NCBI RefSeq assembly: GCF_002005145.1
Contig: NZ_CP019698.1
Span: 2,666,001-2,730,000 of the forward strand
Source of the DNA: Desulforamulus ferrireducens
Lineage (GTDB): Bacteria > Bacillota > Desulfotomaculia > Desulfotomaculales > Desulfotomaculaceae
Reading direction: 5' to 3'
DNA: 64,000 nt
Below are positions 1 through 64,000 of this stretch, piece by piece. Positions within the stretch are counted from its first letter, which is position 1. The number at the start of each line of letters is the position of its first letter. Below the pieces are notes generated by a model, which saw only the letters and a program-made list of their open reading frames with translations, had not been told where the DNA came from and searched no databases. The translations under genes and the position numbers were made by a program.

Positions 1-447
1 TGTGGCTCGCTTTAAGTCCTTTCTTTTTAGGTGCACAAACATAATGGTACGCTCACCGCTTCTCCCACAACCACAAACGGTAGTGACACCAAAACCCTCG
101 TCCCTAAATCTCTGGCAGAGTATCTCTACTTTTGCGGGTGAGGGAAAAACTTGCATGGACAGGTGGCCCACCGCCAACCATTCTTCTATCAGGGAGCCTA
201 CAAAGTTCCCGGTGGCAAAGCCTGCGGCGTAGGCAATAATTTTGCCCGGGTCATCTAAACCCCCGCTCAGGGCTTGTCCTAAAGCAACTATAAAGATACT
301 TACTTCCACGAAACCAACTAGGCTGGCGATGGCTTTCTTACCTCGCATGAGCATTAATAAACGCAACACATCCAAGGACATATCCATCACTCTGGCTATA
401 AAAATAAACAAGTAGGCACCCATGGGAGTATTAAGTAATTCCAACAA
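1..447 (-). CDS. UPF0316 / DUF2179-family membrane protein (partial, C-terminus beyond window)
   Basis: Reverse-strand frame open for 149 codons to the window edge, so the C-terminus is missing. It starts at TTG (447) with GGAGGAGA a few bases upstream; an ATG lies 9-10 codons inside. The N-terminal two-thirds is hydrophobic (segments around residues 10-30, 38-60 and 65-85). The tail holds a short soluble alpha/beta domain with a C-G-C-G-R-S-G-E-R-T stretch, as in YebE-like UPF0316 / DUF2179 proteins. The family has no established enzymatic role. The gene follows leuS in the same direction, but a strong hairpin at 523-558 separates them. The family call rests on recognition of the sequence pattern only. 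Confidence 0.72.
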   Translation of the reverse strand, partial: MLELLNTPMGAYLFIFIARVMDMSLDVLRLLMLMRGKKAIASLVGFVEVSIFIVALGQALSGGLDDPGKIIAYAAGFATGNFVGSLIEEWLAVGHLSMQVFPSPAKVEILCQRFRDEGFGVTTVCGCGRSGERTIMFVHLKRKDLKRAT

Positions 448-479
448 AGCTATCTCCTCCAAAGAAACTAGAGTATAAC

Positions 480-516
480 ATTGGCCCAAAACCGCTGGCC
501 AATGGCTGACAGCCCA
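480..516. repeat. Possible degenerate copy of palindromic repeat family B
   Basis: Short GC-rich stretch with GGCCAATGGCTGACAGCC, resembling the GGCCGATGGC / GCCGTCGGC repeats at 18066, 36615, 48664, 53597 and 53820. It lies in the gap between leuS and the UPF0316 gene. The copy is too short to be certain. Confidence 0.35.
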
Positions 517-522
517 AAAAAC

Positions 523-558
523 GGGAGTGTCGCATCACCGTAGTTTTGCGACACTCCC
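523..558 (-). terminator. leuS terminator, hairpin family A copy 1
   Basis: GGGAGTGTCGCA and TGCGACACTCCC form a 12-bp stem with a 12-nt loop. On the minus strand it is followed by GTTTTTT. It starts about 23 bases after the leuS stop, so it acts as a rho-independent terminator. The stem sequence is shared with hairpins at 9585, 26083 and 53858. Confidence 0.8.
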
Positions 559-581
559 TTGATTTTGGATTTCATCAAAAG

Positions 582-3065
582 TTATTTTACCACAATATTA
601 ATGAGTTTGCCTGGCACGGGGATAACTTTTACCACTTGTTTGCCGGCAATTAGCTCCTGCACCGTTGGAAGTTCCATGACATACTGTTGCATTTCGGCAG
701 GCTTCATGTTAGCAGGAATATTTAAACGTTCCTTGACTTTACCATTAATTTGTACCACAATCTCTACTTCATCCTCTACCAAAGCAGCGGGATCAAAGAC
801 AGGCCAAGGTTGTTTGTGTACACTGCCCTGATGGCCGGTCGCCGCCCAAAGTTCTTCGGCAATATGCGGGGCAAAGGGTGCCAGCAGGATAATGGTACTA
901 TTGATAGCCTCTGCCAGGATAGAGGTATCCCGCTCCACTTCGGCCACCTTATCCCGGTAGGTGTGGATACCATTTACCAGTTCCATAATGGTACTGATGG
1001 CGGTGTTGAAATTAAATCTGCCAGAAACATCTTCGGTTACTTTTTTAATGGCATAATGGGTTAGGCGCCGCATTTCTTTGTGCACACCAACATAATTTTT
1101 GTTGGTATCCACCTGGGGCGCATTTTTAACTTGATCTTTAACGGAATAAACCAGACGCCAAACTCGATTGAGGAAACGGTGGCAACCCTCTACCCCACGG
1201 TCACTCCATTCCAAATCCCTTTCAGGGGGAGCGGCAAAGAGAATAAATAGTCTGGCGGTATCCGCGCCATAACGACCGATAATCTCCTCGGGGCTAACCA
1301 CATTGCCCTTAGATTTAGACATTTTGGCTCCGTCTTTGAGGACCATACCCTGGGTTAGCAGGTTATTAAATGGCTCATCCACATCTACCAGCCCCAGGTC
1401 GTAAAATACCTTGGTAAAGAACCTGGAATAAAGCAAGTGTAAAATGGCATGCTCTACGCCACCAATATATTGATCAACACCCATCCAGCGGTTTGCTTTC
1501 TCTTTATCCCAAGCCTGCTGACCATCCCGTGGGCTGGTATAGCGGAGGAAATACCAGGAGGAATCCACAAAGGTGTCCATGGTATCGGTTTCCCGCTGGG
1601 CCGGCCCACCGCACTCTGGGCAGGTGGTGTTCACAAAATCCGGTCTGGCTTTTAAGGGAGACTCGCCAGTGGGTTTAAATTCCACATCGGTGGGTAACAT
1701 CACCGGCAACTGATCCTCTGGCACCGGTAGGGCACCACATTTTTCGCAATACACAATGGGAATGGGGGTGCCCCAATAGCGCTGACGGGAAATTAACCAG
1801 TCTCTGAGCCGGTAGTTAATAACTCCCCTACCAATACCCTGTTCTTCGGCATATTGGATCACCTTCCTGATGCCCTGCCGATTGGGGGTACCACTAAAGG
1901 GCCCGGAGTTAGCCATCACACCGTCCTGGGTGTAGGCTTCGGTCATCTCCTCCGGATTTAAGGCCTGGTTTTCCTTGGGATAGATAACTACTTTTATCGG
2001 GAGGTTATATTTTTTAGCAAATTCAAAGTCCCGCTCATCGTGGGCCGGTACACCCATAACTGCACCGGTACCGTAATGGTAAAGAACATAATTGGCTGTT
2101 AGAATGGGAATCCTTTCACCGCTAAAGGGGTTAATGCAATAGGCGCCAATGAAAACCCCTTCTTTTTCTGAACTGGTGCGGGTTAACTCGGTTTGATTGC
2201 TCACCCGGTTAACAAACTCAGTTACAGCAGCTTCCTCCGGAGTACCGGCGGCAAGTTTGCTCACCAAGGGATGTTCCGCCGCCAGCACCATATAGGTCAC
2301 ACCGTAAACTGTATCAGGACGAGTGGTAAAGACAGTAATTTCATCATCTGTGCCTTCCACTTTAAAGGTAAGCTCAGCACCTTCACTCCGACCAATCCAG
2401 TTTTCCTGCATGATTTTAACTTTATCGGGCCAACCCGGCAGTTTCTTTAAATCATCCAACAAACGTTGGGAATACTCGGTAATGCGGAAAAACCATTGAT
2501 CCAGTTGCTTTTGCTCCACAGTGGTGTTGCATCTTTCGCAAGCACCTTCCACCACCTGCTCATTGGCCAGTACCGTAGCACAATCGGGACACCAGTTAAC
2601 CCGGGCATGTTTTTTGTAGCACAAGCCCTTTTTATATAGCTGCAAGAATAACCATTGTCCCCATTTGTAATACTCCGGGTGGCAGGTGGCAACTTCCCTT
2701 CCCCAGTCATAGCTTAAGCCCAGCTGCTTAAGTTGGCTTCTCATATGGTCAATATTATCCCAGGTCCAGGTGGCAGGTGGAATACCATGTTTAATGGCGG
2801 CATTTTCTGCCGGTAAACCAAAGGCATCCCAACCCATGGGGTGCAGCACATTGTAGCCCTGCATGGACTTAAAGCGGGCCACCACATCACCGATGGAGTA
2901 ATTGCGCACATGACCCATATGAAGTTTGCCCGAAGGGTAAGGGAACATCTCCAAACAATAATACTTGGGGCGCTCGGAAACATCTTCTACTTTATAAATC
3001 TCCTGTTGGTCCCAATATTGCTGCCATTTCTTTTCTATGTCCTTAAAATTATATTGCTCCTGCAA
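582..3065 (-). CDS. leuS: Leucyl-tRNA synthetase
   Basis: Class I aminoacyl-tRNA synthetase that charges tRNA-Leu in the cytoplasm. The 827 residues match the bacterial LeuS length. The HIGH signature appears as HMGH (residues 49-52) and KMSKS near residues 579-583. The CP1 editing domain has the TTRPDT motif near residue 247, and zinc-ligand cysteine pairs lie near 158-180. The start is TTG at 3065 with AGGGGGAAG just upstream, giving the usual N-terminus [14 protein letters not shown]. It lies 142 bases downstream of an acyl-CoA ligase gene with no clear terminator or promoter between them. The Leu-type T-box at 5003-5250 therefore probably controls both genes through charging of tRNA-Leu. 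Confidence 0.97.
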
Positions 3066-3207
3066 AGTGCTTCCCCCTAAGTTAACATCTTGTATGTTTA
3101 AAGTATTTGGAATCTTGAGCTGTGGATGACACCATATCCATTATTGCAGATGATTTACAATGATTCCCCGCAAATTTTAACACGAATGGTACAATTTTTC
3201 AACAAGC

Positions 3208-4872
3208 CTAGGCAGTTTCTATTTTGGTCAGGCTTTCTAAGCCCAATTCTTCAATGGCTTGTTGTCTGAGTTTATACTTCTGTATTTTGCCACTGGCAGT
3301 GGTGGGATAGCTATCCACAAACAATACATAAGAGGGAATTTTGTATTTGGCAATCTTATTTACGCAATAAGCCTGCACTTCTTCTTTTGTCAATCTGGCT
3401 CCCGGTCTTAACTGGATATAGGCCAGCACCTCTTCACCGTATTTTAAGCTGGGCACACCAATAACTTGCACATCTTTAATCAGCGGATGGGTATAAAGAA
3501 ATTCTTCAATCTCCCGGGGATATATATTTTCACCGCCACGGATAATCATATCCTTTAAGCGTCCGGTAATCTTAAAATAGCCGTTCTCATCCATAACCCC
3601 TAAGTCACCGGTATGCAGCCAACCATCTTTGTCGATGGCCTGGGCTGTAGCTTCGGGCATTTTATAATAACCCTTCATAACATTATAGCCCTTGGCGCAT
3701 ATTTCACCTTGTACGCCAGGTGGGCAATCTTCGCCGGTTTCCGGATCAACAATCTTAGCTTCCACATTGGGTATCACTCGACCAACGGTGGCGACCCTTA
3801 GTTCAATAGGATCAGTGGTACGGGTCATGGTAATGGCGGGTGATGCCTCGGTCTGGCCGTAGGTAATAGTGATTTCCCGGGCTCCCATACGATTTACTAC
3901 CGACTTCATGACCTCAATGGGGCAGGGTGAACCAGCCATAATACCAGTACGCAAGCTACTGGTATCGTAGGAGTTTTTGTCCATTTCCTCCAGTTCCATG
4001 ATAAACATGGTGGGCACACCATGCACCGCTGTGCAGCGTTCCTTTTCTATCGTCTCCAACACCCGTACCGGATTGAAGGTCTCCAGAGGAACCATGGTGG
4101 CACCGGATACAACACAGGTCATGGTGCCCAGAACACAACCAAAGCAGTGGAAAAAGGGCACGGGAATGCACAGGCGATCCTTATGGGTAAAGTTCATACA
4201 GTCGGCAATACTGTGGGCATTATTAATGATATTATAGTGAGTCAGCATAACACCCTTGGGAAAACCGGTGGTCCCGGAGGTGTATTGCATATTAATACAG
4301 TCATGGGGATCCAGACTGGCTTGGCGCTGATCTAATTCCTCGTCAGTTATCTGGTTAGCCATCTCTAATAACTGCTTAAAATTATACATACCGGCCGGAG
4401 TATCCTCACCAATGTAAATAAGGTTTTTCAGCAAAGGTAATCTTTCTGAGGTTAACTGGCCAGGTTGACAATTCTTCAGTTCAGGGCACAGCTCATAAAC
4501 CATATCCAGGTAATTGGAGGTTTTGGTACCATTAATCAGCACCAGGGTGGTACTATCCGATTGTTTCAACAGGTATTCCAGTTCAAAGGTCTTATAATTT
4601 GTATTTACCGTTACCAACACGGCACCCATCTTACCGGTGGCAAACTGTAAAGTCACCCATTCCGGAACATTAGTTGCCCAGATGGCAATGTGTTCACCCT
4701 TTTGAATACCCAGGGCCATTAAGCCCTTAGCCACCTGACGGCAGTACTCATTAAATTCCCGATAAGTATAACGAAGCTCCCTGTCAGTATAGACCAAGGC
4801 TTCATTGTCCGGATGTTCTGAGGCTACTCTGTCCAGTAAGCCACCCACTGTAATAACGTCTAATTTTTGCAT
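3208..4872 (-). CDS. AMP-forming acyl-CoA ligase (medium/long-chain fatty acyl-CoA synthetase-like)
   Basis: ANL-superfamily enzyme of 554 residues that activates a carboxylic acid with ATP through an acyl-adenylate to the CoA thioester. Visible signatures are the P-loop YTSGTTGFPKG near residues 199-209, the ITYGQTEASP core motif, the LHTGDLG motif, the hinge region GRLKDMIIRGGENIYPREIE, and the catalytic C-terminal lysine in TASGKIQKYKLR. It starts at ATG 4872 behind a GGGGGG-type ribosome site. The substrate cannot be read from sequence; fatty or branched-chain acids are both possible. Unusually, it sits directly behind a T-box leader whose specifier reads as Leu and ahead of leuS, so it may respond to leucine starvation. 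Confidence 0.9.
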   Translation of the reverse strand: MQKLDVITVGGLLDRVASEHPDNEALVYTDRELRYTYREFNEYCRQVAKGLMALGIQKGEHIAIWATNVPEWVTLQFATGKMGAVLVTVNTNYKTFELEYLLKQSDSTTLVLINGTKTSNYLDMVYELCPELKNCQPGQLTSERLPLLKNLIYIGEDTPAGMYNFKQLLEMANQITDEELDQRQASLDPHDCINMQYTSGTTGFPKGVMLTHYNIINNAHSIADCMNFTHKDRLCIPVPFFHCFGCVLGTMTCVVSGATMVPLETFNPVRVLETIEKERCTAVHGVPTMFIMELEEMDKNSYDTSSLRTGIMAGSPCPIEVMKSVVNRMGAREITITYGQTEASPAITMTRTTDPIELRVATVGRVIPNVEAKIVDPETGEDCPPGVQGEICAKGYNVMKGYYKMPEATAQAIDKDGWLHTGDLGVMDENGYFKITGRLKDMIIRGGENIYPREIEEFLYTHPLIKDVQVIGVPSLKYGEEVLAYIQLRPGARLTKEEVQAYCVNKIAKYKIPSYVLFVDSYPTTASGKIQKYKLRQQAIEELGLESLTKIETA

Positions 4873-5002
4873 AAAGAACCCCCCGTAGTATTTTTAGAAA
4901 ATTCTGTATGATGATTGTATAGAATAATTTCTCCTTCCGGCATATTTGCGTCTACCTCCTTGGCAAGGAAGGCTTAGTACAAAGAGACGGAGGAAAGGTC
5001 TG

Positions 5003-5250
5003 AAAAATATATAAACCTCTCGTCCTCAAAGGGACGAGAGGTTTCTCCCGCGGTACCACCCAAATTGATAAGTGTCCTTATCCTCTTTAAAGCTATAACG
5101 GGCCAACCCGGCTTGAAGTACTATTTTCCCTCAAACAACTCCGGGGCGAGCTTCAATAGCTTTACCCACCGTCTCACACCAACCGACGGCTCTCTGCAGG
5201 GCTACACCATTTACTACTCCCCATCATTATCTTTACCATGTATTTTAGTG
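5003..5250 (-). promoter_or_regulatory. T-box leader, probable Leu (CTC) specifier
   Basis: Minus-strand T-box riboswitch. The conserved GGTGGTACCGCGG antiterminator motif lies at 5047-5060. It is followed by a strong terminator hairpin (arms 5013-5025 and 5031-5044) and a T-rich tail. The stem I specifier loop reads GAA-G-CTC-G and is followed by CCCC, which pairs with GGGG on the 5' side. The same register in the valS T-box (51440-51715) gives GTA (Val), which supports reading CTC (Leu) here. Downstream genes are the acyl-CoA ligase and then leuS. Reading the loop one base earlier would give GCT (Ala), which fits the downstream genes less well. Confidence 0.85.
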
Positions 5251-5253
5251 GTA

Positions 5254-5281
5254 ATTATACCATACTAACTAGCTATGTCAA
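5254..5281 (-). promoter_or_regulatory. Sigma-A-type promoter of the T-box / acyl-CoA ligase / leuS unit
   Basis: Minus strand TTGACA, 16-nt spacer, TATAAT: both hexamers match consensus exactly. It sits just upstream of the T-box leader and just after the rsfS stop, so the leuS unit can be transcribed independently of the nadD-rsfS genes. Confidence 0.88.
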
Positions 5282-5298
5282 CGAAATATTTTTAATTA

Positions 5299-5655
5299 TC
5301 AACTTCTGGCAGATAATTCCACCACATTGGCATCGCCCCATAGACGTTCCAGATTGTAGAATTCCCGTTCCATCTGCTGGAATATATGGACCACCACATC
5401 ACCATAGTCAAGCAAAATCCAGCTTCCTTCCCGGAAGCCCTCCACGCGTAGAGGTTTTACTCCCGCTTCCTCCAGTTGATCCTTGATATGGTCCGCCACC
5501 GCCTGCACCTGAATACTGGAACGACCTGTACAAATAAGAAAATAATCGCAGATAATGGATATATGGCTAATATCCAAGACAGTTATATCTATTGCTTTTT
5601 TTTCTTCTGCTGCCCGATGGGCTAAATCAACAATCTCCCTGGGACTAAGTGCCAA
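5299..5655 (-). CDS. rsfS: Ribosomal silencing factor RsfS (Iojap / YqeL)
   Basis: A 118-residue protein of the RsfS/Iojap family. The family binds ribosomal protein L14 and blocks joining of the 30S and 50S subunits in stationary phase or starvation. Characteristic stretches are the DYFLICTG segment near residue 37, the VADHIKD helix, and WILLDYGDVVVHIF near residue 80. The start is TTG 5655 behind AGGAGGGG. It follows yqeK and nadD in the conserved nadD-yqeK-rsfS order. The leuS-unit promoter begins within 20 bases of its stop codon. Confidence 0.95.
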   Translation of the reverse strand: MALSPREIVDLAHRAAEEKKAIDITVLDISHISIICDYFLICTGRSSIQVQAVADHIKDQLEEAGVKPLRVEGFREGSWILLDYGDVVVHIFQQMEREFYNLERLWGDANVVELSARS

Positions 5656-5738
5656 ATGAACCCCTCCTTATTATTCTAAAAAACTATGTATTATTATATC
5701 CTATTCCTTTATTTTCTAAAGGGAAGTTGTTCATTAAC

Positions 5739-6320
5739 TTATTGTCGATACTCTCCTCTGGCCACTAAAATGGCATTGCGGGCTTTTATGCTGGTGGGGT
5801 GCAACAGACAGCCTATTTTCAAACAATAGCGAATGCTTTCATCGAAACAGCTAAGTAGTGCCCTTTCCAAATCCACCTCAGCCTGTCTGCGAATTTCTGC
5901 CACCGAACTGTGGCTGCGGTTAGGCTCAATTTTATCTGCTACAAAAAGTATCTTATCTAATTGGCTCATATATTCCGACCCCACAGTATGTAGAGCGATG
6001 GCATTCAAGATCTCCTCGTCTTGAATACCGTACTCTTCCCTGGCCATAACCGCCCCCACGGGACCATGCAATAACAGAGGCAAAGCAAATCCATATTCAC
6101 TGACGGGCAGGTTGTACTCCTTGGCTCGCTTAAGCATTTCATGGTCATCGAAATCCCTGGCAATATCATGCAGCAGCCCGGCTATTTTAGCCTTATAGGG
6201 ATCTGCTTGATACTTACGAGCCAGTTTTTCCGCGGTTTCAGCCACTCCCAGGGCATGTCTCAAGCGATTTTCAGGTAAGGTTGCTTTTAGTTTCGTAATA
6301 ATCATATCATCATTTAACAT
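5739..6320 (-). CDS. yqeK: HD-domain hydrolase YqeK (probable symmetrical Ap4A hydrolase)
   Basis: HD-superfamily metal-dependent phosphohydrolase; family members hydrolyse diadenosine tetraphosphate to ADP. With the start at ATG 6320 the protein has 193 residues, the usual YqeK length. The HD pair is in LLHDIARD (residues 49-56), with conserved histidines at RHALGV (22) and LLHGP, and a further AD pair in the FVADKIEP stretch. The frame stays open upstream to 6455, but that extension crosses a terminator (6348-6381) and the RRM gene end. ATG 6320 has a clear GGGGAGGAG site, so the short form is preferred. Confidence 0.93.
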   Translation of the reverse strand: MLNDDMIITKLKATLPENRLRHALGVAETAEKLARKYQADPYKAKIAGLLHDIARDFDDHEMLKRAKEYNLPVSEYGFALPLLLHGPVGAVMAREEYGIQDEEILNAIALHTVGSEYMSQLDKILFVADKIEPNRSHSSVAEIRRQAEVDLERALLSCFDESIRYCLKIGCLLHPTSIKARNAILVARGEYRQ

Positions 6321-6347
6321 AGTTTTCTCCTCCCCTTTTAAGTAAGA

Positions 6348-6381
6348 GAAAAAAACCTCCGATCCCGGGGGATGGAGGTTT
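6348..6381 (-). terminator. Terminator after the RRM gene
   Basis: AAACCTCC and GGAGGTTT arms around a GC-rich loop, followed on the minus strand by a run of T. It lies between the RRM gene stop and the yqeK start, so yqeK may depend on read-through or its own promoter. Confidence 0.75.
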
Positions 6382-6390
6382 AAGACCTCT

Positions 6391-6648
6391 CTAAACCTGT
6401 CCTGCTTCGCGACTTTTAGCTTCATTAACGGTAATGGCTCGACCGCCAAAATCACTGCCGTTTAATGCTGCAATCATTTTCTCAGCATCAGCATCATTTA
6501 CCTCAACGAAACCAAAGCCTCGGGAACGACCGGTTTCACGGTCGGTGATAACCCGACTGCTTAAAACCTCACCATATTGCGAAAAGACCTCTTGTAAGTC
6601 GTCTGCTTTGGTGGACCAGGGCAGGTTACCTACATATAAAGTTGCCAA
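6391..6648 (-). CDS. RRM-domain RNA-binding protein
   Basis: An 85-residue single RNA-recognition-motif protein. RNP2 is LYVGNL (residues 4-9) and RNP1 is RGFGFVEV (about 43-50), both intact, so RNA binding is likely. Such small RRM proteins occur in some clostridia and cyanobacteria, where they resemble cold-shock-type RNA chaperones; the role here is inferred. The start is TTG 6648, giving MATLYVGNL, with AGGTGA five bases upstream; the frame also opens at TTG 6666 without a good ribosome site. It has its own terminator at 6348-6381 and splits the usual nadD-yqeK neighbourhood. Confidence 0.9.
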   Translation of the reverse strand: MATLYVGNLPWSTKADDLQEVFSQYGEVLSSRVITDRETGRSRGFGFVEVNDADAEKMIAALNGSDFGGRAITVNEAKSREAGQV

Positions 6649-6769
6649 TGATGTCACCTCTTTCAAAGTTGGTTCTAAATTCTCTGTGGTGATTGTATTA
6701 TTTGCAATTGCCCTGGACTAAATGCAGTTAACCAAAGCTAAGATATTTCCAAATCAGGTAAGTTATTGT

Positions 6770-7375
6770 TTAAGATTGGTAAATTTTAGTATTAAATATA
6801 TACTGCTCCACCGCTTCCGGCAATAAGTATTTAATACTTTTCCCCTCTTTGACACGTCTGCGAATATCACTGGAGGAAATTGATAAGGCTGGCACTTCTA
6901 AGGGTAAAATGTTTTTTAATACTTCCTTTGGTAACAGCTTAAGGGTATCTGCCAATTGGTGTAGATCGTAGCCTGGCCTGGTAGCGGCTATGAAGGTGCA
7001 AATGCTCAGTAGCTCCTCCGCATTTTTCCAACTAAGAATCTCCAACACCGCATCGGCCCCGGTGATAAAATAAACCTTTTCAACTCCATAAATTTTTTTA
7101 ATCTCTTTTACTGTGTCAATGGTATAGGACAATCCTTGGCGTTCAACCTCAAGGGTAGAAACATCAAAATACGGATTGCTGGCTATGGCCAAGCGAGTCA
7201 TGTTTACACGATGTATGGGATCAGAAATAATCTTGTCTGTTTTGTGGGGCGGTCTGGCTGCCGGTATAAAAAGTACTTTAGATAGACTAAATTGTTGTCG
7301 TACTTCTTCCGCCACAACCAGATGTCCATAATGAATGGGGTCAAAGGTTCCCCCCATCAGACAAATTTCTCGCAT
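6770..7375 (-). CDS. nadD: Nicotinate-nucleotide adenylyltransferase
   Basis: Transfers AMP from ATP to nicotinate mononucleotide in NAD biosynthesis. The 201-residue protein starts at ATG 7375. It has the nucleotidyltransferase signature GGTFDPIHYGHL (residues 8-19) and the C-terminal ISSSDIRRRV motif (the ISxTxxR element). It is the first gene of a minus-strand nadD-RRM-yqeK-rsfS series. In many relatives obgE lies immediately upstream of nadD; here obgE is about 20 kb away at 27361, across the ribose and rRNA operons. Confidence 0.97.
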   Translation of the reverse strand: MREICLMGGTFDPIHYGHLVVAEEVRQQFSLSKVLFIPAARPPHKTDKIISDPIHRVNMTRLAIASNPYFDVSTLEVERQGLSYTIDTVKEIKKIYGVEKVYFITGADAVLEILSWKNAEELLSICTFIAATRPGYDLHQLADTLKLLPKEVLKNILPLEVPALSISSSDIRRRVKEGKSIKYLLPEAVEQYIFNTKIYQS

Positions 7376-7495
7376 GGATATTTTTCCCTTCGCCTATTAT
7401 ACAGCCATTTTATAAATTGTTCTACCAAAAAGCAACTATTTTGCATTAGAAAAACTTGCCTTGCGCCATGTCCTTGAGGATTAAATACAAAAAAC

Positions 7496-7517
7496 AACCC
7501 TTGACTAAGCAAGGGTT
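7496..7517 (-). terminator. Terminator of the HIT gene
   Basis: AACCCTTG and CAAGGGTT form a perfect 8-bp stem with a 6-nt loop. On the minus strand it is followed by GTTTTTTG. It lies about 55 bases past the HIT stop codon. Confidence 0.85.
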
Positions 7518-7572
7518 ACCAAAAGATCCGCGTAAATTATGGCACTGTTAGCATGTTCTTGATTAGCTCTTT

Positions 7573-8058
7573 TTATACAAGTCGGGCAATGGCACCGATA
7601 ATTTTTTCGTAGGTACGGTCCAAGGCTTCAGAAATTACTCTAGTATCGCCAATCACTGCCATAAAATTGGCATCACCGTCCCAGCGGGGCACTATATGTA
7701 CATGTAAATGCCCAGGAATACCTGCACCCGCTACTTTACCTAAATTAATCCCAATATTAAAGCCGTGGGGATTGCCAAAGGCTTCTCTCAGAGCCTTAAC
7801 CATAAATTGGGTTACTTTATTTAGTTCCAACAATTCATCGTCGGTTAGTTCCGTGATATCTCCCACGTGTCGTTTCGGTGCCACCAGCAAATGTCCGTTA
7901 TTATAGGGGTAGAGATTCATAATCACAAAGGTATTGTCACCGCGATATACCACTAAATTTTCCTTATCCGCATCGGATTTTAGTTTTTCGCAAAAAATAC
8001 AACCTGACTGGGGTTTACCAATATAAACAGAACGCCAGGGTGCCCACAAATTCTCCAC
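7573..8058 (-). CDS. HIT-family nucleotide hydrolase / Ap4A phosphorylase-like protein
   Basis: A 161-residue HIT-domain protein. The catalytic triad lies in HLHVHIVPRW, with histidines at 117, 119 and 121. An N-terminal CIFC pair (20-23), a histidine near 64 and later residues may form the zinc site found in the branch related to Ap4A phosphorylase. Family members cleave dinucleoside polyphosphates or AMP-lysine-type phosphoramidates; the exact substrate is not clear. The start is GTG 8058 behind TGGAGG. It is a single-gene unit with its own terminator, divergent from the antiporter gene. Confidence 0.9.
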   Translation of the reverse strand: MENLWAPWRSVYIGKPQSGCIFCEKLKSDADKENLVVYRGDNTFVIMNLYPYNNGHLLVAPKRHVGDITELTDDELLELNKVTQFMVKALREAFGNPHGFNIGINLGKVAGAGIPGHLHVHIVPRWDGDANFMAVIGDTRVISEALDRTYEKIIGAIARLV

Positions 8059-8124
8059 TGTTTATCAGCCTCCAAGTAAGAGTTTTATTGTATTTCTTTC
8101 TTTTTGGTAAGTTTCCTGCTAAAA

Positions 8125-8152
8125 TTTCCTATGATGTTTATTATGATATAAT
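8125..8152 (+). promoter_or_regulatory. Probable promoter of the CaCA antiporter gene
   Basis: Extended minus-10 element TGATATAAT (TATAAT at 8147-8152) with a weak minus-35 TTTCCT 16 bases upstream. It lies 45 bases before the antiporter ATG, in the divergent intergenic region. Confidence 0.5.
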
Positions 8153-8196
8153 TAAAAGGCGTAAACGTAAAATGATTTGAAAGGATCGGAAAACAC

Positions 8197-9183
8197 ATGA
8201 CATACTTACTCTTGCTGGCCAGCCTGGGTATTATTCTGTTAAGCGCTGAAGTATTTACCAACGGCGTGGAATGGCTGGGCAAAAAATTAAACCTTTCGGA
8301 AGGGGCTGTGGGCAGTGTTCTGGCTGCTGTAGGTACCGCCCTGCCCGAGACTATGATACCGGTAATTGCCATCTTATTTGGTACCGGTGACATGGCTGAG
8401 GAAATAGGTATCGGAGCCATCCTGGGCGCACCCTTTATGTTATCCACCCTGGCCCTGGCTATTACCGGTATTGCAGCCATGACCTGGAAGGTAAAAGGTA
8501 AAGCACGGGAAACTATGTTTATAGACCGGGAAGTAATGACCCGGGATCTTAAATTTTTCCTGCTGGTTTACAGTGTTGCGGTGTTGGCCGGAGTATTTGG
8601 TGACGGCTACAAACCTCTGGCGGCTATATTTTTAGTGGCAGCCTATGTTTATTACGTATACAAAACCCTTGGTTGTGAGGGAGGCGAATGTGAAAATCTT
8701 AATCCCCTCTATTTAGCCAAGAAAAACCCGGATCCGGCCTTGCCCCTGGTCTCTTTACAGGTTCTACTGGCCCTGGCAGGAATTGTCATTGGAGCCCATT
8801 TGTTTGTGGCAGAGGTAGAAAGCTTAGCCAATATGTGGGGCATTCCTGCCTTCATCTTGTCTCTCATCATTGCCCCCATTGCCACAGAACTGCCCGAGAA
8901 ATTTAACAGTGTCATCTGGGTTCGCCAGGGCAAAGATACGCTGGCCCTGGGGAATATCACCGGAGCGATGGTATTCCAAAGTTCGATCATCCCTGCTCTG
9001 GGTATTATGCTGACACCCTGGAAATTATCTCAACTTGGCATTATCTGTGCAGTTCTCGCTCTTACTGCCGCAGGTCTGGTATATGTTCTTTTGAAAATGC
9101 GTGGTGAAATAAAACCCCAAACACTGGTGTTTAACAGTGTATTTTACTTAATTTTTATATGTGCCGTGGTGTATATGTATTAA
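8197..9183 (+). CDS. Sodium/calcium exchanger-family (CaCA) cation antiporter
   Basis: A 328-residue integral membrane protein with about ten hydrophobic segments. The two inverted alpha-repeats of the CaCA family are visible: GSVLAAVGTALPETMIPV near residues 40-57, and IIAPIATELPEKFNSVIW near residues 226-243. Each carries the acidic glutamate of the ion site. Family members exchange Na+ or H+ for Ca2+ or other cations across the cytoplasmic membrane. The start is ATG 8197 with AAAGGA upstream. It is one of few plus-strand genes in the window and stands alone. The ion specificity is inferred from the family. Confidence 0.9.
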   Translation: MTYLLLLASLGIILLSAEVFTNGVEWLGKKLNLSEGAVGSVLAAVGTALPETMIPVIAILFGTGDMAEEIGIGAILGAPFMLSTLALAITGIAAMTWKVKGKARETMFIDREVMTRDLKFFLLVYSVAVLAGVFGDGYKPLAAIFLVAAYVYYVYKTLGCEGGECENLNPLYLAKKNPDPALPLVSLQVLLALAGIVIGAHLFVAEVESLANMWGIPAFILSLIIAPIATELPEKFNSVIWVRQGKDTLALGNITGAMVFQSSIIPALGIMLTPWKLSQLGIICAVLALTAAGLVYVLLKMRGEIKPQTLVFNSVFYLIFICAVVYMY

Positions 9184-9584
9184 TCTTTGGGGTACTGGAT
9201 ATTGGGTCTTGGCTGGGCTTAAGGGTGGGACTTTGGGGGCCTGTCTGGGCTTACGGGTCAAATGCCTTTAGGGTCATGTTGTGGTAGTCGGAACTTACGT
9301 ACACAAAAATGGGGCTGTTGCACAATTAGGTGACAATGTGCAACAAAGTTGTTGAGAAGATACACGCTGGCAGCCAGGCAATTCCAACGCTACGTTCTCG
9401 CGACTTTACTGCTAGTCTGCAGAGTGAGACTTGTTACCGCGCAAAACAACAGCCAAGCCAATAGTTACGCCCTCAGACTGCATTCCTTTGTGGTCCCGTT
9501 CGGGCTAAGCAACGCATCCGAACGCTCCACTTCGCTTATGGAATAGCCAGTCTACCTGCTTACTGTTAGCTTTTCATGTACAAT
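9184..9584. other. Non-coding stretch with a family C repeat and an unexplained hairpin-rich segment
   Basis: About 400 bases without a convincing gene. At 9200-9290 it has CTGGGCTTAAGGGT, CTGTCTGGGCTTACGGGT and CTTTAGGGTCAT blocks like those of the long palindrome at 60160-60388 (family C). At 9317-9344 GTTGCACA pairs with TGTGCAAC, preceded by GGGGCT, which resembles an insertion-sequence end. The remainder (9345-9550) includes a CGTTCGG / CCGAACG hairpin and an open frame without ribosome site or recognisable protein. It may be a decayed mobile element. Confidence 0.4.
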
Positions 9585-9632
9585 AAAAAGGGAAGTGTCG
9601 CATTACTACGGTAATGCGACACTTCCCTTTTT
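9585..9632. terminator. Bidirectional terminator, hairpin family A copy 2
   Basis: Perfect inverted repeat with 22-bp arms (9585-9606 and 9611-9632) and a 4-nt loop, bounded by A5 and T5. It can terminate the rbs operon on the minus strand and read-through from the plus strand. The core GGAAGTGTCGCAT is shared with copies at 523, 26083 and 53858; this is the longest copy. Confidence 0.88.
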
Positions 9633-9664
9633 CATTGAAGTACTACTTGAGGCCCAGATATTTT

Positions 9665-10603
9665 TTATTCCTTGGTAATTAGTTTTAGCTCAGCAGGAAT
9701 GTTGGCTTCAATTTGTTCACCTTTCACCAGTTTCTCAGCATTTTGCACACCCAGTTCACCGATTAACTTGGGTTGCTGAGCTACGGTGGCGGCCATGGTG
9801 CCCTCGTTTACAGCCTTAACAGCATCGTCACCGCCGTCAAAACCAACTACCAGGATGTTTTCTCTCTTGGCAGCCTGGATAGCCTGAATAGCACCTAAAG
9901 CCATTTCATCATTATGAGCAAATACAGCTTGGATATCAGGCTGGCTTTGCAGGATGTTTTCCATAACAGTCATACCCTTGGAACGGTCAAAATCGGCAGG
10001 TTGCTTAGCTACAACCTTAACATCCTGTTGGGCATCCATTACATCATGGAAACCTTTACCACGATCACGGGCTGCGGAGGTACCGGCAATACCTTCTAAT
10101 TCAACAACATTACCTTTATTGTTCAGTTGCTTTAAGATAAACTCAGCAGCCATCTTACCACCTGCTACGTTGTCAGAAGCAATGTGGGAAGCAACAGTAC
10201 CGTCGCTTACACTACGGTCAAGGGTAATGACAGGAATATTAGCAGCATTGGCATCTTTAACAGCACTTACTAAACCATCGCTATCGGTGGGGTTTAACAG
10301 AATAACATCAACCTTTTGTTGAATGAGGTTTTCCACCTGGGAAACTTGCTTGGAAGCGTCATCTTGGGCATCCACAACCACCAGTTTAGCGCCAATCTTA
10401 TCTGCCGCAGCCTGAGCGCCATCCTTCATGTCAACAAAGAAGGGGTTGTTGAGGGTGGAAATAGCCAAACCAATGGTCAATTGTTTTTCTTGTTCTGCCG
10501 GAGCATCTTTGGCTTCTTCTTTTTTACCGGCGCAACCAGTTACTAAGCCTAAAACAAATACCATACCTACTAGCAAAATCCCGAGTTTACGTAGCTTTTT
10601 CAT
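9665..10603 (-). CDS. rbsB: Ribose ABC transporter substrate-binding lipoprotein RbsB
   Basis: Periplasmic-binding-protein-like lipoprotein of 312 residues that captures D-ribose and delivers it to RbsA/RbsC. The start at ATG 10603 has a strong TAAGGAGG site; the frame extends 26 codons further upstream but overlaps rbsC. It has a lipoprotein signal peptide with lipobox LVTGC near residue 24. The type 1 sugar-binding fold shows STLNNPFF near the N-terminus, then ITLDRSVSDG, HNDEMALGAIQA and VGFDGG. It is the last gene of rbsRKDACB and is followed by the hairpin at 9585-9632. Confidence 0.95.
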   Translation of the reverse strand: MKKLRKLGILLVGMVFVLGLVTGCAGKKEEAKDAPAEQEKQLTIGLAISTLNNPFFVDMKDGAQAAADKIGAKLVVVDAQDDASKQVSQVENLIQQKVDVILLNPTDSDGLVSAVKDANAANIPVITLDRSVSDGTVASHIASDNVAGGKMAAEFILKQLNNKGNVVELEGIAGTSAARDRGKGFHDVMDAQQDVKVVAKQPADFDRSKGMTVMENILQSQPDIQAVFAHNDEMALGAIQAIQAAKRENILVVGFDGGDDAVKAVNEGTMAATVAQQPKLIGELGVQNAEKLVKGEQIEANIPAELKLITKE

Positions 10604-10677
10604 TTTCTTACTCCTCCTTATAATTTTGTATTGTTGATATTGGAACCAGCATTCCCCACAGGTTGACGACTCTTCTA

Positions 10678-11619
10678 TCACCTCCCGGCAGCGTTACGTC
10701 TGTCTAGTAAGACGGCAAACAAAATAATGAACCCTTTAACAGCTTGTTGGTAGAAGGAAGATACATTCAGTAGATTTAGACCATTATCGATGACACCAAT
10801 AATTAAAGCACCGATAAGGGTTCCCACCACCCCACCGCGACCACCGGTTAAGCTGGTACCACCAATGACAACGGCGGCAATGGCATCCAATTCGTAACCC
10901 GAGCCTGCTGTAGGTTGGGCAGACAATAGTCGGGAGGTTAAGATAGCCCCCGCAAGACCAGCCATTAGACCACTGATGGAGTAAACAAGAATTTTATAGC
11001 GAGTTGTTTTAACCCCACTGAGGATGGTTGCCTCTTCGTTACCCCCCAGGGCAAAAATTCTTCTGCCCACAGTCATATGATTTAAGACAAACCAGGCCAA
11101 TAAAACCACAATGGCGGTAATAACAACAGGCGTAGGAATGGGGCCAATATAACCACCACCCAAAGCGTTAAACCCCTCTGACACAGCCCGGACCGGTTTA
11201 CCTTCGGTATACACCAGGGTAGCCCCCCGAAAGATTGTCATGGTGGCTAGGGTAGCAACAAAGGGCGCCACCCGACCGTAGGCCACTATGGTGCCGTTTA
11301 AAGTTCCTGCCAGTAATCCCACCAGGCAGGAAAATAACACCGCTATCACCGGGTCATAACCCAAACCCAGCATGCCCGCTCCCAGGGCACCGGCGAAGGC
11401 CAGGATGGCACCCACCGACAAATCAATACCTCCGGTAAGAATGACAAAGGTTAAACCCACACCTAACAGGGTATTAATAGACACTTGCCTGGCCACATTT
11501 AGCAGGTTAGAAATGGTAAAAAAACGATCAGTTAAAAAAGACAGGGTAATGGTAATTAAAAGCAGTCCAATAAAAGGACCTAAATTATAGCGTTGGATTA
11601 AAGTCCTTGGGCTTCCCAT
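10678..11619 (-). CDS. rbsC: Ribose ABC transporter permease RbsC
   Basis: Inner-membrane permease of 313 residues with 8-10 hydrophobic segments. It has the family's conserved GLTFVILTGGIDLSVGAILA stretch near residues 57-76 and a GYELDAIAAVVIGGTSLTGG cytoplasmic loop near 225-244. It forms the ribose channel with the RbsA ATPase. The ATG at 11619 lies behind ACAGGAGG and overlaps the end of rbsA by 22 bases, so translation is probably coupled. Confidence 0.95.
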   Translation of the reverse strand: MGSPRTLIQRYNLGPFIGLLLITITLSFLTDRFFTISNLLNVARQVSINTLLGVGLTFVILTGGIDLSVGAILAFAGALGAGMLGLGYDPVIAVLFSCLVGLLAGTLNGTIVAYGRVAPFVATLATMTIFRGATLVYTEGKPVRAVSEGFNALGGGYIGPIPTPVVITAIVVLLAWFVLNHMTVGRRIFALGGNEEATILSGVKTTRYKILVYSISGLMAGLAGAILTSRLLSAQPTAGSGYELDAIAAVVIGGTSLTGGRGGVVGTLIGALIIGVIDNGLNLLNVSSFYQQAVKGFIILFAVLLDRRNAAGR

Positions 11620-13121
11620 TGCACACCTCCTGTGGCACAGAGCATAAACTTTTCTTCGGTTATTTCTTCCCGGGTGAAATGGCCGGTAATCTTACCCTCG
11701 TACATCACATAAATGCGATCGCTCATTCCTATGAGCTCCTGCAAGTCGGAGGAAATTAAGATAATCCCCAATCCTTCCGAGGTAAGACGGTTCATTAATT
11801 CATAAATTTCTACCTTAGCCCCGACATCCACACCCCTGGTGGGTTCATCTAATATTAATATCTTAGGCATGGTTTCCAGCCATTTACCAAAGACAACCTT
11901 TTGTTGGTTACCCCCGCTGAGGCTTTTCACAGTTTGACTGGGACCAGATGTTTTAATTCTTAATAGCTTAATATACTTTTGGGTCATCTCAGCTTCTTTA
12001 CTCCGCTCAATGACACCCAGTTTAGATCTTTTATGTAAGGTTGGTAGTGCTAAATTGGACTGGACACTGAAGGGTAGGATCAGCCCCTGTTCCTTTCTAT
12101 CTTCTGTAACCATGGCCAAACCATGGTTGATAGCCTCACTGGGGTGGCGAAACCGTCCTTGGAAGGTACCTGCTTGGGGACTGGTTACTTTTAATTGCCC
12201 CTGGGCTGCATCCAAACCAAAAACAGCTCTGGCTAATTCCGTTCGCCCGGCACCCATTAACCCCCCAATACCAACCACTTCGCCTGCCCGCAAATGAAAG
12301 CTAACATCATGCAGCGCCGAATTGGAGAAATTCTCCACTTCCAAAATGACTTCGCTGGGATGGTTATTCATCTTGGGAAACCGCTCGGTAACTTGCCGGC
12401 CCACCATAAGAGCTACCAATTCATCAATATTAGTATCCTCTATCTTGAGGGTGGCAATATACTTGCCATCTCGCAAAACCGTTACCCGATGACATATTTG
12501 AAAAAGTTCTTCCATGCGGTGAGAAATATAAATAATCGAAACGCCCTGTTGCACCAGCGACTGCATAATTTCAAACAATTTTTCCTTTTCTTTTTCCGTC
12601 AGAGCGGCAGTGGGTTCATCCATAACTAATAGCTTAGCTTTTTTGGATAGCGCTTTGGCAATCTCCACTAATTGCTTTTCTCCCACGCTCAACTGGGCTA
12701 CCGGTGTCTTGGGGTTTAATTTGAGACCCACCTGTTCCATATACTTACGGGAAGCAGCCAACAAACTGGACCAATTTATTACTCCTAATTTAGTAAAGGG
12801 GGCTTCACTACCCAAAAAGATATTTTCCGCGATGCTCAGGTAGGGTACCAGGTTAAATTCCTGGTGAATCATGACAATGCCTAACTCCTCTGCTTGCTTG
12901 GGCCCCTTTACATGTACCTCTTTTCCTTGATAAAAAATACGGCCATCGTTCATCTGGTAGATGCCGGTGAGGATCTTCATTAAGGTTGACTTACCAGCAC
13001 CATTTTCCCCTAAAAGGGCGTGGATTTCCCTCTCTCTAACAGAAAGATTCACATTGTCTAGTACTTTGGCACCTGGAAACTCCTTGGTAATTCCTTGCAT
13101 TTCCAATAATTCCAAGGTCAT
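11598..13121 (-). CDS. rbsA: Ribose ABC transporter ATP-binding protein RbsA
   Basis: A 507-residue tandem ABC ATPase that powers ribose import. The N-terminal half has Walker A GENGAGKST (residues 38-46), an LSVGEKQ signature and a Walker B region with LLVMDEPTAAL. The C-terminal half has a degenerate P-loop (GGLMGAGRTEL), an LSGGNQQKV signature and LILDEPTRGVDVG, as usual for sugar ABC ATPases of this group. The start is ATG 13121. The gene lies 9 bases after rbsD and overlaps rbsC. Confidence 0.96.
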   Translation of the reverse strand: MTLELLEMQGITKEFPGAKVLDNVNLSVREREIHALLGENGAGKSTLMKILTGIYQMNDGRIFYQGKEVHVKGPKQAEELGIVMIHQEFNLVPYLSIAENIFLGSEAPFTKLGVINWSSLLAASRKYMEQVGLKLNPKTPVAQLSVGEKQLVEIAKALSKKAKLLVMDEPTAALTEKEKEKLFEIMQSLVQQGVSIIYISHRMEELFQICHRVTVLRDGKYIATLKIEDTNIDELVALMVGRQVTERFPKMNNHPSEVILEVENFSNSALHDVSFHLRAGEVVGIGGLMGAGRTELARAVFGLDAAQGQLKVTSPQAGTFQGRFRHPSEAINHGLAMVTEDRKEQGLILPFSVQSNLALPTLHKRSKLGVIERSKEAEMTQKYIKLLRIKTSGPSQTVKSLSGGNQQKVVFGKWLETMPKILILDEPTRGVDVGAKVEIYELMNRLTSEGLGIILISSDLQELIGMSDRIYVMYEGKITGHFTREEITEEKFMLCATGGVQWEAQGL

Positions 13122-13130
13122 ATGCCCCCC

Positions 13131-13523
13131 TTAAAAAGCCACGCCCGCATACAAAATAACATTGGCATAGGGAGTCCATTCTCCCGTACGGATTACCGCC
13201 TTAGCCTCAGCAGTTAATTTTTTCAGTTCTTCGTGGCTAACCGCTTGTACCTCTACCGGGGATAACCTGCTATTTATATCATCCAGTAATTGGGAGTTGG
13301 GAAGTAATTCCTTGGCCACAGTGGCTTTTTCCACCACCAGCTCGTAAAGAATAGCCTCCAGTACCTCTAAAAAACCTGGTACACCCTTGGTAACCGCCAA
13401 ATCAATACAAGCTACGCCAGGAGGTACCGGCAAGCCGCTATCTGCAATGACAATGGCATCCCCATGTCCTAAACTGGCTATTAATGCAGCTAACTCCCGG
13501 TGTAAAATTCCATGTTTTTTCAT
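13131..13523 (-). CDS. rbsD: D-ribose pyranase RbsD
   Basis: A 130-residue protein that interconverts the beta-pyranose and beta-furanose forms of ribose, supplying the form used by ribokinase. It has the [21 protein letters not shown]-terminus with the catalytic histidine, [11 protein letters not shown] in the middle, and the C-terminal [12 protein letters not shown]. The start is ATG 13523, overlapping the rbsK stop by 4 bases (ATGA arrangement). Confidence 0.95.
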
Positions 13524-14425
13524 AGCTCACAACCCCCAATAAATTGTTCCACTTCTGTCCGTGCCGGCAAGGAGGTTTGAGCACCCTCTTTGCCCACAGA
13601 TAAAGCTGCTACAGCACTGGCAAAGATAATTGCTGCTTTGAGGTTTTTTCCCTCAGCCAGGGCCACACTAAAACCACCAATAAAGGCGTCTCCCGCTGCT
13701 GTGGTATCAACCGCCTTTACTTTAAAGGCCGGGATAACTTCTGCCGTCTCTCCAGTAGCATAGAACACTCCCTGTTCCCCTTTGGTTACTAATAGATTTT
13801 GTTTAACCTTTGAGCGCAGGGCCAAATAACCATCTTCAGGGGAACCCCCCAACAACAGGGCCTCATGCTCATTGGGGATTAAATAATCTACTTTGGCAAA
13901 CCACTCCTCGGGCAAAGGTTGTGCCGGAGCTGGATTTAAAATAACTGGTTTCTGGTATTTATTGGCCAAATCAATGGCTTTACCAATGGTATCTAAAGGA
14001 ATTTCCAACTGCAAAACAACCACATCAGCATTGGCAAAAACCTGTTCCCTTGCTTCTAAATCGGCAGGGGTGATGGCAAAATTGGCCCCGGGAACAACCA
14101 CAATCTGGTTATTGCCTTTGCTATCAACATTAATTAAAGCCACACCGGTAGAGGTATCTACTTGTTTAATGTGGCTGATATCTATACCTGTTTGCTGCAA
14201 ATGTTTAAGCAGTTGCTCACCGTGGCTGTCCGTGCCTGCTGCTCCTAACATAGTAACCTGGGCTCCCAGCCTGGCTGCTGCCACTGCCTGATTAGCACCT
14301 TTACCGCCGGGAACGGTAAGGAAGCGCTTTCCCAATACCGTTTCACCCACACCGGGAATTCTCTCCGAATAACTTACCAAATCCATATTGATACTGCCCA
14401 CAACTAATACCCTAGCTGTTGTCAA
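13520..14425 (-). CDS. rbsK: Ribokinase RbsK
   Basis: PfkB-family sugar kinase of 301 residues that phosphorylates D-ribose to ribose 5-phosphate. Signature 1 ([16 protein letters not shown]) lies near residues 39-54. The catalytic [17 protein letters not shown] motif near residues 240-256 holds the aspartate base in AAGD. The start is TTG 14425 behind TAAGGAGG and overlaps the end of rbsR by 14 bases. Confidence 0.96.
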
Positions 14426-15425
14426 TGGTTTTCCTCCTTATGGACGAGTCCCTAACTTTCAGGATAGGGTCTAACTCTAAATGGCGGTAAACTGTATTTT
14501 GACCCGTCAAAGATTCAATAATCAATTGAACTGCCATAACTCCCATTTCATAGGTAGGCTGAATAACCGTAGTTAGTTTAGGATGAACATATTTACTTAA
14601 ATCTATTCCGTCATAACCCACCAGGGCGATGTCCTCGGGGACTTTTAAGCCTGCTTCCTGCAAAACCTCCAGGGCACCCACGGCCATCAAATCATTACCA
14701 CAGAAAACTGCATCGGGAACATTTTTTAAACTGAGTAATCTACGCATACCGGTGGCACCACCAGAGATGCGAAAATCACCTTCACAAACTAACGTCATAT
14801 CCAGGGACAAGCCATATTCCTCCAAGGCCTTTTGATAACCAAGCAAGCGTTGCTGAGCTGATGGAGACGTGGCAGGACCGGTAATATGGGCAATTCGACG
14901 ATAATTTTGCTCCAGGAGGTGCTTGGTTGCTAAAAAGCCCCCCAATTTATTGTTAGTACAGATAGAATGAATATCCAATTGACTGGTACGATCCAATAGG
15001 ACCACAGGTGCAGCATCATTTATCCAAGGGGCTAAGTATTGTTCATGCATTCTGGAACCAACCAAGATAATGCCGTCCACTCGTTTTTCACTTAACAGGT
15101 TTAAGTACATTTTTTCTTTGGCAACATCCCAATCAGAGTTGCAAAGCATGATATTGTACCCCTGTTTCCCTGCCTCATCTTCCGCTCCCCGGGCTAATTC
15201 CGGAAAAAATGGGTTGGTAATATCCGGCAAGATCAGGCCAAAGGTTTTGGTTTTTTTACTTACCAACCCCCTGGCAATTTGACTGGGCTGATAATTAAGT
15301 TGTTTAATGGCAGCCATAACCTTTGCCTCAGTATTTTTTTCCACATAGCCACTGGCATTTAAAACTCGGGACACTGTGGAAACCGATACCCCTGCTAATT
15401 TTGCTACATCCTTAATGGTGGCCAT
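14412..15425 (-). CDS. rbsR: LacI-family transcriptional regulator, ribose operon repressor RbsR
   Basis: A 337-residue LacI/GalR repressor. The N-terminal helix-turn-helix is TIKDVAKLAGVSVSTVSRVL (residues 3-22). The hinge and a periplasmic-binding-type effector domain follow, with the family motifs LIPDITNPFFPEL (written LILPDITNPFF here), HLLEQNYRRIAHI and FCGNDLMAVGAL. It starts at ATG 15425 behind GGAGG. It is the first gene of the rbs operon, with two LacI-type operator palindromes just upstream (15441-15454 and 15497-15510), so it probably represses its own operon. The ligand, ribose, is inferred from the operon. Confidence 0.92.
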   Translation of the reverse strand: MATIKDVAKLAGVSVSTVSRVLNASGYVEKNTEAKVMAAIKQLNYQPSQIARGLVSKKTKTFGLILPDITNPFFPELARGAEDEAGKQGYNIMLCNSDWDVAKEKMYLNLLSEKRVDGIILVGSRMHEQYLAPWINDAAPVVLLDRTSQLDIHSICTNNKLGGFLATKHLLEQNYRRIAHITGPATSPSAQQRLLGYQKALEEYGLSLDMTLVCEGDFRISGGATGMRRLLSLKNVPDAVFCGNDLMAVGALEVLQEAGLKVPEDIALVGYDGIDLSKYVHPKLTTVIQPTYEMGVMAVQLIIESLTGQNTVYRHLELDPILKVRDSSIRRKTIDNS

Positions 15426-15440
15426 GACTTACCTCCATGC

Positions 15441-15510
15441 TGGTAACGTTATCATTTTATTATGTTAAGTTATTGTCCTTATTGGCATTATCCTTGTGGT
15501 AACGTTTTCA
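15441..15510. promoter_or_regulatory. Two LacI-type operators upstream of rbsR
   Basis: TGGTAACGTTATCA at 15441-15454 and TGGTAACGTTTTCA at 15497-15510 are near-palindromes centred on AACGTT, the type bound by LacI/GalR-family repressors. Their centres are 56 bases apart and the proximal one is next to the rbsR ribosome site. The AT-rich DNA between them should hold the promoter (CATAAT / TAAAAT candidates, no clear minus-35). Confidence 0.8.
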
Positions 15511-15608
15511 TATAAGCATATTCGTGACTGGTGAAAAAAATCCTCTTTAGCATTTGGCAAATTTTAAAAAATAATTTTCAGTGGCTTCTAAAAAATACTT
15601 TGTGGCAA

Positions 15609-15652
15609 GATAAAAGGCACTAAGCGCCCATGGCTACCTAGTGCCTTTTATC
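15609..15652. terminator. trkH terminator overlapping its stop codon
   Basis: GATAAAAGGCACTA and TAGTGCCTTTTATC form a 14-bp stem (15609-15622, 15639-15652) around a 16-nt loop. The trkH stop TAA (15648-15650) is inside the stem. Being A/T-bounded on both sides, it can stop transcription on the minus strand. Confidence 0.78.
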
Positions 15653-17093
15653 TCCAGAACTTCAGATTTAATACCACCAGAATGGTAAACAACTCTAGCC
15701 TACCAATAAACATACAAAAGGTCAAAATCAATTTAGCCACCTGGGGCATATCCGCGAACATGGTAGCCGGACTTACCGTTCCCAGACAGCTAATGGTTGT
15801 TATCACTGCCATAAAGGCAGTTGAGAGATCTATTCCTAACGCTAATAAAGCTGTCACGGCAATGCCAATACACACGATAAATAAGGCAAAGAAATTTTGT
15901 ACAGTTTGTACCACTTCCTGAGGAATAACACTATTACCTAATCTCACTGGTATAACTGCCTGTGGGTGGATTAACCTGGACATCTGGTTAGAAAGGGCCC
16001 TCAGAACAATCAGCAGGCGTATTACCTTAATCCCAGCACCTGTAGAACCGGAACAGGCTCCTACGAACATCAGAACCACCAGAAGAAAGCGGCTAAAATC
16101 CGGCCATTGATAAAAATCCGTTGTGGTAAATCCCGTACTGGTTATGACCGATGCCACCTGAAAAAGCGCTAAGCGAGCTGCTTGATCTATACCATAGTCC
16201 AGGTCATTTACTAGATTTATGCTTACCAACATAACAGCGACAGCGATAATACCTAAATAGACTTTGGTTTCGGGATCCTTAAAATATGCTAACCGATTAC
16301 CTTTCATCACACTATAATGCAAACTAAAATTAATACCACATAGAATCATAAAAAAGATAATAATTAACTCTATTGATAAACTGTCAAAATACCCAATACT
16401 GGCATTTTTGGAAGAGCTGCCACCTGTCCCCATGGTACCTAGGGTATGAATCATAGCGTCAAACCAAGACATACCCGCCACTTTTAGCAAGATAAATTCT
16501 CCCAAAGAAAACAACAGATAGACTTTATAAAGCTCTCTAGCTGTCTGGGCAACCTTGGGTAAAACCTTGCTTTTGGTCGGACCGGGGACTTCTGCTTTAA
16601 ACATGCGAAAACCTGCGACATTTATGGAAGGCATTAAAGCAAGGGTCAATACAATGATACCCATACCACCCAGCCAATGAATCAGGCTTCGCCAGAACAA
16701 TATGCCCCTGGACAACCCCTCAATATTTGCTATTAACGAGGCGCCGGTTGTGGTAAAACCCGATGCTGACTCAAAAAAAGCATCCACTGGATGGGTTAAT
16801 ATACCACTTAAATAAAAGGGTAACGCTCCAAAGGTAGATAATAATAACCACCCCGAGGTAGCAACCAGAAATCCTTCTTTATAGCCAACTTGCATGGTGC
16901 CTGGCTTAATTAAAATAAGTGCAAAACCAGCAACTGCTGTAACAATAATACTTAAAAGAAAGGCTAAAGTATCCCTGCTGGCATCAACTATGGAAAACGC
17001 AAGGGATGGTAACATTGCAACAGCCAGGCAACAAAGCATAATCCCCAGCGCTCTTAAAATAAGCCTGTTATTCAAAGATATAATCCTCCGCAT
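15648..17093 (-). CDS. TrkH/KtrB-type potassium uptake protein
   Basis: A 481-residue membrane protein of the TrkH/KtrB superfamily that forms a K+ translocation pore. Four pore-loop repeats with selectivity-filter-like sequences are visible: SGFTTTGAS (about residue 110), TMGTGGSS (about 220), TSTGFTTTD (about 318) and ISCLGTVSP (about 435). No TrkA/KtrA regulatory subunit lies next to it. The start is drawn at ATG 17093, which lacks a ribosome site. TTG 17075, with CGGAGG nine bases upstream, is a credible alternative and shortens the protein by six residues. Confidence 0.92.
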   Translation of the reverse strand: MRRIISLNNRLILRALGIMLCCLAVAMLPSLAFSIVDASRDTLAFLLSIIVTAVAGFALILIKPGTMQVGYKEGFLVATSGWLLLSTFGALPFYLSGILTHPVDAFFESASGFTTTGASLIANIEGLSRGILFWRSLIHWLGGMGIIVLTLALMPSINVAGFRMFKAEVPGPTKSKVLPKVAQTARELYKVYLLFSLGEFILLKVAGMSWFDAMIHTLGTMGTGGSSSKNASIGYFDSLSIELIIIFFMILCGINFSLHYSVMKGNRLAYFKDPETKVYLGIIAVAVMLVSINLVNDLDYGIDQAARLALFQVASVITSTGFTTTDFYQWPDFSRFLLVVLMFVGACSGSTGAGIKVIRLLIVLRALSNQMSRLIHPQAVIPVRLGNSVIPQEVVQTVQNFFALFIVCIGIAVTALLALGIDLSTAFMAVITTISCLGTVSPATMFADMPQVAKLILTFCMFIGRLELFTILVVLNLKFWR

Positions 17094-17180
17094 ACATTAC
17101 GGTAGAGTACAATATTTATCTATTCATATTGACTTGAGTAAGAATTTAGTATTAGGCTATAATCTCCTACAAGAGCATTT

Positions 17181-17666
17181 CTACCAACTAGGATCGGGTT
17201 GTTTAGGTATCTGTAAAACCTGACCAATATGTAGCCTAGTTGTTTTAGATAACCCATTTATTTTGGCTATTTGAGCGGCATATTTCTCTGTGCCGTAATA
17301 TTGTTTAGAAAGGACAGCAAAATTATCTCCTGTTTGAATATGATGATAAATAATGTCTGAGACAGGTTCACTCATAACAGAGTGATTAAATTGTTCCTTT
17401 AGTTTTTTATTCTCTTCCATTAGATTGTTATTCTCTTCCATTAGCTTCACATTTATTACTTGTAGCTTATCTATTTCCTTATTAATTTGAGTCTTAGTGT
17501 AACTAATATAAACTAAACCTACCGTAAGAATAAGTATAATACTACCTGCAGCTATTAACATCATTAAGTTCATCTTTGTTCTTTTTTCTTGTTCTAATGC
17601 CTTCTCCATTTCATTTAAAGTCATCGCCTTTACAATTTCTGATGTTGTTTTTGGAAATTTTTTCAT
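17181..17666 (-). CDS. Membrane-anchored LysM-domain protein
   Basis: A 161-residue protein, start ATG 17666 behind GGGGGAAT. It has a cytoplasmic N-terminus of about 32 charged residues and one transmembrane helix (about 34-55). A coiled coil with a tandem repeat LMEENNNLMEENKKL follows (about 74-90), then a LysM domain (about 108-157) with HHIQTGDNFAVLSKQYYGTE and IGQVLQIP. LysM binds N-acetylglucosamine polymers, so the protein probably links membrane and peptidoglycan. The specific role is unknown. It lies between trkH and the rRNA operon terminator, and its base composition is more AT-rich than its neighbours. Confidence 0.82.
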   Translation of the reverse strand: MKKFPKTTSEIVKAMTLNEMEKALEQEKRTKMNLMMLIAAGSIILILTVGLVYISYTKTQINKEIDKLQVINVKLMEENNNLMEENKKLKEQFNHSVMSEPVSDIIYHHIQTGDNFAVLSKQYYGTEKYAAQIAKINGLSKTTRLHIGQVLQIPKQPDPSW

Positions 17667-17830
17667 AATTCCCCCACTATTTTATATTAGTTTAATTTAT
17701 AAATATTATTTTCCGTTTAAATTCAAGCACCTAAACCAATGTTACTACAAAACTTTTTATCTGAGAAGCATAGTAAATGTTTATTTGATTTAACCCTTAC
17801 TTAGGGGAAACAAACTACATTTAACACACA

Positions 17831-17870
17831 AAAGCCTAGCAGTTTATCCTAACTACTAGGCTTTAAAAAA
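17831..17870 (-). terminator. rRNA operon terminator
   Basis: AAAGCCTAG and CTAGGCTTT arms (17831-17839, 17856-17864), extended by AGTT/AACT inside. It lies directly 3' of 5S rRNA. The transcript tail toward 17831 is weak, but the strong stem and its position make it the operon terminator. Confidence 0.75.
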
Positions 17871-17876
17871 ATTACT

Positions 17877-17990
17877 CTGGCGACGACCTACTCTCCCAGG
17901 GGCTTGCGCCCCAAGTACCATCGGCCCTGGAGGACTTAACTGCTGTGTTCGGGATGGGAACAGGTGTATCCCCTCCGGTATCGCCACCAG
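17877..17990 (-). rRNA. rrf: 5S ribosomal RNA
   Basis: About 114 nt. In transcript sense it has the standard 5S elements, including CCCGAACACAGCAGTTAAG and the GAGAGTAGGTCG region. The TGGTGGCGA and TCGTCGCCA ends pair. It is the last gene of the operon. Ends are placed to within a few bases. Confidence 0.96.
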
Positions 17991-18218
17991 AAATTTTTGT
18001 GCTGTTGTGATAGTGTGGTGTTTTCTAGGCAAGTTGCCTTAAATTGCGGTTCTTTAACTTTCTTGATTGGCCATCGGCCTTCAGCCATCGGCCGTCGGCT
18101 TTTTGGGGTCTTATCTTCATTCAAAAATTACGCATTCCCTGAAAACTGAACAGCTTTTAAGTAACCTCGTCGTTTTAGCAGTTCGAACTTCGAATCTCGA
18201 ACTTCGAACTTCGAATTT
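17991..18218 (-). repeat. 23S-5S spacer with family B repeat and TTCGAA array
   Basis: At 18066-18105 lies a GC-rich imperfect palindrome with GGCCATCGGCCTTCAGCC and GGCCGTCGGC (family B). At 18182-18216 lies a tandem array of TTCGAACTTCGAA-type units abutting the 23S 3' end. The array can pair imperfectly with the array upstream of 23S at 21305-21345, so it may form the 23S processing stem. No tRNA gene is present. Confidence 0.7.
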
Positions 18219-23168
<4,950 letters not shown>

Positions 23169-23434
23169 TATAATATTAAATATTTCAGGAGCTTGATTAG
23201 CTCTTGTTCTCTCGTCCCCTTTAGGGGATTCATTATTGGAATTACTCGCTAGCGTTACATAACGCTTGACGAGGATGTTTGTGGTCATCATAGTTTCAAG
23301 CGTCACCGCTTGACTTTTGCTTGACCTGTTGTTCATCCATCATCTGCTGTTTAGTTTTCAAAGACCATGGTTTGTCTCGCTTCTGACGAGCCAAACTACT
23401 TTTTGTGTTTTCCCGGCCTCGCGACCGAAATTTT

Positions 23435-23463
23435 ATTCTACCACCATTATGATAATAAAGCAA
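23435..23463 (-). promoter_or_regulatory. rRNA operon promoter P2
   Basis: Minus strand TTGCTT, 17-nt spacer, TAGAAT, about 265 bases upstream of 16S and followed by a GC-rich discriminator with CGGTCGCGAGG. Confidence 0.7.
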
Positions 23464-23501
23464 GTGGTAATTTTTATGCTCACCTTGCGGCGACAGTTGT
23501 T

Positions 23502-23530
23502 ATATTATCATATTTGTTATCTTATTGCAA
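23502..23530 (-). promoter_or_regulatory. rRNA operon promoter P1
   Basis: Minus strand TTGCAA, 17-nt spacer, TAATAT, 67 bases upstream of P2. Tandem promoters are usual for rRNA operons. The DNA upstream is strongly AT-rich and could serve as an UP element. Confidence 0.7.
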
Positions 23531-23602
23531 GTGGTGTTTTTGTTTTTTGTTTATTTTTCTTATTCATTGTTTTGTATTAATAATTAGTCGATTGCAATTA
23601 AC

Positions 23603-23632
23603 AAAAATAGACTGGGGTTAATCCCAGTCTAT
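23603..23632 (-). terminator. Chemoreceptor terminator overlapping its stop codon
   Basis: ATAGACTGGG and CCCAGTCTAT form a 10-bp stem with a short loop. The minus-strand transcript then reads TTTTTG. The last codons and stop of the chemoreceptor gene (23618) are inside the hairpin. Confidence 0.82.
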
Positions 23633-25453
23633 GCCACTGTTGCTTTCAAGTAGGTTGTCGTCATAAACCACAATGGGTTGACCATTGCCATACTGCTTGT
23701 ATACTTCACATTCCTTACACTGCCTAATATCATTGCCCTTTTCGCCTTTGCAGTGGGTTCCTTTTAAGTTCCAACAGGGGTAACCAGGGTATTTGCTTAC
23801 CTTGCATTGGCTGGGATCCCTTCCTTCGGCCAGGCAGTTTTTCGTTTCGGAACAGTGTACTTTTCCTTCCCAAAAATCTCCTTGCTTTTCTTGCAGAACC
23901 TTAAAATGACTGGTTAATTCGCTAAATTCCTGGGCCATCTTGGCCAGACTTACGGAAGACTGAGCAATTTGCTCTACCGCAGAGTTGACCTGATCGGTGG
24001 ACTGGGCCAACTCCTGGGTGGCATCACTGGTTTGCTCGGTAGCCACAGATATTTCTGAGATATATTGACTACTGTTAACAACTTTCTCAACAATTTGCTC
24101 TAAAGATTGTCCTGCCTTTTCGACCACTAAAACTCCTTCATTAACTTCCTTCGCCCCAATTTCCATAGCCTCCACTGCCTGTTCAATGTCCTGCCTTATT
24201 TCACTGACAATGCTAGAAATCTCCTTGGCTGCGGTTGCTGATTTTTCAGCCAAGTTACGAACCTCTTCAGCCACAACAGCAAAGCCTTTGCCGTGCTCCC
24301 CAGCCCTGGCAGCCTCTATGGCAGCGTTTAAGGCTAACAAGTTGGTTTGATCGGCTATACCTGTTATAGCTGCAATAATTTGACCAATTTGTTTGGACTG
24401 CTCTGAGAGCTTGGCCATTACCTGGGTGCTGTTATTAACTGTAGATCTAATACTTTCCATTTTATTAATTACATCTTGAACTGCACGTCCGCCTTCCCGG
24501 GCAACTTCTTCTGCTTCCCTTGATACTGCCGAGGCCCCCATGGCATTGGCTGCTTGATTTTCTGCCGTAGCCGCCAGTTCGGTGGTTAAACCGGCAATAC
24601 CATGCACGTTAGCACTTACCTCTTGACTTGCCGCAGACATCTGTTGGCTGTGGGCAGCTAAGGTCATACTATCCGCAATGATGAGACTAATCACTCGCTT
24701 AAGTTCGTCTTCCATCTTTTGAAAAGCCCTGGCTAAGTCACCAATCTCATCCTTCTGGTGCAAATGATCCATCGTTTGGGTCAGATCTCCTTCAGCTAGG
24801 GCCTCGGCACGCTGAATAAGTTTCTTCAGGGGATTAATAATCTGACGACTCATAACAAAACTAATGGTAATACCTAGTATTGCTGCTAACACGGTAAAGA
24901 TTACACCATATTGAACTGCCTGTTTGCTGGCATTGGCAACAATCTCCTGTTGTTGGATTACCTCTTGCTTTCTATCCTCAACAAACTTCTCCAAGTCAGC
25001 TTCTATTGCTTCACTTAGGGGGGTAAATTTCTCAGTGTAAATTCTACCGACTAACGCAAGATCACCCGCCTCCACTGCAGGTCTTATCTCACGGTTAAAA
25101 ACTTCGATTAGCTTTTCTTGATTTTGCAGCACTTTTTGTAAGTGTTGTTTCACTTCGTCCCTTTGGGTATCTTGAATAAATTGCTCCATTTGTTTTTTAG
25201 TTTCATTGCTAAGTTCGAGAAAATGATTTAATTGTTCTGCTTGTCCGATAAGAACATATTCAGCCAATGCAGAATTTTGATGTTCAGAGTTAGCTTTTAA
25301 CTCCAGACCTTGGATAGCCCGCCCAGTCCATCTCTGCTCTTGGGTTATGCTTGTATTAGCCAAATTTACTTTTTGTTGAACCAAAACTTGAGAAATAACC
25401 CCAACTAAAACCACAACCAGTACCGTTGCAAGAATTTTATTGCCCAATTTCAA
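23618..25453 (-). CDS. Methyl-accepting chemotaxis protein with cysteine-rich C-terminal tail
   Basis: A 611-residue transmembrane chemoreceptor. It has an N-terminal membrane anchor (about 5-25), an extracytoplasmic helical sensor (about 30-180) and a second membrane segment (about 183-203). A HAMP domain (about 204-256) and a long coiled-coil signalling domain follow, with the CheA/CheW-contact tip [20 protein letters not shown] near 365-385. After the signalling domain come about 65 residues with seven cysteines ([26 protein letters not shown]). They resemble the two-CW cysteine domains that end some anaerobe signalling proteins, and suggest a metal or redox sensor. The start is at 25453. 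The ligand is unknown. Confidence 0.92.
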
Positions 25454-25646
25454 GGATGAGTCACTCCCTTTGCCTATTAATATGCTCAGTATACAACAAT
25501 TAGTTAGAAAGGAAAACCATGTTAAATTAATAATTTAATTTCAAGTAATGTTTATGTAAGAATTACGTATTCTATATAATACCTCTTCCCTTATCTCCAT
25601 TCCTTTGTTATTCTAGTCGTTGTTAAAATAACAGGGGAGAGACAAC

Positions 25647-26039
25647 ATGAATTTTCAATATTTTAGACCACAGATTCCCGCCCACCGCACACAACTTAGA
25701 TCTTTTTTCCAAGCAAATGAAGCAACCAGTAACTTTGAGAACAATTTAACGTCCCTCTGGGATACTGGGAACGATAAATTACTGGTGGCACTACGTGGGA
25801 ACAAAGTAATTGGCGCAGCTTGGCTACGGAAAAGTGATGCTGGTCTTTATATCAAGTATATGCATGTGCTATTTCCCTACCAAGGGATTGGCAGGAAAAT
25901 GGTGGAACATCTAAAAAAAGAACAACTGGTTATGGAATGCTGGGCAGTCTATGAAGCCAAAGGTTTTTGGCGAAAGGTAGGCTTTATGGCAAAGGGTTCT
26001 TACGGAACTATGATTTATCAGCCACGGTTGGCTTCTTAA
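25647..26039 (+). CDS. GNAT-family N-acetyltransferase
   Basis: A 130-residue protein, start ATG 25647 behind AGGGGAGAG. The acetyl-CoA-binding motif A is visible as FPYQGIGRKMVEHL (about residues 74-87, the Q/R-x-x-G-x-G/A pattern). The C-terminal part with AVYEAKGFWRKVGF resembles the motif B region of GNAT enzymes. It transfers an acetyl group to an unknown amine. It stands alone on the plus strand between the chemoreceptor and the flavin reductase. Confidence 0.82.
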   Translation: MNFQYFRPQIPAHRTQLRSFFQANEATSNFENNLTSLWDTGNDKLLVALRGNKVIGAAWLRKSDAGLYIKYMHVLFPYQGIGRKMVEHLKKEQLVMECWAVYEAKGFWRKVGFMAKGSYGTMIYQPRLAS

Positions 26040-26082
26040 GGAAAGCGAAAATCACTTTAAGTTAGTTTTTAAAAATAATTAA

Positions 26083-26123
26083 AAAGGAAGTATCGTCATA
26101 AATTTTTATACGACACTTCCTTT
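26083..26123. terminator. Bidirectional terminator, hairpin family A copy 3
   Basis: AAAGGAAGTATCGT and ACGACACTTCCTTT arms around an AT-rich loop, with A and T runs on either side. It lies between the convergent GNAT gene (plus) and flavin reductase gene (minus). The arms are the family A core with single-base changes. Confidence 0.8.
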
Positions 26124-26128
26124 GCATA

Positions 26129-26635
26129 TTACTCCTTTAAATAACAAGCCACAATCTCGCCGTAGTACATTACATGGTAATCACCTTTGGCGTAGGCTAA
26201 TTTTTTAATCTTTGGCTCCAAAAGGGCTGGCTCCATTGTTTGTTGGTAGATGACTTTGCATTCATAGTGTAGTTCGCATTCACCAACAATTGGGGTATTT
26301 ACTACCTTGCCCGGTTCAGCAGTTAAATTACATTCTTTAAACTTATCATATTCCCGGCCAGATTTAGTACCACAAAAGGCCAAGGCCTTTTTCAGGTCTT
26401 TTTTAATGGGAATACTGACGGTAAATTCTTTGGAATTCTCCAGTATGTTGTAGGTGTGTCTGGAGTGGCGGACCATAATCATAAAAACAGGTTTTTGCCA
26501 GGTGATGCCAATGGCACCCCAACCTATAGTCATGGTATTAAGTCTGTCCTCGTCCTTTACTGTGAGAAAAGCACCTTTGGGCAGTTGTTCCAAGGCATCC
26601 TTAAGATAGTCATTATATTTTACGTCCTCTTTCAT
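26129..26635 (-). CDS. Flavin reductase-like FMN-binding protein (flavoredoxin type)
   Basis: A 168-residue protein, start ATG 26635 behind GGGGGAG. It has the split-barrel flavin-reductase fold signatures: AFLTVKDEDRLNTMTIGWGAIGITW near the N-terminus (key residues T/N-TMTIGW), then FMIMVRHSRHTYNILE and FCGTKSGREYDKF near the middle. Family members bind FMN and reduce it with NAD(P)H or act as electron carriers in anaerobes. It is co-directional with sfsA, 16 bases downstream, so it may share that transcript. Confidence 0.88.
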   Translation of the reverse strand: MKEDVKYNDYLKDALEQLPKGAFLTVKDEDRLNTMTIGWGAIGITWQKPVFMIMVRHSRHTYNILENSKEFTVSIPIKKDLKKALAFCGTKSGREYDKFKECNLTAEPGKVVNTPIVGECELHYECKVIYQQTMEPALLEPKIKKLAYAKGDYHVMYYGEIVACYLKE

Positions 26636-26651
26636 GCTGCTCCCCCTTTTC

Positions 26652-28635
<1,984 letters not shown>

Positions 28636-28680
28636 TTATATCACCCAGTACTATTATTTACCGTGCTAGATTTCCTAAGC

Positions 28681-29238
28681 CTAATTTTTGGGGAATATTA
28701 AATAAATCTCTGCTTCCTTCTCTGTAACAGCCAACTTTGAACTTCCGTTATAGGGGGCTAAAGCCTCTGACAGTGCCATCCGTTCCTCGGCATCCTTAAC
28801 AACTTCTGCGGGAACACCAGGGAATCCCAGTTTTACCGTAATTTTCTTTTCCCCTTCATATATGGATAATTTTAGGCGACGATCAGTCACTTCCGGTGGA
28901 GCCAAGAACTTTAAGGCGTGGTTAATGCACTGTTTGAGGGTATAGTTAACTATTTCTCCCGGAACTGCCAAGGACTCCATGTTCGTTTGGATATCAAATT
29001 GCAGTTCCACCTGATGTTTAATTGCTTCATTATTAGCTATTAACAAAAGGGCCTTAACTTCAGGGGATTTAATACGGGTAATCCGGCTTAGCCTTTCATA
29101 TTCTTTACTAACCTGTTGGATATAATCCCTTACCCGTTCACCTTTGTTTAATTGAAGCAGGCCGGAAATTACTTGTAAATGATTTAAAAAATCATGTCTC
29201 TGTACTTGAATAACTTCCAACAGTCCTTTGACTTCCAC
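28681..29238 (-). CDS. spo0B: Spo0B-like sporulation phosphotransferase
   Basis: A 185-residue protein. The N-terminal helical hairpin has an H-box RHDFLNHLQVISGLLQL (residues 14-30) with the phospho-accepting histidine at 15, and the C-terminal part resembles a degenerate histidine-kinase ATPase domain without a clear N or G box. This matches Spo0B, which passes phosphate from Spo0F to Spo0A. Its place between rpmA and obgE is the same as in Bacillus. The start is GTG 29238 behind AAAGGAAG. A function as phosphotransferase rather than kinase is inferred from the missing ATP-binding motifs. Confidence 0.85.
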   Translation of the reverse strand: MEVKGLLEVIQVQRHDFLNHLQVISGLLQLNKGERVRDYIQQVSKEYERLSRITRIKSPEVKALLLIANNEAIKHQVELQFDIQTNMESLAVPGEIVNYTLKQCINHALKFLAPPEVTDRRLKLSIYEGEKKITVKLGFPGVPAEVVKDAEERMALSEALAPYNGSSKLAVTEKEAEIYLIFPKN

Positions 29239-29317
29239 CAGTCATACTTCCTTTCGACACCATATTATGGAAGTAATTCGACAGTTGGATTAAATTTCCT
29301 GCCGCTAAAAGCATTAA

Positions 29318-29344
29318 AAAACCAGCCTAGCTTAGGCTGGTTTT
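29318..29344 (-). terminator. Terminator after rpmA
   Basis: AAAACCAGCCTA and TAGGCTGGTTTT form a perfect 12-bp stem with a 3-nt loop and a minus-strand TTTTTT tail. It would end the rplU-rpmA transcript just before spo0B. Confidence 0.85.
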
Positions 29345-29349
29345 AAAAA

Positions 29350-29619
29350 TTACTGAGCAACAACCTCGGGAACTACGATACTTACTTGCTTATGGTCCCG
29401 ACCTTTGCGCTCGAATTTAACAATACCATCTACTTTGGCAAACAGTGTGTCATCACCACCGCGACCTACGTTAGCGCCGGGATAAATTCTGGTGCCACGT
29501 TGTCTAACCAAAATACTGCCAGCAGTAACAAATTTACCGTCGCCCTCTTTCACCCCAAGCCGTTTAGACTCGGAATCACGACCGTTCCTTGAGCTACCGA
29601 CACCTTTCTTATGAGCCAT
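29350..29619 (-). CDS. rpmA: 50S ribosomal protein L27
   Basis: An 89-residue ribosomal protein near the peptidyl-transferase centre. It begins [20 protein letters not shown] at ATG 29619, so the functional N-terminus is encoded directly. Most Firmicutes have a 9-10 residue N-terminal extension that Prp protease removes; there is none here, and no prp gene lies between rplU and rpmA (35-base gap). A terminator follows at 29318. Confidence 0.97.
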
Positions 29620-29654
29620 AGTGTCCCACCTCCTTACGGGGTTCTCTTGAAAAA

Positions 29655-29966
29655 TTATGCTTCAATTTTTTCAACAACTACCTGGGTGAAAGGTTGACGA
29701 TGACCTTTCTTACGACGGTAGTTTTTCTTGGGCTTATACTTAAACACGATAATCTTTTGGCCTTTGCCGTGGCGAACAACATCCAGGATTACTTTAGCAC
29801 CTTCCACTTTGGGAGTACCTACTTTTACCTGGCCGTCCTTTTCCACCAACAGAACATCGGTTAATTCAACCTTTTGGCCTGCTTCAGCGTTAAGCTTTTC
29901 AATGTACAGGGTGTCGCCTTCTTGAACCTTGTACTGCTTGCCACCAGTAACCACTACTGCGTACAT
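29655..29966 (-). CDS. rplU: 50S ribosomal protein L21
   Basis: A 103-residue L21 that begins [14 protein letters not shown] at ATG 29966 with GGGGAGGTG upstream. The frame is open 30 codons further, but that extension lacks family similarity and lies in the leader. The C-terminus has the usual [18 protein letters not shown]. It forms an operon with rpmA. The 5' leader with several hairpins may be an L21-type autoregulatory element. Confidence 0.96.
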
Positions 29967-30080
29967 ACCTACACCTCCCCATCTTTTAGGACTCGCCATA
30001 AAGGTACCGGTAAGCCGGTTTGCCAACCTTTTCTGTGCGGTATTATGTGTAGGCAAAAGACACCTACAGCTTTATATTTT
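29967..30080 (-). promoter_or_regulatory. Possible L21 leader (ribosomal-protein autoregulatory 5' region)
   Basis: In transcript sense, TGTAGGTG and TTTTGCCTACA pair near the 5' side, then AACCGGCTTACCGGTA hairpin, then GGCGAGTCC before the rplU ribosome site. Firmicute rplU genes often have such a structured leader. The match is by position and structure only. Confidence 0.4.
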
Positions 30081-30198
30081 ATCATAGTTGGGATAAATGT
30101 CAAATATATTTGGAGTATTTCTAGGGTCCCAGCACCAGTGGGCTATTTGGGGGTTTAAACCTGACTTACGGTCGCTAGGCCGAAAACCTGCTATTTTA

Positions 30199-31878
30199 CT
30201 ACACTAGCCTAGCCTTAGCATAGGTCCGATGTACTTTAATAACTTCCACCGAAACCAGTTCTCCCACCAGACAGCCGCCCCCTTCAACATCAATAATAAA
30301 ACCATCCAACCTGGCGATGCCGTCGTTGGGATTGGAAATGTGTGGTTCTTCCACCTTTAGTTCAATAATCTCCCCTGCTTTTACCGGTACTGTTTGGGAA
30401 GAAATTTCCTCTTGATCCAAAAGAGGCTTAATGGTTACTTGTTCTAAGTGATGGGTGGCAGAACCCCTAATATATAAGTTTTTGCCTGTCCTTTGCTCCA
30501 GTTCCCTTAGGTTTGCCCCACCGGCACCAATAAGTCTGGCAGCCACAACCGGGTTGGCTTCAACTAAAATAGTATCGGCCAGGGTTTGGCGGGCAAGTTG
30601 AAAGATTTGTGATTTTAATTGAATGCTAACGGTTTCTTCGGATAACACCTTGCCCCTTCCTTCGCAATAAGGGCAGGATTTTTGCACCACTTCGGCCAGG
30701 GAAGGGCGCACTTTTTTACGGGTCATTTCCACCAGGCCTAACTGAGTGATACCCAGGATATTGGTTTTGGTTTTATCCTTTTTAATCTCTTCTTCCAGTT
30801 TAGCCAGCACTTGGTTGCGGTGTTCTTCTTCGGCCATATCAATGAAGTCCACTATAATAATGCCACCGATATTCCGCAAACGCAATTGCCGGGCAATTTC
30901 CACCACTGCATCCAAATTAGTCTTGAGAACCGTGTCTTCCAAGGTGGTACTGCCTACAAATTTTCCTGTATTAACATCCACCGCCGTCAATGCTTCAGCC
31001 TGGTCAATAACCAGATAGGCGCCACACTTTAACCAGACCTTTCGTTTTAAGGCCTTTTCTATTTCAACGGTAATACCATAGTCCTCAAAGATGTTCTCCC
31101 TTTCATCCAAAAACACTTTAAGTTTGAGCTTGGGATCAATCATTTCTAATATTTCCAGCGTTTTTTCATATTCACTGCGGGAATCCAGGGTAAGTCTGTC
31201 AACATCTTCACTAAATACATCCCGTAGTATCCGCTGCACCAGTTCCACATCCCTGTGCAATAAATTGGGTGCGGAGCAGTTATTGGCTCGACTTTGCAGC
31301 TTACGCCAGACTTTGGTTAATAAAAAAATATCTTGGCGAAATTCTTCCTCATCCACACCTTCCGCCACTGTCCGCACGATCACACCCATGCCTTCGGGCT
31401 TCACCCTGGCGGCCAGTTCCTTTAAACGTTCCCTTTCTTTTTCTGATTCGATGCGTCGGGAGATGCCAATGTAGTCCACCGTAGGCATTAAAACCAGATA
31501 GCGACCTGGTAGCGTAATATGGGTAGTTACCCTGGGCCCTTTGGTTCCTATGGGCTCCTTAACAATTTGGACAATAATTTCCTGTCCTTGCTTCAAAATA
31601 TCCCCAATATTAACATTGCTGCAAAGTGTGTTCGGTGCTTCCGGATTTCTGGAAGGTTGGGCATCCTCCACATATAAAAAGGCATTTTTCTCCAGACCGA
31701 TATCTACAAAGGCTGCTTGCATACCTGGCAGGACATTTTCTACTTTTCCCTTAAAAATATTACCCACCAGTCGCTGGTTCTGAGAGCGCTCTATATAAAC
31801 CTCCATGAGCACTCTGTCTTCCAGCACAGCAACCCTGGTTTCTTCTTCTTGAACATTCACAACAATTTCTTTTAACAT
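30199..31878 (-). CDS. rng: Ribonuclease G / E family endoribonuclease
   Basis: A 559-residue RNase E/G catalytic-core protein. It has an N-terminal S1 domain (about 38-120, with GNIFKGKVENVLPGMQAAFV), the RNase H-like core with VDVNTGKFVGS and FIDMAEEEHR holding the catalytic aspartates, and the zinc-link CPYCEGRG. It processes rRNA ends and decays mRNA. The start is ATG 31878 behind AGGAGAGG, giving MLKEIVVNVQ. It follows the radical-SAM pair and precedes rplU, a common clostridial order. Confidence 0.95.
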   Translation of the reverse strand: MLKEIVVNVQEEETRVAVLEDRVLMEVYIERSQNQRLVGNIFKGKVENVLPGMQAAFVDIGLEKNAFLYVEDAQPSRNPEAPNTLCSNVNIGDILKQGQEIIVQIVKEPIGTKGPRVTTHITLPGRYLVLMPTVDYIGISRRIESEKERERLKELAARVKPEGMGVIVRTVAEGVDEEEFRQDIFLLTKVWRKLQSRANNCSAPNLLHRDVELVQRILRDVFSEDVDRLTLDSRSEYEKTLEILEMIDPKLKLKVFLDERENIFEDYGITVEIEKALKRKVWLKCGAYLVIDQAEALTAVDVNTGKFVGSTTLEDTVLKTNLDAVVEIARQLRLRNIGGIIIVDFIDMAEEEHRNQVLAKLEEEIKKDKTKTNILGITQLGLVEMTRKKVRPSLAEVVQKSCPYCEGRGKVLSEETVSIQLKSQIFQLARQTLADTILVEANPVVAARLIGAGGANLRELEQRTGKNLYIRGSATHHLEQVTIKPLLDQEEISSQTVPVKAGEIIELKVEEPHISNPNDGIARLDGFIIDVEGGGCLVGELVSVEVIKVHRTYAKARLV

Positions 31879-31903
31879 ATAATTACCTCTCCTACCCTGA
31901 CCG

Positions 31904-32599
31904 TTAGACCTCCCAAAGAGAAATCGGGCCAGTATCGCCATCGGTATACAGGGCGGTACGACAAATTCTAAAATCTTCCGGATTTACGGGGATTCTTCCA
32001 GCTCGGAACAGTTCTTTTAATACCTCTTCCGGGCGAACGTTGCCTGTGCTGCCGATCAGCAGTTCCATATTTATCTCTAGTATATGCCCCGCAACTGTAC
32101 CTGCCAGCTTAAAAATTCCTGGGCGCAGATTAACTTCTTTGCTTTTTCCCTTTACTTCTCGGGTGACCATAATATTTTCTAAAGTCATGAACTCATCCAA
32201 AGCCCCCTGCAACATGACCGTGTCATACCCTGCCGGAGCTTCGGCAATGGCACGATAAGCTGCTCTGGAGAGTAACGCCATTAGATTCTTAGCCCGCTCA
32301 TCAATTTGTTTTACACCCAATATTTGATATCCTTCGGGTAAATTTTGGTCAAGCCTATTGGCCACTTCCTCGGGACTGAGATTAGCAGTGAGTTCCATAT
32401 CCATATATTCTTCCTTGCCGGCAATACCTACAGGCAGGGGAGCGGCAAAACTAAATTTGGGATGGGGGTTAAATCCCTCGGAAAAAGCCACTGGCAAACC
32501 TGCCCTTCTGGTAGAGCGATCAAAGAAGCGAACCATATCCAAATGGGAGCTAAAACGTGCTGGACCATCTTTACTAAATTTCACCCTGTATCGGCTCAA
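31904..32599 (-). CDS. TIGR03936 / DUF2344 family protein
   Basis: About 231 residues, start TTG 32599 with GGGAGG eight bases upstream, giving M-S-R-Y-R-V-K-F-S-K. A GTG at 32608 is an alternative. It has the family's FSSHLDMVRFFDRSTRRAGL and SEGFNPHPKFSFAAPLPVG stretches near the N-terminus. DUF2344 proteins are encoded next to, or fused with, the TIGR03960 radical-SAM proteins; their biochemical role is unknown. It overlaps that partner gene by 26 bases. Confidence 0.9.
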   Translation of the reverse strand: MSRYRVKFSKDGPARFSSHLDMVRFFDRSTRRAGLPVAFSEGFNPHPKFSFAAPLPVGIAGKEEYMDMELTANLSPEEVANRLDQNLPEGYQILGVKQIDERAKNLMALLSRAAYRAIAEAPAGYDTVMLQGALDEFMTLENIMVTREVKGKSKEVNLRPGIFKLAGTVAGHILEINMELLIGSTGNVRPEEVLKELFRAGRIPVNPEDFRICRTALYTDGDTGPISLWEV

Positions 32600-34445
32600 T
32601 ATCAGCACCTCCCAGGATTGTCGGTTTAATCTCTAAAGTTGGGCACAGACCACAGCCGGTGCACTTGCCGGTACGGCAATCCACGGTAGGACTGCTGGCC
32701 ATGGCCTTTTTATGCTCCCGCATAAGAAATCTTTTGCTAACCCCGGCATCCAGGTGATCCCAAGGCAAGACTTCTTCGTAGGGAATCTCTCGATAGGCAT
32801 ACCATTTGGGATCAATATTTTCTTGGGCAAAGGCTTCCAGCCAAAGCTCATAGTTAAAAAGTTCCGACCAGCCATCAAACCGGGCGCCCTTAGTCCAGGC
32901 AGTTTCCAAGACAGCACCCAGTCGGCGGTCACCCTTAGCAAAAACGGCTTCCAGGAAGCTGGTATGCGAATCATGATAATTGTAGCTTATGCGCTTATCC
33001 CGCAGTTTTTCCTTGAGATACCTTTGTTTTTCCTGTAATTCCTCCAGGGTATTCTGTGGTTCCCACTGGAAGGCTGTATGTGCCTTGGGCACAAAGGAGG
33101 AGGTGCTAACAGTAACCTTTAAACGTCCTTTGGGTACACCACACTGGTATCCAATCTGGACAACTTTTTTAGCCATATTGGCAATACCGTCCAAATCTTC
33201 GTAGGTCTCGGTGGGTAAGCCAATCATAAAATAAAGTTTTACCGCCGACCAACCGTTTTGGAAAGCAGAAGTAACAGCATCCACCAGATTCTGTTCGGTA
33301 ACGTTTTTGTTGATGACATCACGTAATCGCTGGGTGCCTGCTTCGGGGGCAAAGGTAAGGCCGCTTTTCCGTACCTTCTGCACTTCTTTGGCTAAATCAA
33401 TGGAGAAGGCATCTAAGCGTAAGGAGGGTAAGGAAACGTTGACGCCCCGCTCACCATAGATGTCTAACAAATTTTTTACTAAGGGGGCCACACCGGTATA
33501 ATCAGCGGTGCTTAGGGAAGTTAGAGAAATCTCATCGTGACCGGTATTATTGATCATTTCTTCCACCTGGCGGACCAGGGTTTCGGGTGTTTTTTCCCGT
33601 ACCGGACGATAAAGCACTCCGGCCTGACAAAAACGACAACCCCTGGTACAGCCTCGCAGCACCTCCACCATCACACGGTCATGAACTACACCCATGGTAG
33701 GCACAATGGGTTTGGTGGGAAAATCAACCTGGTCAAAATCCCGCACAATTCTCTTACCAATTTTGGCAGGCACATCTTCATGCAGGGGAGTTACTGCAGC
33801 AATGGTATTGTCTTCGTTGTATTGGACTGTATATAAGGAAGGAACATAGATGCCCGGAATTTTAGCCAGTTGTTTGAGCATGGTCGGGCGGTCTACTCCC
33901 TGATCCCGGAGTTCTCTAAAGGCATCCAGCAATTCATTGATGACTTCTTCCCCCTCACCGATGACAAACAAATCAATAAAGTCGGCGATGGGTTCTGGGT
34001 TAAAGGCACAGGGCCCGCCGGCAATAACCAGCGGCATACTGGCATCCCGGTGGGCTGAGCGCACTGGCAAGCCTGCTAAATCCAGCATATTAAGGATATT
34101 GCTAAAACTCATTTCGTATTGCAAAGTAAAGCCAATAATATCAAAGTCTATCAAGGGGCGCTGGGATTCCAGGCTGAAAAGCAGCATTTTTTCTTTACGC
34201 AACTCTTTTTCCATATCCACCCAGGGAGCAAATACCCTCTCCATCAGGGCATCTTTTCTCTTGTTAACTATATGATAGAGAATTTGTAAACCCAGGTGAG
34301 ACATGCCAACTTCATAAACATCTGGGAAGGCAAAGACCATCTTAACAGACGTTTGTTCCCAGTCTTTTTTTACAGCATTCCATTCGCCTCCCACATAGCG
34401 GGCAGGCTTTTGTACACGAACCAAAATTTTGTCTAGTTTATTCAT
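32574..34445 (-). CDS. B12-binding-like radical SAM protein, TIGR03960 family
   Basis: A 623-residue radical SAM enzyme, start ATG 34445. The N-terminal region (about 1-220) resembles a cobalamin-binding domain. The cluster motif CTRGCRFCQAG (about residues 265-275) supplies three cysteines for the 4Fe-4S cluster. The SAM region continues with FAPEAGTQRLRDVINKN. The C-terminus has CRTGKCTGCGLC, another possible metal or Fe-S site. The family is widespread in Firmicutes next to rng and rplU, but its substrate is unknown. It is translationally coupled to the DUF2344 gene. Confidence 0.92.
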   Translation of the reverse strand: MNKLDKILVRVQKPARYVGGEWNAVKKDWEQTSVKMVFAFPDVYEVGMSHLGLQILYHIVNKRKDALMERVFAPWVDMEKELRKEKMLLFSLESQRPLIDFDIIGFTLQYEMSFSNILNMLDLAGLPVRSAHRDASMPLVIAGGPCAFNPEPIADFIDLFVIGEGEEVINELLDAFRELRDQGVDRPTMLKQLAKIPGIYVPSLYTVQYNEDNTIAAVTPLHEDVPAKIGKRIVRDFDQVDFPTKPIVPTMGVVHDRVMVEVLRGCTRGCRFCQAGVLYRPVREKTPETLVRQVEEMINNTGHDEISLTSLSTADYTGVAPLVKNLLDIYGERGVNVSLPSLRLDAFSIDLAKEVQKVRKSGLTFAPEAGTQRLRDVINKNVTEQNLVDAVTSAFQNGWSAVKLYFMIGLPTETYEDLDGIANMAKKVVQIGYQCGVPKGRLKVTVSTSSFVPKAHTAFQWEPQNTLEELQEKQRYLKEKLRDKRISYNYHDSHTSFLEAVFAKGDRRLGAVLETAWTKGARFDGWSELFNYELWLEAFAQENIDPKWYAYREIPYEEVLPWDHLDAGVSKRFLMREHKKAMASSPTVDCRTGKCTGCGLCPTLEIKPTILGGADIEPIQGEI

Positions 34446-34562
34446 CTAATTGCCTCCATGCATGCCTAAAACAGTCACTATCTATTATTACCAATTTTTC
34501 TGCGGAAAAATATTCCTTTTTTTCTTTTCTACATGATACGGATTAATTCCTCCCCACACAAA

Positions 34563-34591
34563 ACAACGGACCCTAAAATAAGTGGTCCGTG
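34563..34591 (-). terminator. Probable spoIVFB terminator
   Basis: ACGGACC and GGTCCGT arms (34566-34572, 34584-34590) followed on the minus strand by TGTTTTGT, four bases after the spoIVFB stop. Confidence 0.65.
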
Positions 34592-34594
34592 GGT

Positions 34595-35476
34595 TTATTC
34601 CTCCGGCTTTAACACCTTGCCCAGGGGATAATCCATGCCGTAAGCAAAAAGTGCATCCAACACCTGGGCTTCGCTAAGCTGCCCTAAATATTGCAGCTCC
34701 CGATTTAAAACCATAATAGAGTGAAATCTCTGTGGTACAAACAGATTGACAACCTCTTTTAAAGGTACATCCTCCATAGCTACCAATTGTTCTGCGGGTA
34801 AAACCCCGGCTCCTGAAAGCTCCTGTTTTTTTCTTGTTAACTGCTGAATAAAGAGAAAGGGTGCCATATTTTTTTCTTTGGTGGCCGCATAAAGGACAAA
34901 AAGGGCTATAATCACCACATCCAGGCCAACCATTCTGTTTATGACACCAATCACCCCCAGCCCCGCCACCACAATGGCCACAACCTGTCCAATGACAGCG
35001 GCTGTTACAGTTGCCCGGGACACTCCTACCTGTGGTGATAAAAGTGAGCGGAGGATTCTGCCCCCGTCTAAAGGCAAGGCAGGCAGCAGGTTAAAAAAGG
35101 CCAACATTAAATTGATTTGCAGAAAGAATGGCCCATACTCCTCGGACCAGATACCATGGTTTCTCAATCCCATGGCTACGGCAATAAGCAGCAGGTTAGA
35201 GAGTGGTCCTGCCAGGGCAATGGCAATTTCTTTACCTGGTTCCGCAATCATTTCGCTACCCAGCCGGGCAACGCCCCCAAAGGGCAATATTTCCACATCA
35301 ATTACTCGCACGCCATAATACTTGGCTGCCAAAGTATGGGCTAACTCATGAAAGAGGACCAGCCCAAAGATGAGCAGGCCCTTGGCTAAAACACCGGCCA
35401 CAAAGTAAAGACCCATCAGACCCAGAAATAAGAGATTTATGTGTATATCGATACCCCAGAAACGTCCTGCTTTCAT
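34595..35476 (-). CDS. spoIVFB: Stage IV sporulation intramembrane metalloprotease SpoIVFB
   Basis: A 293-residue site-2-protease-family (M50) enzyme that cleaves pro-sigma-K in the mother cell of spore formers. Zinc motif HELAH is at 43-47 in a membrane segment, and the second ligand lies in NLLPALPLDGGR (about 128-139). Five to six hydrophobic segments are followed by a C-terminal region resembling a CBS domain. The start is ATG 35476, two bases past the spoIVFA stop, so the two genes are coupled. Confidence 0.94.
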   Translation of the reverse strand: MKAGRFWGIDIHINLLFLGLMGLYFVAGVLAKGLLIFGLVLFHELAHTLAAKYYGVRVIDVEILPFGGVARLGSEMIAEPGKEIAIALAGPLSNLLLIAVAMGLRNHGIWSEEYGPFFLQINLMLAFFNLLPALPLDGGRILRSLLSPQVGVSRATVTAAVIGQVVAIVVAGLGVIGVINRMVGLDVVIIALFVLYAATKEKNMAPFLFIQQLTRKKQELSGAGVLPAEQLVAMEDVPLKEVVNLFVPQRFHSIMVLNRELQYLGQLSEAQVLDALFAYGMDYPLGKVLKPEE

Positions 35477-35478
35477 GG

Positions 35479-36381
35479 TTATTCTTTCTCTTGGTCTTGG
35501 ATTTTATCTTTAGTGATTACCTCGGCTTTTTGGTCCTTGCTATCCCCTGCGGGGGTGGTGGTCTCTACTTCTTTGGCGGGGTCTGTTTCCACTGAATTGA
35601 GATTAATTTTTTTCAGTGGATCAATTAATTTATCATTCTCCCGCACCTCAAAGTGCAGTACTGGGTCACCTATATCTTGTTCAGCTACTTTCCCGATAAC
35701 TTCCCCTGCTTGTATTTGATGCCCTTCCATAACAGAGATATCTGTTAGCCCGGCATAGAGGGCATATTCTCCCTGGCGGTGCTCCACAAGGACGAATTCT
35801 CCATAGGTACGATCATGCCCTATGCGAGTTACCTTACCTGGTTGTACTGCCTTCACCTCTGCGCCTGCGGCTGCACTAATATCAATTCCGGGGTTAAAGC
35901 GTTCGAGATTATCTATGGGGCTTTTAGACCAGCCAAACTCCTGCACCACTTTACCGGAAACAGGAATAGCCCAGGAATCCCCCGGTGTTGTCATGGCAGG
36001 CAGTGTGGGGTTTGATAAGTCATTAAACATAGACCAGTCCATATTAATAGTTTGCAAGCCGATCTGCACTACCTTATCCAGGGCAGGAGTGACATCCCAT
36101 TCGGTAGTTAAAGCTACCTTGAGCCCTTCCCTGGCTTGTTGACTCCAGGGGTGCGTCGACTCCTTTAGCACCAGGAGTACAGCTAATATGCCCAGTGCCG
36201 CCACAATGCGGTAAAAGGTTTTTAAGCCTTTACTCCTTGACTTGCCCCTTTTCCAGTAATTGTCCGAGTAGTACCTGCTCGTCCAATCATCTTTGCTGCC
36301 AAAGTTACTGCCATAATAATTACTTAAAGAATCCTTTCTTTTTTTCCTAAAACGATCAAAGGAAAATCTACCTATCTTCAC
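35479..36381 (-). CDS. spoIVFA: SpoIVFA-like M23-domain protein (degenerate zinc site)
   Basis: About 300 residues. The start is GTG 36381 with GGGAGG upstream; the frame also opens at TTG 36396. The protein has a cytoplasmic basic N-terminus (about 1-65), one membrane segment (about 68-85) and a C-terminal LytM/M23 fold (about 150-265). The zinc ligands are altered: the usual HxxxD appears as FNPGID (His replaced by Asn) and the HxH as VLH. The fold is therefore probably non-enzymatic, as in SpoIVFA, which holds and regulates SpoIVFB. The C-terminal tail is acidic and Lys/Glu-rich. Confidence 0.88.
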   Translation of the reverse strand: MKIGRFSFDRFRKKRKDSLSNYYGSNFGSKDDWTSRYYSDNYWKRGKSRSKGLKTFYRIVAALGILAVLLVLKESTHPWSQQAREGLKVALTTEWDVTPALDKVVQIGLQTINMDWSMFNDLSNPTLPAMTTPGDSWAIPVSGKVVQEFGWSKSPIDNLERFNPGIDISAAAGAEVKAVQPGKVTRIGHDRTYGEFVLVEHRQGEYALYAGLTDISVMEGHQIQAGEVIGKVAEQDIGDPVLHFEVRENDKLIDPLKKINLNSVETDPAKEVETTTPAGDSKDQKAEVITKDKIQDQEKE

Positions 36382-36698
36382 CTTAATCCCTCCCAAGGGT
36401 ATTCTTTACGTTCCCTATGACTAGTAAAGTATATTGGGGAGGGAGGGGGAATATGACAAGCCCTGTGGGGATGTAGGCAAAATTTCCTTGGAGATGGTGC
36501 TAGTTTGCTAGATTGTGGCCGTCGGCGAAAAGTTTTTAACCTTTTGCCTTTAGAAACAGAAATGGGGCAGGTTTATCCCCCCCATTTTTCAAGTACATAA
36601 GCCATACACCATTAGCCGATGTCCGATGGCTGAAGGCCGAAAGCCAAAACATTTCTCGACTATAACCTAAAATATGTTTAATGTCTAACAGCCCGGGC
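36382..36698. repeat. rodA-spoIVFA intergenic: terminator hairpin and family B repeat
   Basis: AAATGGGG and CCCCATTT (36560-36567, 36580-36587) form a hairpin that may end the rodA transcript. AGCCGATG...CGATGGCTGAAGGCC (36615-36650) is a copy of the family B palindromic repeat. The rest shows nothing recognisable and no gene. A promoter for spoIVFA, expected to be mother-cell specific, was not identified with confidence. Confidence 0.55.
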
Positions 36699-37943
36699 CT
36701 AAAACAATATCTTTTGCCTTCTCATATACACATTCAGCAATATCCCCATGGCTATCATATTGCTCATCATGCTGCTTCCACCGTAGCTAAAGAGGGGCAG
36801 TGGGATGCCTGTAACGGGCATAATACCGGAGACCATACCTACGTTGGTAAGAATATGAAAGGTAAGCATAGTTACCACACCAGTGGCTAGCAAAGTGCCA
36901 TTTAAGTCTTTGGCTTCAGCGGCAATGCGGATACCCCTGTAAATCAGAATAAAAAAGAGAATTAACAGAGCTGTTACGCCAATAAAGCCCATTTCCTCTC
37001 CCACCACGGAAAAAATAAAATCCGTATGTTGCTCTGGCAGGAAATTAAGCTGATTTTGGCTGCCGTTATAAATTCCCTTTCCTTCTAAGCCACCGGAACC
37101 AATGGCTATCTGGGACTGCACCACGTGATAACCAGCCCCTAGAATGTTCTCTTTGCTCCAGGGATCTAAAAATACCAACAGGCGGTCCAACTGATATTCT
37201 TTGAGGGGAATCCATAAACCAAATTTCACATGCACCCACACCCAGCCAATGGCAGTGGTCAGGCCTCCTACGAACAACCCTACCACCAGTTTGGGATTTG
37301 CTCCTGCCACATATAACATACCAAACATAATGGCAATAAACACCAAGGAGGTTCCCAGATCAGGCTGTTTTAAAATAAGCAACATGGGCACACCCACATG
37401 CAAAAAACAAGGTATTAAATCCTTTAGGGTATTCAGTTTTCCCTCTCTGCGAGCTAAGAAATCAGCAAAGGTAATAATGATGGCAATCTTGGCAAACTCC
37501 GAAGGCTGTAGGGAAAAAAACCCTAGATTAATCCACCGGGTGGCTCCCTTTGCATTGTGCCCTAAGGGAGACAGTACCAATAGCAAGAGCAAAAGATTAA
37601 TGACATAGATGGCTTTGCGATGTCTACGGAAATCTTCATAGGGTATGGAAAGGATAAAGGCTACAATGCCTAAGCTTAGACATATCCAAAGGATTTGCTT
37701 TTGCACTGTATCACTAAAAAACATTTTACTGTACTTTATTATAGAAATCCCGAGGGGCTCCGTAGTGCTTTCGCCATTAAGGCCAGGTGTGTCCTTATTC
37801 CATATTTCTTGCTGTTGTTTATAATCCATTGGACTACTTACTAGGGTAGCACTGCTGATGGTTACTAAACTAAAACAAAGGATTAAAACTATGGCAATTA
37901 CCAATGTATAATCAAGGTTTTTAATAAACCGCCTATCCACCAT
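36699..37943 (-). CDS. rodA: Rod-shape-determining SEDS protein RodA (FtsW/RodA/SpoVE family)
   Basis: SEDS-family peptidoglycan glycosyltransferase of about 414 residues, start ATG 37943 behind AGGAGGTG. It has about ten transmembrane segments. The family signature with LQPSEFAKIAIIITFADFLA lies near residues 145-165, and the C-terminal VTGIPLPLFSYGGSSM near 375-390. It works with PBP2 (mrdA, upstream) in lateral wall elongation. It lies after minE, separated by a terminator at 38057. Confidence 0.95.
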   Translation of the reverse strand: MVDRRFIKNLDYTLVIAIVLILCFSLVTISSATLVSSPMDYKQQQEIWNKDTPGLNGESTTEPLGISIIKYSKMFFSDTVQKQILWICLSLGIVAFILSIPYEDFRRHRKAIYVINLLLLLLVLSPLGHNAKGATRWINLGFFSLQPSEFAKIAIIITFADFLARREGKLNTLKDLIPCFLHVGVPMLLILKQPDLGTSLVFIAIMFGMLYVAGANPKLVVGLFVGGLTTAIGWVWVHVKFGLWIPLKEYQLDRLLVFLDPWSKENILGAGYHVVQSQIAIGSGGLEGKGIYNGSQNQLNFLPEQHTDFIFSVVGEEMGFIGVTALLILFFILIYRGIRIAAEAKDLNGTLLATGVVTMLTFHILTNVGMVSGIMPVTGIPLPLFSYGGSSMMSNMIAMGILLNVYMRRQKILF

Positions 37944-38056
37944 AGCACCTCCTCTGGCTGCCATTGTGTAGTGCTTCTTAACCTTTTGATTATATACTAA
38001 ATGTTAGGGATGGTACAAGGGGGGGATGGTTGACGGTTAGATATCCCACAAACAAA

Positions 38057-38081
38057 AGAAGAGACGCCATACGCCTCTTCT
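38057..38081 (-). terminator. Terminator after minE
   Basis: AGAAGAG and CTCTTCT arms around GGCGTATGGCGT-type loop, followed on the minus strand by TTTTGTTTG. Confidence 0.72.
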
Positions 38082-38105
38082 GTTACTGCAATCTCACTAG
38101 GCAGC

Positions 38106-38372
38106 TTAATGCGCCCGCTTCATTTTTTTAACGGGAATGTTGGCAACTAACGCCACCTGGTTGTCATTACTGTCCAGGGATACTTCCAGTGCCTTTTCAT
38201 CAATCTCCATGTAGTTGGAAATAACCTTGATGAGATCATTTTTTAGGGAGGTCAGTAGATCAGGTGAAACATTGGCCCGGTCGTGTACCAAAACCAGTCT
38301 CAATCTCTCTTTTGCCACGTTTTTACTACTGCTCGTCTCACGACCAAAAATCCTGTTTAGGAAATCTAACAC
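38106..38372 (-). CDS. minE: Cell division topological specificity factor MinE
   Basis: An 88-residue protein, start GTG 38372 behind AAAGGGGG. It has the membrane-targeting N-terminus MLDFLNRIFGR, the MinD-contact region KERLRLVLVHDRANVSPDLL (residues 21-40), and the C-terminal topological domain. MinE drives MinD off the membrane and creates pole-to-pole oscillation. The set minC-minD-minE is intact in order. Confidence 0.95.
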   Translation of the reverse strand: MLDFLNRIFGRETSSSKNVAKERLRLVLVHDRANVSPDLLTSLKNDLIKVISNYMEIDEKALEVSLDSNDNQVALVANIPVKKMKRAH

Positions 38373-38387
38373 TCCGGTACCCCCTTT

Positions 38388-39182
38388 CTACTTAAGTCCA
38401 ATCATTTTCCTTAAGGCGCTAAAGAATCCACCGGACTCTTCCAAGTTCATTAAAGGCACGTTTTCGCCCATAATACGGCGGGTGATATTACGATAAGCCT
38501 GTCCACTGAGAGACTTATCATCTCTCACAACAGTTTCACCCTTGTTGGTGGTAACCACAACCTGTTCGTCTTCAGGAACCACACCCAACAGATCAATGGC
38601 TAAAATTTCGTTCATATCATCTATACTCATCATATCGCCACGGTTTACCATTTTAGGACGGTAGCGGTTAATAATGAGTTTGGGATCCCTTAAATCCGCT
38701 GCTTCCAAAAGACCAATAATCCTGTCGGCATCACGCACCGCAGATACCTCCGGGGTGGTTACGACAATGGCTTTGTCAGCACCGGCAATGGCATTTTTAA
38801 ACCCTTGCTCGATGCCCGCAGGGCAGTCGATAATTACATAATCAAATTCCTTGCGCAGTTCCTCACAGAGCTCTTTCATTTGCTCTGGATTGACCGCGGT
38901 TTTGTCCTTTGTTTGGGCGGCCGGTAATAAATGCAAGCCCTCAAACCTTTTATCCTTGATCAAAGCCTGGCGCAAGCGGCAGACCCCGCTGGTAACATCT
39001 ACGATATCATAGACTATTCTATTTTCTAATCCTAACACCACATCCAAGTTGCGCAGCCCGATGTCGGCATCCACTAAACACACCTTTTTGTTGGAAGCTG
39101 CCAGCCCAGTCCCCAGGTTGGCTGTGGTAGTGGTTTTGCCAACTCCCCCTTTACCGGAAGTGACTACGATGACTTCACCCAT
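38388..39182 (-). CDS. minD: Septum site-determining ATPase MinD
   Basis: A 264-residue ParA/MinD ATPase. The deviant Walker A is GKGGVGKT (residues 10-17), the switch regions DADIGLRNLD and DCPAGIEQGF are clear, and a C-terminal amphipathic helix (GFFSALRKMIGLK) anchors it to the membrane. The start is ATG 39182 behind TAAGGAGG; the frame opens 13 codons upstream without support. It recruits MinC and is regulated by MinE. Confidence 0.97.
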   Translation of the reverse strand: MGEVIVVTSGKGGVGKTTTTANLGTGLAASNKKVCLVDADIGLRNLDVVLGLENRIVYDIVDVTSGVCRLRQALIKDKRFEGLHLLPAAQTKDKTAVNPEQMKELCEELRKEFDYVIIDCPAGIEQGFKNAIAGADKAIVVTTPEVSAVRDADRIIGLLEAADLRDPKLIINRYRPKMVNRGDMMSIDDMNEILAIDLLGVVPEDEQVVVTTNKGETVVRDDKSLSGQAYRNITRRIMGENVPLMNLEESGGFFSALRKMIGLK

Positions 39183-39228
39183 ATAATAAGTCCTCCTTAC
39201 AATGCCAATCGTTTTAAGCAATTAGTTC

Positions 39229-39639
39229 CTATTTAAAATTAGAATTAAAGGTTTCTATGGTTACTACGCCATTCTTAATTCGGGCCAATTCCGGGTAATC
39301 CGGGTCAGAGGTTTCTTCTTCAGGAGGCCTTGTAATGTGGTTGGCAATTCTTAACTGGGTAGGTCTCAGCCGAAAGGCCAAGATAACTGCATTGGTGTCT
39401 CCCCTTGCTCCAGCATGGACAACTCCCCGTAGAGCCCCCATAACAACAACATTACCGGCAGCTACCACTTCGGCACCCGGGTTAACATCTCCCAGCACCA
39501 CTACGTTGCCGTCATGGGATACACTTTGTCCAGAGCGTAAGGTTCTTTGTACCAAAACAGTATTATCATCCACCAGATCTTCTAGTTCCACAGGCAAGTT
39601 GTTTAAGGCACTACTTTGAGTGGATATTCCATTGGTCAA
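39229..39639 (-). CDS. minC: MinC lacking the N-terminal FtsZ-inhibitory domain
   Basis: A 136-residue protein that matches only the C-terminal beta-helix domain of MinC, which dimerises and binds MinD: VLVQRTLRSGQSVSHDGNVV near residue 28 and LGDVNPGAEVVAAGNVVVMG near 49. Ordinary MinC proteins have about 210-230 residues with a further N-terminal domain of about 100 that inhibits FtsZ assembly. Start TTG 39639 has GGGAGG upstream, and an in-frame TAG lies two codons before it, so no longer form is encoded. How this protein would act on FtsZ is unclear. Confidence 0.88.
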   Translation of the reverse strand: MTNGISTQSSALNNLPVELEDLVDDNTVLVQRTLRSGQSVSHDGNVVVLGDVNPGAEVVAAGNVVVMGALRGVVHAGARGDTNAVILAFRLRPTQLRIANHITRPPEEETSDPDYPELARIKNGVVTIETFNSNFK

Positions 39640-39711
39640 GTTTAACTACCTCCCGTTACCCTCTACATTAAGTTCTACAGAGGAGTACCAATTCCTTCTA
39701 AAGATGGATAA

Positions 39712-39732
39712 AAAAAAGAGGCCATATGCCTC
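39712..39732 (-). terminator. Terminator between mrdA and minC
   Basis: GAGGC and GCCTC arms (39718-39732) with an ATATG loop, followed on the minus strand by TTTTTTT. It separates the min genes from mrdA. Confidence 0.8.
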
Positions 39733-39763
39733 GATAATATGAGCTAATTTGACATTTTGCCTC

Positions 39764-41752
39764 TTAATCTGTGCTATAGACAATATTTTGTTTAGGAGCA
39801 ACATCCAATTTAAAATAAGCGGCAAAGATATCCCTGGCTACTGGTGCTGCAGCTGTACCGCCATGTCCACCATAATCAATAACTGTAGCCACGGCTATTT
39901 CTGGATTATTATAGGGAGCGTAGCCCACAAAAAGGGCATGGTCATCCCGCTTATCCACCTGGGCAGTCCCGGTTTTAGCAGCAACTTCCACGGGAAAGTC
40001 TCTAAACACGCCCGCAGCAGTTCCAGAGGTGACAACCCGCCGCATACCCTCCTGGAGGATTTTGAAAACCTCCGGTTTAATTGGTGCTTCACTTAACTTT
40101 TCAGGTTTAAATTCTTTCAGGACTTTACCATCGCTGGACACAACCTTTTCCACCAGGTAAGGCTTCCATCTTACCCCATTGTTGGCCAGCATGGCAGCAT
40201 AGTTAGCCAACTGTAACGGGGTGTAAGAGTTATAGCCCTGTCCAATGGACATGTTTAATGTATCATAAACCTGCCAGTAAAAATCCCAGGTATACTCATT
40301 GTACTCATCTTTAAGTTTTTTTAGTTCCTTTTGCTTGGCCTTTTCCAGTTTTTCTCTTTCCTCTTCACTTGCCGCATTGGCTATCAGGGGCTTATATTTA
40401 TCTTCCACTGCCTTATACCGCGGCTCGAAAATTGCATCATTGATGGCTTTGTTTCTCTTATATTTGTACTCCGGCGTAGGGACATTACCCCGGGATTCAC
40501 CGGGAATTTCAATGCCGGTTAATTCACCAAAGCCAAACATTTTAGCATATTTACCAATTAATTCCACACCCAAATAGCGGTGCCCCAAGGTAATAAAGAA
40601 ATTATTACATGAAACCTCAAGAGCTTTTATTATATCCACCCGTCCGTGTCCAACCTTGTTGGAGTCTGTGATTACCATATTACCATAAACATAACTGGGG
40701 GTATCGGCTATGGTAAAGCTAGGGTCTATTTTACCTGTATCCAGTGCTGCTGCCCCCACAACCATTTTAAAGGTTGAACCAGGTGGGTACACCTGGATAG
40801 CTCTGTTGGGCAAAGCACCACTTTTTTGTAGATCTTCCCACTGTTTTTGGCTTAAGCCTTTGATCCAGATGGAAGGTTCGTAGGTAGGATAACTGGCCAT
40901 GGCCCTGATGGCACCGGTTCGTACATCAATGGCTATGGTGGCACCACCTTTGGCTTCGTGACCAATTTTTCGCATAGCCAAAACTTGTCTCTCCAATGCT
41001 GCCTCCGCAGCCTTTTGAACTTCGACATCAATGGTTAAATGCAAATTACTCCCAGGCACTGGTTCCTTAACACCCAAATCTCGAATGGGCCTGGCCTGGG
41101 CATCCACTTCCACCTGCCGTGCACCATCCTGACCCCTTAAATAGGCTTCAAAGGAGTTCTCTAAACCTTCTTGGCCGTACATATCTCCCAGCTTGTATGT
41201 ATTATTTTCCTTTTTCTGCTGTTCTTCCAATTGATGCTTTTTAATCTCCTGTACATAACCAAGGACATGGGACAACATAGAACCATAGGGGTAATTCCGC
41301 ACAGGAGCCACATCAATAACCACACCAGGCAGTTCTGGACGCCGCTCTTCCAGAGCTATAATTGTTTCCAGGGGCACATCGGTGGCCAAGCGCACCGGCT
41401 GATACAGCCTTAACTTTTGTTCTTCCAGCCTTTTTATAATTTCCTGAGGGTCCATGCCTAGGATCTCTGCCACTTTTTTAACTACGGTGTCTGTATCCTT
41501 AAGGCCCAAATACACCAGGGATACAGTGTAAACCGGCTTATTACCCACTATTTTCACACCGTTACGATCAAATATTTCACCCCTGGGCGCCATAATAGGA
41601 TTCAAGCGCATATGGTTTTGTTTGGCCAAAGTCTCAAACTTTTCAGTGTTAAAAAGCTGCATATAGGCTAAACGACCAATAAGGACTATAAAGATAAGAG
41701 ATACCAACAAGAGGAGCACACGGGTCTTTTTCTCTATAACTTTCCTTTCCAA
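39764..41752 (-). CDS. mrdA: Penicillin-binding protein 2 (elongasome transpeptidase)
   Basis: Class B PBP of 662 residues that cross-links lateral-wall peptidoglycan with RodA. It has an N-terminal membrane anchor (about 10-32), a pedestal domain with APRGEIFDRNG (about 55-65), and a transpeptidase domain with the active-site serine in PPGSTFKM (about 324-331), SCN (about 379) and KTGTAQ (about 589). Residues about 430-495 form a charged, Lys/Glu-rich helical insert between SxN and KTG that is longer than in ordinary PBP2. The start is TTG 41752 behind AGGAGG. It follows mreBCD, so it belongs to the elongasome unit. Confidence 0.95.
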   Translation of the reverse strand: MERKVIEKKTRVLLLLVSLIFIVLIGRLAYMQLFNTEKFETLAKQNHMRLNPIMAPRGEIFDRNGVKIVGNKPVYTVSLVYLGLKDTDTVVKKVAEILGMDPQEIIKRLEEQKLRLYQPVRLATDVPLETIIALEERRPELPGVVIDVAPVRNYPYGSMLSHVLGYVQEIKKHQLEEQQKKENNTYKLGDMYGQEGLENSFEAYLRGQDGARQVEVDAQARPIRDLGVKEPVPGSNLHLTIDVEVQKAAEAALERQVLAMRKIGHEAKGGATIAIDVRTGAIRAMASYPTYEPSIWIKGLSQKQWEDLQKSGALPNRAIQVYPPGSTFKMVVGAAALDTGKIDPSFTIADTPSYVYGNMVITDSNKVGHGRVDIIKALEVSCNNFFITLGHRYLGVELIGKYAKMFGFGELTGIEIPGESRGNVPTPEYKYKRNKAINDAIFEPRYKAVEDKYKPLIANAASEEEREKLEKAKQKELKKLKDEYNEYTWDFYWQVYDTLNMSIGQGYNSYTPLQLANYAAMLANNGVRWKPYLVEKVVSSDGKVLKEFKPEKLSEAPIKPEVFKILQEGMRRVVTSGTAAGVFRDFPVEVAAKTGTAQVDKRDDHALFVGYAPYNNPEIAVATVIDYGGHGGTAAAPVARDIFAAYFKLDVAPKQNIVYSTD

Positions 41753-41799
41753 GTTTAACTCCTCCTATTCTCAGCAACCTAAATCGAATAAGCCAATAA

Positions 41800-42300
41800 C
41801 TAAGACTCCTTTTCCCTGAGCCAACCCCTTTGGTTGGAGTTATAAAATTTCCAGTAGGTTAATGGTACCAGGAGTGCTGTATAGATAGCAGAGGGTAAAA
41901 TAACAGAGCCAATGGCAAAATAAGGAGGCACCGAAATGTTTAAATGAAACAATAAAATATAATAGGCTAGCTGGTTTATTATCCCCGCCACAAAGGTAAC
42001 TAAGGATACAATAATTACACTTTCTTTATATAAACGTGCTTCAGCCAAACCAACCAGGTATCCTGCTAACATTTTAGTGATAGCATTGATACCAATGTAA
42101 TTGCCGGTAAAGATATCTTGCAGCAGGCCTGCTAAAAAACCCAAAAAAGCCCCCTCCCTGGAGCCTCGGAGGAAGCCATTAAACACCACTAACATCAGAA
42201 GCAAATCCGGCTTTACCCCTGCCACCTGCAAAAACGAAAAAAATGTCGACTGCAGCAGCATAGCTAAAAGGATAAGCAGTAAGAATATTACGGAACGCAA
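41800..42300 (-). CDS. mreD: Rod shape-determining membrane protein MreD
   Basis: A 166-residue hydrophobic protein with five or six membrane segments, the normal MreD size. It has the GSREGAFLGFLAGLLQDIFTG stretch near residues 48-68 (key G-x-x-x-G-L-x-x-D). The start TTG 42300 directly abuts the mreC stop. It acts with MreC, PBP2 and RodA in the elongation complex. Confidence 0.9.
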   Translation of the reverse strand: MRSVIFLLLILLAMLLQSTFFSFLQVAGVKPDLLLMLVVFNGFLRGSREGAFLGFLAGLLQDIFTGNYIGINAITKMLAGYLVGLAEARLYKESVIIVSLVTFVAGIINQLAYYILLFHLNISVPPYFAIGSVILPSAIYTALLVPLTYWKFYNSNQRGWLREKES

Positions 42301-43161
42301 TTAATCACCCTCTGTGGGAGGAAGTAGGTCTGGATTAAACACGGTGGAAATTACCATAACTTCTTCCAGTCGGTTGAGATCGGCAAAGGGTACCACTGTG
42401 GCTGTTTTGAACAGCCCGGTAGGCTCGTTGGAAATACTTACTATCTTCCCGATGGGTATCCCCTTAGGAAAGTTTCCTCCAATACCCGAAGTAATAATTA
42501 CTTGCCCCTCAGTTAACTGTGTGTCTTTGGGAACATGAATTAGTCTCGTTTCTCCACTACCTGCTGTGGTTCCTTCCAGCACCCCGGGTACACGGCTTTC
42601 TTGCACCAGTGCACCAACACCGCTGCGAGGATCGGTAATGAGAAGCACCTGGGAAGTGTTTTCAGAAACCGACACCACTTTGCCGGCTAAGCCCAGGGGT
42701 GTAACCACAGGCATATCCTTTAATATACCATCCTTACTGCCCTTATTCAAGGTAACTACCCCAAACCAATTACCAGGGTCTCTACCTATTACCAGAGCAG
42801 TCTTGGTTTCAAAAAACTGGCTATAGGTGTCCTTATATTGCAGCAAGCTTTTGAGGCGTTCATTCTCTTGCCTTAATTCTTCCAGACGGTAGACTTGTCC
42901 CTTTAACAAGGCAACCTGCTCTTTGAGTGCCTCATTTTCTTCAGCCATACGACCCAGAGATGTAATGGACCGGGCTCCGCCGGAAAATGTATGACCGATC
43001 TTCATAAAAATAGATTGAATGGGGGCCAGGCTGTCTTTAATGGCTGCCTCCATAGGCGTTAGGTTTTGCCGCCCAATATCGGTAAACCGCATGGCCGTTA
43101 ACGCCGCAACCACTAAGACCGCCACCAAAAAAAAGTTTTTATAGGAAACTAAGCGGGGCAC
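42301..43161 (-). CDS. mreC: Rod shape-determining protein MreC
   Basis: A 286-residue bitopic protein with an N-terminal membrane helix (about 9-25), a coiled coil (about 60-100) and a beta-barrel domain with VIGRDPGNWFG (about 123-133), TDPRSGVGALVQESR and ITSGIGGNFPKGIPIGKI. The start is GTG 43161, 15 bases past mreB. It scaffolds MreB filaments with PBP2 and RodA. Confidence 0.95.
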   Translation of the reverse strand: MPRLVSYKNFFLVAVLVVAALTAMRFTDIGRQNLTPMEAAIKDSLAPIQSIFMKIGHTFSGGARSITSLGRMAEENEALKEQVALLKGQVYRLEELRQENERLKSLLQYKDTYSQFFETKTALVIGRDPGNWFGVVTLNKGSKDGILKDMPVVTPLGLAGKVVSVSENTSQVLLITDPRSGVGALVQESRVPGVLEGTTAGSGETRLIHVPKDTQLTEGQVIITSGIGGNFPKGIPIGKIVSISNEPTGLFKTATVVPFADLNRLEEVMVISTVFNPDLLPPTEGD

Positions 43162-43176
43162 ATCTATTCACACCCC

Positions 43177-44211
43177 TTAAGCCAACTTTTTCGGTTGGAT
43201 TAATACTCTTCTTAAAACATCGATATTCTCCAGTACTTTACCGGAACCCACAGCAACTGCTATTAGCGGCTCTTCAGCCAGGTGTACCGGCATACCGGTC
43301 TGCTCGCTGACCAAACGATCCAAACCACGCAAGAGAGAGCCGCCGCCGGCCATGACAATACCCCGATCCATAATATCTGCGGCTAGTTCCGGGGGTGTCT
43401 TTTCCAGGGTGACCTTGATGGCATCTAAAATAGCGGCCACCGGTTCAGAAAGAGCCTTATATATTTCTGTAGAAGTAATCAGGAGGGTTTTAGGTAAACC
43501 TGTAACCATATCACGCCCCCTAATTTCTTCCGTTTCCTCTGTCTCCAGGGGATAAGCAGTACCGATATTAAGCTTAATCTGCTCGGCGGTGCGCTCACCA
43601 ATCATTAAATTGTAGGTGCGTTTGACGTGTTGAATGATGGCATCGTCCATTTCATCACCGGCAATGCGGATAGACTTACTTGTCACAATACCACCCAGGG
43701 AAATAACAGCTACCTCGGTAGTGCCCCCACCGATATCAACAATCATATTACCCGTAGGCTCATGGACAGGTAAACCTGAACCAATGGCCGCTGCCATGGG
43801 TTCTTCAATAAGATAGGCTTCCCTTGCGCCAGCCTGCAGCGCAGCCTCACGCACTGCCCTTTCCTCTACAGCAGTAACCCCGGAAGGAACACTAACAACC
43901 ACTCTGGGTTTAACAATAAAGGAACGGCCACGTAAAGCCTTATTAATAAAGTATTTGATCATACTTTGGGTAACGTCAAAGTCAGCAATTACTCCGTCCT
44001 TCATGGGGCGGATGGCCACAATATTGCCTGGGGTTCGACCAATCATCTGCTTGGCTTCTTCACCCACAGCCAGCACCTGACCGGTTTCCCTTTGAATGGC
44101 CACCACTGACGGCTCTCTTAAGACTATACCCTTGCCCTTGAGATAAACCAATGTATTTGCAGTGCCCAAATCTATTCCCATATCCTTGGAAAACATACCA
44201 AGTTTCATCAT
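43177..44211 (-). CDS. mreB: Actin-like cytoskeletal protein MreB
   Basis: A 344-residue bacterial actin. The N-terminus [19 protein letters not shown] holds the phosphate-1 loop. Later motifs are [19 protein letters not shown] (phosphate 2) and [15 protein letters not shown] (adenosine). It guides lateral wall synthesis. The start is ATG 44211, with a second ATG directly following. It lies after radC in the maf-radC-mreBCD order common to Firmicutes. Confidence 0.97.
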
Positions 44212-44230
44212 ATAAGCCCCCTTAGTATAC

Positions 44231-44914
44231 TCAAATAAGTCCTTTGGACTTTAGGCTGGTGAATCTATTATCTCCAATTACGATGTGGTCTAGGACATCA
44301 ATGCCAATAATTTCTCCAGCCTCTATTAATCTTTTGGTCAAAGTAATATCCTCCCGACTGGGAGTGGGGTCACCACTGGGATGGTTGTGTACTAAAATAA
44401 CGGCAGCCGCACTTCGTCGTATGGCCACTTTAAAAAGTTCCCGGGGGTGTACCATAGAAGCATTAAGGGTACCAATGGAAATGGTTTCCCTGGCTAACAC
44501 CTGGTTCTTGGTATTGAGAAGTAAGGCCAGAAAATACTCCCGGTCCAGGTTTCTCAAGTCCTCCATAAGAAGTGAACAAACATCCTCCGGACAACGAATA
44601 ACCGGTCTTTCTTCCGCGGGCAGTGAAGCTAAGCGTCTGCCTAATTCCAAGGCAGCCTTTATTTGCACCGCCTTCACCGGACCAATTCCTTTAATCTCAC
44701 TCAATTCCTCAATGGTTGCTTGAGACAACCTTCTCAAATCTTGAAAACGACTGAGAACAGCAGCAGCCAGTTCCATGGCCGAAGCCTTGGCTGTGCCTGT
44801 CCGAAGCATAATAGCTAACAAATCAATATCAGAAAGGCTAGCCGCCCCCTCTTTTAACATACGCTCCCTAGGGCGTTGTTCCGGGGGTAACTCACGAATC
44901 ACCGGGTAGGTCAT
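44231..44914 (-). CDS. radC: DNA repair protein RadC (JAMM/MPN+ domain)
   Basis: A 227-residue RadC-family protein. A helix-hairpin-helix (IKGIGPVKA, about 74-82) precedes the JAMM domain with [14 protein letters not shown] (176-189), which supplies metal ligands. Despite the name, a repair role is not firmly established; the fold suggests a metallo-hydrolase. The start is ATG 44914, overlapping the maf stop by 4 bases. Confidence 0.95.
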
Positions 44915-45486
44915 ATAATTTCTACTCCAAATACCTTTAATACATCCGCCAGCTTAGCCACTGGCAGTCCCACCACATTAAAGTAACAACCTCTGATACT
45001 GTCAATAAAAACAGAGGCTTTACCTTGTACCGCATAGGCTCCTGCTTTATCGTAAGGCTCTCCGGTATCTACATAGCGCTCAATTTGTTCCATAGTCAGA
45101 GACTTAAACCGAACCGCTGTGGCCTGGTGCGTTATCACCGCTTTATCGGTGGCGGCGTCAATAACCGCCAGTCCGGTATAAACTTCGTGACTGCGTCCTT
45201 GCAGTTGTTTTATCATCTCAATGGCTTCTCGACGATCTTTAGGCTTACCCAGTACTTGGTTATTTAAAGTTACTAAAGTATCTGCGCCAATAACAAGTCC
45301 TTGAGTGAGCTGGGCGGCCACCGCTCTAGCCTTTCGTTCAGCCAATTGCTCTACCTGCTGGGCTGGGGGTGTTTGCTCATCCAAACTTTCATCTACATCA
45401 CTGATTTTAATTTCAAAATTTAACCCAAGATTCGCCAGCAGTTCTTGACGTCTGGGAGATGCAGAGGCAAGTATAATTGGTTTCAC
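44911..45486 (-). CDS. maf: Maf-family nucleoside triphosphate pyrophosphatase
   Basis: A 191-residue Maf/YhdE-type house-cleaning enzyme that hydrolyses dTTP, UTP or modified nucleotides to the monophosphate. The signature is ASASPRRQELL (residues 7-17), with further motifs SDVDES, ADTLVTLNNQVLGKP and GEPYDKAGAYAVQGKA. The start is GTG 45486 behind GGGGGAG. It overlaps radC. Confidence 0.95.
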   Translation of the reverse strand: MKPIILASASPRRQELLANLGLNFEIKISDVDESLDEQTPPAQQVEQLAERKARAVAAQLTQGLVIGADTLVTLNNQVLGKPKDRREAIEMIKQLQGRSHEVYTGLAVIDAATDKAVITHQATAVRFKSLTMEQIERYVDTGEPYDKAGAYAVQGKASVFIDSIRGCYFNVVGLPVAKLADVLKVFGVEII

Positions 45487-45507
45487 GGGACTCCCCCTTG
45501 TGCAAGC

Positions 45508-45765
45508 TTATAATCTTCTGTAAGCTAGGAAACCCATTAATAACCCTAAAGCTGTCACCGGCCCCAAGGACATGGTTAGCCCAAAGGAAAGTTGCAGGTA
45601 GTGAAGGTTGAGGGTTGTGGGTTGCAGACCAATAGTTGTAAAATTTTTTAATATCGGTATGTAGGTGGCCAACAACTCACCCAAAGCACTGCCGGCGACT
45701 CCACCGGCCAGCAATAAGATGAGGAGTGTTAAAGGCCCTTTTCCTACTTTAAATGTTCTACCCAT
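45508..45765 (-). CDS. DUF4321 small membrane protein
   Basis: An 85-residue protein with two hydrophobic segments (about 11-33 and 58-80) linked by a short outside loop, start ATG 45765. It matches DUF4321, a small Firmicute family often found directly upstream of maf or mreB. The function is unknown; the neighbourhood suggests the cell envelope. Confidence 0.82.
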   Translation of the reverse strand: MGRTFKVGKGPLTLLILLLAGGVAGSALGELLATYIPILKNFTTIGLQPTTLNLHYLQLSFGLTMSLGPVTALGLLMGFLAYRRL

Positions 45766-45881
45766 AGGTTCACCTGTCAGGAAAGGAATGGAATACCTGC
45801 TATAAGTGTATCATTCACCCTTTAAACTGACAAGCAATTACAGATACTTTAGTAGTCCCCTGGATAATGATAAATATCCTC

Positions 45882-45913
45882 AAAAAAATAAAGATGGTTT
45901 ATAAACCACCTTT
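45882..45913 (-). terminator. Terminator of rex
   Basis: AAAGATGGTTT and AAACCACCTTT arms (45890-45900, 45903-45913) followed on the minus strand by TATTTTTTTG. It lies five bases after the rex stop. Confidence 0.85.
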
Positions 45914-45917
45914 ATGA

Positions 45918-46550
45918 TTATTTATCCCTAAGGGCCAAATTAAAGGTAAGGATTTCCAGTTTTACGGAGAGATCCACATTCCGTACCTCAACGTTACTGG
46001 GGACATTCAAGGATATAGGCGCAAAGTTAAGAATTGCTTCTAAACCTGCATCTACCATAATATCAGCAATATCCTGGGCAGCTTTGGCTGGTACCGCAAT
46101 GATTCCAATGCGAACGTTATTTTCTTGGACCACAGCGGGTAAATCCTCCAAGGGCATTACCTCTAAATCGGCAATTCGCTTGCCTATTTTAGTCAGGTCG
46201 TTATCAAATACTCCGACGATGGTAAAGCCCCTATCTTTAAATTCACGGTAGGTTACCAGTGCCGAACCAAGATTACCTGCCCCCACCATGACAAGATTCC
46301 AAGGTTCCGAAAGACCCAGGATTTTCACTGTATAACGAATTAAATCCTTAACATTGTATCCTACACCCCTGGTGCCGAATTCGCCAAAATAGGCTAAATC
46401 CTTTCTCACCTGGGCAGGACTTACGCCAACCCCCTCAGCAATATCCCCTGAGGACACAGTGGTAATACCCTTTTTATCTAGACGCTTAAGAAACCTAGAA
46501 TATATGGATAACCTAGTTATTGTGGCTTCTGGAATTTTTAGTGCTTTCAC
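45918..46550 (-). CDS. rex: Redox-sensing transcriptional repressor Rex
   Basis: A 210-residue dimeric repressor that senses the NADH/NAD+ ratio and controls fermentative and respiratory genes in Gram-positives. It has an N-terminal winged helix (about 10-75, with [20 protein letters not shown]), then a Rossmann NAD domain with [10 protein letters not shown] (89-98), FDNDLTKIG and APISLNVP. The start is GTG 46550. It has its own promoter (46621-46649) and terminator, so it is monocistronic. Confidence 0.96.
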
Positions 46551-46928
46551 TCCGATCTCCCCTTGTAAAATGAATATAGTAATTATTTATTTCAACCATG
46601 TTATTTTCATATTTATTTATATTATAGTGGCAAACCAGACAGATGCAAAGAGTATTTGTGAATGTTGTATCATTACTTTTATCAAAATGAACCAAAAACG
46701 TCATGTAGATGACTACATTTTTCTGGGTTAGAATGATTTTTTCCAACATGATTTTACATTATTTTCTCTGTTTCGATATTTAATGCAAATCAAATATATT
46801 CGGCACCAGATTATATTTTCACAAAGGTAGTTATTATGAAATCTTTTAATATTATTTGATTTATTTATCTAGCATAACCAAAATAATGTCGAATATCGGT
46901 AGTATATAATACAAGCAGCATCTAACGC
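46551..46928. other. AT-rich region upstream of rex
   Basis: About 380 bases between rex and folC, markedly more AT-rich than its surroundings. It holds the rex promoter (46621-46649). Two TTGTGAA / TTCACAA half-sites of the Rex operator type occur (about 46656 and 46818), but no full palindrome. A 78-codon minus-strand frame (46513-46749) has no family resemblance and overlaps rex; it is not called. Confidence 0.55.
46621..46649 (-). promoter_or_regulatory. Probable rex promoter
   Basis: Minus strand TTTGCA, 17-nt spacer, TATAAT, about 70 bases upstream of the rex start. The minus-10 is perfect and the minus-35 is weak. Confidence 0.65.
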
Positions 46929-46960
46929 AAAAAAAATCACTTCGAATTTAGCGAAGTGAT
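46929..46960 (-). terminator. folC terminator overlapping its stop codon
   Basis: ATCACTTCG and CGAAGTGAT (46936-46944, 46952-46960) followed on the minus strand by TTTTTTTTGCG. The folC stop TAA (46948-46950) is in the loop and the last sense codons in the stem. Confidence 0.85.
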
Positions 46961-48276
46961 AATCCCAAGGCTTCTCTAGCTTCTGCCACCATATATAAAG
47001 AGCCGGTAATACAAACCACTTCCTCAGGTTTGGCGAGAGCCAAGGCAGTCTTTATGGCCTCCCCCACACCTTCTACACATTTTACATCAGGCAAATATTT
47101 TTGTACATAGGTAGCTAACTCTTGCCAATTGCCGGACCGAGGGTTGTTGGAGCGGGTTACCACTACTGCCCTGGCCAGAGGTACCAGTTCCTCTACCACC
47201 CTGGCACGTTCCTTATCGGCCAGCATCCCCAGGACAAAGACCAGCTTCCGTCCGGCAAAGTAATCTAACAAGGCTTGTTTTAACACCCTGGCCCCGGCAT
47301 GATTATGGGCACCATCAATGACTATGTCAGGAGTACCGCTCACCAGTTCCAGCCGTCCCGGCCAGCGAACTGTTCGCAAACCTTCTAAAAGGGCTGCTGC
47401 TGGAAAATGATGCTCATTGCCTCTAAAAAGTAATTCCACCGCTGCCACTGCCGTGGCGGCATTTATCTGCTGATGCCGCCCCAATAAAGGTAAGCTAACA
47501 TGATATTTACCTTGTAGACCGTCGATTAGAAAACTTTGATAATCAGCCTTTATGGCTCCCTCAACAGCATGATAGGTAACATCTCTACCCACCTGAATAA
47601 TCCTGCATCCTTTGATCAGAGCTGTCTCCCTAATAATTTCCAAGGCAACACCCTGGGCAGCGGTCACCACCGGCACACCGGGCTTGATGATACCTGCTTT
47701 AACCCTGGCAATTTCCTCAACGGTATGGCCCAGATAATCCATATGATCTAAGGATACATTAGTAATTACTGAAAGCTGTGGTGTTACCACATTGGTGGAA
47801 TCAATGGCGCCGCCCAATCCCACTTCCAGTACCACAAAATCTGTTTCCTCCTCAGCAAAGTAAAGCAGCGCCAGGGCAGTACTTACTTCAAATTCCGTGG
47901 GGTGCTCGTAACCCTCGGCAACCATATTGTTGAGGTGTGGTTTGACCCTTTCGATCAGCTTGGCCAAGCTATTCTCCCCTATGGGTTCGCAGTTAATAAG
48001 AAAGCGTTCGGTATAGCTATGCAAGTGGGGAGAACTAAACATACCAGTTTTATAACCGGCTGTTTTGAGGATGTTTGCAATCATGGCGGTGGTGGAACCT
48101 TTTCCGTTGGTGCCACCCACATGAATGATGTTAAGGCGGCTGTGGGGGTCACCCAAACGTCGCAGTAACTCTTCAATTCTTGCTAAACCCAGGTTCATGC
48201 CAAATTTCGTGAGACTTTTGAGGTAGTCTATTGCTTGGTCATATGAACTGTAAGTTTGTTCCAGTTGAGGTCTCAA
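46948..48276 (-). CDS. folC: Folylpolyglutamate / dihydrofolate synthase
   Basis: Mur-ligase-family enzyme of 442 residues that adds glutamate to folates. The ATP loop is HVGGTNGKGST (52-62). SPHLHSYTERFLIN follows, then EVGLGGAIDSTNVV and a C-terminal domain with VIDGAHNHAGARVL. The start is TTG 48276 behind AAGGAG. It is downstream of valS in the same direction, the common valS-folC pairing, with a small HicB-like gene between them. Confidence 0.95.
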   Translation of the reverse strand: MRPQLEQTYSSYDQAIDYLKSLTKFGMNLGLARIEELLRRLGDPHSRLNIIHVGGTNGKGSTTAMIANILKTAGYKTGMFSSPHLHSYTERFLINCEPIGENSLAKLIERVKPHLNNMVAEGYEHPTEFEVSTALALLYFAEEETDFVVLEVGLGGAIDSTNVVTPQLSVITNVSLDHMDYLGHTVEEIARVKAGIIKPGVPVVTAAQGVALEIIRETALIKGCRIIQVGRDVTYHAVEGAIKADYQSFLIDGLQGKYHVSLPLLGRHQQINAATAVAAVELLFRGNEHHFPAAALLEGLRTVRWPGRLELVSGTPDIVIDGAHNHAGARVLKQALLDYFAGRKLVFVLGMLADKERARVVEELVPLARAVVVTRSNNPRSGNWQELATYVQKYLPDVKCVEGVGEAIKTALALAKPEEVVCITGSLYMVAEAREALGLSLR

Positions 48277-48333
48277 ATGTGCCTATTCTCCTTTTTAGGG
48301 TGTGGGCCAGCAGCCCCTGCAACATAGACTGGT

Positions 48334-48561
48334 TTAATGGGCATTTTCAATCAGGAAATAACGAATGGCTTCTTTAAAATTCTCCACTGCTTCTTCCATG
48401 GTGGCACCCCGGGAAGCACAGCCAGGTACATCCGGGGTAACAGCGTAGTAACCTCCATCCTCCGGGTCCTCATGCACCTGCACCCGAATCCGCACCTTAA
48501 TCTCTCCCTCCAGACCACCCTTGGGTAGAGGGCTGAGGGCTTCCTCAAATTGCAGCGGCAT
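48334..48561 (-). CDS. Orphan HicB-like protein with palindrome-derived N-terminus
   Basis: A 75-residue protein that starts at ATG 48561 behind AAAGGAG; GTG 48570 is an alternative. Residues about 22-75 match the HicB-like partial RNase-H fold: DPEDGGYYAVTPDVPGCASRG and the helix MEEAVENFKEAI. HicB proteins normally neutralise a HicA mRNA-interferase, but no hicA is adjacent. The first 20 residues (with LSPLPKGGLEG) are coded by an imperfect palindrome CCCTC...GAGGG, like intragenic repeat peptides in other bacteria. It lies between valS and folC. The family is credible; the function is open. Confidence 0.75.
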   Translation of the reverse strand: MPLQFEEALSPLPKGGLEGEIKVRIRVQVHEDPEDGGYYAVTPDVPGCASRGATMEEAVENFKEAIRYFLIENAH

Positions 48562-48663
48562 TATCTCCACTCCTTTCAGTCAGCGGCCTTTCATTCTAGG
48601 TTCTGATAGATAAGCAATAAACAATTTCAACACAACAATTATTGATAGTAAGGTGTCCCAACA

Positions 48664-48698
48664 GGTCAGGCCGACAGCTCATGGCTGAAAGCCTGACC
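48664..48698. repeat. Family B palindromic hairpin after valS
   Basis: GGTCAGGC and GCCTGACC arms with a loop holding CCGACAGCTCATGGCTGAAA. The loop matches the family B core. It lies 14 bases after the valS stop and may serve as terminator, although no T-run follows. Confidence 0.55.
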
Positions 48699-48711
48699 CG
48701 TAAGGAGTAAT

Positions 48712-51363
48712 TTAAGCACTAAACATCTTCACCCGTTCCTGTAAAGCAGTAGCCTTTACCCTTAACTCCTCTGCTTTGGCTTTTTCCTTCTCAATTACCT
48801 CTGCCGGGGCTTTGGCCAGGAAGCCTTGATTGTTGAGCTTGCCCTCTACCCGAGCCAGATCAGCTTGCACAGCTTTTAGCTCTTTGTTGAGGCGGGCTAT
48901 TTCTTTATCAATATCTATCAGCCCCCGCAGAGGCATGAAGATTTCTACACCACGGGTCACCGCACTGGCAGCCTGCTCCGGTTCTTCCTTAAGCTCAGTT
49001 AATACTGTCACCTCTGCATTGGCCAGACCTTGCAGATAAGAAATATTTCTATTTAAGATGCCCCGGAAGCTTTCATCAAGGGCCACCAGTATAGCCTCAG
49101 CTTTTTTACCCGGGGGCACATTCATTTCACCCCGAATACGACGCATGGCTGTAATCACTTCAATTAAGACGGCCATTTCCCCTTCAGCTATTTCATCCCG
49201 CAGAGCTGCCTCGGGTTGCGGCCATTTAGCCAGCATAATGCTCTCGCCCTGGTGGGGGAGTTTCTGCCATATTTCTTCAGTGATAAAGGGCATGAAGGGA
49301 TGTAAAAGTTCCAAAGTCTCCCTCAACACCTGCACAATCACGTGTTGAGCAGTCACTCTGTCCTCCGGGGTGGTTTTACCAAAGAGGCGGGGTTTAACCA
49401 GTTCGATGTACCAGTCGCAGAACTCGCTCCAAATAAATTCGTAGAGAACGCGAGCTGCTTCGCCCAGTTCGTAACGTTCCAGGTAATCGGTAACCTCTGT
49501 CACCGCACTCTGCAGCCGGCTTAAAATCCAGCGGTCCGCCAGGGTATATGGGCTGCCTTTAGCGGCGGGATCGTAATCGCCCAGGTTCATCATGGCAAAG
49601 CGGGAAGCATTCCATAGTTTATTGGCAAAGTTGCGGGCACCGTCCAAACGCTCAAAATGGAAACGCAGGTCATTGCCGGGGGTATTGCCGGTAATGAGCA
49701 TAAAGCGCAGAGAATCGGCACCATGGCTTTCAATAACATCCAGAGGGTCTACCCCATTGCCCAGGGATTTACTCATTTTACGGCCTTGAGCATCCAGCAC
49801 CAAACCATGGATAAAGACTTCCTTAAAAGGCTCTTCCTCCATAAACCTTAGACCTGAGAAGATCATGCGGGCCACCCAGAAAAAGATAATATCCCGTCCT
49901 GTTACCAATACCGAGGTGGGGTAAAAATGCTCCAATTCCGGTGTTTTATCCGGCCAGCCCAGGGTAGAGAAAGGCCAAAGGGCGGAGGAGAACCAGGTAT
50001 CCAGTACATCGGGGTCTTGTTCCACCTTGCCACCACATTTAGCGCACTCAGTTACCGGCGTGATGGAGGCTACCATTTCCTCGCAATCCTGGCAATAATA
50101 CACAGGAATACGGTGACCCCACCAGAGCTGACGGGAAATACACCAGTCACGAATATTCTCCATCCAATTCAGGTAAATCTTAGTGAAGCGCTCGGGAATA
50201 AATTTGATACGCCCGTCTTTAACTGCCTGAATGGCCGGCTCTGCCAGAGGTTTCATCTTAACAAACCATTGCTTGGAAAGCATCGGCTCAATGGCAGTAT
50301 CACAGCGGTAGCAATGACCTACGGCGTGGCTGATATCTTCCACCTTTACCAGAGCGCCCATGGCTTCCAGATCACGCACAATCTGTTTGCGACATTCCCA
50401 ACGATCCAAACCCTGGTATTTGCCGGCTAATTCGTTCATTTTGCCGTGTTTATCAATAACCTGTACTTCTGGCAACCCGTGGCGACGACCAATTTCAAAG
50501 TCATTAGGGTCGTGGGCAGGTGTCATCTTCACCGCACCGGTACCAAAGGTCGGGTCGCAGTAAGCATCGGCAATCACCGGTAACTCCCGACCAACAATGG
50601 GCAGGATGAGGGATTTACCCACCAGATGCAGATAACGTTCATCTTCGGGGTTAACTGCCACAGCTACGTCACCCAGCATAGTCTCTGGGCGGGTGGTGGC
50701 GATGATGATATACTCTTCCGGATTATCCTTGGCAGGATATTTAATATAGTACAGTTGGCCGGGCTTGTCCTGGTGTTCCACTTCAATATCAGAAATGGTG
50801 GTTTGGCAATGGGGGCACCAGTTGGTAATATAATAATCCCGGTAAATTAGGCCCTGCTCAAAGAGGCGGACAAAAACCTCCAGCACTGCTTTAGAACAAC
50901 CTTCATCCATGGTAAAGCGTTCCCGATCCCAATCACAGGAAGCACCGAGTCTTCTCAGCTGAGTGGTAATGCGGTTGCCATATTGTTCCTTCCAGTCCCA
51001 CACCCTTGTCAGGAATTTTTCCCGACCTAGATCGTATTTGGAAAGCCCCTCCTTAGCCAGTTGTTCCTCCACTTTTGCCTGGGTAGCAATACCCGCGTGG
51101 TCGGTGCCAGGCACCCAAAGGGCATTGTAGCCCTGCATACGACGCCAACGGGTTAGAATATCCTGCAGTGTATTATCCAGGGCATGACCCATGTGCAGTT
51201 GACCGGTAACGTTTGGCGGCGGCATAACGATGCAGAAGGGCTTTTTATCCTTCTCTACCTTAGCGCCAAAGTACTTACTAGCTTCCCAGTGGCGATACCA
51301 TTTAGCTTCTACCTCCCGGGGATTGTAAACTGTGGGGATGTTGTTGGGTTGATGCTCGGTCAC
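48712..51363 (-). CDS. valS: Valyl-tRNA synthetase
   Basis: Class I synthetase of 883 residues that charges tRNA-Val. The HIGH motif is HMGH (57-60 in PNVTGQLHMGH) and KMSKS is near residues 528-532. The CP1 editing domain has TTRPETMLGDVAVAVNPED. The C-terminal coiled-coil arm (about 815-883) is typical of ValRS. The start is GTG 51363 behind AAGGAGAG. It is preceded by a Val-specifier T-box and its own promoter. Confidence 0.97.
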   Translation of the reverse strand: MTEHQPNNIPTVYNPREVEAKWYRHWEASKYFGAKVEKDKKPFCIVMPPPNVTGQLHMGHALDNTLQDILTRWRRMQGYNALWVPGTDHAGIATQAKVEEQLAKEGLSKYDLGREKFLTRVWDWKEQYGNRITTQLRRLGASCDWDRERFTMDEGCSKAVLEVFVRLFEQGLIYRDYYITNWCPHCQTTISDIEVEHQDKPGQLYYIKYPAKDNPEEYIIIATTRPETMLGDVAVAVNPEDERYLHLVGKSLILPIVGRELPVIADAYCDPTFGTGAVKMTPAHDPNDFEIGRRHGLPEVQVIDKHGKMNELAGKYQGLDRWECRKQIVRDLEAMGALVKVEDISHAVGHCYRCDTAIEPMLSKQWFVKMKPLAEPAIQAVKDGRIKFIPERFTKIYLNWMENIRDWCISRQLWWGHRIPVYYCQDCEEMVASITPVTECAKCGGKVEQDPDVLDTWFSSALWPFSTLGWPDKTPELEHFYPTSVLVTGRDIIFFWVARMIFSGLRFMEEEPFKEVFIHGLVLDAQGRKMSKSLGNGVDPLDVIESHGADSLRFMLITGNTPGNDLRFHFERLDGARNFANKLWNASRFAMMNLGDYDPAAKGSPYTLADRWILSRLQSAVTEVTDYLERYELGEAARVLYEFIWSEFCDWYIELVKPRLFGKTTPEDRVTAQHVIVQVLRETLELLHPFMPFITEEIWQKLPHQGESIMLAKWPQPEAALRDEIAEGEMAVLIEVITAMRRIRGEMNVPPGKKAEAILVALDESFRGILNRNISYLQGLANAEVTVLTELKEEPEQAASAVTRGVEIFMPLRGLIDIDKEIARLNKELKAVQADLARVEGKLNNQGFLAKAPAEVIEKEKAKAEELRVKATALQERVKMFSA

Positions 51364-51439
51364 TATTATCTCTCCTTGTTGATTTAGAATTATGCTTTGT
51401 TTGTTATCCTGTAGTGGCTGTCACCTGCGGCCTGCGCCT

Positions 51440-51715
51440 AAAAAAATAACTCCCATCCTCTGACAAGGACGGAAGTTTTGTTCCGCGGTACCACCTTGTT
51501 TCCACCCAAAAAAATGTGCTAAGGGTGGCAACTTATGGGGCTATAACGGGCCTACCCGTCCAGACCTACTATTATTTCAGCCTGACTTCTCCGGGGCTAC
51601 ATCCCAAGTATTCGGACAGAAGGTTTTCCAGCCACGAACCTTCCTCTCTGAGCCCAAAATCTCCCGGGAACTCCCCATCTTCGACTTTAACAAGGTATAT
51701 CTACCATTTACCTAC
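51440..51715 (-). promoter_or_regulatory. T-box leader, Val (GTA) specifier
   Basis: Minus-strand T-box with AGGTGGTACCGCGG (51484-51496 region), a terminator hairpin (arms about 51448-51459 and 51467-51476) and a run of T. In stem I the specifier loop reads T-GTA-G followed by CCCC, which pairs with GGGG. GTA is a valine codon, in agreement with valS just downstream. Uncharged tRNA-Val should stabilise the antiterminator. Confidence 0.92.
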
Positions 51716-51720
51716 CCTTT

Positions 51721-51749
51721 AGTTTATTCATTTTTCAAAGGCGTGTCAA
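51721..51749 (-). promoter_or_regulatory. valS promoter
   Basis: Minus strand TTGACA, 17-nt spacer, TAAACT. The minus-35 is perfect and the minus-10 has four of six matches. It lies just upstream of the T-box and within about 20 bases of the TIGR04086 gene stop. Confidence 0.8.
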
Positions 51750-51767
51750 CATCTGACCGGCGGTTGT

Positions 51768-52223
51768 CTACTTAATCCCCCGCAGACACCTCTTACGGCT
51801 ACTTTTCCTGGCAGAGGGCAGATTTACCCCAATTATGCCGCCCACAGCACCCAGTAGGCCTAAAGCTACAGTCATCATCACGGGATCAATTGCCGGCAAC
51901 CCCAGCAGCAAACCACCTACCACAAATAGTAGACCATAAAGTATACCAGTTAAGCCACCATGTTGCCATCCCCGAATACCCGCAGAGGCTCCGGCTCCGG
52001 CACCACCGATGGCTGCCGAAGCCATAATTGTTAGCATAATGGCATAGGAAAAGTTATACACCGGTTGATTAGTCAGGGCTACCACAAAACCCAACATTAA
52101 AAAAACAGCCACAGTCACACTAAGAGCTCGCACCAAACCTATCCCCACAGCGCCCTTTTTAAAGGGCTTGTCCCCCTTTTGATTGTATTTATGCCAGCTC
52201 ACAAAGGTTAGTTTACCCCTCAT
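51768..52223 (-). CDS. TIGR04086 family membrane protein
   Basis: A 151-residue protein with four hydrophobic segments (about 27-48, 58-78, 88-107, 112-133). The middle has glycine-rich SAAIGGAGAGASAGIRGW, typical of the TIGR04086 / YrzE family. The start is ATG 52223 behind AGGAGGG (CCTCC on the plus strand). The function is unknown. It is transcribed toward valS but the strong valS promoter and T-box follow directly. Confidence 0.8.
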   Translation of the reverse strand: MRGKLTFVSWHKYNQKGDKPFKKGAVGIGLVRALSVTVAVFLMLGFVVALTNQPVYNFSYAIMLTIMASAAIGGAGAGASAGIRGWQHGGLTGILYGLLFVVGGLLLGLPAIDPVMMTVALGLLGAVGGIIGVNLPSARKSSRKRCLRGIK

Positions 52224-52376
52224 CTCAGGCCCTCCTTTAAAAATACTTCTCTATCATATGTATGCTGCATCTGGAAAAATATGCAAAATAACCACTTAAC
52301 TGACCCAAATAATGGTTATTTTTTTTTGTTAATTAAATAGTAATAATACAGATTACCTTTAGGGGAGTTGGTTTCT

Positions 52377-53474
52377 TTGCGAAAAAGCTGGAAGTGGTTG
52401 TTGGCTGTTTTACTACTATCCCTTACAGTGGCCTTAAGCACATACGGTGTAAATACTATCTGGTTACGCAGTACAGGGCCAGAGAAACCAGATTATATAA
52501 GGATAGTGGAAGCAGAACCCTCTTTGCTGGCCCTGCCCCACTACATTGCCATAAGCCAAGGCTTTTACCGTGAACAAAAGCTGGAGGTTATCTCCACTCC
52601 ACTACTTGAAAATATTGAAGAAGAATTTAAACTAGCAGACCAAGGTGATGTGCTACTGGGGGATTTAAACCGTTTCCTTTTTACCCGTCCTCTGGGAACC
52701 GGAGCAGATTTGGTTGCTTTTGCCGGTTTAGCCAGGAAAGAAGGTTCTTTTCTCCTAAGCAGGCCGGAAGCAGCCGACTTTTCCTGGGAACAAATCAAAA
52801 GAAAGAGTATTTTGGGTGACGCTCCCGATGCCCAGTCCAATGTTATTCTCGAGGAAGTTTTGCGGCAGAAAAAACTGGCTCTACAGCATCAGGTTATTAT
52901 TATTCAAAATTTACCGGCCAAGTTAAAACAAGGAGCCTTTCAGGCCGGTGTGGGACATTATGTGCAAATGGCTGAACCCTTGGCTACCCTTACAGAACAA
53001 CAGGGAACCGGCAAAATTGCCATCCACCTTGGCTCTGAGGTTGCTCCTATCCCCTCCCTGGTTTTTTTGGCCCCCAAAAAATATATAAAAGAACACAGCG
53101 GGGAGTTACAAAAGCTGGTTAATGGTCTGTGCAAGGGGATGCTGTGGCTTAACTATCACAATTCCGCGGAAGCTGCTCGGGTAACGGCATCTTACTTTCC
53201 TGATATTGACAGGCAAGTTTTAGTGGACATCATTGAAAACTATAAAAAACTTGGCCTCTGGGATAAAACACCGGTTATCCAGCAGCAAGACTACGAAAAC
53301 CTGCAGAATTATGTGAAGAGAGCGGGCGAGTTAACCAATCCGGTGGATTATGATGAGGGGGTAGAAAATAAATTTGCCCAAAAAGCTGCCCGTTCTGTGG
53401 AATACATTCCTCCGGAACAGCAGGCAAAGGAAAAAAGCTGGTGGGAAAAAGTGAAAAGCTTTGATTTTAGATAA
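52377..53474 (+). CDS. Orphan ABC-type substrate-binding protein (SsuA/NMT1-like)
   Basis: A protein of about 365 residues with an N-terminal membrane anchor or uncleaved signal (about 8-28), no lipobox, then a type 2 periplasmic-binding fold. It has HYIAISQGFYREQKLEV (about 53-69), as in nitrate, sulfonate and thiamine-precursor binding proteins. TTG 52377 has GGGGAG nine bases upstream; the frame also opens at TTG 52368 with the ribosome site too close. No permease or ATPase gene is adjacent, so the partner and ligand are unknown. It is a plus-strand gene in an otherwise minus-strand region. Confidence 0.82.
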   Translation: MRKSWKWLLAVLLLSLTVALSTYGVNTIWLRSTGPEKPDYIRIVEAEPSLLALPHYIAISQGFYREQKLEVISTPLLENIEEEFKLADQGDVLLGDLNRFLFTRPLGTGADLVAFAGLARKEGSFLLSRPEAADFSWEQIKRKSILGDAPDAQSNVILEEVLRQKKLALQHQVIIIQNLPAKLKQGAFQAGVGHYVQMAEPLATLTEQQGTGKIAIHLGSEVAPIPSLVFLAPKKYIKEHSGELQKLVNGLCKGMLWLNYHNSAEAARVTASYFPDIDRQVLVDIIENYKKLGLWDKTPVIQQQDYENLQNYVKRAGELTNPVDYDEGVENKFAQKAARSVEYIPPEQQAKEKSWWEKVKSFDFR

Positions 53475-53950
53475 TTTTGGGGGTTTAGACATACAGCTAT
53501 GTCTTTGGGGAAAAATAAGCCTTATAGATGTCACTTGGTGACAGTACTTAATTAATACCCTATGGCACATTTTAGTGATGATGGGAACTGGCCATCAGCC
53601 TTCGGCCGTCGGCTTGGTTGGATTAAACCAGATACGTGTACACCTTACCCGGAGGGGGACTTTATTTGAGCCCCCTCTCAGAGGGGTCGGGGGTCGTGGC
53701 GCGAAGCGCCTGGGGAAGTTGTATTGATACCCGACTCCCTCCGGCATCAACACCGCCATCATAGAGAGGTAAGCTCAAAAAATAGGCCTATGGCTCAAGG
53801 CCTACGGCCAATCTTTTAAAGCCGACGGCCGATGGCCGAGGGCTGACGGCCAAAAAAGAGAAGTGTCGCACCATCGCAGTATTGCGAACTCCCGGTAGCT
53901 AAGCTGACAGAAAGAGTAATGTTAAATCAACTAACAAGAGGGGTGGTTTC
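53475..53950. repeat. Repeat-rich intergenic region (family A and B copies, GC-rich palindrome)
   Basis: No gene. GACATA and TATGTC (53488-53503) form a hairpin after the binding-protein gene. Family B copies lie at 53597-53615 and 53790-53850. A CCCCCTCTCAGAGGGG palindrome followed by GTGGCGCGAAGCGCC lies at about 53672-53712. A decayed family A hairpin lies at 53858-53893 (GAGAAGTGTCGCA and TGCGAACTCCC). The promoter of the FAD gene was not identified. Confidence 0.65.
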
Positions 53951-55063
53951 ATGCGGGTTGCCATTATAGGGGCTGGTATTTCGGGATTAGCCTGCGCCCA
54001 CGAATTGGAAAGGCATGGTATCTACCCTGATATTTTTGAAGAGCGACACCGCTGCGGCGAGCTCTTTTCCCATGTGGCAGGTATTATGCAAATGATGAAC
54101 CGTCCGGTGCGGGATCAAATTAAATGGATCAAAAAAGAATATCACGTGGAAATAAAACCACTGACCAAGTGGCATACCACCACCATGCATTCAAACAATG
54201 TAACTCGGGTGGTCAAGTCTAAAAGATTTGGCTATTTCGTTGAGCGGGGTCAGGGAGAAAATTCCTTGGAAAGTCAGTTGCGCAATAGTATTAAAAGTAA
54301 AATTAACTTTAATCACCGAGCCAATTATGCGGAACTGGCCCGTGAGTACGATTATGTAGTGGTGGCCAATGGTCAAAGTGATGTGGCAGCAACCCTTGGC
54401 ATCTGGAAGAACATTTTTACCTCCATGGTACGTGGGGCAACGGTACTGGGAGAGTTTGATCCCCATGAACTTATCATGTGGGTTAATAATGACTACGCCC
54501 TGGGTGCTTATGCCTACTTAACACCCTTTAATAAAAATCGAGCCAGTCTGGTGCTAATTCATGCCAATGCCAAGGCCGATGAAATGGAAGGGCACTGGAT
54601 CACCTTTCTCAAAAAAGAAAAACTTGATTACCAAGTGGTGGAGAATTACCTGCTGTCCCACATTGCAGGGACGGTTTATCCCCACCAGGTGGGTAACATT
54701 TTACTAACCGGTATTGCCGGTGGATTTATGGAGTCCTTTTTGGGCTTTGGTACCGTTTCCTCCCTACGCAGTGGTATCTATGCAGGACGAGCCCTGGCCA
54801 AGAACATACCCTATGGTAAGTTGGTCAATGAACTAGATTTGGAGATGAAGCGTTCGGTACGTCTACGGGAAATCCTTAATACCATGGAGAATGACGATTA
54901 CGATCATCTCATTGCCACCGCCACCTTCCCAGGGATAAAACAATTACTCTATAACACTAATTTTCCCATTCTAAAGCATGCCAGTGAAATATTAGAGTTT
55001 GTCAGGGACAAGGTGGATCTTGATAAGATGAGCATTTTACCACCTCCGGTGAGAAAGAAGTAG
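53951..55063 (+). CDS. FAD-dependent oxidoreductase (NAD(P)-binding Rossmann, geranylgeranyl-reductase-like)
   Basis: A 370-residue flavoprotein, start ATG 53951 behind GAGGGGTGG. The dinucleotide-binding motif is IIGAGISGLACAHELERHG (about 5-23), ending in an acidic FEE at strand 2 that favours FAD. A later YDYVVVANGQSD and the C-terminal GIAGGFMESFLGFGTVSSL match the GD-type FAD motif of the geranylgeranyl reductase / halogenase-type group in a modified form. The substrate is unknown. It stands alone on the plus strand and ends at a bidirectional terminator. Confidence 0.85.
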   Translation: MRVAIIGAGISGLACAHELERHGIYPDIFEERHRCGELFSHVAGIMQMMNRPVRDQIKWIKKEYHVEIKPLTKWHTTTMHSNNVTRVVKSKRFGYFVERGQGENSLESQLRNSIKSKINFNHRANYAELAREYDYVVVANGQSDVAATLGIWKNIFTSMVRGATVLGEFDPHELIMWVNNDYALGAYAYLTPFNKNRASLVLIHANAKADEMEGHWITFLKKEKLDYQVVENYLLSHIAGTVYPHQVGNILLTGIAGGFMESFLGFGTVSSLRSGIYAGRALAKNIPYGKLVNELDLEMKRSVRLREILNTMENDDYDHLIATATFPGIKQLLYNTNFPILKHASEILEFVRDKVDLDKMSILPPPVRKK

Positions 55064-55112
55064 TCAATACCTAACAAATATACGGGTAAAACACATAATA
55101 AAAAAATGGATC

Positions 55113-55145
55113 AAAAAACCGCCGGTATTAATGCCAGCGGTTTTT
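55113..55145. terminator. Bidirectional terminator between the FAD gene and engB
   Basis: AAAAACCGC and GCGGTTTTT arms (55114-55122, 55137-55145), bounded by A and T runs, between convergent genes. Confidence 0.85.
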
Positions 55146-55147
55146 AC

Positions 55148-55738
55148 TTACTCACTATGTACCCATCCTTCAAGCACTGCCAGTACTTCCTCTTTACCAC
55201 GGCCGGTTTCGGCAGAGAAAGGGATGAGTTTATGTTCCGGTGCCAAGGGTAAGGCTTTTTTGATTACGGATTGCTGTTTGGCCCATTGATTGTTGGATAA
55301 TTTATCAATCTTGGTGGCCACCACCACCGCAGGCACCCCGTAATGGAGGAGCCACTGGTACATTTGTCGATCTTGGGCAGTGGGGGTATGGCGGCAGTCT
55401 AAAAGAAGGGCAACTCCTTTTAAAGGTTCTCTATGTTTTAGATAACCCTCAATCATTTTGCCCCACTTTTCCTTGACCTCACCCGGTACCCTGGCAAAGC
55501 CATAGCCAGGTAGATCTACCAATATAAAGGCATCGTTAATTTTAAAGAAGTTGATCAGTTGTGTTCTGCCCGGAGTTTTACTGGTACGAGCCAGTCCCTT
55601 GCGGTTTACCAGCTTGTTAATAAGAGATGACTTCCCTACGTTGGAGCGGCCCACAAAGGCCACCTCAGGTAAATTACCCGGGGGGTAACCCCCGGGTTTA
55701 ACTGCACTGGTAACAAATTCGGCGGAAACTATTTTCAC
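55148..55738 (-). CDS. engB: Ribosome biogenesis GTPase YsxC / EngB
   Basis: A 196-residue TRAFAC GTPase needed for 50S maturation. P-loop GRSNVGKSS is at 30-38, DLPGYGFARV holds G3, and ATKIDKLS holds the G4 variant (TKxD). The start is GTG 55738, overlapping the lon stop by 4 bases; the lon-engB pair is conserved in Firmicutes. Confidence 0.96.
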   Translation of the reverse strand: MKIVSAEFVTSAVKPGGYPPGNLPEVAFVGRSNVGKSSLINKLVNRKGLARTSKTPGRTQLINFFKINDAFILVDLPGYGFARVPGEVKEKWGKMIEGYLKHREPLKGVALLLDCRHTPTAQDRQMYQWLLHYGVPAVVVATKIDKLSNNQWAKQQSVIKKALPLAPEHKLIPFSAETGRGKEEVLAVLEGWVHSE

Positions 55739-58161
55739 GACGGTAACTGGGTACCCCCTTGCTGAATTTCCTGGTGTTCCACTGAGGTAAAGTGTTGATT
55801 ATCCAGCATCGCTTCCTTTGGTTCCACCACCGGGGTGTCCATAACATCCTTTTCCAGCAAAGCGATCTCCAACACTTCGTCCAAGTGTTCTACCAGTTTG
55901 AAATCCAGTTGCTTTTTAATGTTATTCGGAATATCTTCCAGATCCTTTTTATTATCTCTTGGCAGGATAATTACTTTAATGCCTGCCCTGTGAGCAGCCA
56001 TCACCTTTTCCTTAATGCCGCCCACCGGCAATACACGTCCCCGTAGGGTGATTTCTCCGGTCATGGCCACGTCGTGGCGTACCTTGCGACCGGTGAATAC
56101 CGAGGCCATGGCTGTGGCCATGGTGATACCGGCGGATGGACCATCCTTGGGAATGGCACCTTCGGGAATATGAATGTGCAGATCCCATTTTTCAAACAGT
56201 TCCTGGTCAATACCCAAATCCTGGGCCCGACTGCGTACATAACTGTAGCCAGCCTGGGCTGATTCCTTCATCACATCACCCAGTTTACCGGTGAGGGTCA
56301 TACGGCCGGTACCTTTATAGGTGGTTACCTCAATCACCAGGGTATCACCGCCTACTTCAGTCCAGGCCATACCGGTAACGGTACCTACTTCGTCATTTTG
56401 CTCGGCCACTCCATAACGGTAACGGGGAATACCCAGGAACTGCTCAAGATTTTGAGCGGTAATTTTCACCTTAGTGGCTTCCCCTGCCACAATCTTTTTA
56501 GCGGTTTTACGGCAAAGGGCAGCAATCTTACGCTCCAGGTTCCGCACACCGGACTCCCTGGTGTATTCACGGATCACCTTGACAATGGTGTTATCGGAAA
56601 CACTAATCATTTCATCAGTGAGACCGTGATCTTTAATTTGCTTAGGCAGCAGATGCCGCTTGGCAATTTGCAGTTTCTCATCTTCAGTATACCCAGAAAT
56701 TTGAATTACTTCCATCCGATCTAAAAGCGGACGGGGTATGGAGTACATATTATTAGCGGTGGTAATGAACATGACATTGGACAAATCAAAGGGTATCTCA
56801 ATGTAATGATCACTAAAGGTGTTGTTTTGTTCAGGATCTAGTACTTCCAGCAGGGCAGAAGATGGATCGCCACGGAAATCGCTGGCCATTTTATCAATCT
56901 CGTCCAGCAGGAAGACGGGGTTTTTTGAACCGGCGGTACGCATACCTTGAATTACCCGTCCGGGCATAGCACCCACATAGGTCCGGCGGTGGCCGCGAAT
57001 TTCTGCTTCGTCCCGCACGCCTCCCAGAGAAATACGGATGAATTTACGATCCAAGGCACGGGCAATGGAGCGGCCCAGGGAGGTTTTACCCACACCTGGA
57101 GGTCCCACCAGACAAAGGATGGGTCCCTTCATCTTCTTGGCCAGTTTACGAATGGCCAGGTATTCAAGGATTCTTTCCTTGGGGTCCTTTAAGCCGTAAT
57201 GATCCGCTTCCAAGACCTCTTCCGCTGCATTAATATCCAGGCGGTCCCGGGTACCCTTACTCCAGGGTAGCGCCAGTAGCCAATCAAGGTAATTACGAAC
57301 AACCGCTGCCTCGGCTGCCATAGGCGGCATTTTTTCCAGGCGTTCCACTTCCTTGAGCGCCTTTTCTTCTGCTTCCTTAGGCAGTTTGGCCTTGGCAATT
57401 TTTTCCCTTAATTCTTCGCATTCAGCCACCCGCTCATCCTTTTCACCCAGTTCTTTTTGGATGGCTTTCATTTGTTCCCTCAGGTAGTATTCCTTTTGGG
57501 TTTTTTCCATTTGCTTGCGCACCCGGATGCTAATTTTACGCTCCAGTTCTACAATTTCCAGTTCCTTGGCCACAATACCGCAGAGTTTTTCCAAACGTTC
57601 TACAATATTCACAGCTTCTAAGAGCTTTTGCTTATCTTCGATACGCAAAGTTAAATGGGAGGCAATAATATCAGCCAAGCGTCCGGGTTCCTCCAGGTTC
57701 ACCACGGATACTACAGTTTCCGGGGGAATACGTTTGGAGAGTTTGACATATTGTTCAAACTGATACACCAGGTTGCGCATAAGCGCCTCAATTTCCGCAG
57801 TTTTTCCAAATTCTTCAGAGAATTGTTCAATCTCTACTTTAAAGTATGGTTCAAAACTCTCATATCTAATAATTTTTGCCCGGGCCATACCCTCTACCAA
57901 AACTCTAATGGTGCCACCTGGCAGCTTTAAGAGTTGTTTCACCTCTGCCACGGTACCAACCTGGTAAATATCCTCCACAGTGGGTTCATCTGTTTGAGCT
58001 TCCTTTTGGGTGGCCAGGAAGATCATTCTGTCATTAACCATGGCCTCCTCGATAGCCTGCACAGACTTCTCTCTACCTACATCTAGATGAATAACCATAT
58101 AAGGAAAAACCAATATGCCCCTTAGTGGCAACAGGGGTAAAGATTTTATTTCGGAATTCAC
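55735..58161 (-). CDS. lon: ATP-dependent protease Lon (LonA)
   Basis: An 808-residue AAA+ protease. It has the N-terminal substrate-recognition domain (about 1-200), a central coiled region, an ATPase with Walker [10 protein letters not shown] (about 350-358) and Walker B LLDEIDKM, and a C-terminal protease domain with the catalytic serine in DGPSAG (about 677) and the lysine in [10 protein letters not shown] (about 720). It degrades misfolded and regulatory proteins in the cytoplasm. The start is GTG 58161 behind GAGGAGG. Confidence 0.97.
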
Positions 58162-58274
58162 CGGTGCACCTCCTCGTATCCTATATATTATAATGACTAA
58201 CTGGTTAATCAGAATACAGTAATAATATCATAAAAGGTCAAACCACTGCCATAACAATAATTCCCAGGAATAGA

Positions 58275-58300
58275 AAAAACCCAGCATTTGCTGGGTTTTT
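58275..58300 (-). terminator. lonB terminator
   Basis: AAAAACCCAGC and GCTGGGTTTTT form a perfect stem with a 4-nt loop, followed on the minus strand by TTTTTTC. It separates lonB from lon. Confidence 0.88.
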
Positions 58301-58373
58301 AGAGCCTGAGAAATATCCTTACGCTAAATTACTTAACATTAATCCTCAGATTTCACAGATATTATGCATAATA

Positions 58374-60092
58374 TCAGGATTTAACAGTTTTCTGGGCTAG
58401 AAAGGCGGCTGCTGTGGGAATTTCCAGGGTTGCCGGCGCAGGTTCCCACTGAGTCTGTGGTTCCACTTGCTCCACTAAGGAACCTTTGATAACCTCAGTT
58501 AGGGATTCCACCGGTACCACGGTAATATCCTCCATCTCTTTAAACATTTCCTGATAGTTCTCCTGGGGAATAAATACCTTCTTTACCCCTGCCCGGCGTG
58601 CCGCTTCCACTTTGGCTACCACACCACCAACTGGTTTGACCAACCCCCGAATGGAGATTTCGCCGGTCATGGCCACGGTGTTATCCACCGCAATACCCTT
58701 GATGGCGGAGTAAATGGCTGTGGCGATGGTAACACCCGCTGAGGGGCCATCCACTAAACTGCTGCCGAGAAAATTAACATGAATATCATAATTACGTGTA
58801 TCCACATCCATCACCCGGCGCAGTACGGTAACAACATTTTCTACGGAGCTGCGCGCCATACTCTTGCGACGTACCCTTTTGCCACTGCCCCCGATTTCTT
58901 CCTCTTCTGCCATGCCGGTAACTGTTATTTTACCTGAACCGTCAGTGGCAGGCATAACGGTAGCTTCCACCTCTGAGAGAATCCCCATATTGGGCCCATA
59001 AACCGCCAAGCCATTTACCACACCCACCTGAGGCTGTGGGTTAATCTTGCGTTCCGGCCTGGGAGAATATTGTCCACTGTGAATGACCCATTCAATATCC
59101 CGGGTTAAAATTTCCTTGCGGTTTTCGGTGAGGGCAATACCACCGGCTATCTGTACAATATTGACAGCCTCACGCCCGTTAGTGGCATAGCGTTTAATAA
59201 CCTCCAAAGCACCCTCTTCCATGGGAAAACCAATTTTTTGGGCGGCATTGGCAGCAATCTTTTCAATTTCTTCCGGGAGCAAAGGACGAAAATATACCTC
59301 CAAACAACGGGAGCGAAGGGCTGGGGGTATGTGATCCGGCGTCCGGGTGGTAGCTCCCACCAAACGAAAATCTGCCGGCAAGCCATTTTGAAAAATATCA
59401 TGGATATGTGTGGGAATATTGGTATCCTCTGAGCTGTAATAGGAACTTTCGAGGAATACTTTACGATCCTCCAGCACCTTCAACAGCTTATTCATCTGAA
59501 TGGGGTGAAGTTCCCCAATTTCATCAATAAACAACATGCCACCGTGGGCCTTTGTTACGGCACCGGGCTTGGGCTGAGGAATCCCAGCCATGCCCATGGC
59601 TCCGGCACCTTGGTAAATAGGATCATGCACCGAGCCAATGAGCGGGTCGGCAATACCCCTTTCATCAAAGCGCGCCGTAGTGGCATCCAATTCAGTAAAT
59701 TTAGCATTCTCTTTAAAGGGAGAGTTAGGCGACTTCTTGGCTTCTTCCAAAACTAAACGGGCAGCGGCGGTTTTCCCCACCCCGGGTGGTCCATAAATGA
59801 TAACATGCTGGGGATTGGGACCACAGAGGGCAGCCCGCAAAGATTTTAAACCCTCTTCCTGACCGATTATTTCACTAAAATCTCGGGGCCTGGTTTTTTC
59901 GGCCAGCGGTTCTGTTAGGGATATTGCCCTGAGCCGCTGCAATTTCTCCAGTTCTTTACGAGACTCCTTTTCCACAGCAACTTTGTTTCCTTGCTGTTGC
60001 TTGAGTAAATTCCAGAAGTATAAACCAATTACCACAGCAAAAAATACCTGTATAAAGGTGAGAAAACCACCCAAACTGGAAAGTTCCCCCAT
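58374..60092 (-). CDS. lonB: Sporulation-type membrane-anchored ATP-dependent protease LonB
   Basis: A 572-residue AAA+ protease. Unlike LonA it has a short N-terminus with one membrane segment (about 10-30), then Walker [10 protein letters not shown] (101-109) and FIDEIGELHPIQMNKLLKVL holding Walker B. The protease domain has SSLVDGPSAG (serine about 449) and GLVKPVGGVVAKVEAA with the lysine. In Bacillus LonB is forespore specific. The start is ATG 60092. It lies between clpX and lon, the order of spore formers, and has its own terminator. Confidence 0.95.
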   Translation of the reverse strand: MGELSSLGGFLTFIQVFFAVVIGLYFWNLLKQQQGNKVAVEKESRKELEKLQRLRAISLTEPLAEKTRPRDFSEIIGQEEGLKSLRAALCGPNPQHVIIYGPPGVGKTAAARLVLEEAKKSPNSPFKENAKFTELDATTARFDERGIADPLIGSVHDPIYQGAGAMGMAGIPQPKPGAVTKAHGGMLFIDEIGELHPIQMNKLLKVLEDRKVFLESSYYSSEDTNIPTHIHDIFQNGLPADFRLVGATTRTPDHIPPALRSRCLEVYFRPLLPEEIEKIAANAAQKIGFPMEEGALEVIKRYATNGREAVNIVQIAGGIALTENRKEILTRDIEWVIHSGQYSPRPERKINPQPQVGVVNGLAVYGPNMGILSEVEATVMPATDGSGKITVTGMAEEEEIGGSGKRVRRKSMARSSVENVVTVLRRVMDVDTRNYDIHVNFLGSSLVDGPSAGVTIATAIYSAIKGIAVDNTVAMTGEISIRGLVKPVGGVVAKVEAARRAGVKKVFIPQENYQEMFKEMEDITVVPVESLTEVIKGSLVEQVEPQTQWEPAPATLEIPTAAAFLAQKTVKS

Positions 60093-60159
60093 TGTGTAGT
60101 GCCTCCTTTGTTGGTGCTTGTTTATTCTATTATTGCTAGTTTTGGAGGTTTTTACACGT

Positions 60160-60388
60160 ATTTGTCTGGGCTTTCGGGTATTCTTTTTGGATCCTGTCTG
60201 GGCTAATACGGTATTCCTCTAGGGTCTTGGAGTTTTTAAGACTAGACCCATAAGGAATACCCCTTAGCTTAGCCTGAACCCTAAAGAATAGCTCCTTCGG
60301 CCCAGTCTTACCCTGTAGCCCAAACAGGATCCCAAAAGAATAGCTTCTTTGGCCCAGTTAGGCCCTAAACCCTTAGCCCAGGCAAAGA
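60160..60388. repeat. Long imperfect palindrome, repeat family C
   Basis: About 220 nt that fold back on themselves: TTTGTCTGGGCTTTCGGGT pairs with the TTAGCCCAGGCAAA end, TTTTGGATCCTGT with ACAGGATCCCAAAA, and GGTATTCCTCTAGGGTCT with AGACCCATAAGGAATACC. Internal sub-repeats (CTGGGCT, AGCCCA, AAGAATAGCT) recur. A related shorter copy lies at 9200-9290. It lies between lonB and clpX and carries no gene. Confidence 0.8.
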
Positions 60389-60416
60389 AAAAGCACGAAG
60401 ATCTCTCTCCGTGCTT
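60386..60416 (-). terminator. clpX terminator
   Basis: AAGCACG and CGTGCTT arms (60391-60397, 60410-60416), followed on the minus strand by TTTTTCTTTG, 17 bases past the clpX stop. Confidence 0.82.
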
Positions 60417-60433
60417 GGTTTTACTTCAATATA

Positions 60434-61687
60434 CTATGCTGTCTCTTCCTTCTTCTTCTTCTTATTATCCATGGTAATTAACAATGGTTCGCCCTTTTTC
60501 ATAATGGCGTCCTTGTTAATGACAACCTTAGAGATATCCTGGCGAGAAGGAATCTCGTACATGATATTAAGCATGGCCTCTTCCATAATGGCACGTAAGC
60601 CACGGGCGCCGGTTTTGCGTTTGAGGGCTTCTCTAGCCACTTCTCGCAGAGCTTCCGGCTGGATTTCCAGACTTACCCCATCCAGTTCAAACAGTTTTTC
60701 ATACTGCTTGGCCAGAGCATTCTTGGGTTCGGTAAGAATGCGGATGAGTGCTTCTTCGTCCAGGGCATCCAAAGTAACAATGACAGGCAGACGACCAACA
60801 AACTCGGGAATTAGACCAAATTTTAAGAGGTCTTCCGGAAGAATATTGGTTAGTATCTCCCCAATTTTCATTTCCTTTTTACTTTGAATATCTGCGCCAA
60901 AGCCCAACTGCTTTTTACCGATACGATTTTGAATGATTTTTTCTATACCATCAAAGGCACCACCGCAGATAAACAAGACATTAGTGGTATCCAGTTGAAT
61001 GAACTCTTGGTGTGGGTGCTTGCGACCACCCTGGGGTGGTACACTGGCTACAGTTCCCTCGAGAATCTTTAATAACGCTTGTTGTACACCCTCACCGGAG
61101 ACATCTCTGGTAATGGAGGGGTTTTCTGATTTACGGGCAATCTTATCTATTTCATCAATGTAAACAATACCCTTTTCAGCTTTTTCTACGTCATAGTCGG
61201 CAGCTTGAATAAGCTTAAGCAGGATATTCTCAACATCTTCCCCTACATATCCTGCCTCGGTTAAAGAGGTGGCATCTGCTATGGCAAAGGGCACATTTAA
61301 GAGGCGTGCTAACGTCTGTGCTAACAGGGTTTTACCGCAACCAGTGGGACCGAGCATAACAATATTACTCTTGGATAACTCGACATCATCCACCTTGCCC
61401 CCAAGATTGATACGTTTGTAATGGTTATAGACAGCCACAGCCAACTGACGTTTAGCATTATCCTGACCAATTACATACTGGTCAAGGATTGCTTTTATTT
61501 CCTTTGGCTTCGGCAAATCACCCATATCCAGACCGAGATCATCGCTCAATTCCTCTTCGATAATCTCATTACATAATTCGATGCACTCATCGCAAATATA
61601 TACACCGGGTCCGGCTACAAGCTTTTTCACTTGATCCTGTAGTTTGCCGCAGAAGGAGCACTTGAGCTGGCCTTTCTCGTTAAACAT
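60434..61687 (-). CDS. clpX: ATP-dependent Clp protease ATPase subunit ClpX
   Basis: A 417-residue AAA+ unfoldase that feeds substrates to ClpP. The N-terminal C4 zinc-binding domain has CSFC (10-13) and CDEC (32-35). Walker A is GPTGCGKT (113-120), Walker B is in YIDEIDKIA, and the IGF-type loop region ([12 protein letters not shown]) contacts ClpP. The C-terminus is rich in lysine (KKKKKEE). The start is ATG 61687, 19 bases past clpP. It follows tig and clpP in the classical order. Confidence 0.97.
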
Positions 61688-61706
61688 ATCTCCACCTCTT
61701 TTATCT

Positions 61707-62294
61707 TTACTTCCGATACGGCATCACCTCATCAATGATTCCGTACTTTTTGGCCTCTTCAGCAGACATAAAGAAGTCGCGCTCGGTATCTCTGGTAATT
61801 TTGTCCAGAGGTTGACGAGTATGGTGCGCTAATTTTTCATTTAGTAGGTCTTTCATACGGAGAATTTCCTTGGCATGAATATCAATGTCCGTGGCCTGCC
61901 CCTGTACTCCACCTAAAGGCTGGTGAATCATAATGCGAGCCATGGGTAATGCAAAACGTTTTCCGGGTGTTCCGGCAGCCAATAGGAAGGAACCCATACT
62001 GGCAGCTTGACCCAGGCAAATCGTTGAAACATTGGGCTTAATATACTGCATAGTATCATAAATAGCCAGACCTGCAGTTACTATCCCTCCGGGAGAGTTA
62101 ATATAGAGGTGAATATCCTTTTCTGGATCTTCCGCCTCCAGGAACAAGAACTGAGCAATCACCAGGTTAGCAACATGATCATCAATAGGACCGCCAATAA
62201 AAATAATCCGATCCTTTAATAGCCTGGAATAAATATCATAAGCTCGCTCGCCCCGGTTGGTTTGTTCAACTACCATTGGTACTAAACTTGACAT
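61707..62294 (-). CDS. clpP: ATP-dependent Clp protease proteolytic subunit ClpP
   Basis: A 195-residue serine protease that forms the double heptameric chamber. The catalytic serine is in [11 protein letters not shown] (Ser 99), the histidine in MIHQPLGG (His 124), and the aspartate in the RDTERDFF region (about 170-175). The start is ATG 62294. It lies between tig and clpX. Confidence 0.97.
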
Positions 62295-62353
62295 GACCTT
62301 CGCCCCCTTGATCTATTGGCTTTCTAAGGACTTACTCTTCCAACATATTCAGG

Positions 62354-63661
62354 TTATGCTTCTTTGGTGCCTTCGCTAATTTTGGCATTATCAACCAGGA
62401 AGGTAACAACCTTACGACGAGCTATATCTTGATTAATATGCCCCAGTTCACCCTGTAATTCCAGGGTTTTACGAACAACTTTCGCATCTTGCTTGACATA
62501 TTCAGCAATCTTTTGAATTTCTTCGTTAATTTCTTCTTCGCTGGCAGTAATGTTTTCAGCCTTGGCGATGGCATCAAGAACCAATTCGTTGCGAACTGTC
62601 TTTTCTGCGTCGGGTTTCATCCGTTCGCGCATGTCGTCAATGCTGCTGTTGGTATATTGGAAATATTGATCTAAATTAATACCCTGTTGAGCTAGACGAT
62701 GCCCAACACTATTGATCATTTCTTCTACCTTGTATTCAATCATAACTTCAGGGATTTCTACGGTAGCATTGGCCACCACAGCATCCACTACACCATTTTC
62801 CACAGCAGACTTAGCCTTGGTTTCTGCAGCTTCCATTAATCTTTTCCGAATATCATTTCTTAATTCGTCAAGGGTATCAAATTCGCTGACATCCTTAGCA
62901 AATTCGTCATCCAGTTCTGCCAATTCTTTACGTTTAATTTCGTTTACCTTTACTTTAAAAGTAGCGGCTTTACCAGCCAAATTCTCGGCATGATACTCTT
63001 CGGGGAAGGTTACGTTAATATCTTTTTCTTCGCCAAGTTTAAGCCCAATAATTTGTTCTTCGAAACCGGGAATAAAGGTTCCGGAACCAATGGTAAGGGA
63101 GTAATTGGTGGCGCTACCACCTTCAAAGGCTTCACCGTCCACATAACCGGTAAAGTCGATGAGCACGGTATCGTCCTGCTGTACGGTACCATCTTCCACT
63201 GTGATGAGCTTAGCATGGCGGTTCTGCAAACGCTCTAGTTCCTGTTGTACTTCCTCATCGGTTATTTCAGTGGTGGGACGGGTTACTTCCACACCTTTAT
63301 ATTCACCCAGGGTTACTTCGGGTTTTACTTCCACAGTGGCCTTAAAAATAAGCGGCTTACCTGCTTCACCCTGCACAATATCAATCTTAGGTTGATCAAT
63401 AGGCTCTGTTTCAGTTTCCTTGAGGGCCTGCAGATAGGCTTCGGGAACTATCATTTCGGCGGCTTCACCAAAGAGCGTTTCTTTGCCTACATAGCGTTCT
63501 ACCATAGCTCTGGGAGCCTTCCCTTTGCGGAAACCGGGAATATTTACCTGCTTCACAATTTTGCGGTAGGCTTTATCTAAAGCCTTATCGAGCATTTCTT
63601 GTTCTACCTCAACTTCTAAAAGGACGGTGTTTTTTTCGATCCTTTCCGCTGTTGCCTTCAT
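62354..63661 (-). CDS. tig: Trigger factor
   Basis: A 435-residue ribosome-bound chaperone. It has an N-terminal ribosome-binding domain with the signature PGFRKGKAPRAMVERY (about 42-57), an FKBP-type PPIase domain (about 155-245 with DFTGYVDGEAFEGGSA), and a C-terminal helical chaperone domain. The start is ATG 63661 behind AAGGAGG. The leader is about 240 nt with a terminator-like hairpin (63869-63889) just after the promoter. Confidence 0.97.
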   Translation of the reverse strand: MKATAERIEKNTVLLEVEVEQEMLDKALDKAYRKIVKQVNIPGFRKGKAPRAMVERYVGKETLFGEAAEMIVPEAYLQALKETETEPIDQPKIDIVQGEAGKPLIFKATVEVKPEVTLGEYKGVEVTRPTTEITDEEVQQELERLQNRHAKLITVEDGTVQQDDTVLIDFTGYVDGEAFEGGSATNYSLTIGSGTFIPGFEEQIIGLKLGEEKDINVTFPEEYHAENLAGKAATFKVKVNEIKRKELAELDDEFAKDVSEFDTLDELRNDIRKRLMEAAETKAKSAVENGVVDAVVANATVEIPEVMIEYKVEEMINSVGHRLAQQGINLDQYFQYTNSSIDDMRERMKPDAEKTVRNELVLDAIAKAENITASEEEINEEIQKIAEYVKQDAKVVRKTLELQGELGHINQDIARRKVVTFLVDNAKISEGTKEA

Positions 63662-63868
63662 GTTTAAATAGTTCCTCCTTAAAACTTGTTTGTGTTTTAG
63701 TGATTATTTTACTGAAATCACACCACCCTCTGCCGGGTTCGGACCTCTGGTAAAATCTTTTTCCTAACATTAGTAATTCATTCTACGAAGGTGCCTTAAC
63801 TCCTGCTACATCCGAATCATCAGGCATCAAAAAGGGTAATTTTTTCCAGCACAACTCGATAATTAAAA

Positions 63869-63889
63869 TACCAGGGCACACCCCTGGTG
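63869..63889 (-). promoter_or_regulatory. Terminator-like hairpin in the tig leader
   Basis: ACCAGGG and CCCTGGT arms with a 5-nt loop, followed on the minus strand by ATTTTAATT. It lies about 15 bases after the expected transcription start and about 210 bases before tig. It may be a 5'-stabilising stem or an attenuator; the T-run is imperfect. Confidence 0.45.
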
Positions 63890-63908
63890 ATTCTAATAAA
63901 TCATGACA

Positions 63909-63936
63909 ATTATACCACATTGTTTAAGTATTGCAA
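63909..63936 (-). promoter_or_regulatory. tig promoter
   Basis: Minus strand TTGCAA, 16-nt spacer, TATAAT, in AT-rich DNA. It should drive tig-clpP-clpX. No heat-shock operator (CtsR or CIRCE type) was seen around it. Confidence 0.78.
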
Positions 63937-64000
63937 AACCTTTACCAATACCTAATTTCTAAAATAATATTGTAAACATTAATTAGATAATTGCAAAATT

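Follow-up and report, generated by a model that had tools for sequence, protein, structure and literature searches.

How is the division site controlled in a bacterium whose minC beside minD and minE codes for only half of the inhibitor? The question is raised by a locus of Desulforamulus ferrireducens that lies in the window, by which we mean the whole 64-kb stretch of DNA analysed here (G000:C1:2666001-2730000), in a genome that is a single contig of 3.24 Mb. The gene order is mreB-mreC-mreD-mrdA-minC-minD-minE-rodA (mreB was named from its sequence), and this minC is an ORF of 136 aa, called within the window, that runs on the minus strand from a TTG start at 39639 to 39229. The features of the locus, in window coordinates and all on the minus strand, are:

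36699..37964, minus strand: rodA, downstream of minE (profile match)
38106..38372, minus strand: minE (Pfam and TIGR01215)
38388..39182, minus strand: minD, the genome's only strong MinD match
39229..39639, minus strand: short minC, MinC_C domain only (ORF, Pfam, AF2 model and PDB matches)
39649..39654, minus strand: ribosome-binding site GGGAGG of the short minC (sequence)
39672..39678, minus strand: -10-like element GTAGAAC of sigma-H type, with one mismatch (sequence)
39690..39698, minus strand: -35-like element GAAGGAATT of sigma-H type, with an 11-nt spacer to the -10 (sequence)
39718..39732, minus strand: terminator-like hairpin and T run after mrdA (one found, 0.7 expected by shuffling; weak alone)
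39764..41752, minus strand: mrdA (PBP2), the upstream neighbour of the short minC (domain match)

As the original prediction had stated, minD and minE are intact, since both products exceed their curated cut-offs: MinD scored 413.9 bits against TIGR01968 (cut-off 212.9) and MinE 84.6 bits against TIGR01215 (cut-off 49.3). The genome holds one strong MinD, the next ParA/MinD-family match having 28% identity. In E. coli MinD, residues S148, D154 and I159 of helix 7 are described as those contacted by RSGQ (PMC6803595); the equivalents of S148 and D154 are kept in the MinD of the window, and I159 is a Leu. Elsewhere in the window, the 16S rRNA match at 21559-23172 (minus strand) has 1614 bases against a model of 1533 positions and may contain an insertion of about 80 bases, and two T-box leaders lie at 5027-5236 and 51462-51690 (minus strand).

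Our results show that the short gene codes for a C-terminal MinC domain, as had been read from the DNA. The protein matched PF03775 (MinC_C) with an E value of 2.6e-36 and 124.1 bits (cut-off 33.2), and the FtsZ-inhibiting MinC_N domain (PF05209) was not detected in it by the Pfam search. The codons ahead of the gene read TAG TTA AAC TTG, that is, an in-frame stop is followed by two codons and the start, again in agreement with the original prediction. The gap between the short minC and the end of mrdA (39640-39763, 124 bases) contains the hairpin, the sigma-H-like site and GGGAGG, and these elements together with the in-frame stop mark a genuine gene start and not a frameshifted remnant. An N domain hidden in this gap, which had also been thought excluded, or in another frame is ruled out, since the one MinC_N match of the genome above cut-off sits 0.77 Mb away. 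In the AF2 model residues 31-100 have block means of 94-98, residues 1-15 stay under 50, and the tail ahead of the C domain is predicted to be disordered. Nine PDB matches fell below E 0.001, all of them MinC chains; both sequence and fold matched 4v02, 1hf2, 6riq and 5xdm. With the MinC proteins of E. coli, Pseudomonas aeruginosa, Aquifex aeolicus and Thermotoga maritima the short protein shares the MinC_C beta-helix and the RSGQ-type MinD-binding motif (residues 35-38); in contrast to these two-domain proteins, the operonic protein here is without the N-terminal FtsZ-binding domain, which is carried by an unlinked gene. The short protein also passes the NCBI equivalog model TIGR01222 (minC), with 112.5 bits against a cut-off of 95.25, through a match that spans model positions 119-226 of 226 only. 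Automatic annotation can thus label a half protein MinC on its C half alone, and this labelling may be the reason why the short form has gone unremarked.

The original prediction had concluded that division-site control would call for another, unrelated FtsZ inhibitor, and had advised a search for a MinC N domain elsewhere in the genome; a second full-length minC was what it named as able to overturn it. Such a gene exists. It lies at G000:C1:1936444-1937124, 0.77 Mb from the short gene, and its product carries both MinC_N (61.9 bits, cut-off 27.3) and MinC_C (114.1 bits, cut-off 33.2). Searched with MinC_C, the genome gave the short gene and one further match, at 1936780-1937079 within a frame of 229 aa; the MinC_N search gave one place above the Pfam cut-off, in the same 229-aa frame, and three further weak places below it, and an N-domain alignment search gave one place. 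Since a full-length MinC is encoded elsewhere in this genome, as it is in 58 of the 60 order genomes, no unrelated inhibitor is required. This copy, which we call the orphan, lies behind a same-strand gene of 539 aa and is convergent with a NUDIX-family gene; in most orphan loci of other genera the preceding gene is divergent.

The arrangement is not peculiar to this genome. In 60 genomes, from our own and the same genus out to the same order, MinC_C, N-domain and MinD matches were placed on common coordinates and the copies sorted into N-bearing and N-less, 'short' in all counts meaning that no MinC_N was detected. The 115 MinC_C copies above cut-off comprised 57 N-less ones, directly upstream of minD in 57 of 57 cases, and 58 N-bearing ones, beside minD in 0 of 58. 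Both copies were present in 55 genomes, the short copy only in two (G009, 70% complete, and G048, 93% complete and in about 190 contigs) and the orphan only in three, and 58 of the 60 have exactly one N domain, away from minD. Relatives, whose inspection had been proposed, therefore carry the short form, in 57 of the 60 order genomes and in 8/8 other genomes of the genus, always beside minD; a PBP2 match lies upstream of the short gene in 27 of 30 order loci. A MinD-independent orphan, to which the three orphan-only genomes (G033, G050 and G054, without a MinD match) might point, was considered and set aside, the min locus most likely being missing from the assemblies: the contig of G054 ends just after mrdA, and in G033 and G050 MrdA has no close match and the MreB matches are only distant (50-55%).

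Ten named genomes, whose loci come from the best 80 matches to the short form and are hence biased towards it (some duplicate contigs of the G-numbered genomes), gave exactly one match each in the N-domain search. The operonic gene is without an N domain in Desulforamulus putei, Pelotomaculum terephthalicicum, Desulfofundulus thermobenzoicus, Desulforadius tongensis, Desulfotruncus arcticus, Desulfoscipio geothermicus, two draft genomes (Peptococcaceae and Desulforudis) and Carboxydocella thermautotrophica, so in these nine the single N domain lies elsewhere in the genome; in C. thermautotrophica one chromosome carries both, with the N domain at 1.415 Mb and the short minC at about 2.009 Mb. 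Heliobacterium chlorum, the tenth, has a full-length minC in the operon, and the frame that holds its single N-domain match is 304 aa long and resembles that of the operonic gene. Syntrophomonas, Heliobacterium and their relatives share the locus mrdA-minC-minD, but there, unlike here, the operonic minC is full length.

Beyond the order, the two-gene MinC recurs in numerous families elsewhere in the phylum. A sample of 149 genomes of the phylum, four of them from the order, contained MinC_C in at least 126, the N domain in 115 and MinD in 129, of which 125 have one MinD and four have two (G074, G086, G119 and G190). In the 125 single-MinD genomes, where orphans were judged by the N domain (MinC_C rows number at least 150, a lower bound), N lay beside MinD only in 68, elsewhere only in 42 and in both places in none, and in 15 no N was found. 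Three weak or partial N rows are left out of this tally: G182:C27 (E 3.2e-4, partial, 1239-aa frame), G084:C1 (E 9.1e-4, partial, 548-aa frame) and G167:C21 (24 positions at a contig end). The first two were taken as chance matches; if they were counted, two genomes would carry N at MinD as well as at another place. In G087, N occurs twice, neither time beside MinD. G074, G119 and G190 belong to one family, and each has two MinD and apparently a second min locus; their MinC N domains lie next to the second MinD or at other places. Six of the 15 genomes without N have MinC_C beside MinD, five of them with long N-terminal regions and weak N-domain scores (E 1.8e-6 to 0.5), which are perhaps diverged full-length MinC. 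Only the sixth, the small genome G163 (L289), has a truly short MinC beside minD, in a 137-aa frame, and no N domain was found in it. Among genomes outside the order that were fetched by hand-picking from the MinC_C listing, those with two copies have the N-less one beside minD and the N-bearing one apart in 20 of 20; of another 20, 18 carry a single copy, full length and next to minD, and in the other two, G163 and G196, the copy at minD is N-less, with N elsewhere in G196.

Could an N domain have been overlooked in the operonic copies? An open frame of at least 60 codons precedes the C domain in 20 of the 94 N-less rows beside minD, and the N-domain profile scored above 0 bits in 0 of these 20. 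Among the tails that seem to be translated, the longest (L201 and L233) are charged, low-complexity sequences, and no conserved motif was seen in the tail across 15 rows of the order. The long tails of four N-less operonic copies (L085, L201, L219 and L233) open with a similar basic, Lys/Ser-rich stretch, perhaps a new element replacing the N domain. In L287 and L288 (G151 and G067) the MinC C domain ends frames of 545-601 aa beside minD, which have a long low-complexity N-terminal stretch and a mere trace of N-domain similarity.

The C domains differ in how well they are kept. Conservation was counted over distinct rows (84 short, 55 operonic full-length and 78 orphan; L134, a contig end with a piece of minD earlier filed as an orphan, is left out). 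RSGQ is exact in 79/84 short, 52/55 operonic full-length and 59/78 orphan copies, and its Arg (R35) is kept in every copy of all three classes, the 78 orphans included. The short C domains agree with the operonic full-length ones at RSGQ, E57, R71, H75, Q95, R97, R104 and E117, whereas the orphans have drifted: in the same order of classes, R71 is found in 82/84, 50/55 and 38/78, Q95 in 84/84, 55/55 and 37/78, R104 in 83/84, 54/55 and 18/78, and E117 in 83/84, 55/55 and 35/78. In the 29 genomes with both copies, mean C-domain identity was 73.2% for the short form against 47.0% for the orphan, and the short form was the more identical in 406 of 406 genome pairs, which are not independent. Thus, the short protein is conserved in the manner of a functional MinC_C from an operon, and the drift suggests that the orphan, which carries the N domain, leans less on its own C domain. 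Our data show that the short gene codes for a MinC paralogue that is intact in the operon but for the N domain, which it lacks, and that the two-gene arrangement holds across the order.

How the two genes arose is suggested in part by their surroundings and trees. Among 21 orphan loci the NUDIX family is present in 18; minC was called in 20, and in 16 of these its direct, convergent neighbour is the NUDIX gene; of three orphan loci outside the order, one (L274) has the NUDIX context and two do not. A gene for a DUF3786 protein and two paired DUF2229 CoA-activase-like genes recur beside NUDIX and minC in orphan loci (e.g. L263:5931-6584), and six DUF2229-family genes there also show sigma-H-like sites. 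The C-domain trees were built on 108 columns and have many open forks. In the 96-row tree the orphans are not one group (6 changes); in a 57-row tree, from which 22 long rows were removed and the rest thinned, 17 orphans fall on one side of a branch and 40 operonic copies on the other, with a support of 96/79 (not starred) and 94% of 200 bootstraps. Short and operonic full-length copies are mixed in the trees (5-6 changes). The simplest reading of these sequences would be an ancient duplication behind the operonic and orphan minC, with the N domain lost from the operonic copy once or, it may be, several times.

For the sigma-H consensus we applied a -35 RNAGGAWWW and a -10 RNNGAAT. In two loci of the same genus (L012 and L014) the site aligned to the -10 of the short minC reads GTAGAAT. 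When 200 bases upstream were scanned (starts being set as the nearest upstream ATG, GTG or TTG, so that some stretches begin within a gene), consensus matches preceded 58/84 short, 22/55 operonic full-length and 48/78 orphan genes, against a shuffled expectation of less than one row per class (the shuffles hold first-order composition approximately). Within the orphan loci the pattern was seen at minC in 14 of 20 and at other genes in 13 of 208. A conserved upstream block in nine genomes of the genus had raised the possibility that the orphan is a sporulation-only MinC; this is weakened, because the same type of site precedes the short and the operonic full-length minC. The sites before operonic full-length genes mean, moreover, that the split is not set apart by them, and the class of control is already known, min genes being described as under sigma-H control in B. 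subtilis and C. difficile (PMC4905992). The likeness to those species lies in sigma-H-like sites before minC, and the difference in that here the predicted sites precede two separate minC genes.

What are the roles of the two proteins? MinC_C is described as dimerising and binding MinD via RSGQ, and MinC_N as acting on FtsZ polymers (PMC6803595, PMC3618327, PMC5548801). We propose, with about even confidence, that the jobs of MinC are divided here between two partners, the short form being a MinD-bound scaffold and the orphan a separately dosed FtsZ inhibitor. The short MinC_C dimer would bind the single MinD through its RSGQ face and so form the MinD-bound scaffold on which the Min gradient rests; it might also make contact with the FtsZ tail. 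The orphan would supply the FtsZ-breaking N domain, either by joining the short form via the C-domain dimer face or because both share MinD. With separate genes, both preceded by sigma-H-like sites, the dose of the inhibitor could be set apart from the MinD scaffold and might shift, for example at sporulation, in the move from mid-cell to polar division. Several observations speak against such a division of labour: with RSGQ exact in 59/78 orphans and the Arg in all 78, the orphan may act with MinD alone; the diverged orphan C domains may present a dimer face that no longer fits the short form; a short MinC occurs in G163, where no N domain was detected; and the sigma-H-like sites, as noted above, do not set the split apart. 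A stronger version, in which scaffold and FtsZ-breaking subunit obligately heterodimerise, Min activity being the ratio of the two MinC proteins and retuned at sporulation, is a tentative proposal that we hold to be somewhat doubtful.

The short MinC might instead be a working vegetative inhibitor that, bound to MinD, would block Z rings via the FtsZ tail, the full-length orphan being reserved for a particular condition such as sporulation. We think this rather unlikely. MinC_C with MinD does inhibit division in E. coli (PMC6803595, PMC3618327), the orphan is unlinked and has a sigma-H-like site in 48/78 rows, and no N domain was detected in G163, which does have the short form; however, the inhibition by MinC_C is described in these sources on overproduction, and sigma-H-like sites are at least as frequent before the short gene, so the orphan is not marked out as special. 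An antagonist, which would occupy MinD or form mixed dimers and so lower the activity of full-length MinC, is what one might suspect of a protein that keeps the MinD-binding and dimer domain without the FtsZ-breaking one, but its complementarity with the operonic full-length MinC resembles one job divided and not a brake added, and the short copy is better conserved than the orphan; we consider this unlikely. The original prediction had also offered an adaptor that brings a different partner to MinD. A MinD-binding domain without an effector is how an adaptor is expected to look, and long basic tails do occur in L085, L201, L219 and L233, outside the family of the window; the tail, however, is motif-less across 15 order rows and predicted to be disordered in the window, and an N domain can be obtained from the orphan, which makes the adaptor very improbable. 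A sequencing error, frameshift or pseudogene of an operonic minC, for which no sign was seen, can practically be dismissed, being refuted by the comparison among the order genomes, 57/60 of which have an N-less copy beside minD, and by the strong conservation of the short gene, which has a promoter-like site and a ribosome-binding site of its own in the window.

Shiomi and Margolin 2007 and Shen and Lutkenhaus 2009 reportedly expressed engineered MinC_C with MinD in E. coli. In both cases MinC_C stands alone with MinD, but that was a laboratory construct and here it is a natural operon gene. Our searches of open-licence papers turned up no operonic gene reduced to MinC_C that has an orphan MinC as its counterpart. 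In the work cited here, the N and C domains of MinC were probably distinguished mostly with the help of engineered truncations. Evolution has separated the two halves in a whole order and beyond, leaving the C half with MinD and MinE, and in a large part of the phylum the divided MinC may be ancestral or may have arisen on several occasions. One practical consequence is a warning that automatic annotation can name both proteins MinC. The arrangement also offers a natural test of what a MinD-bound MinC_C does alone, and of whether the dose of the inhibitor can be uncoupled from the MinD/MinE gradient, a question that deserves attention in endospore formers that have MinE and must switch to polar septation.
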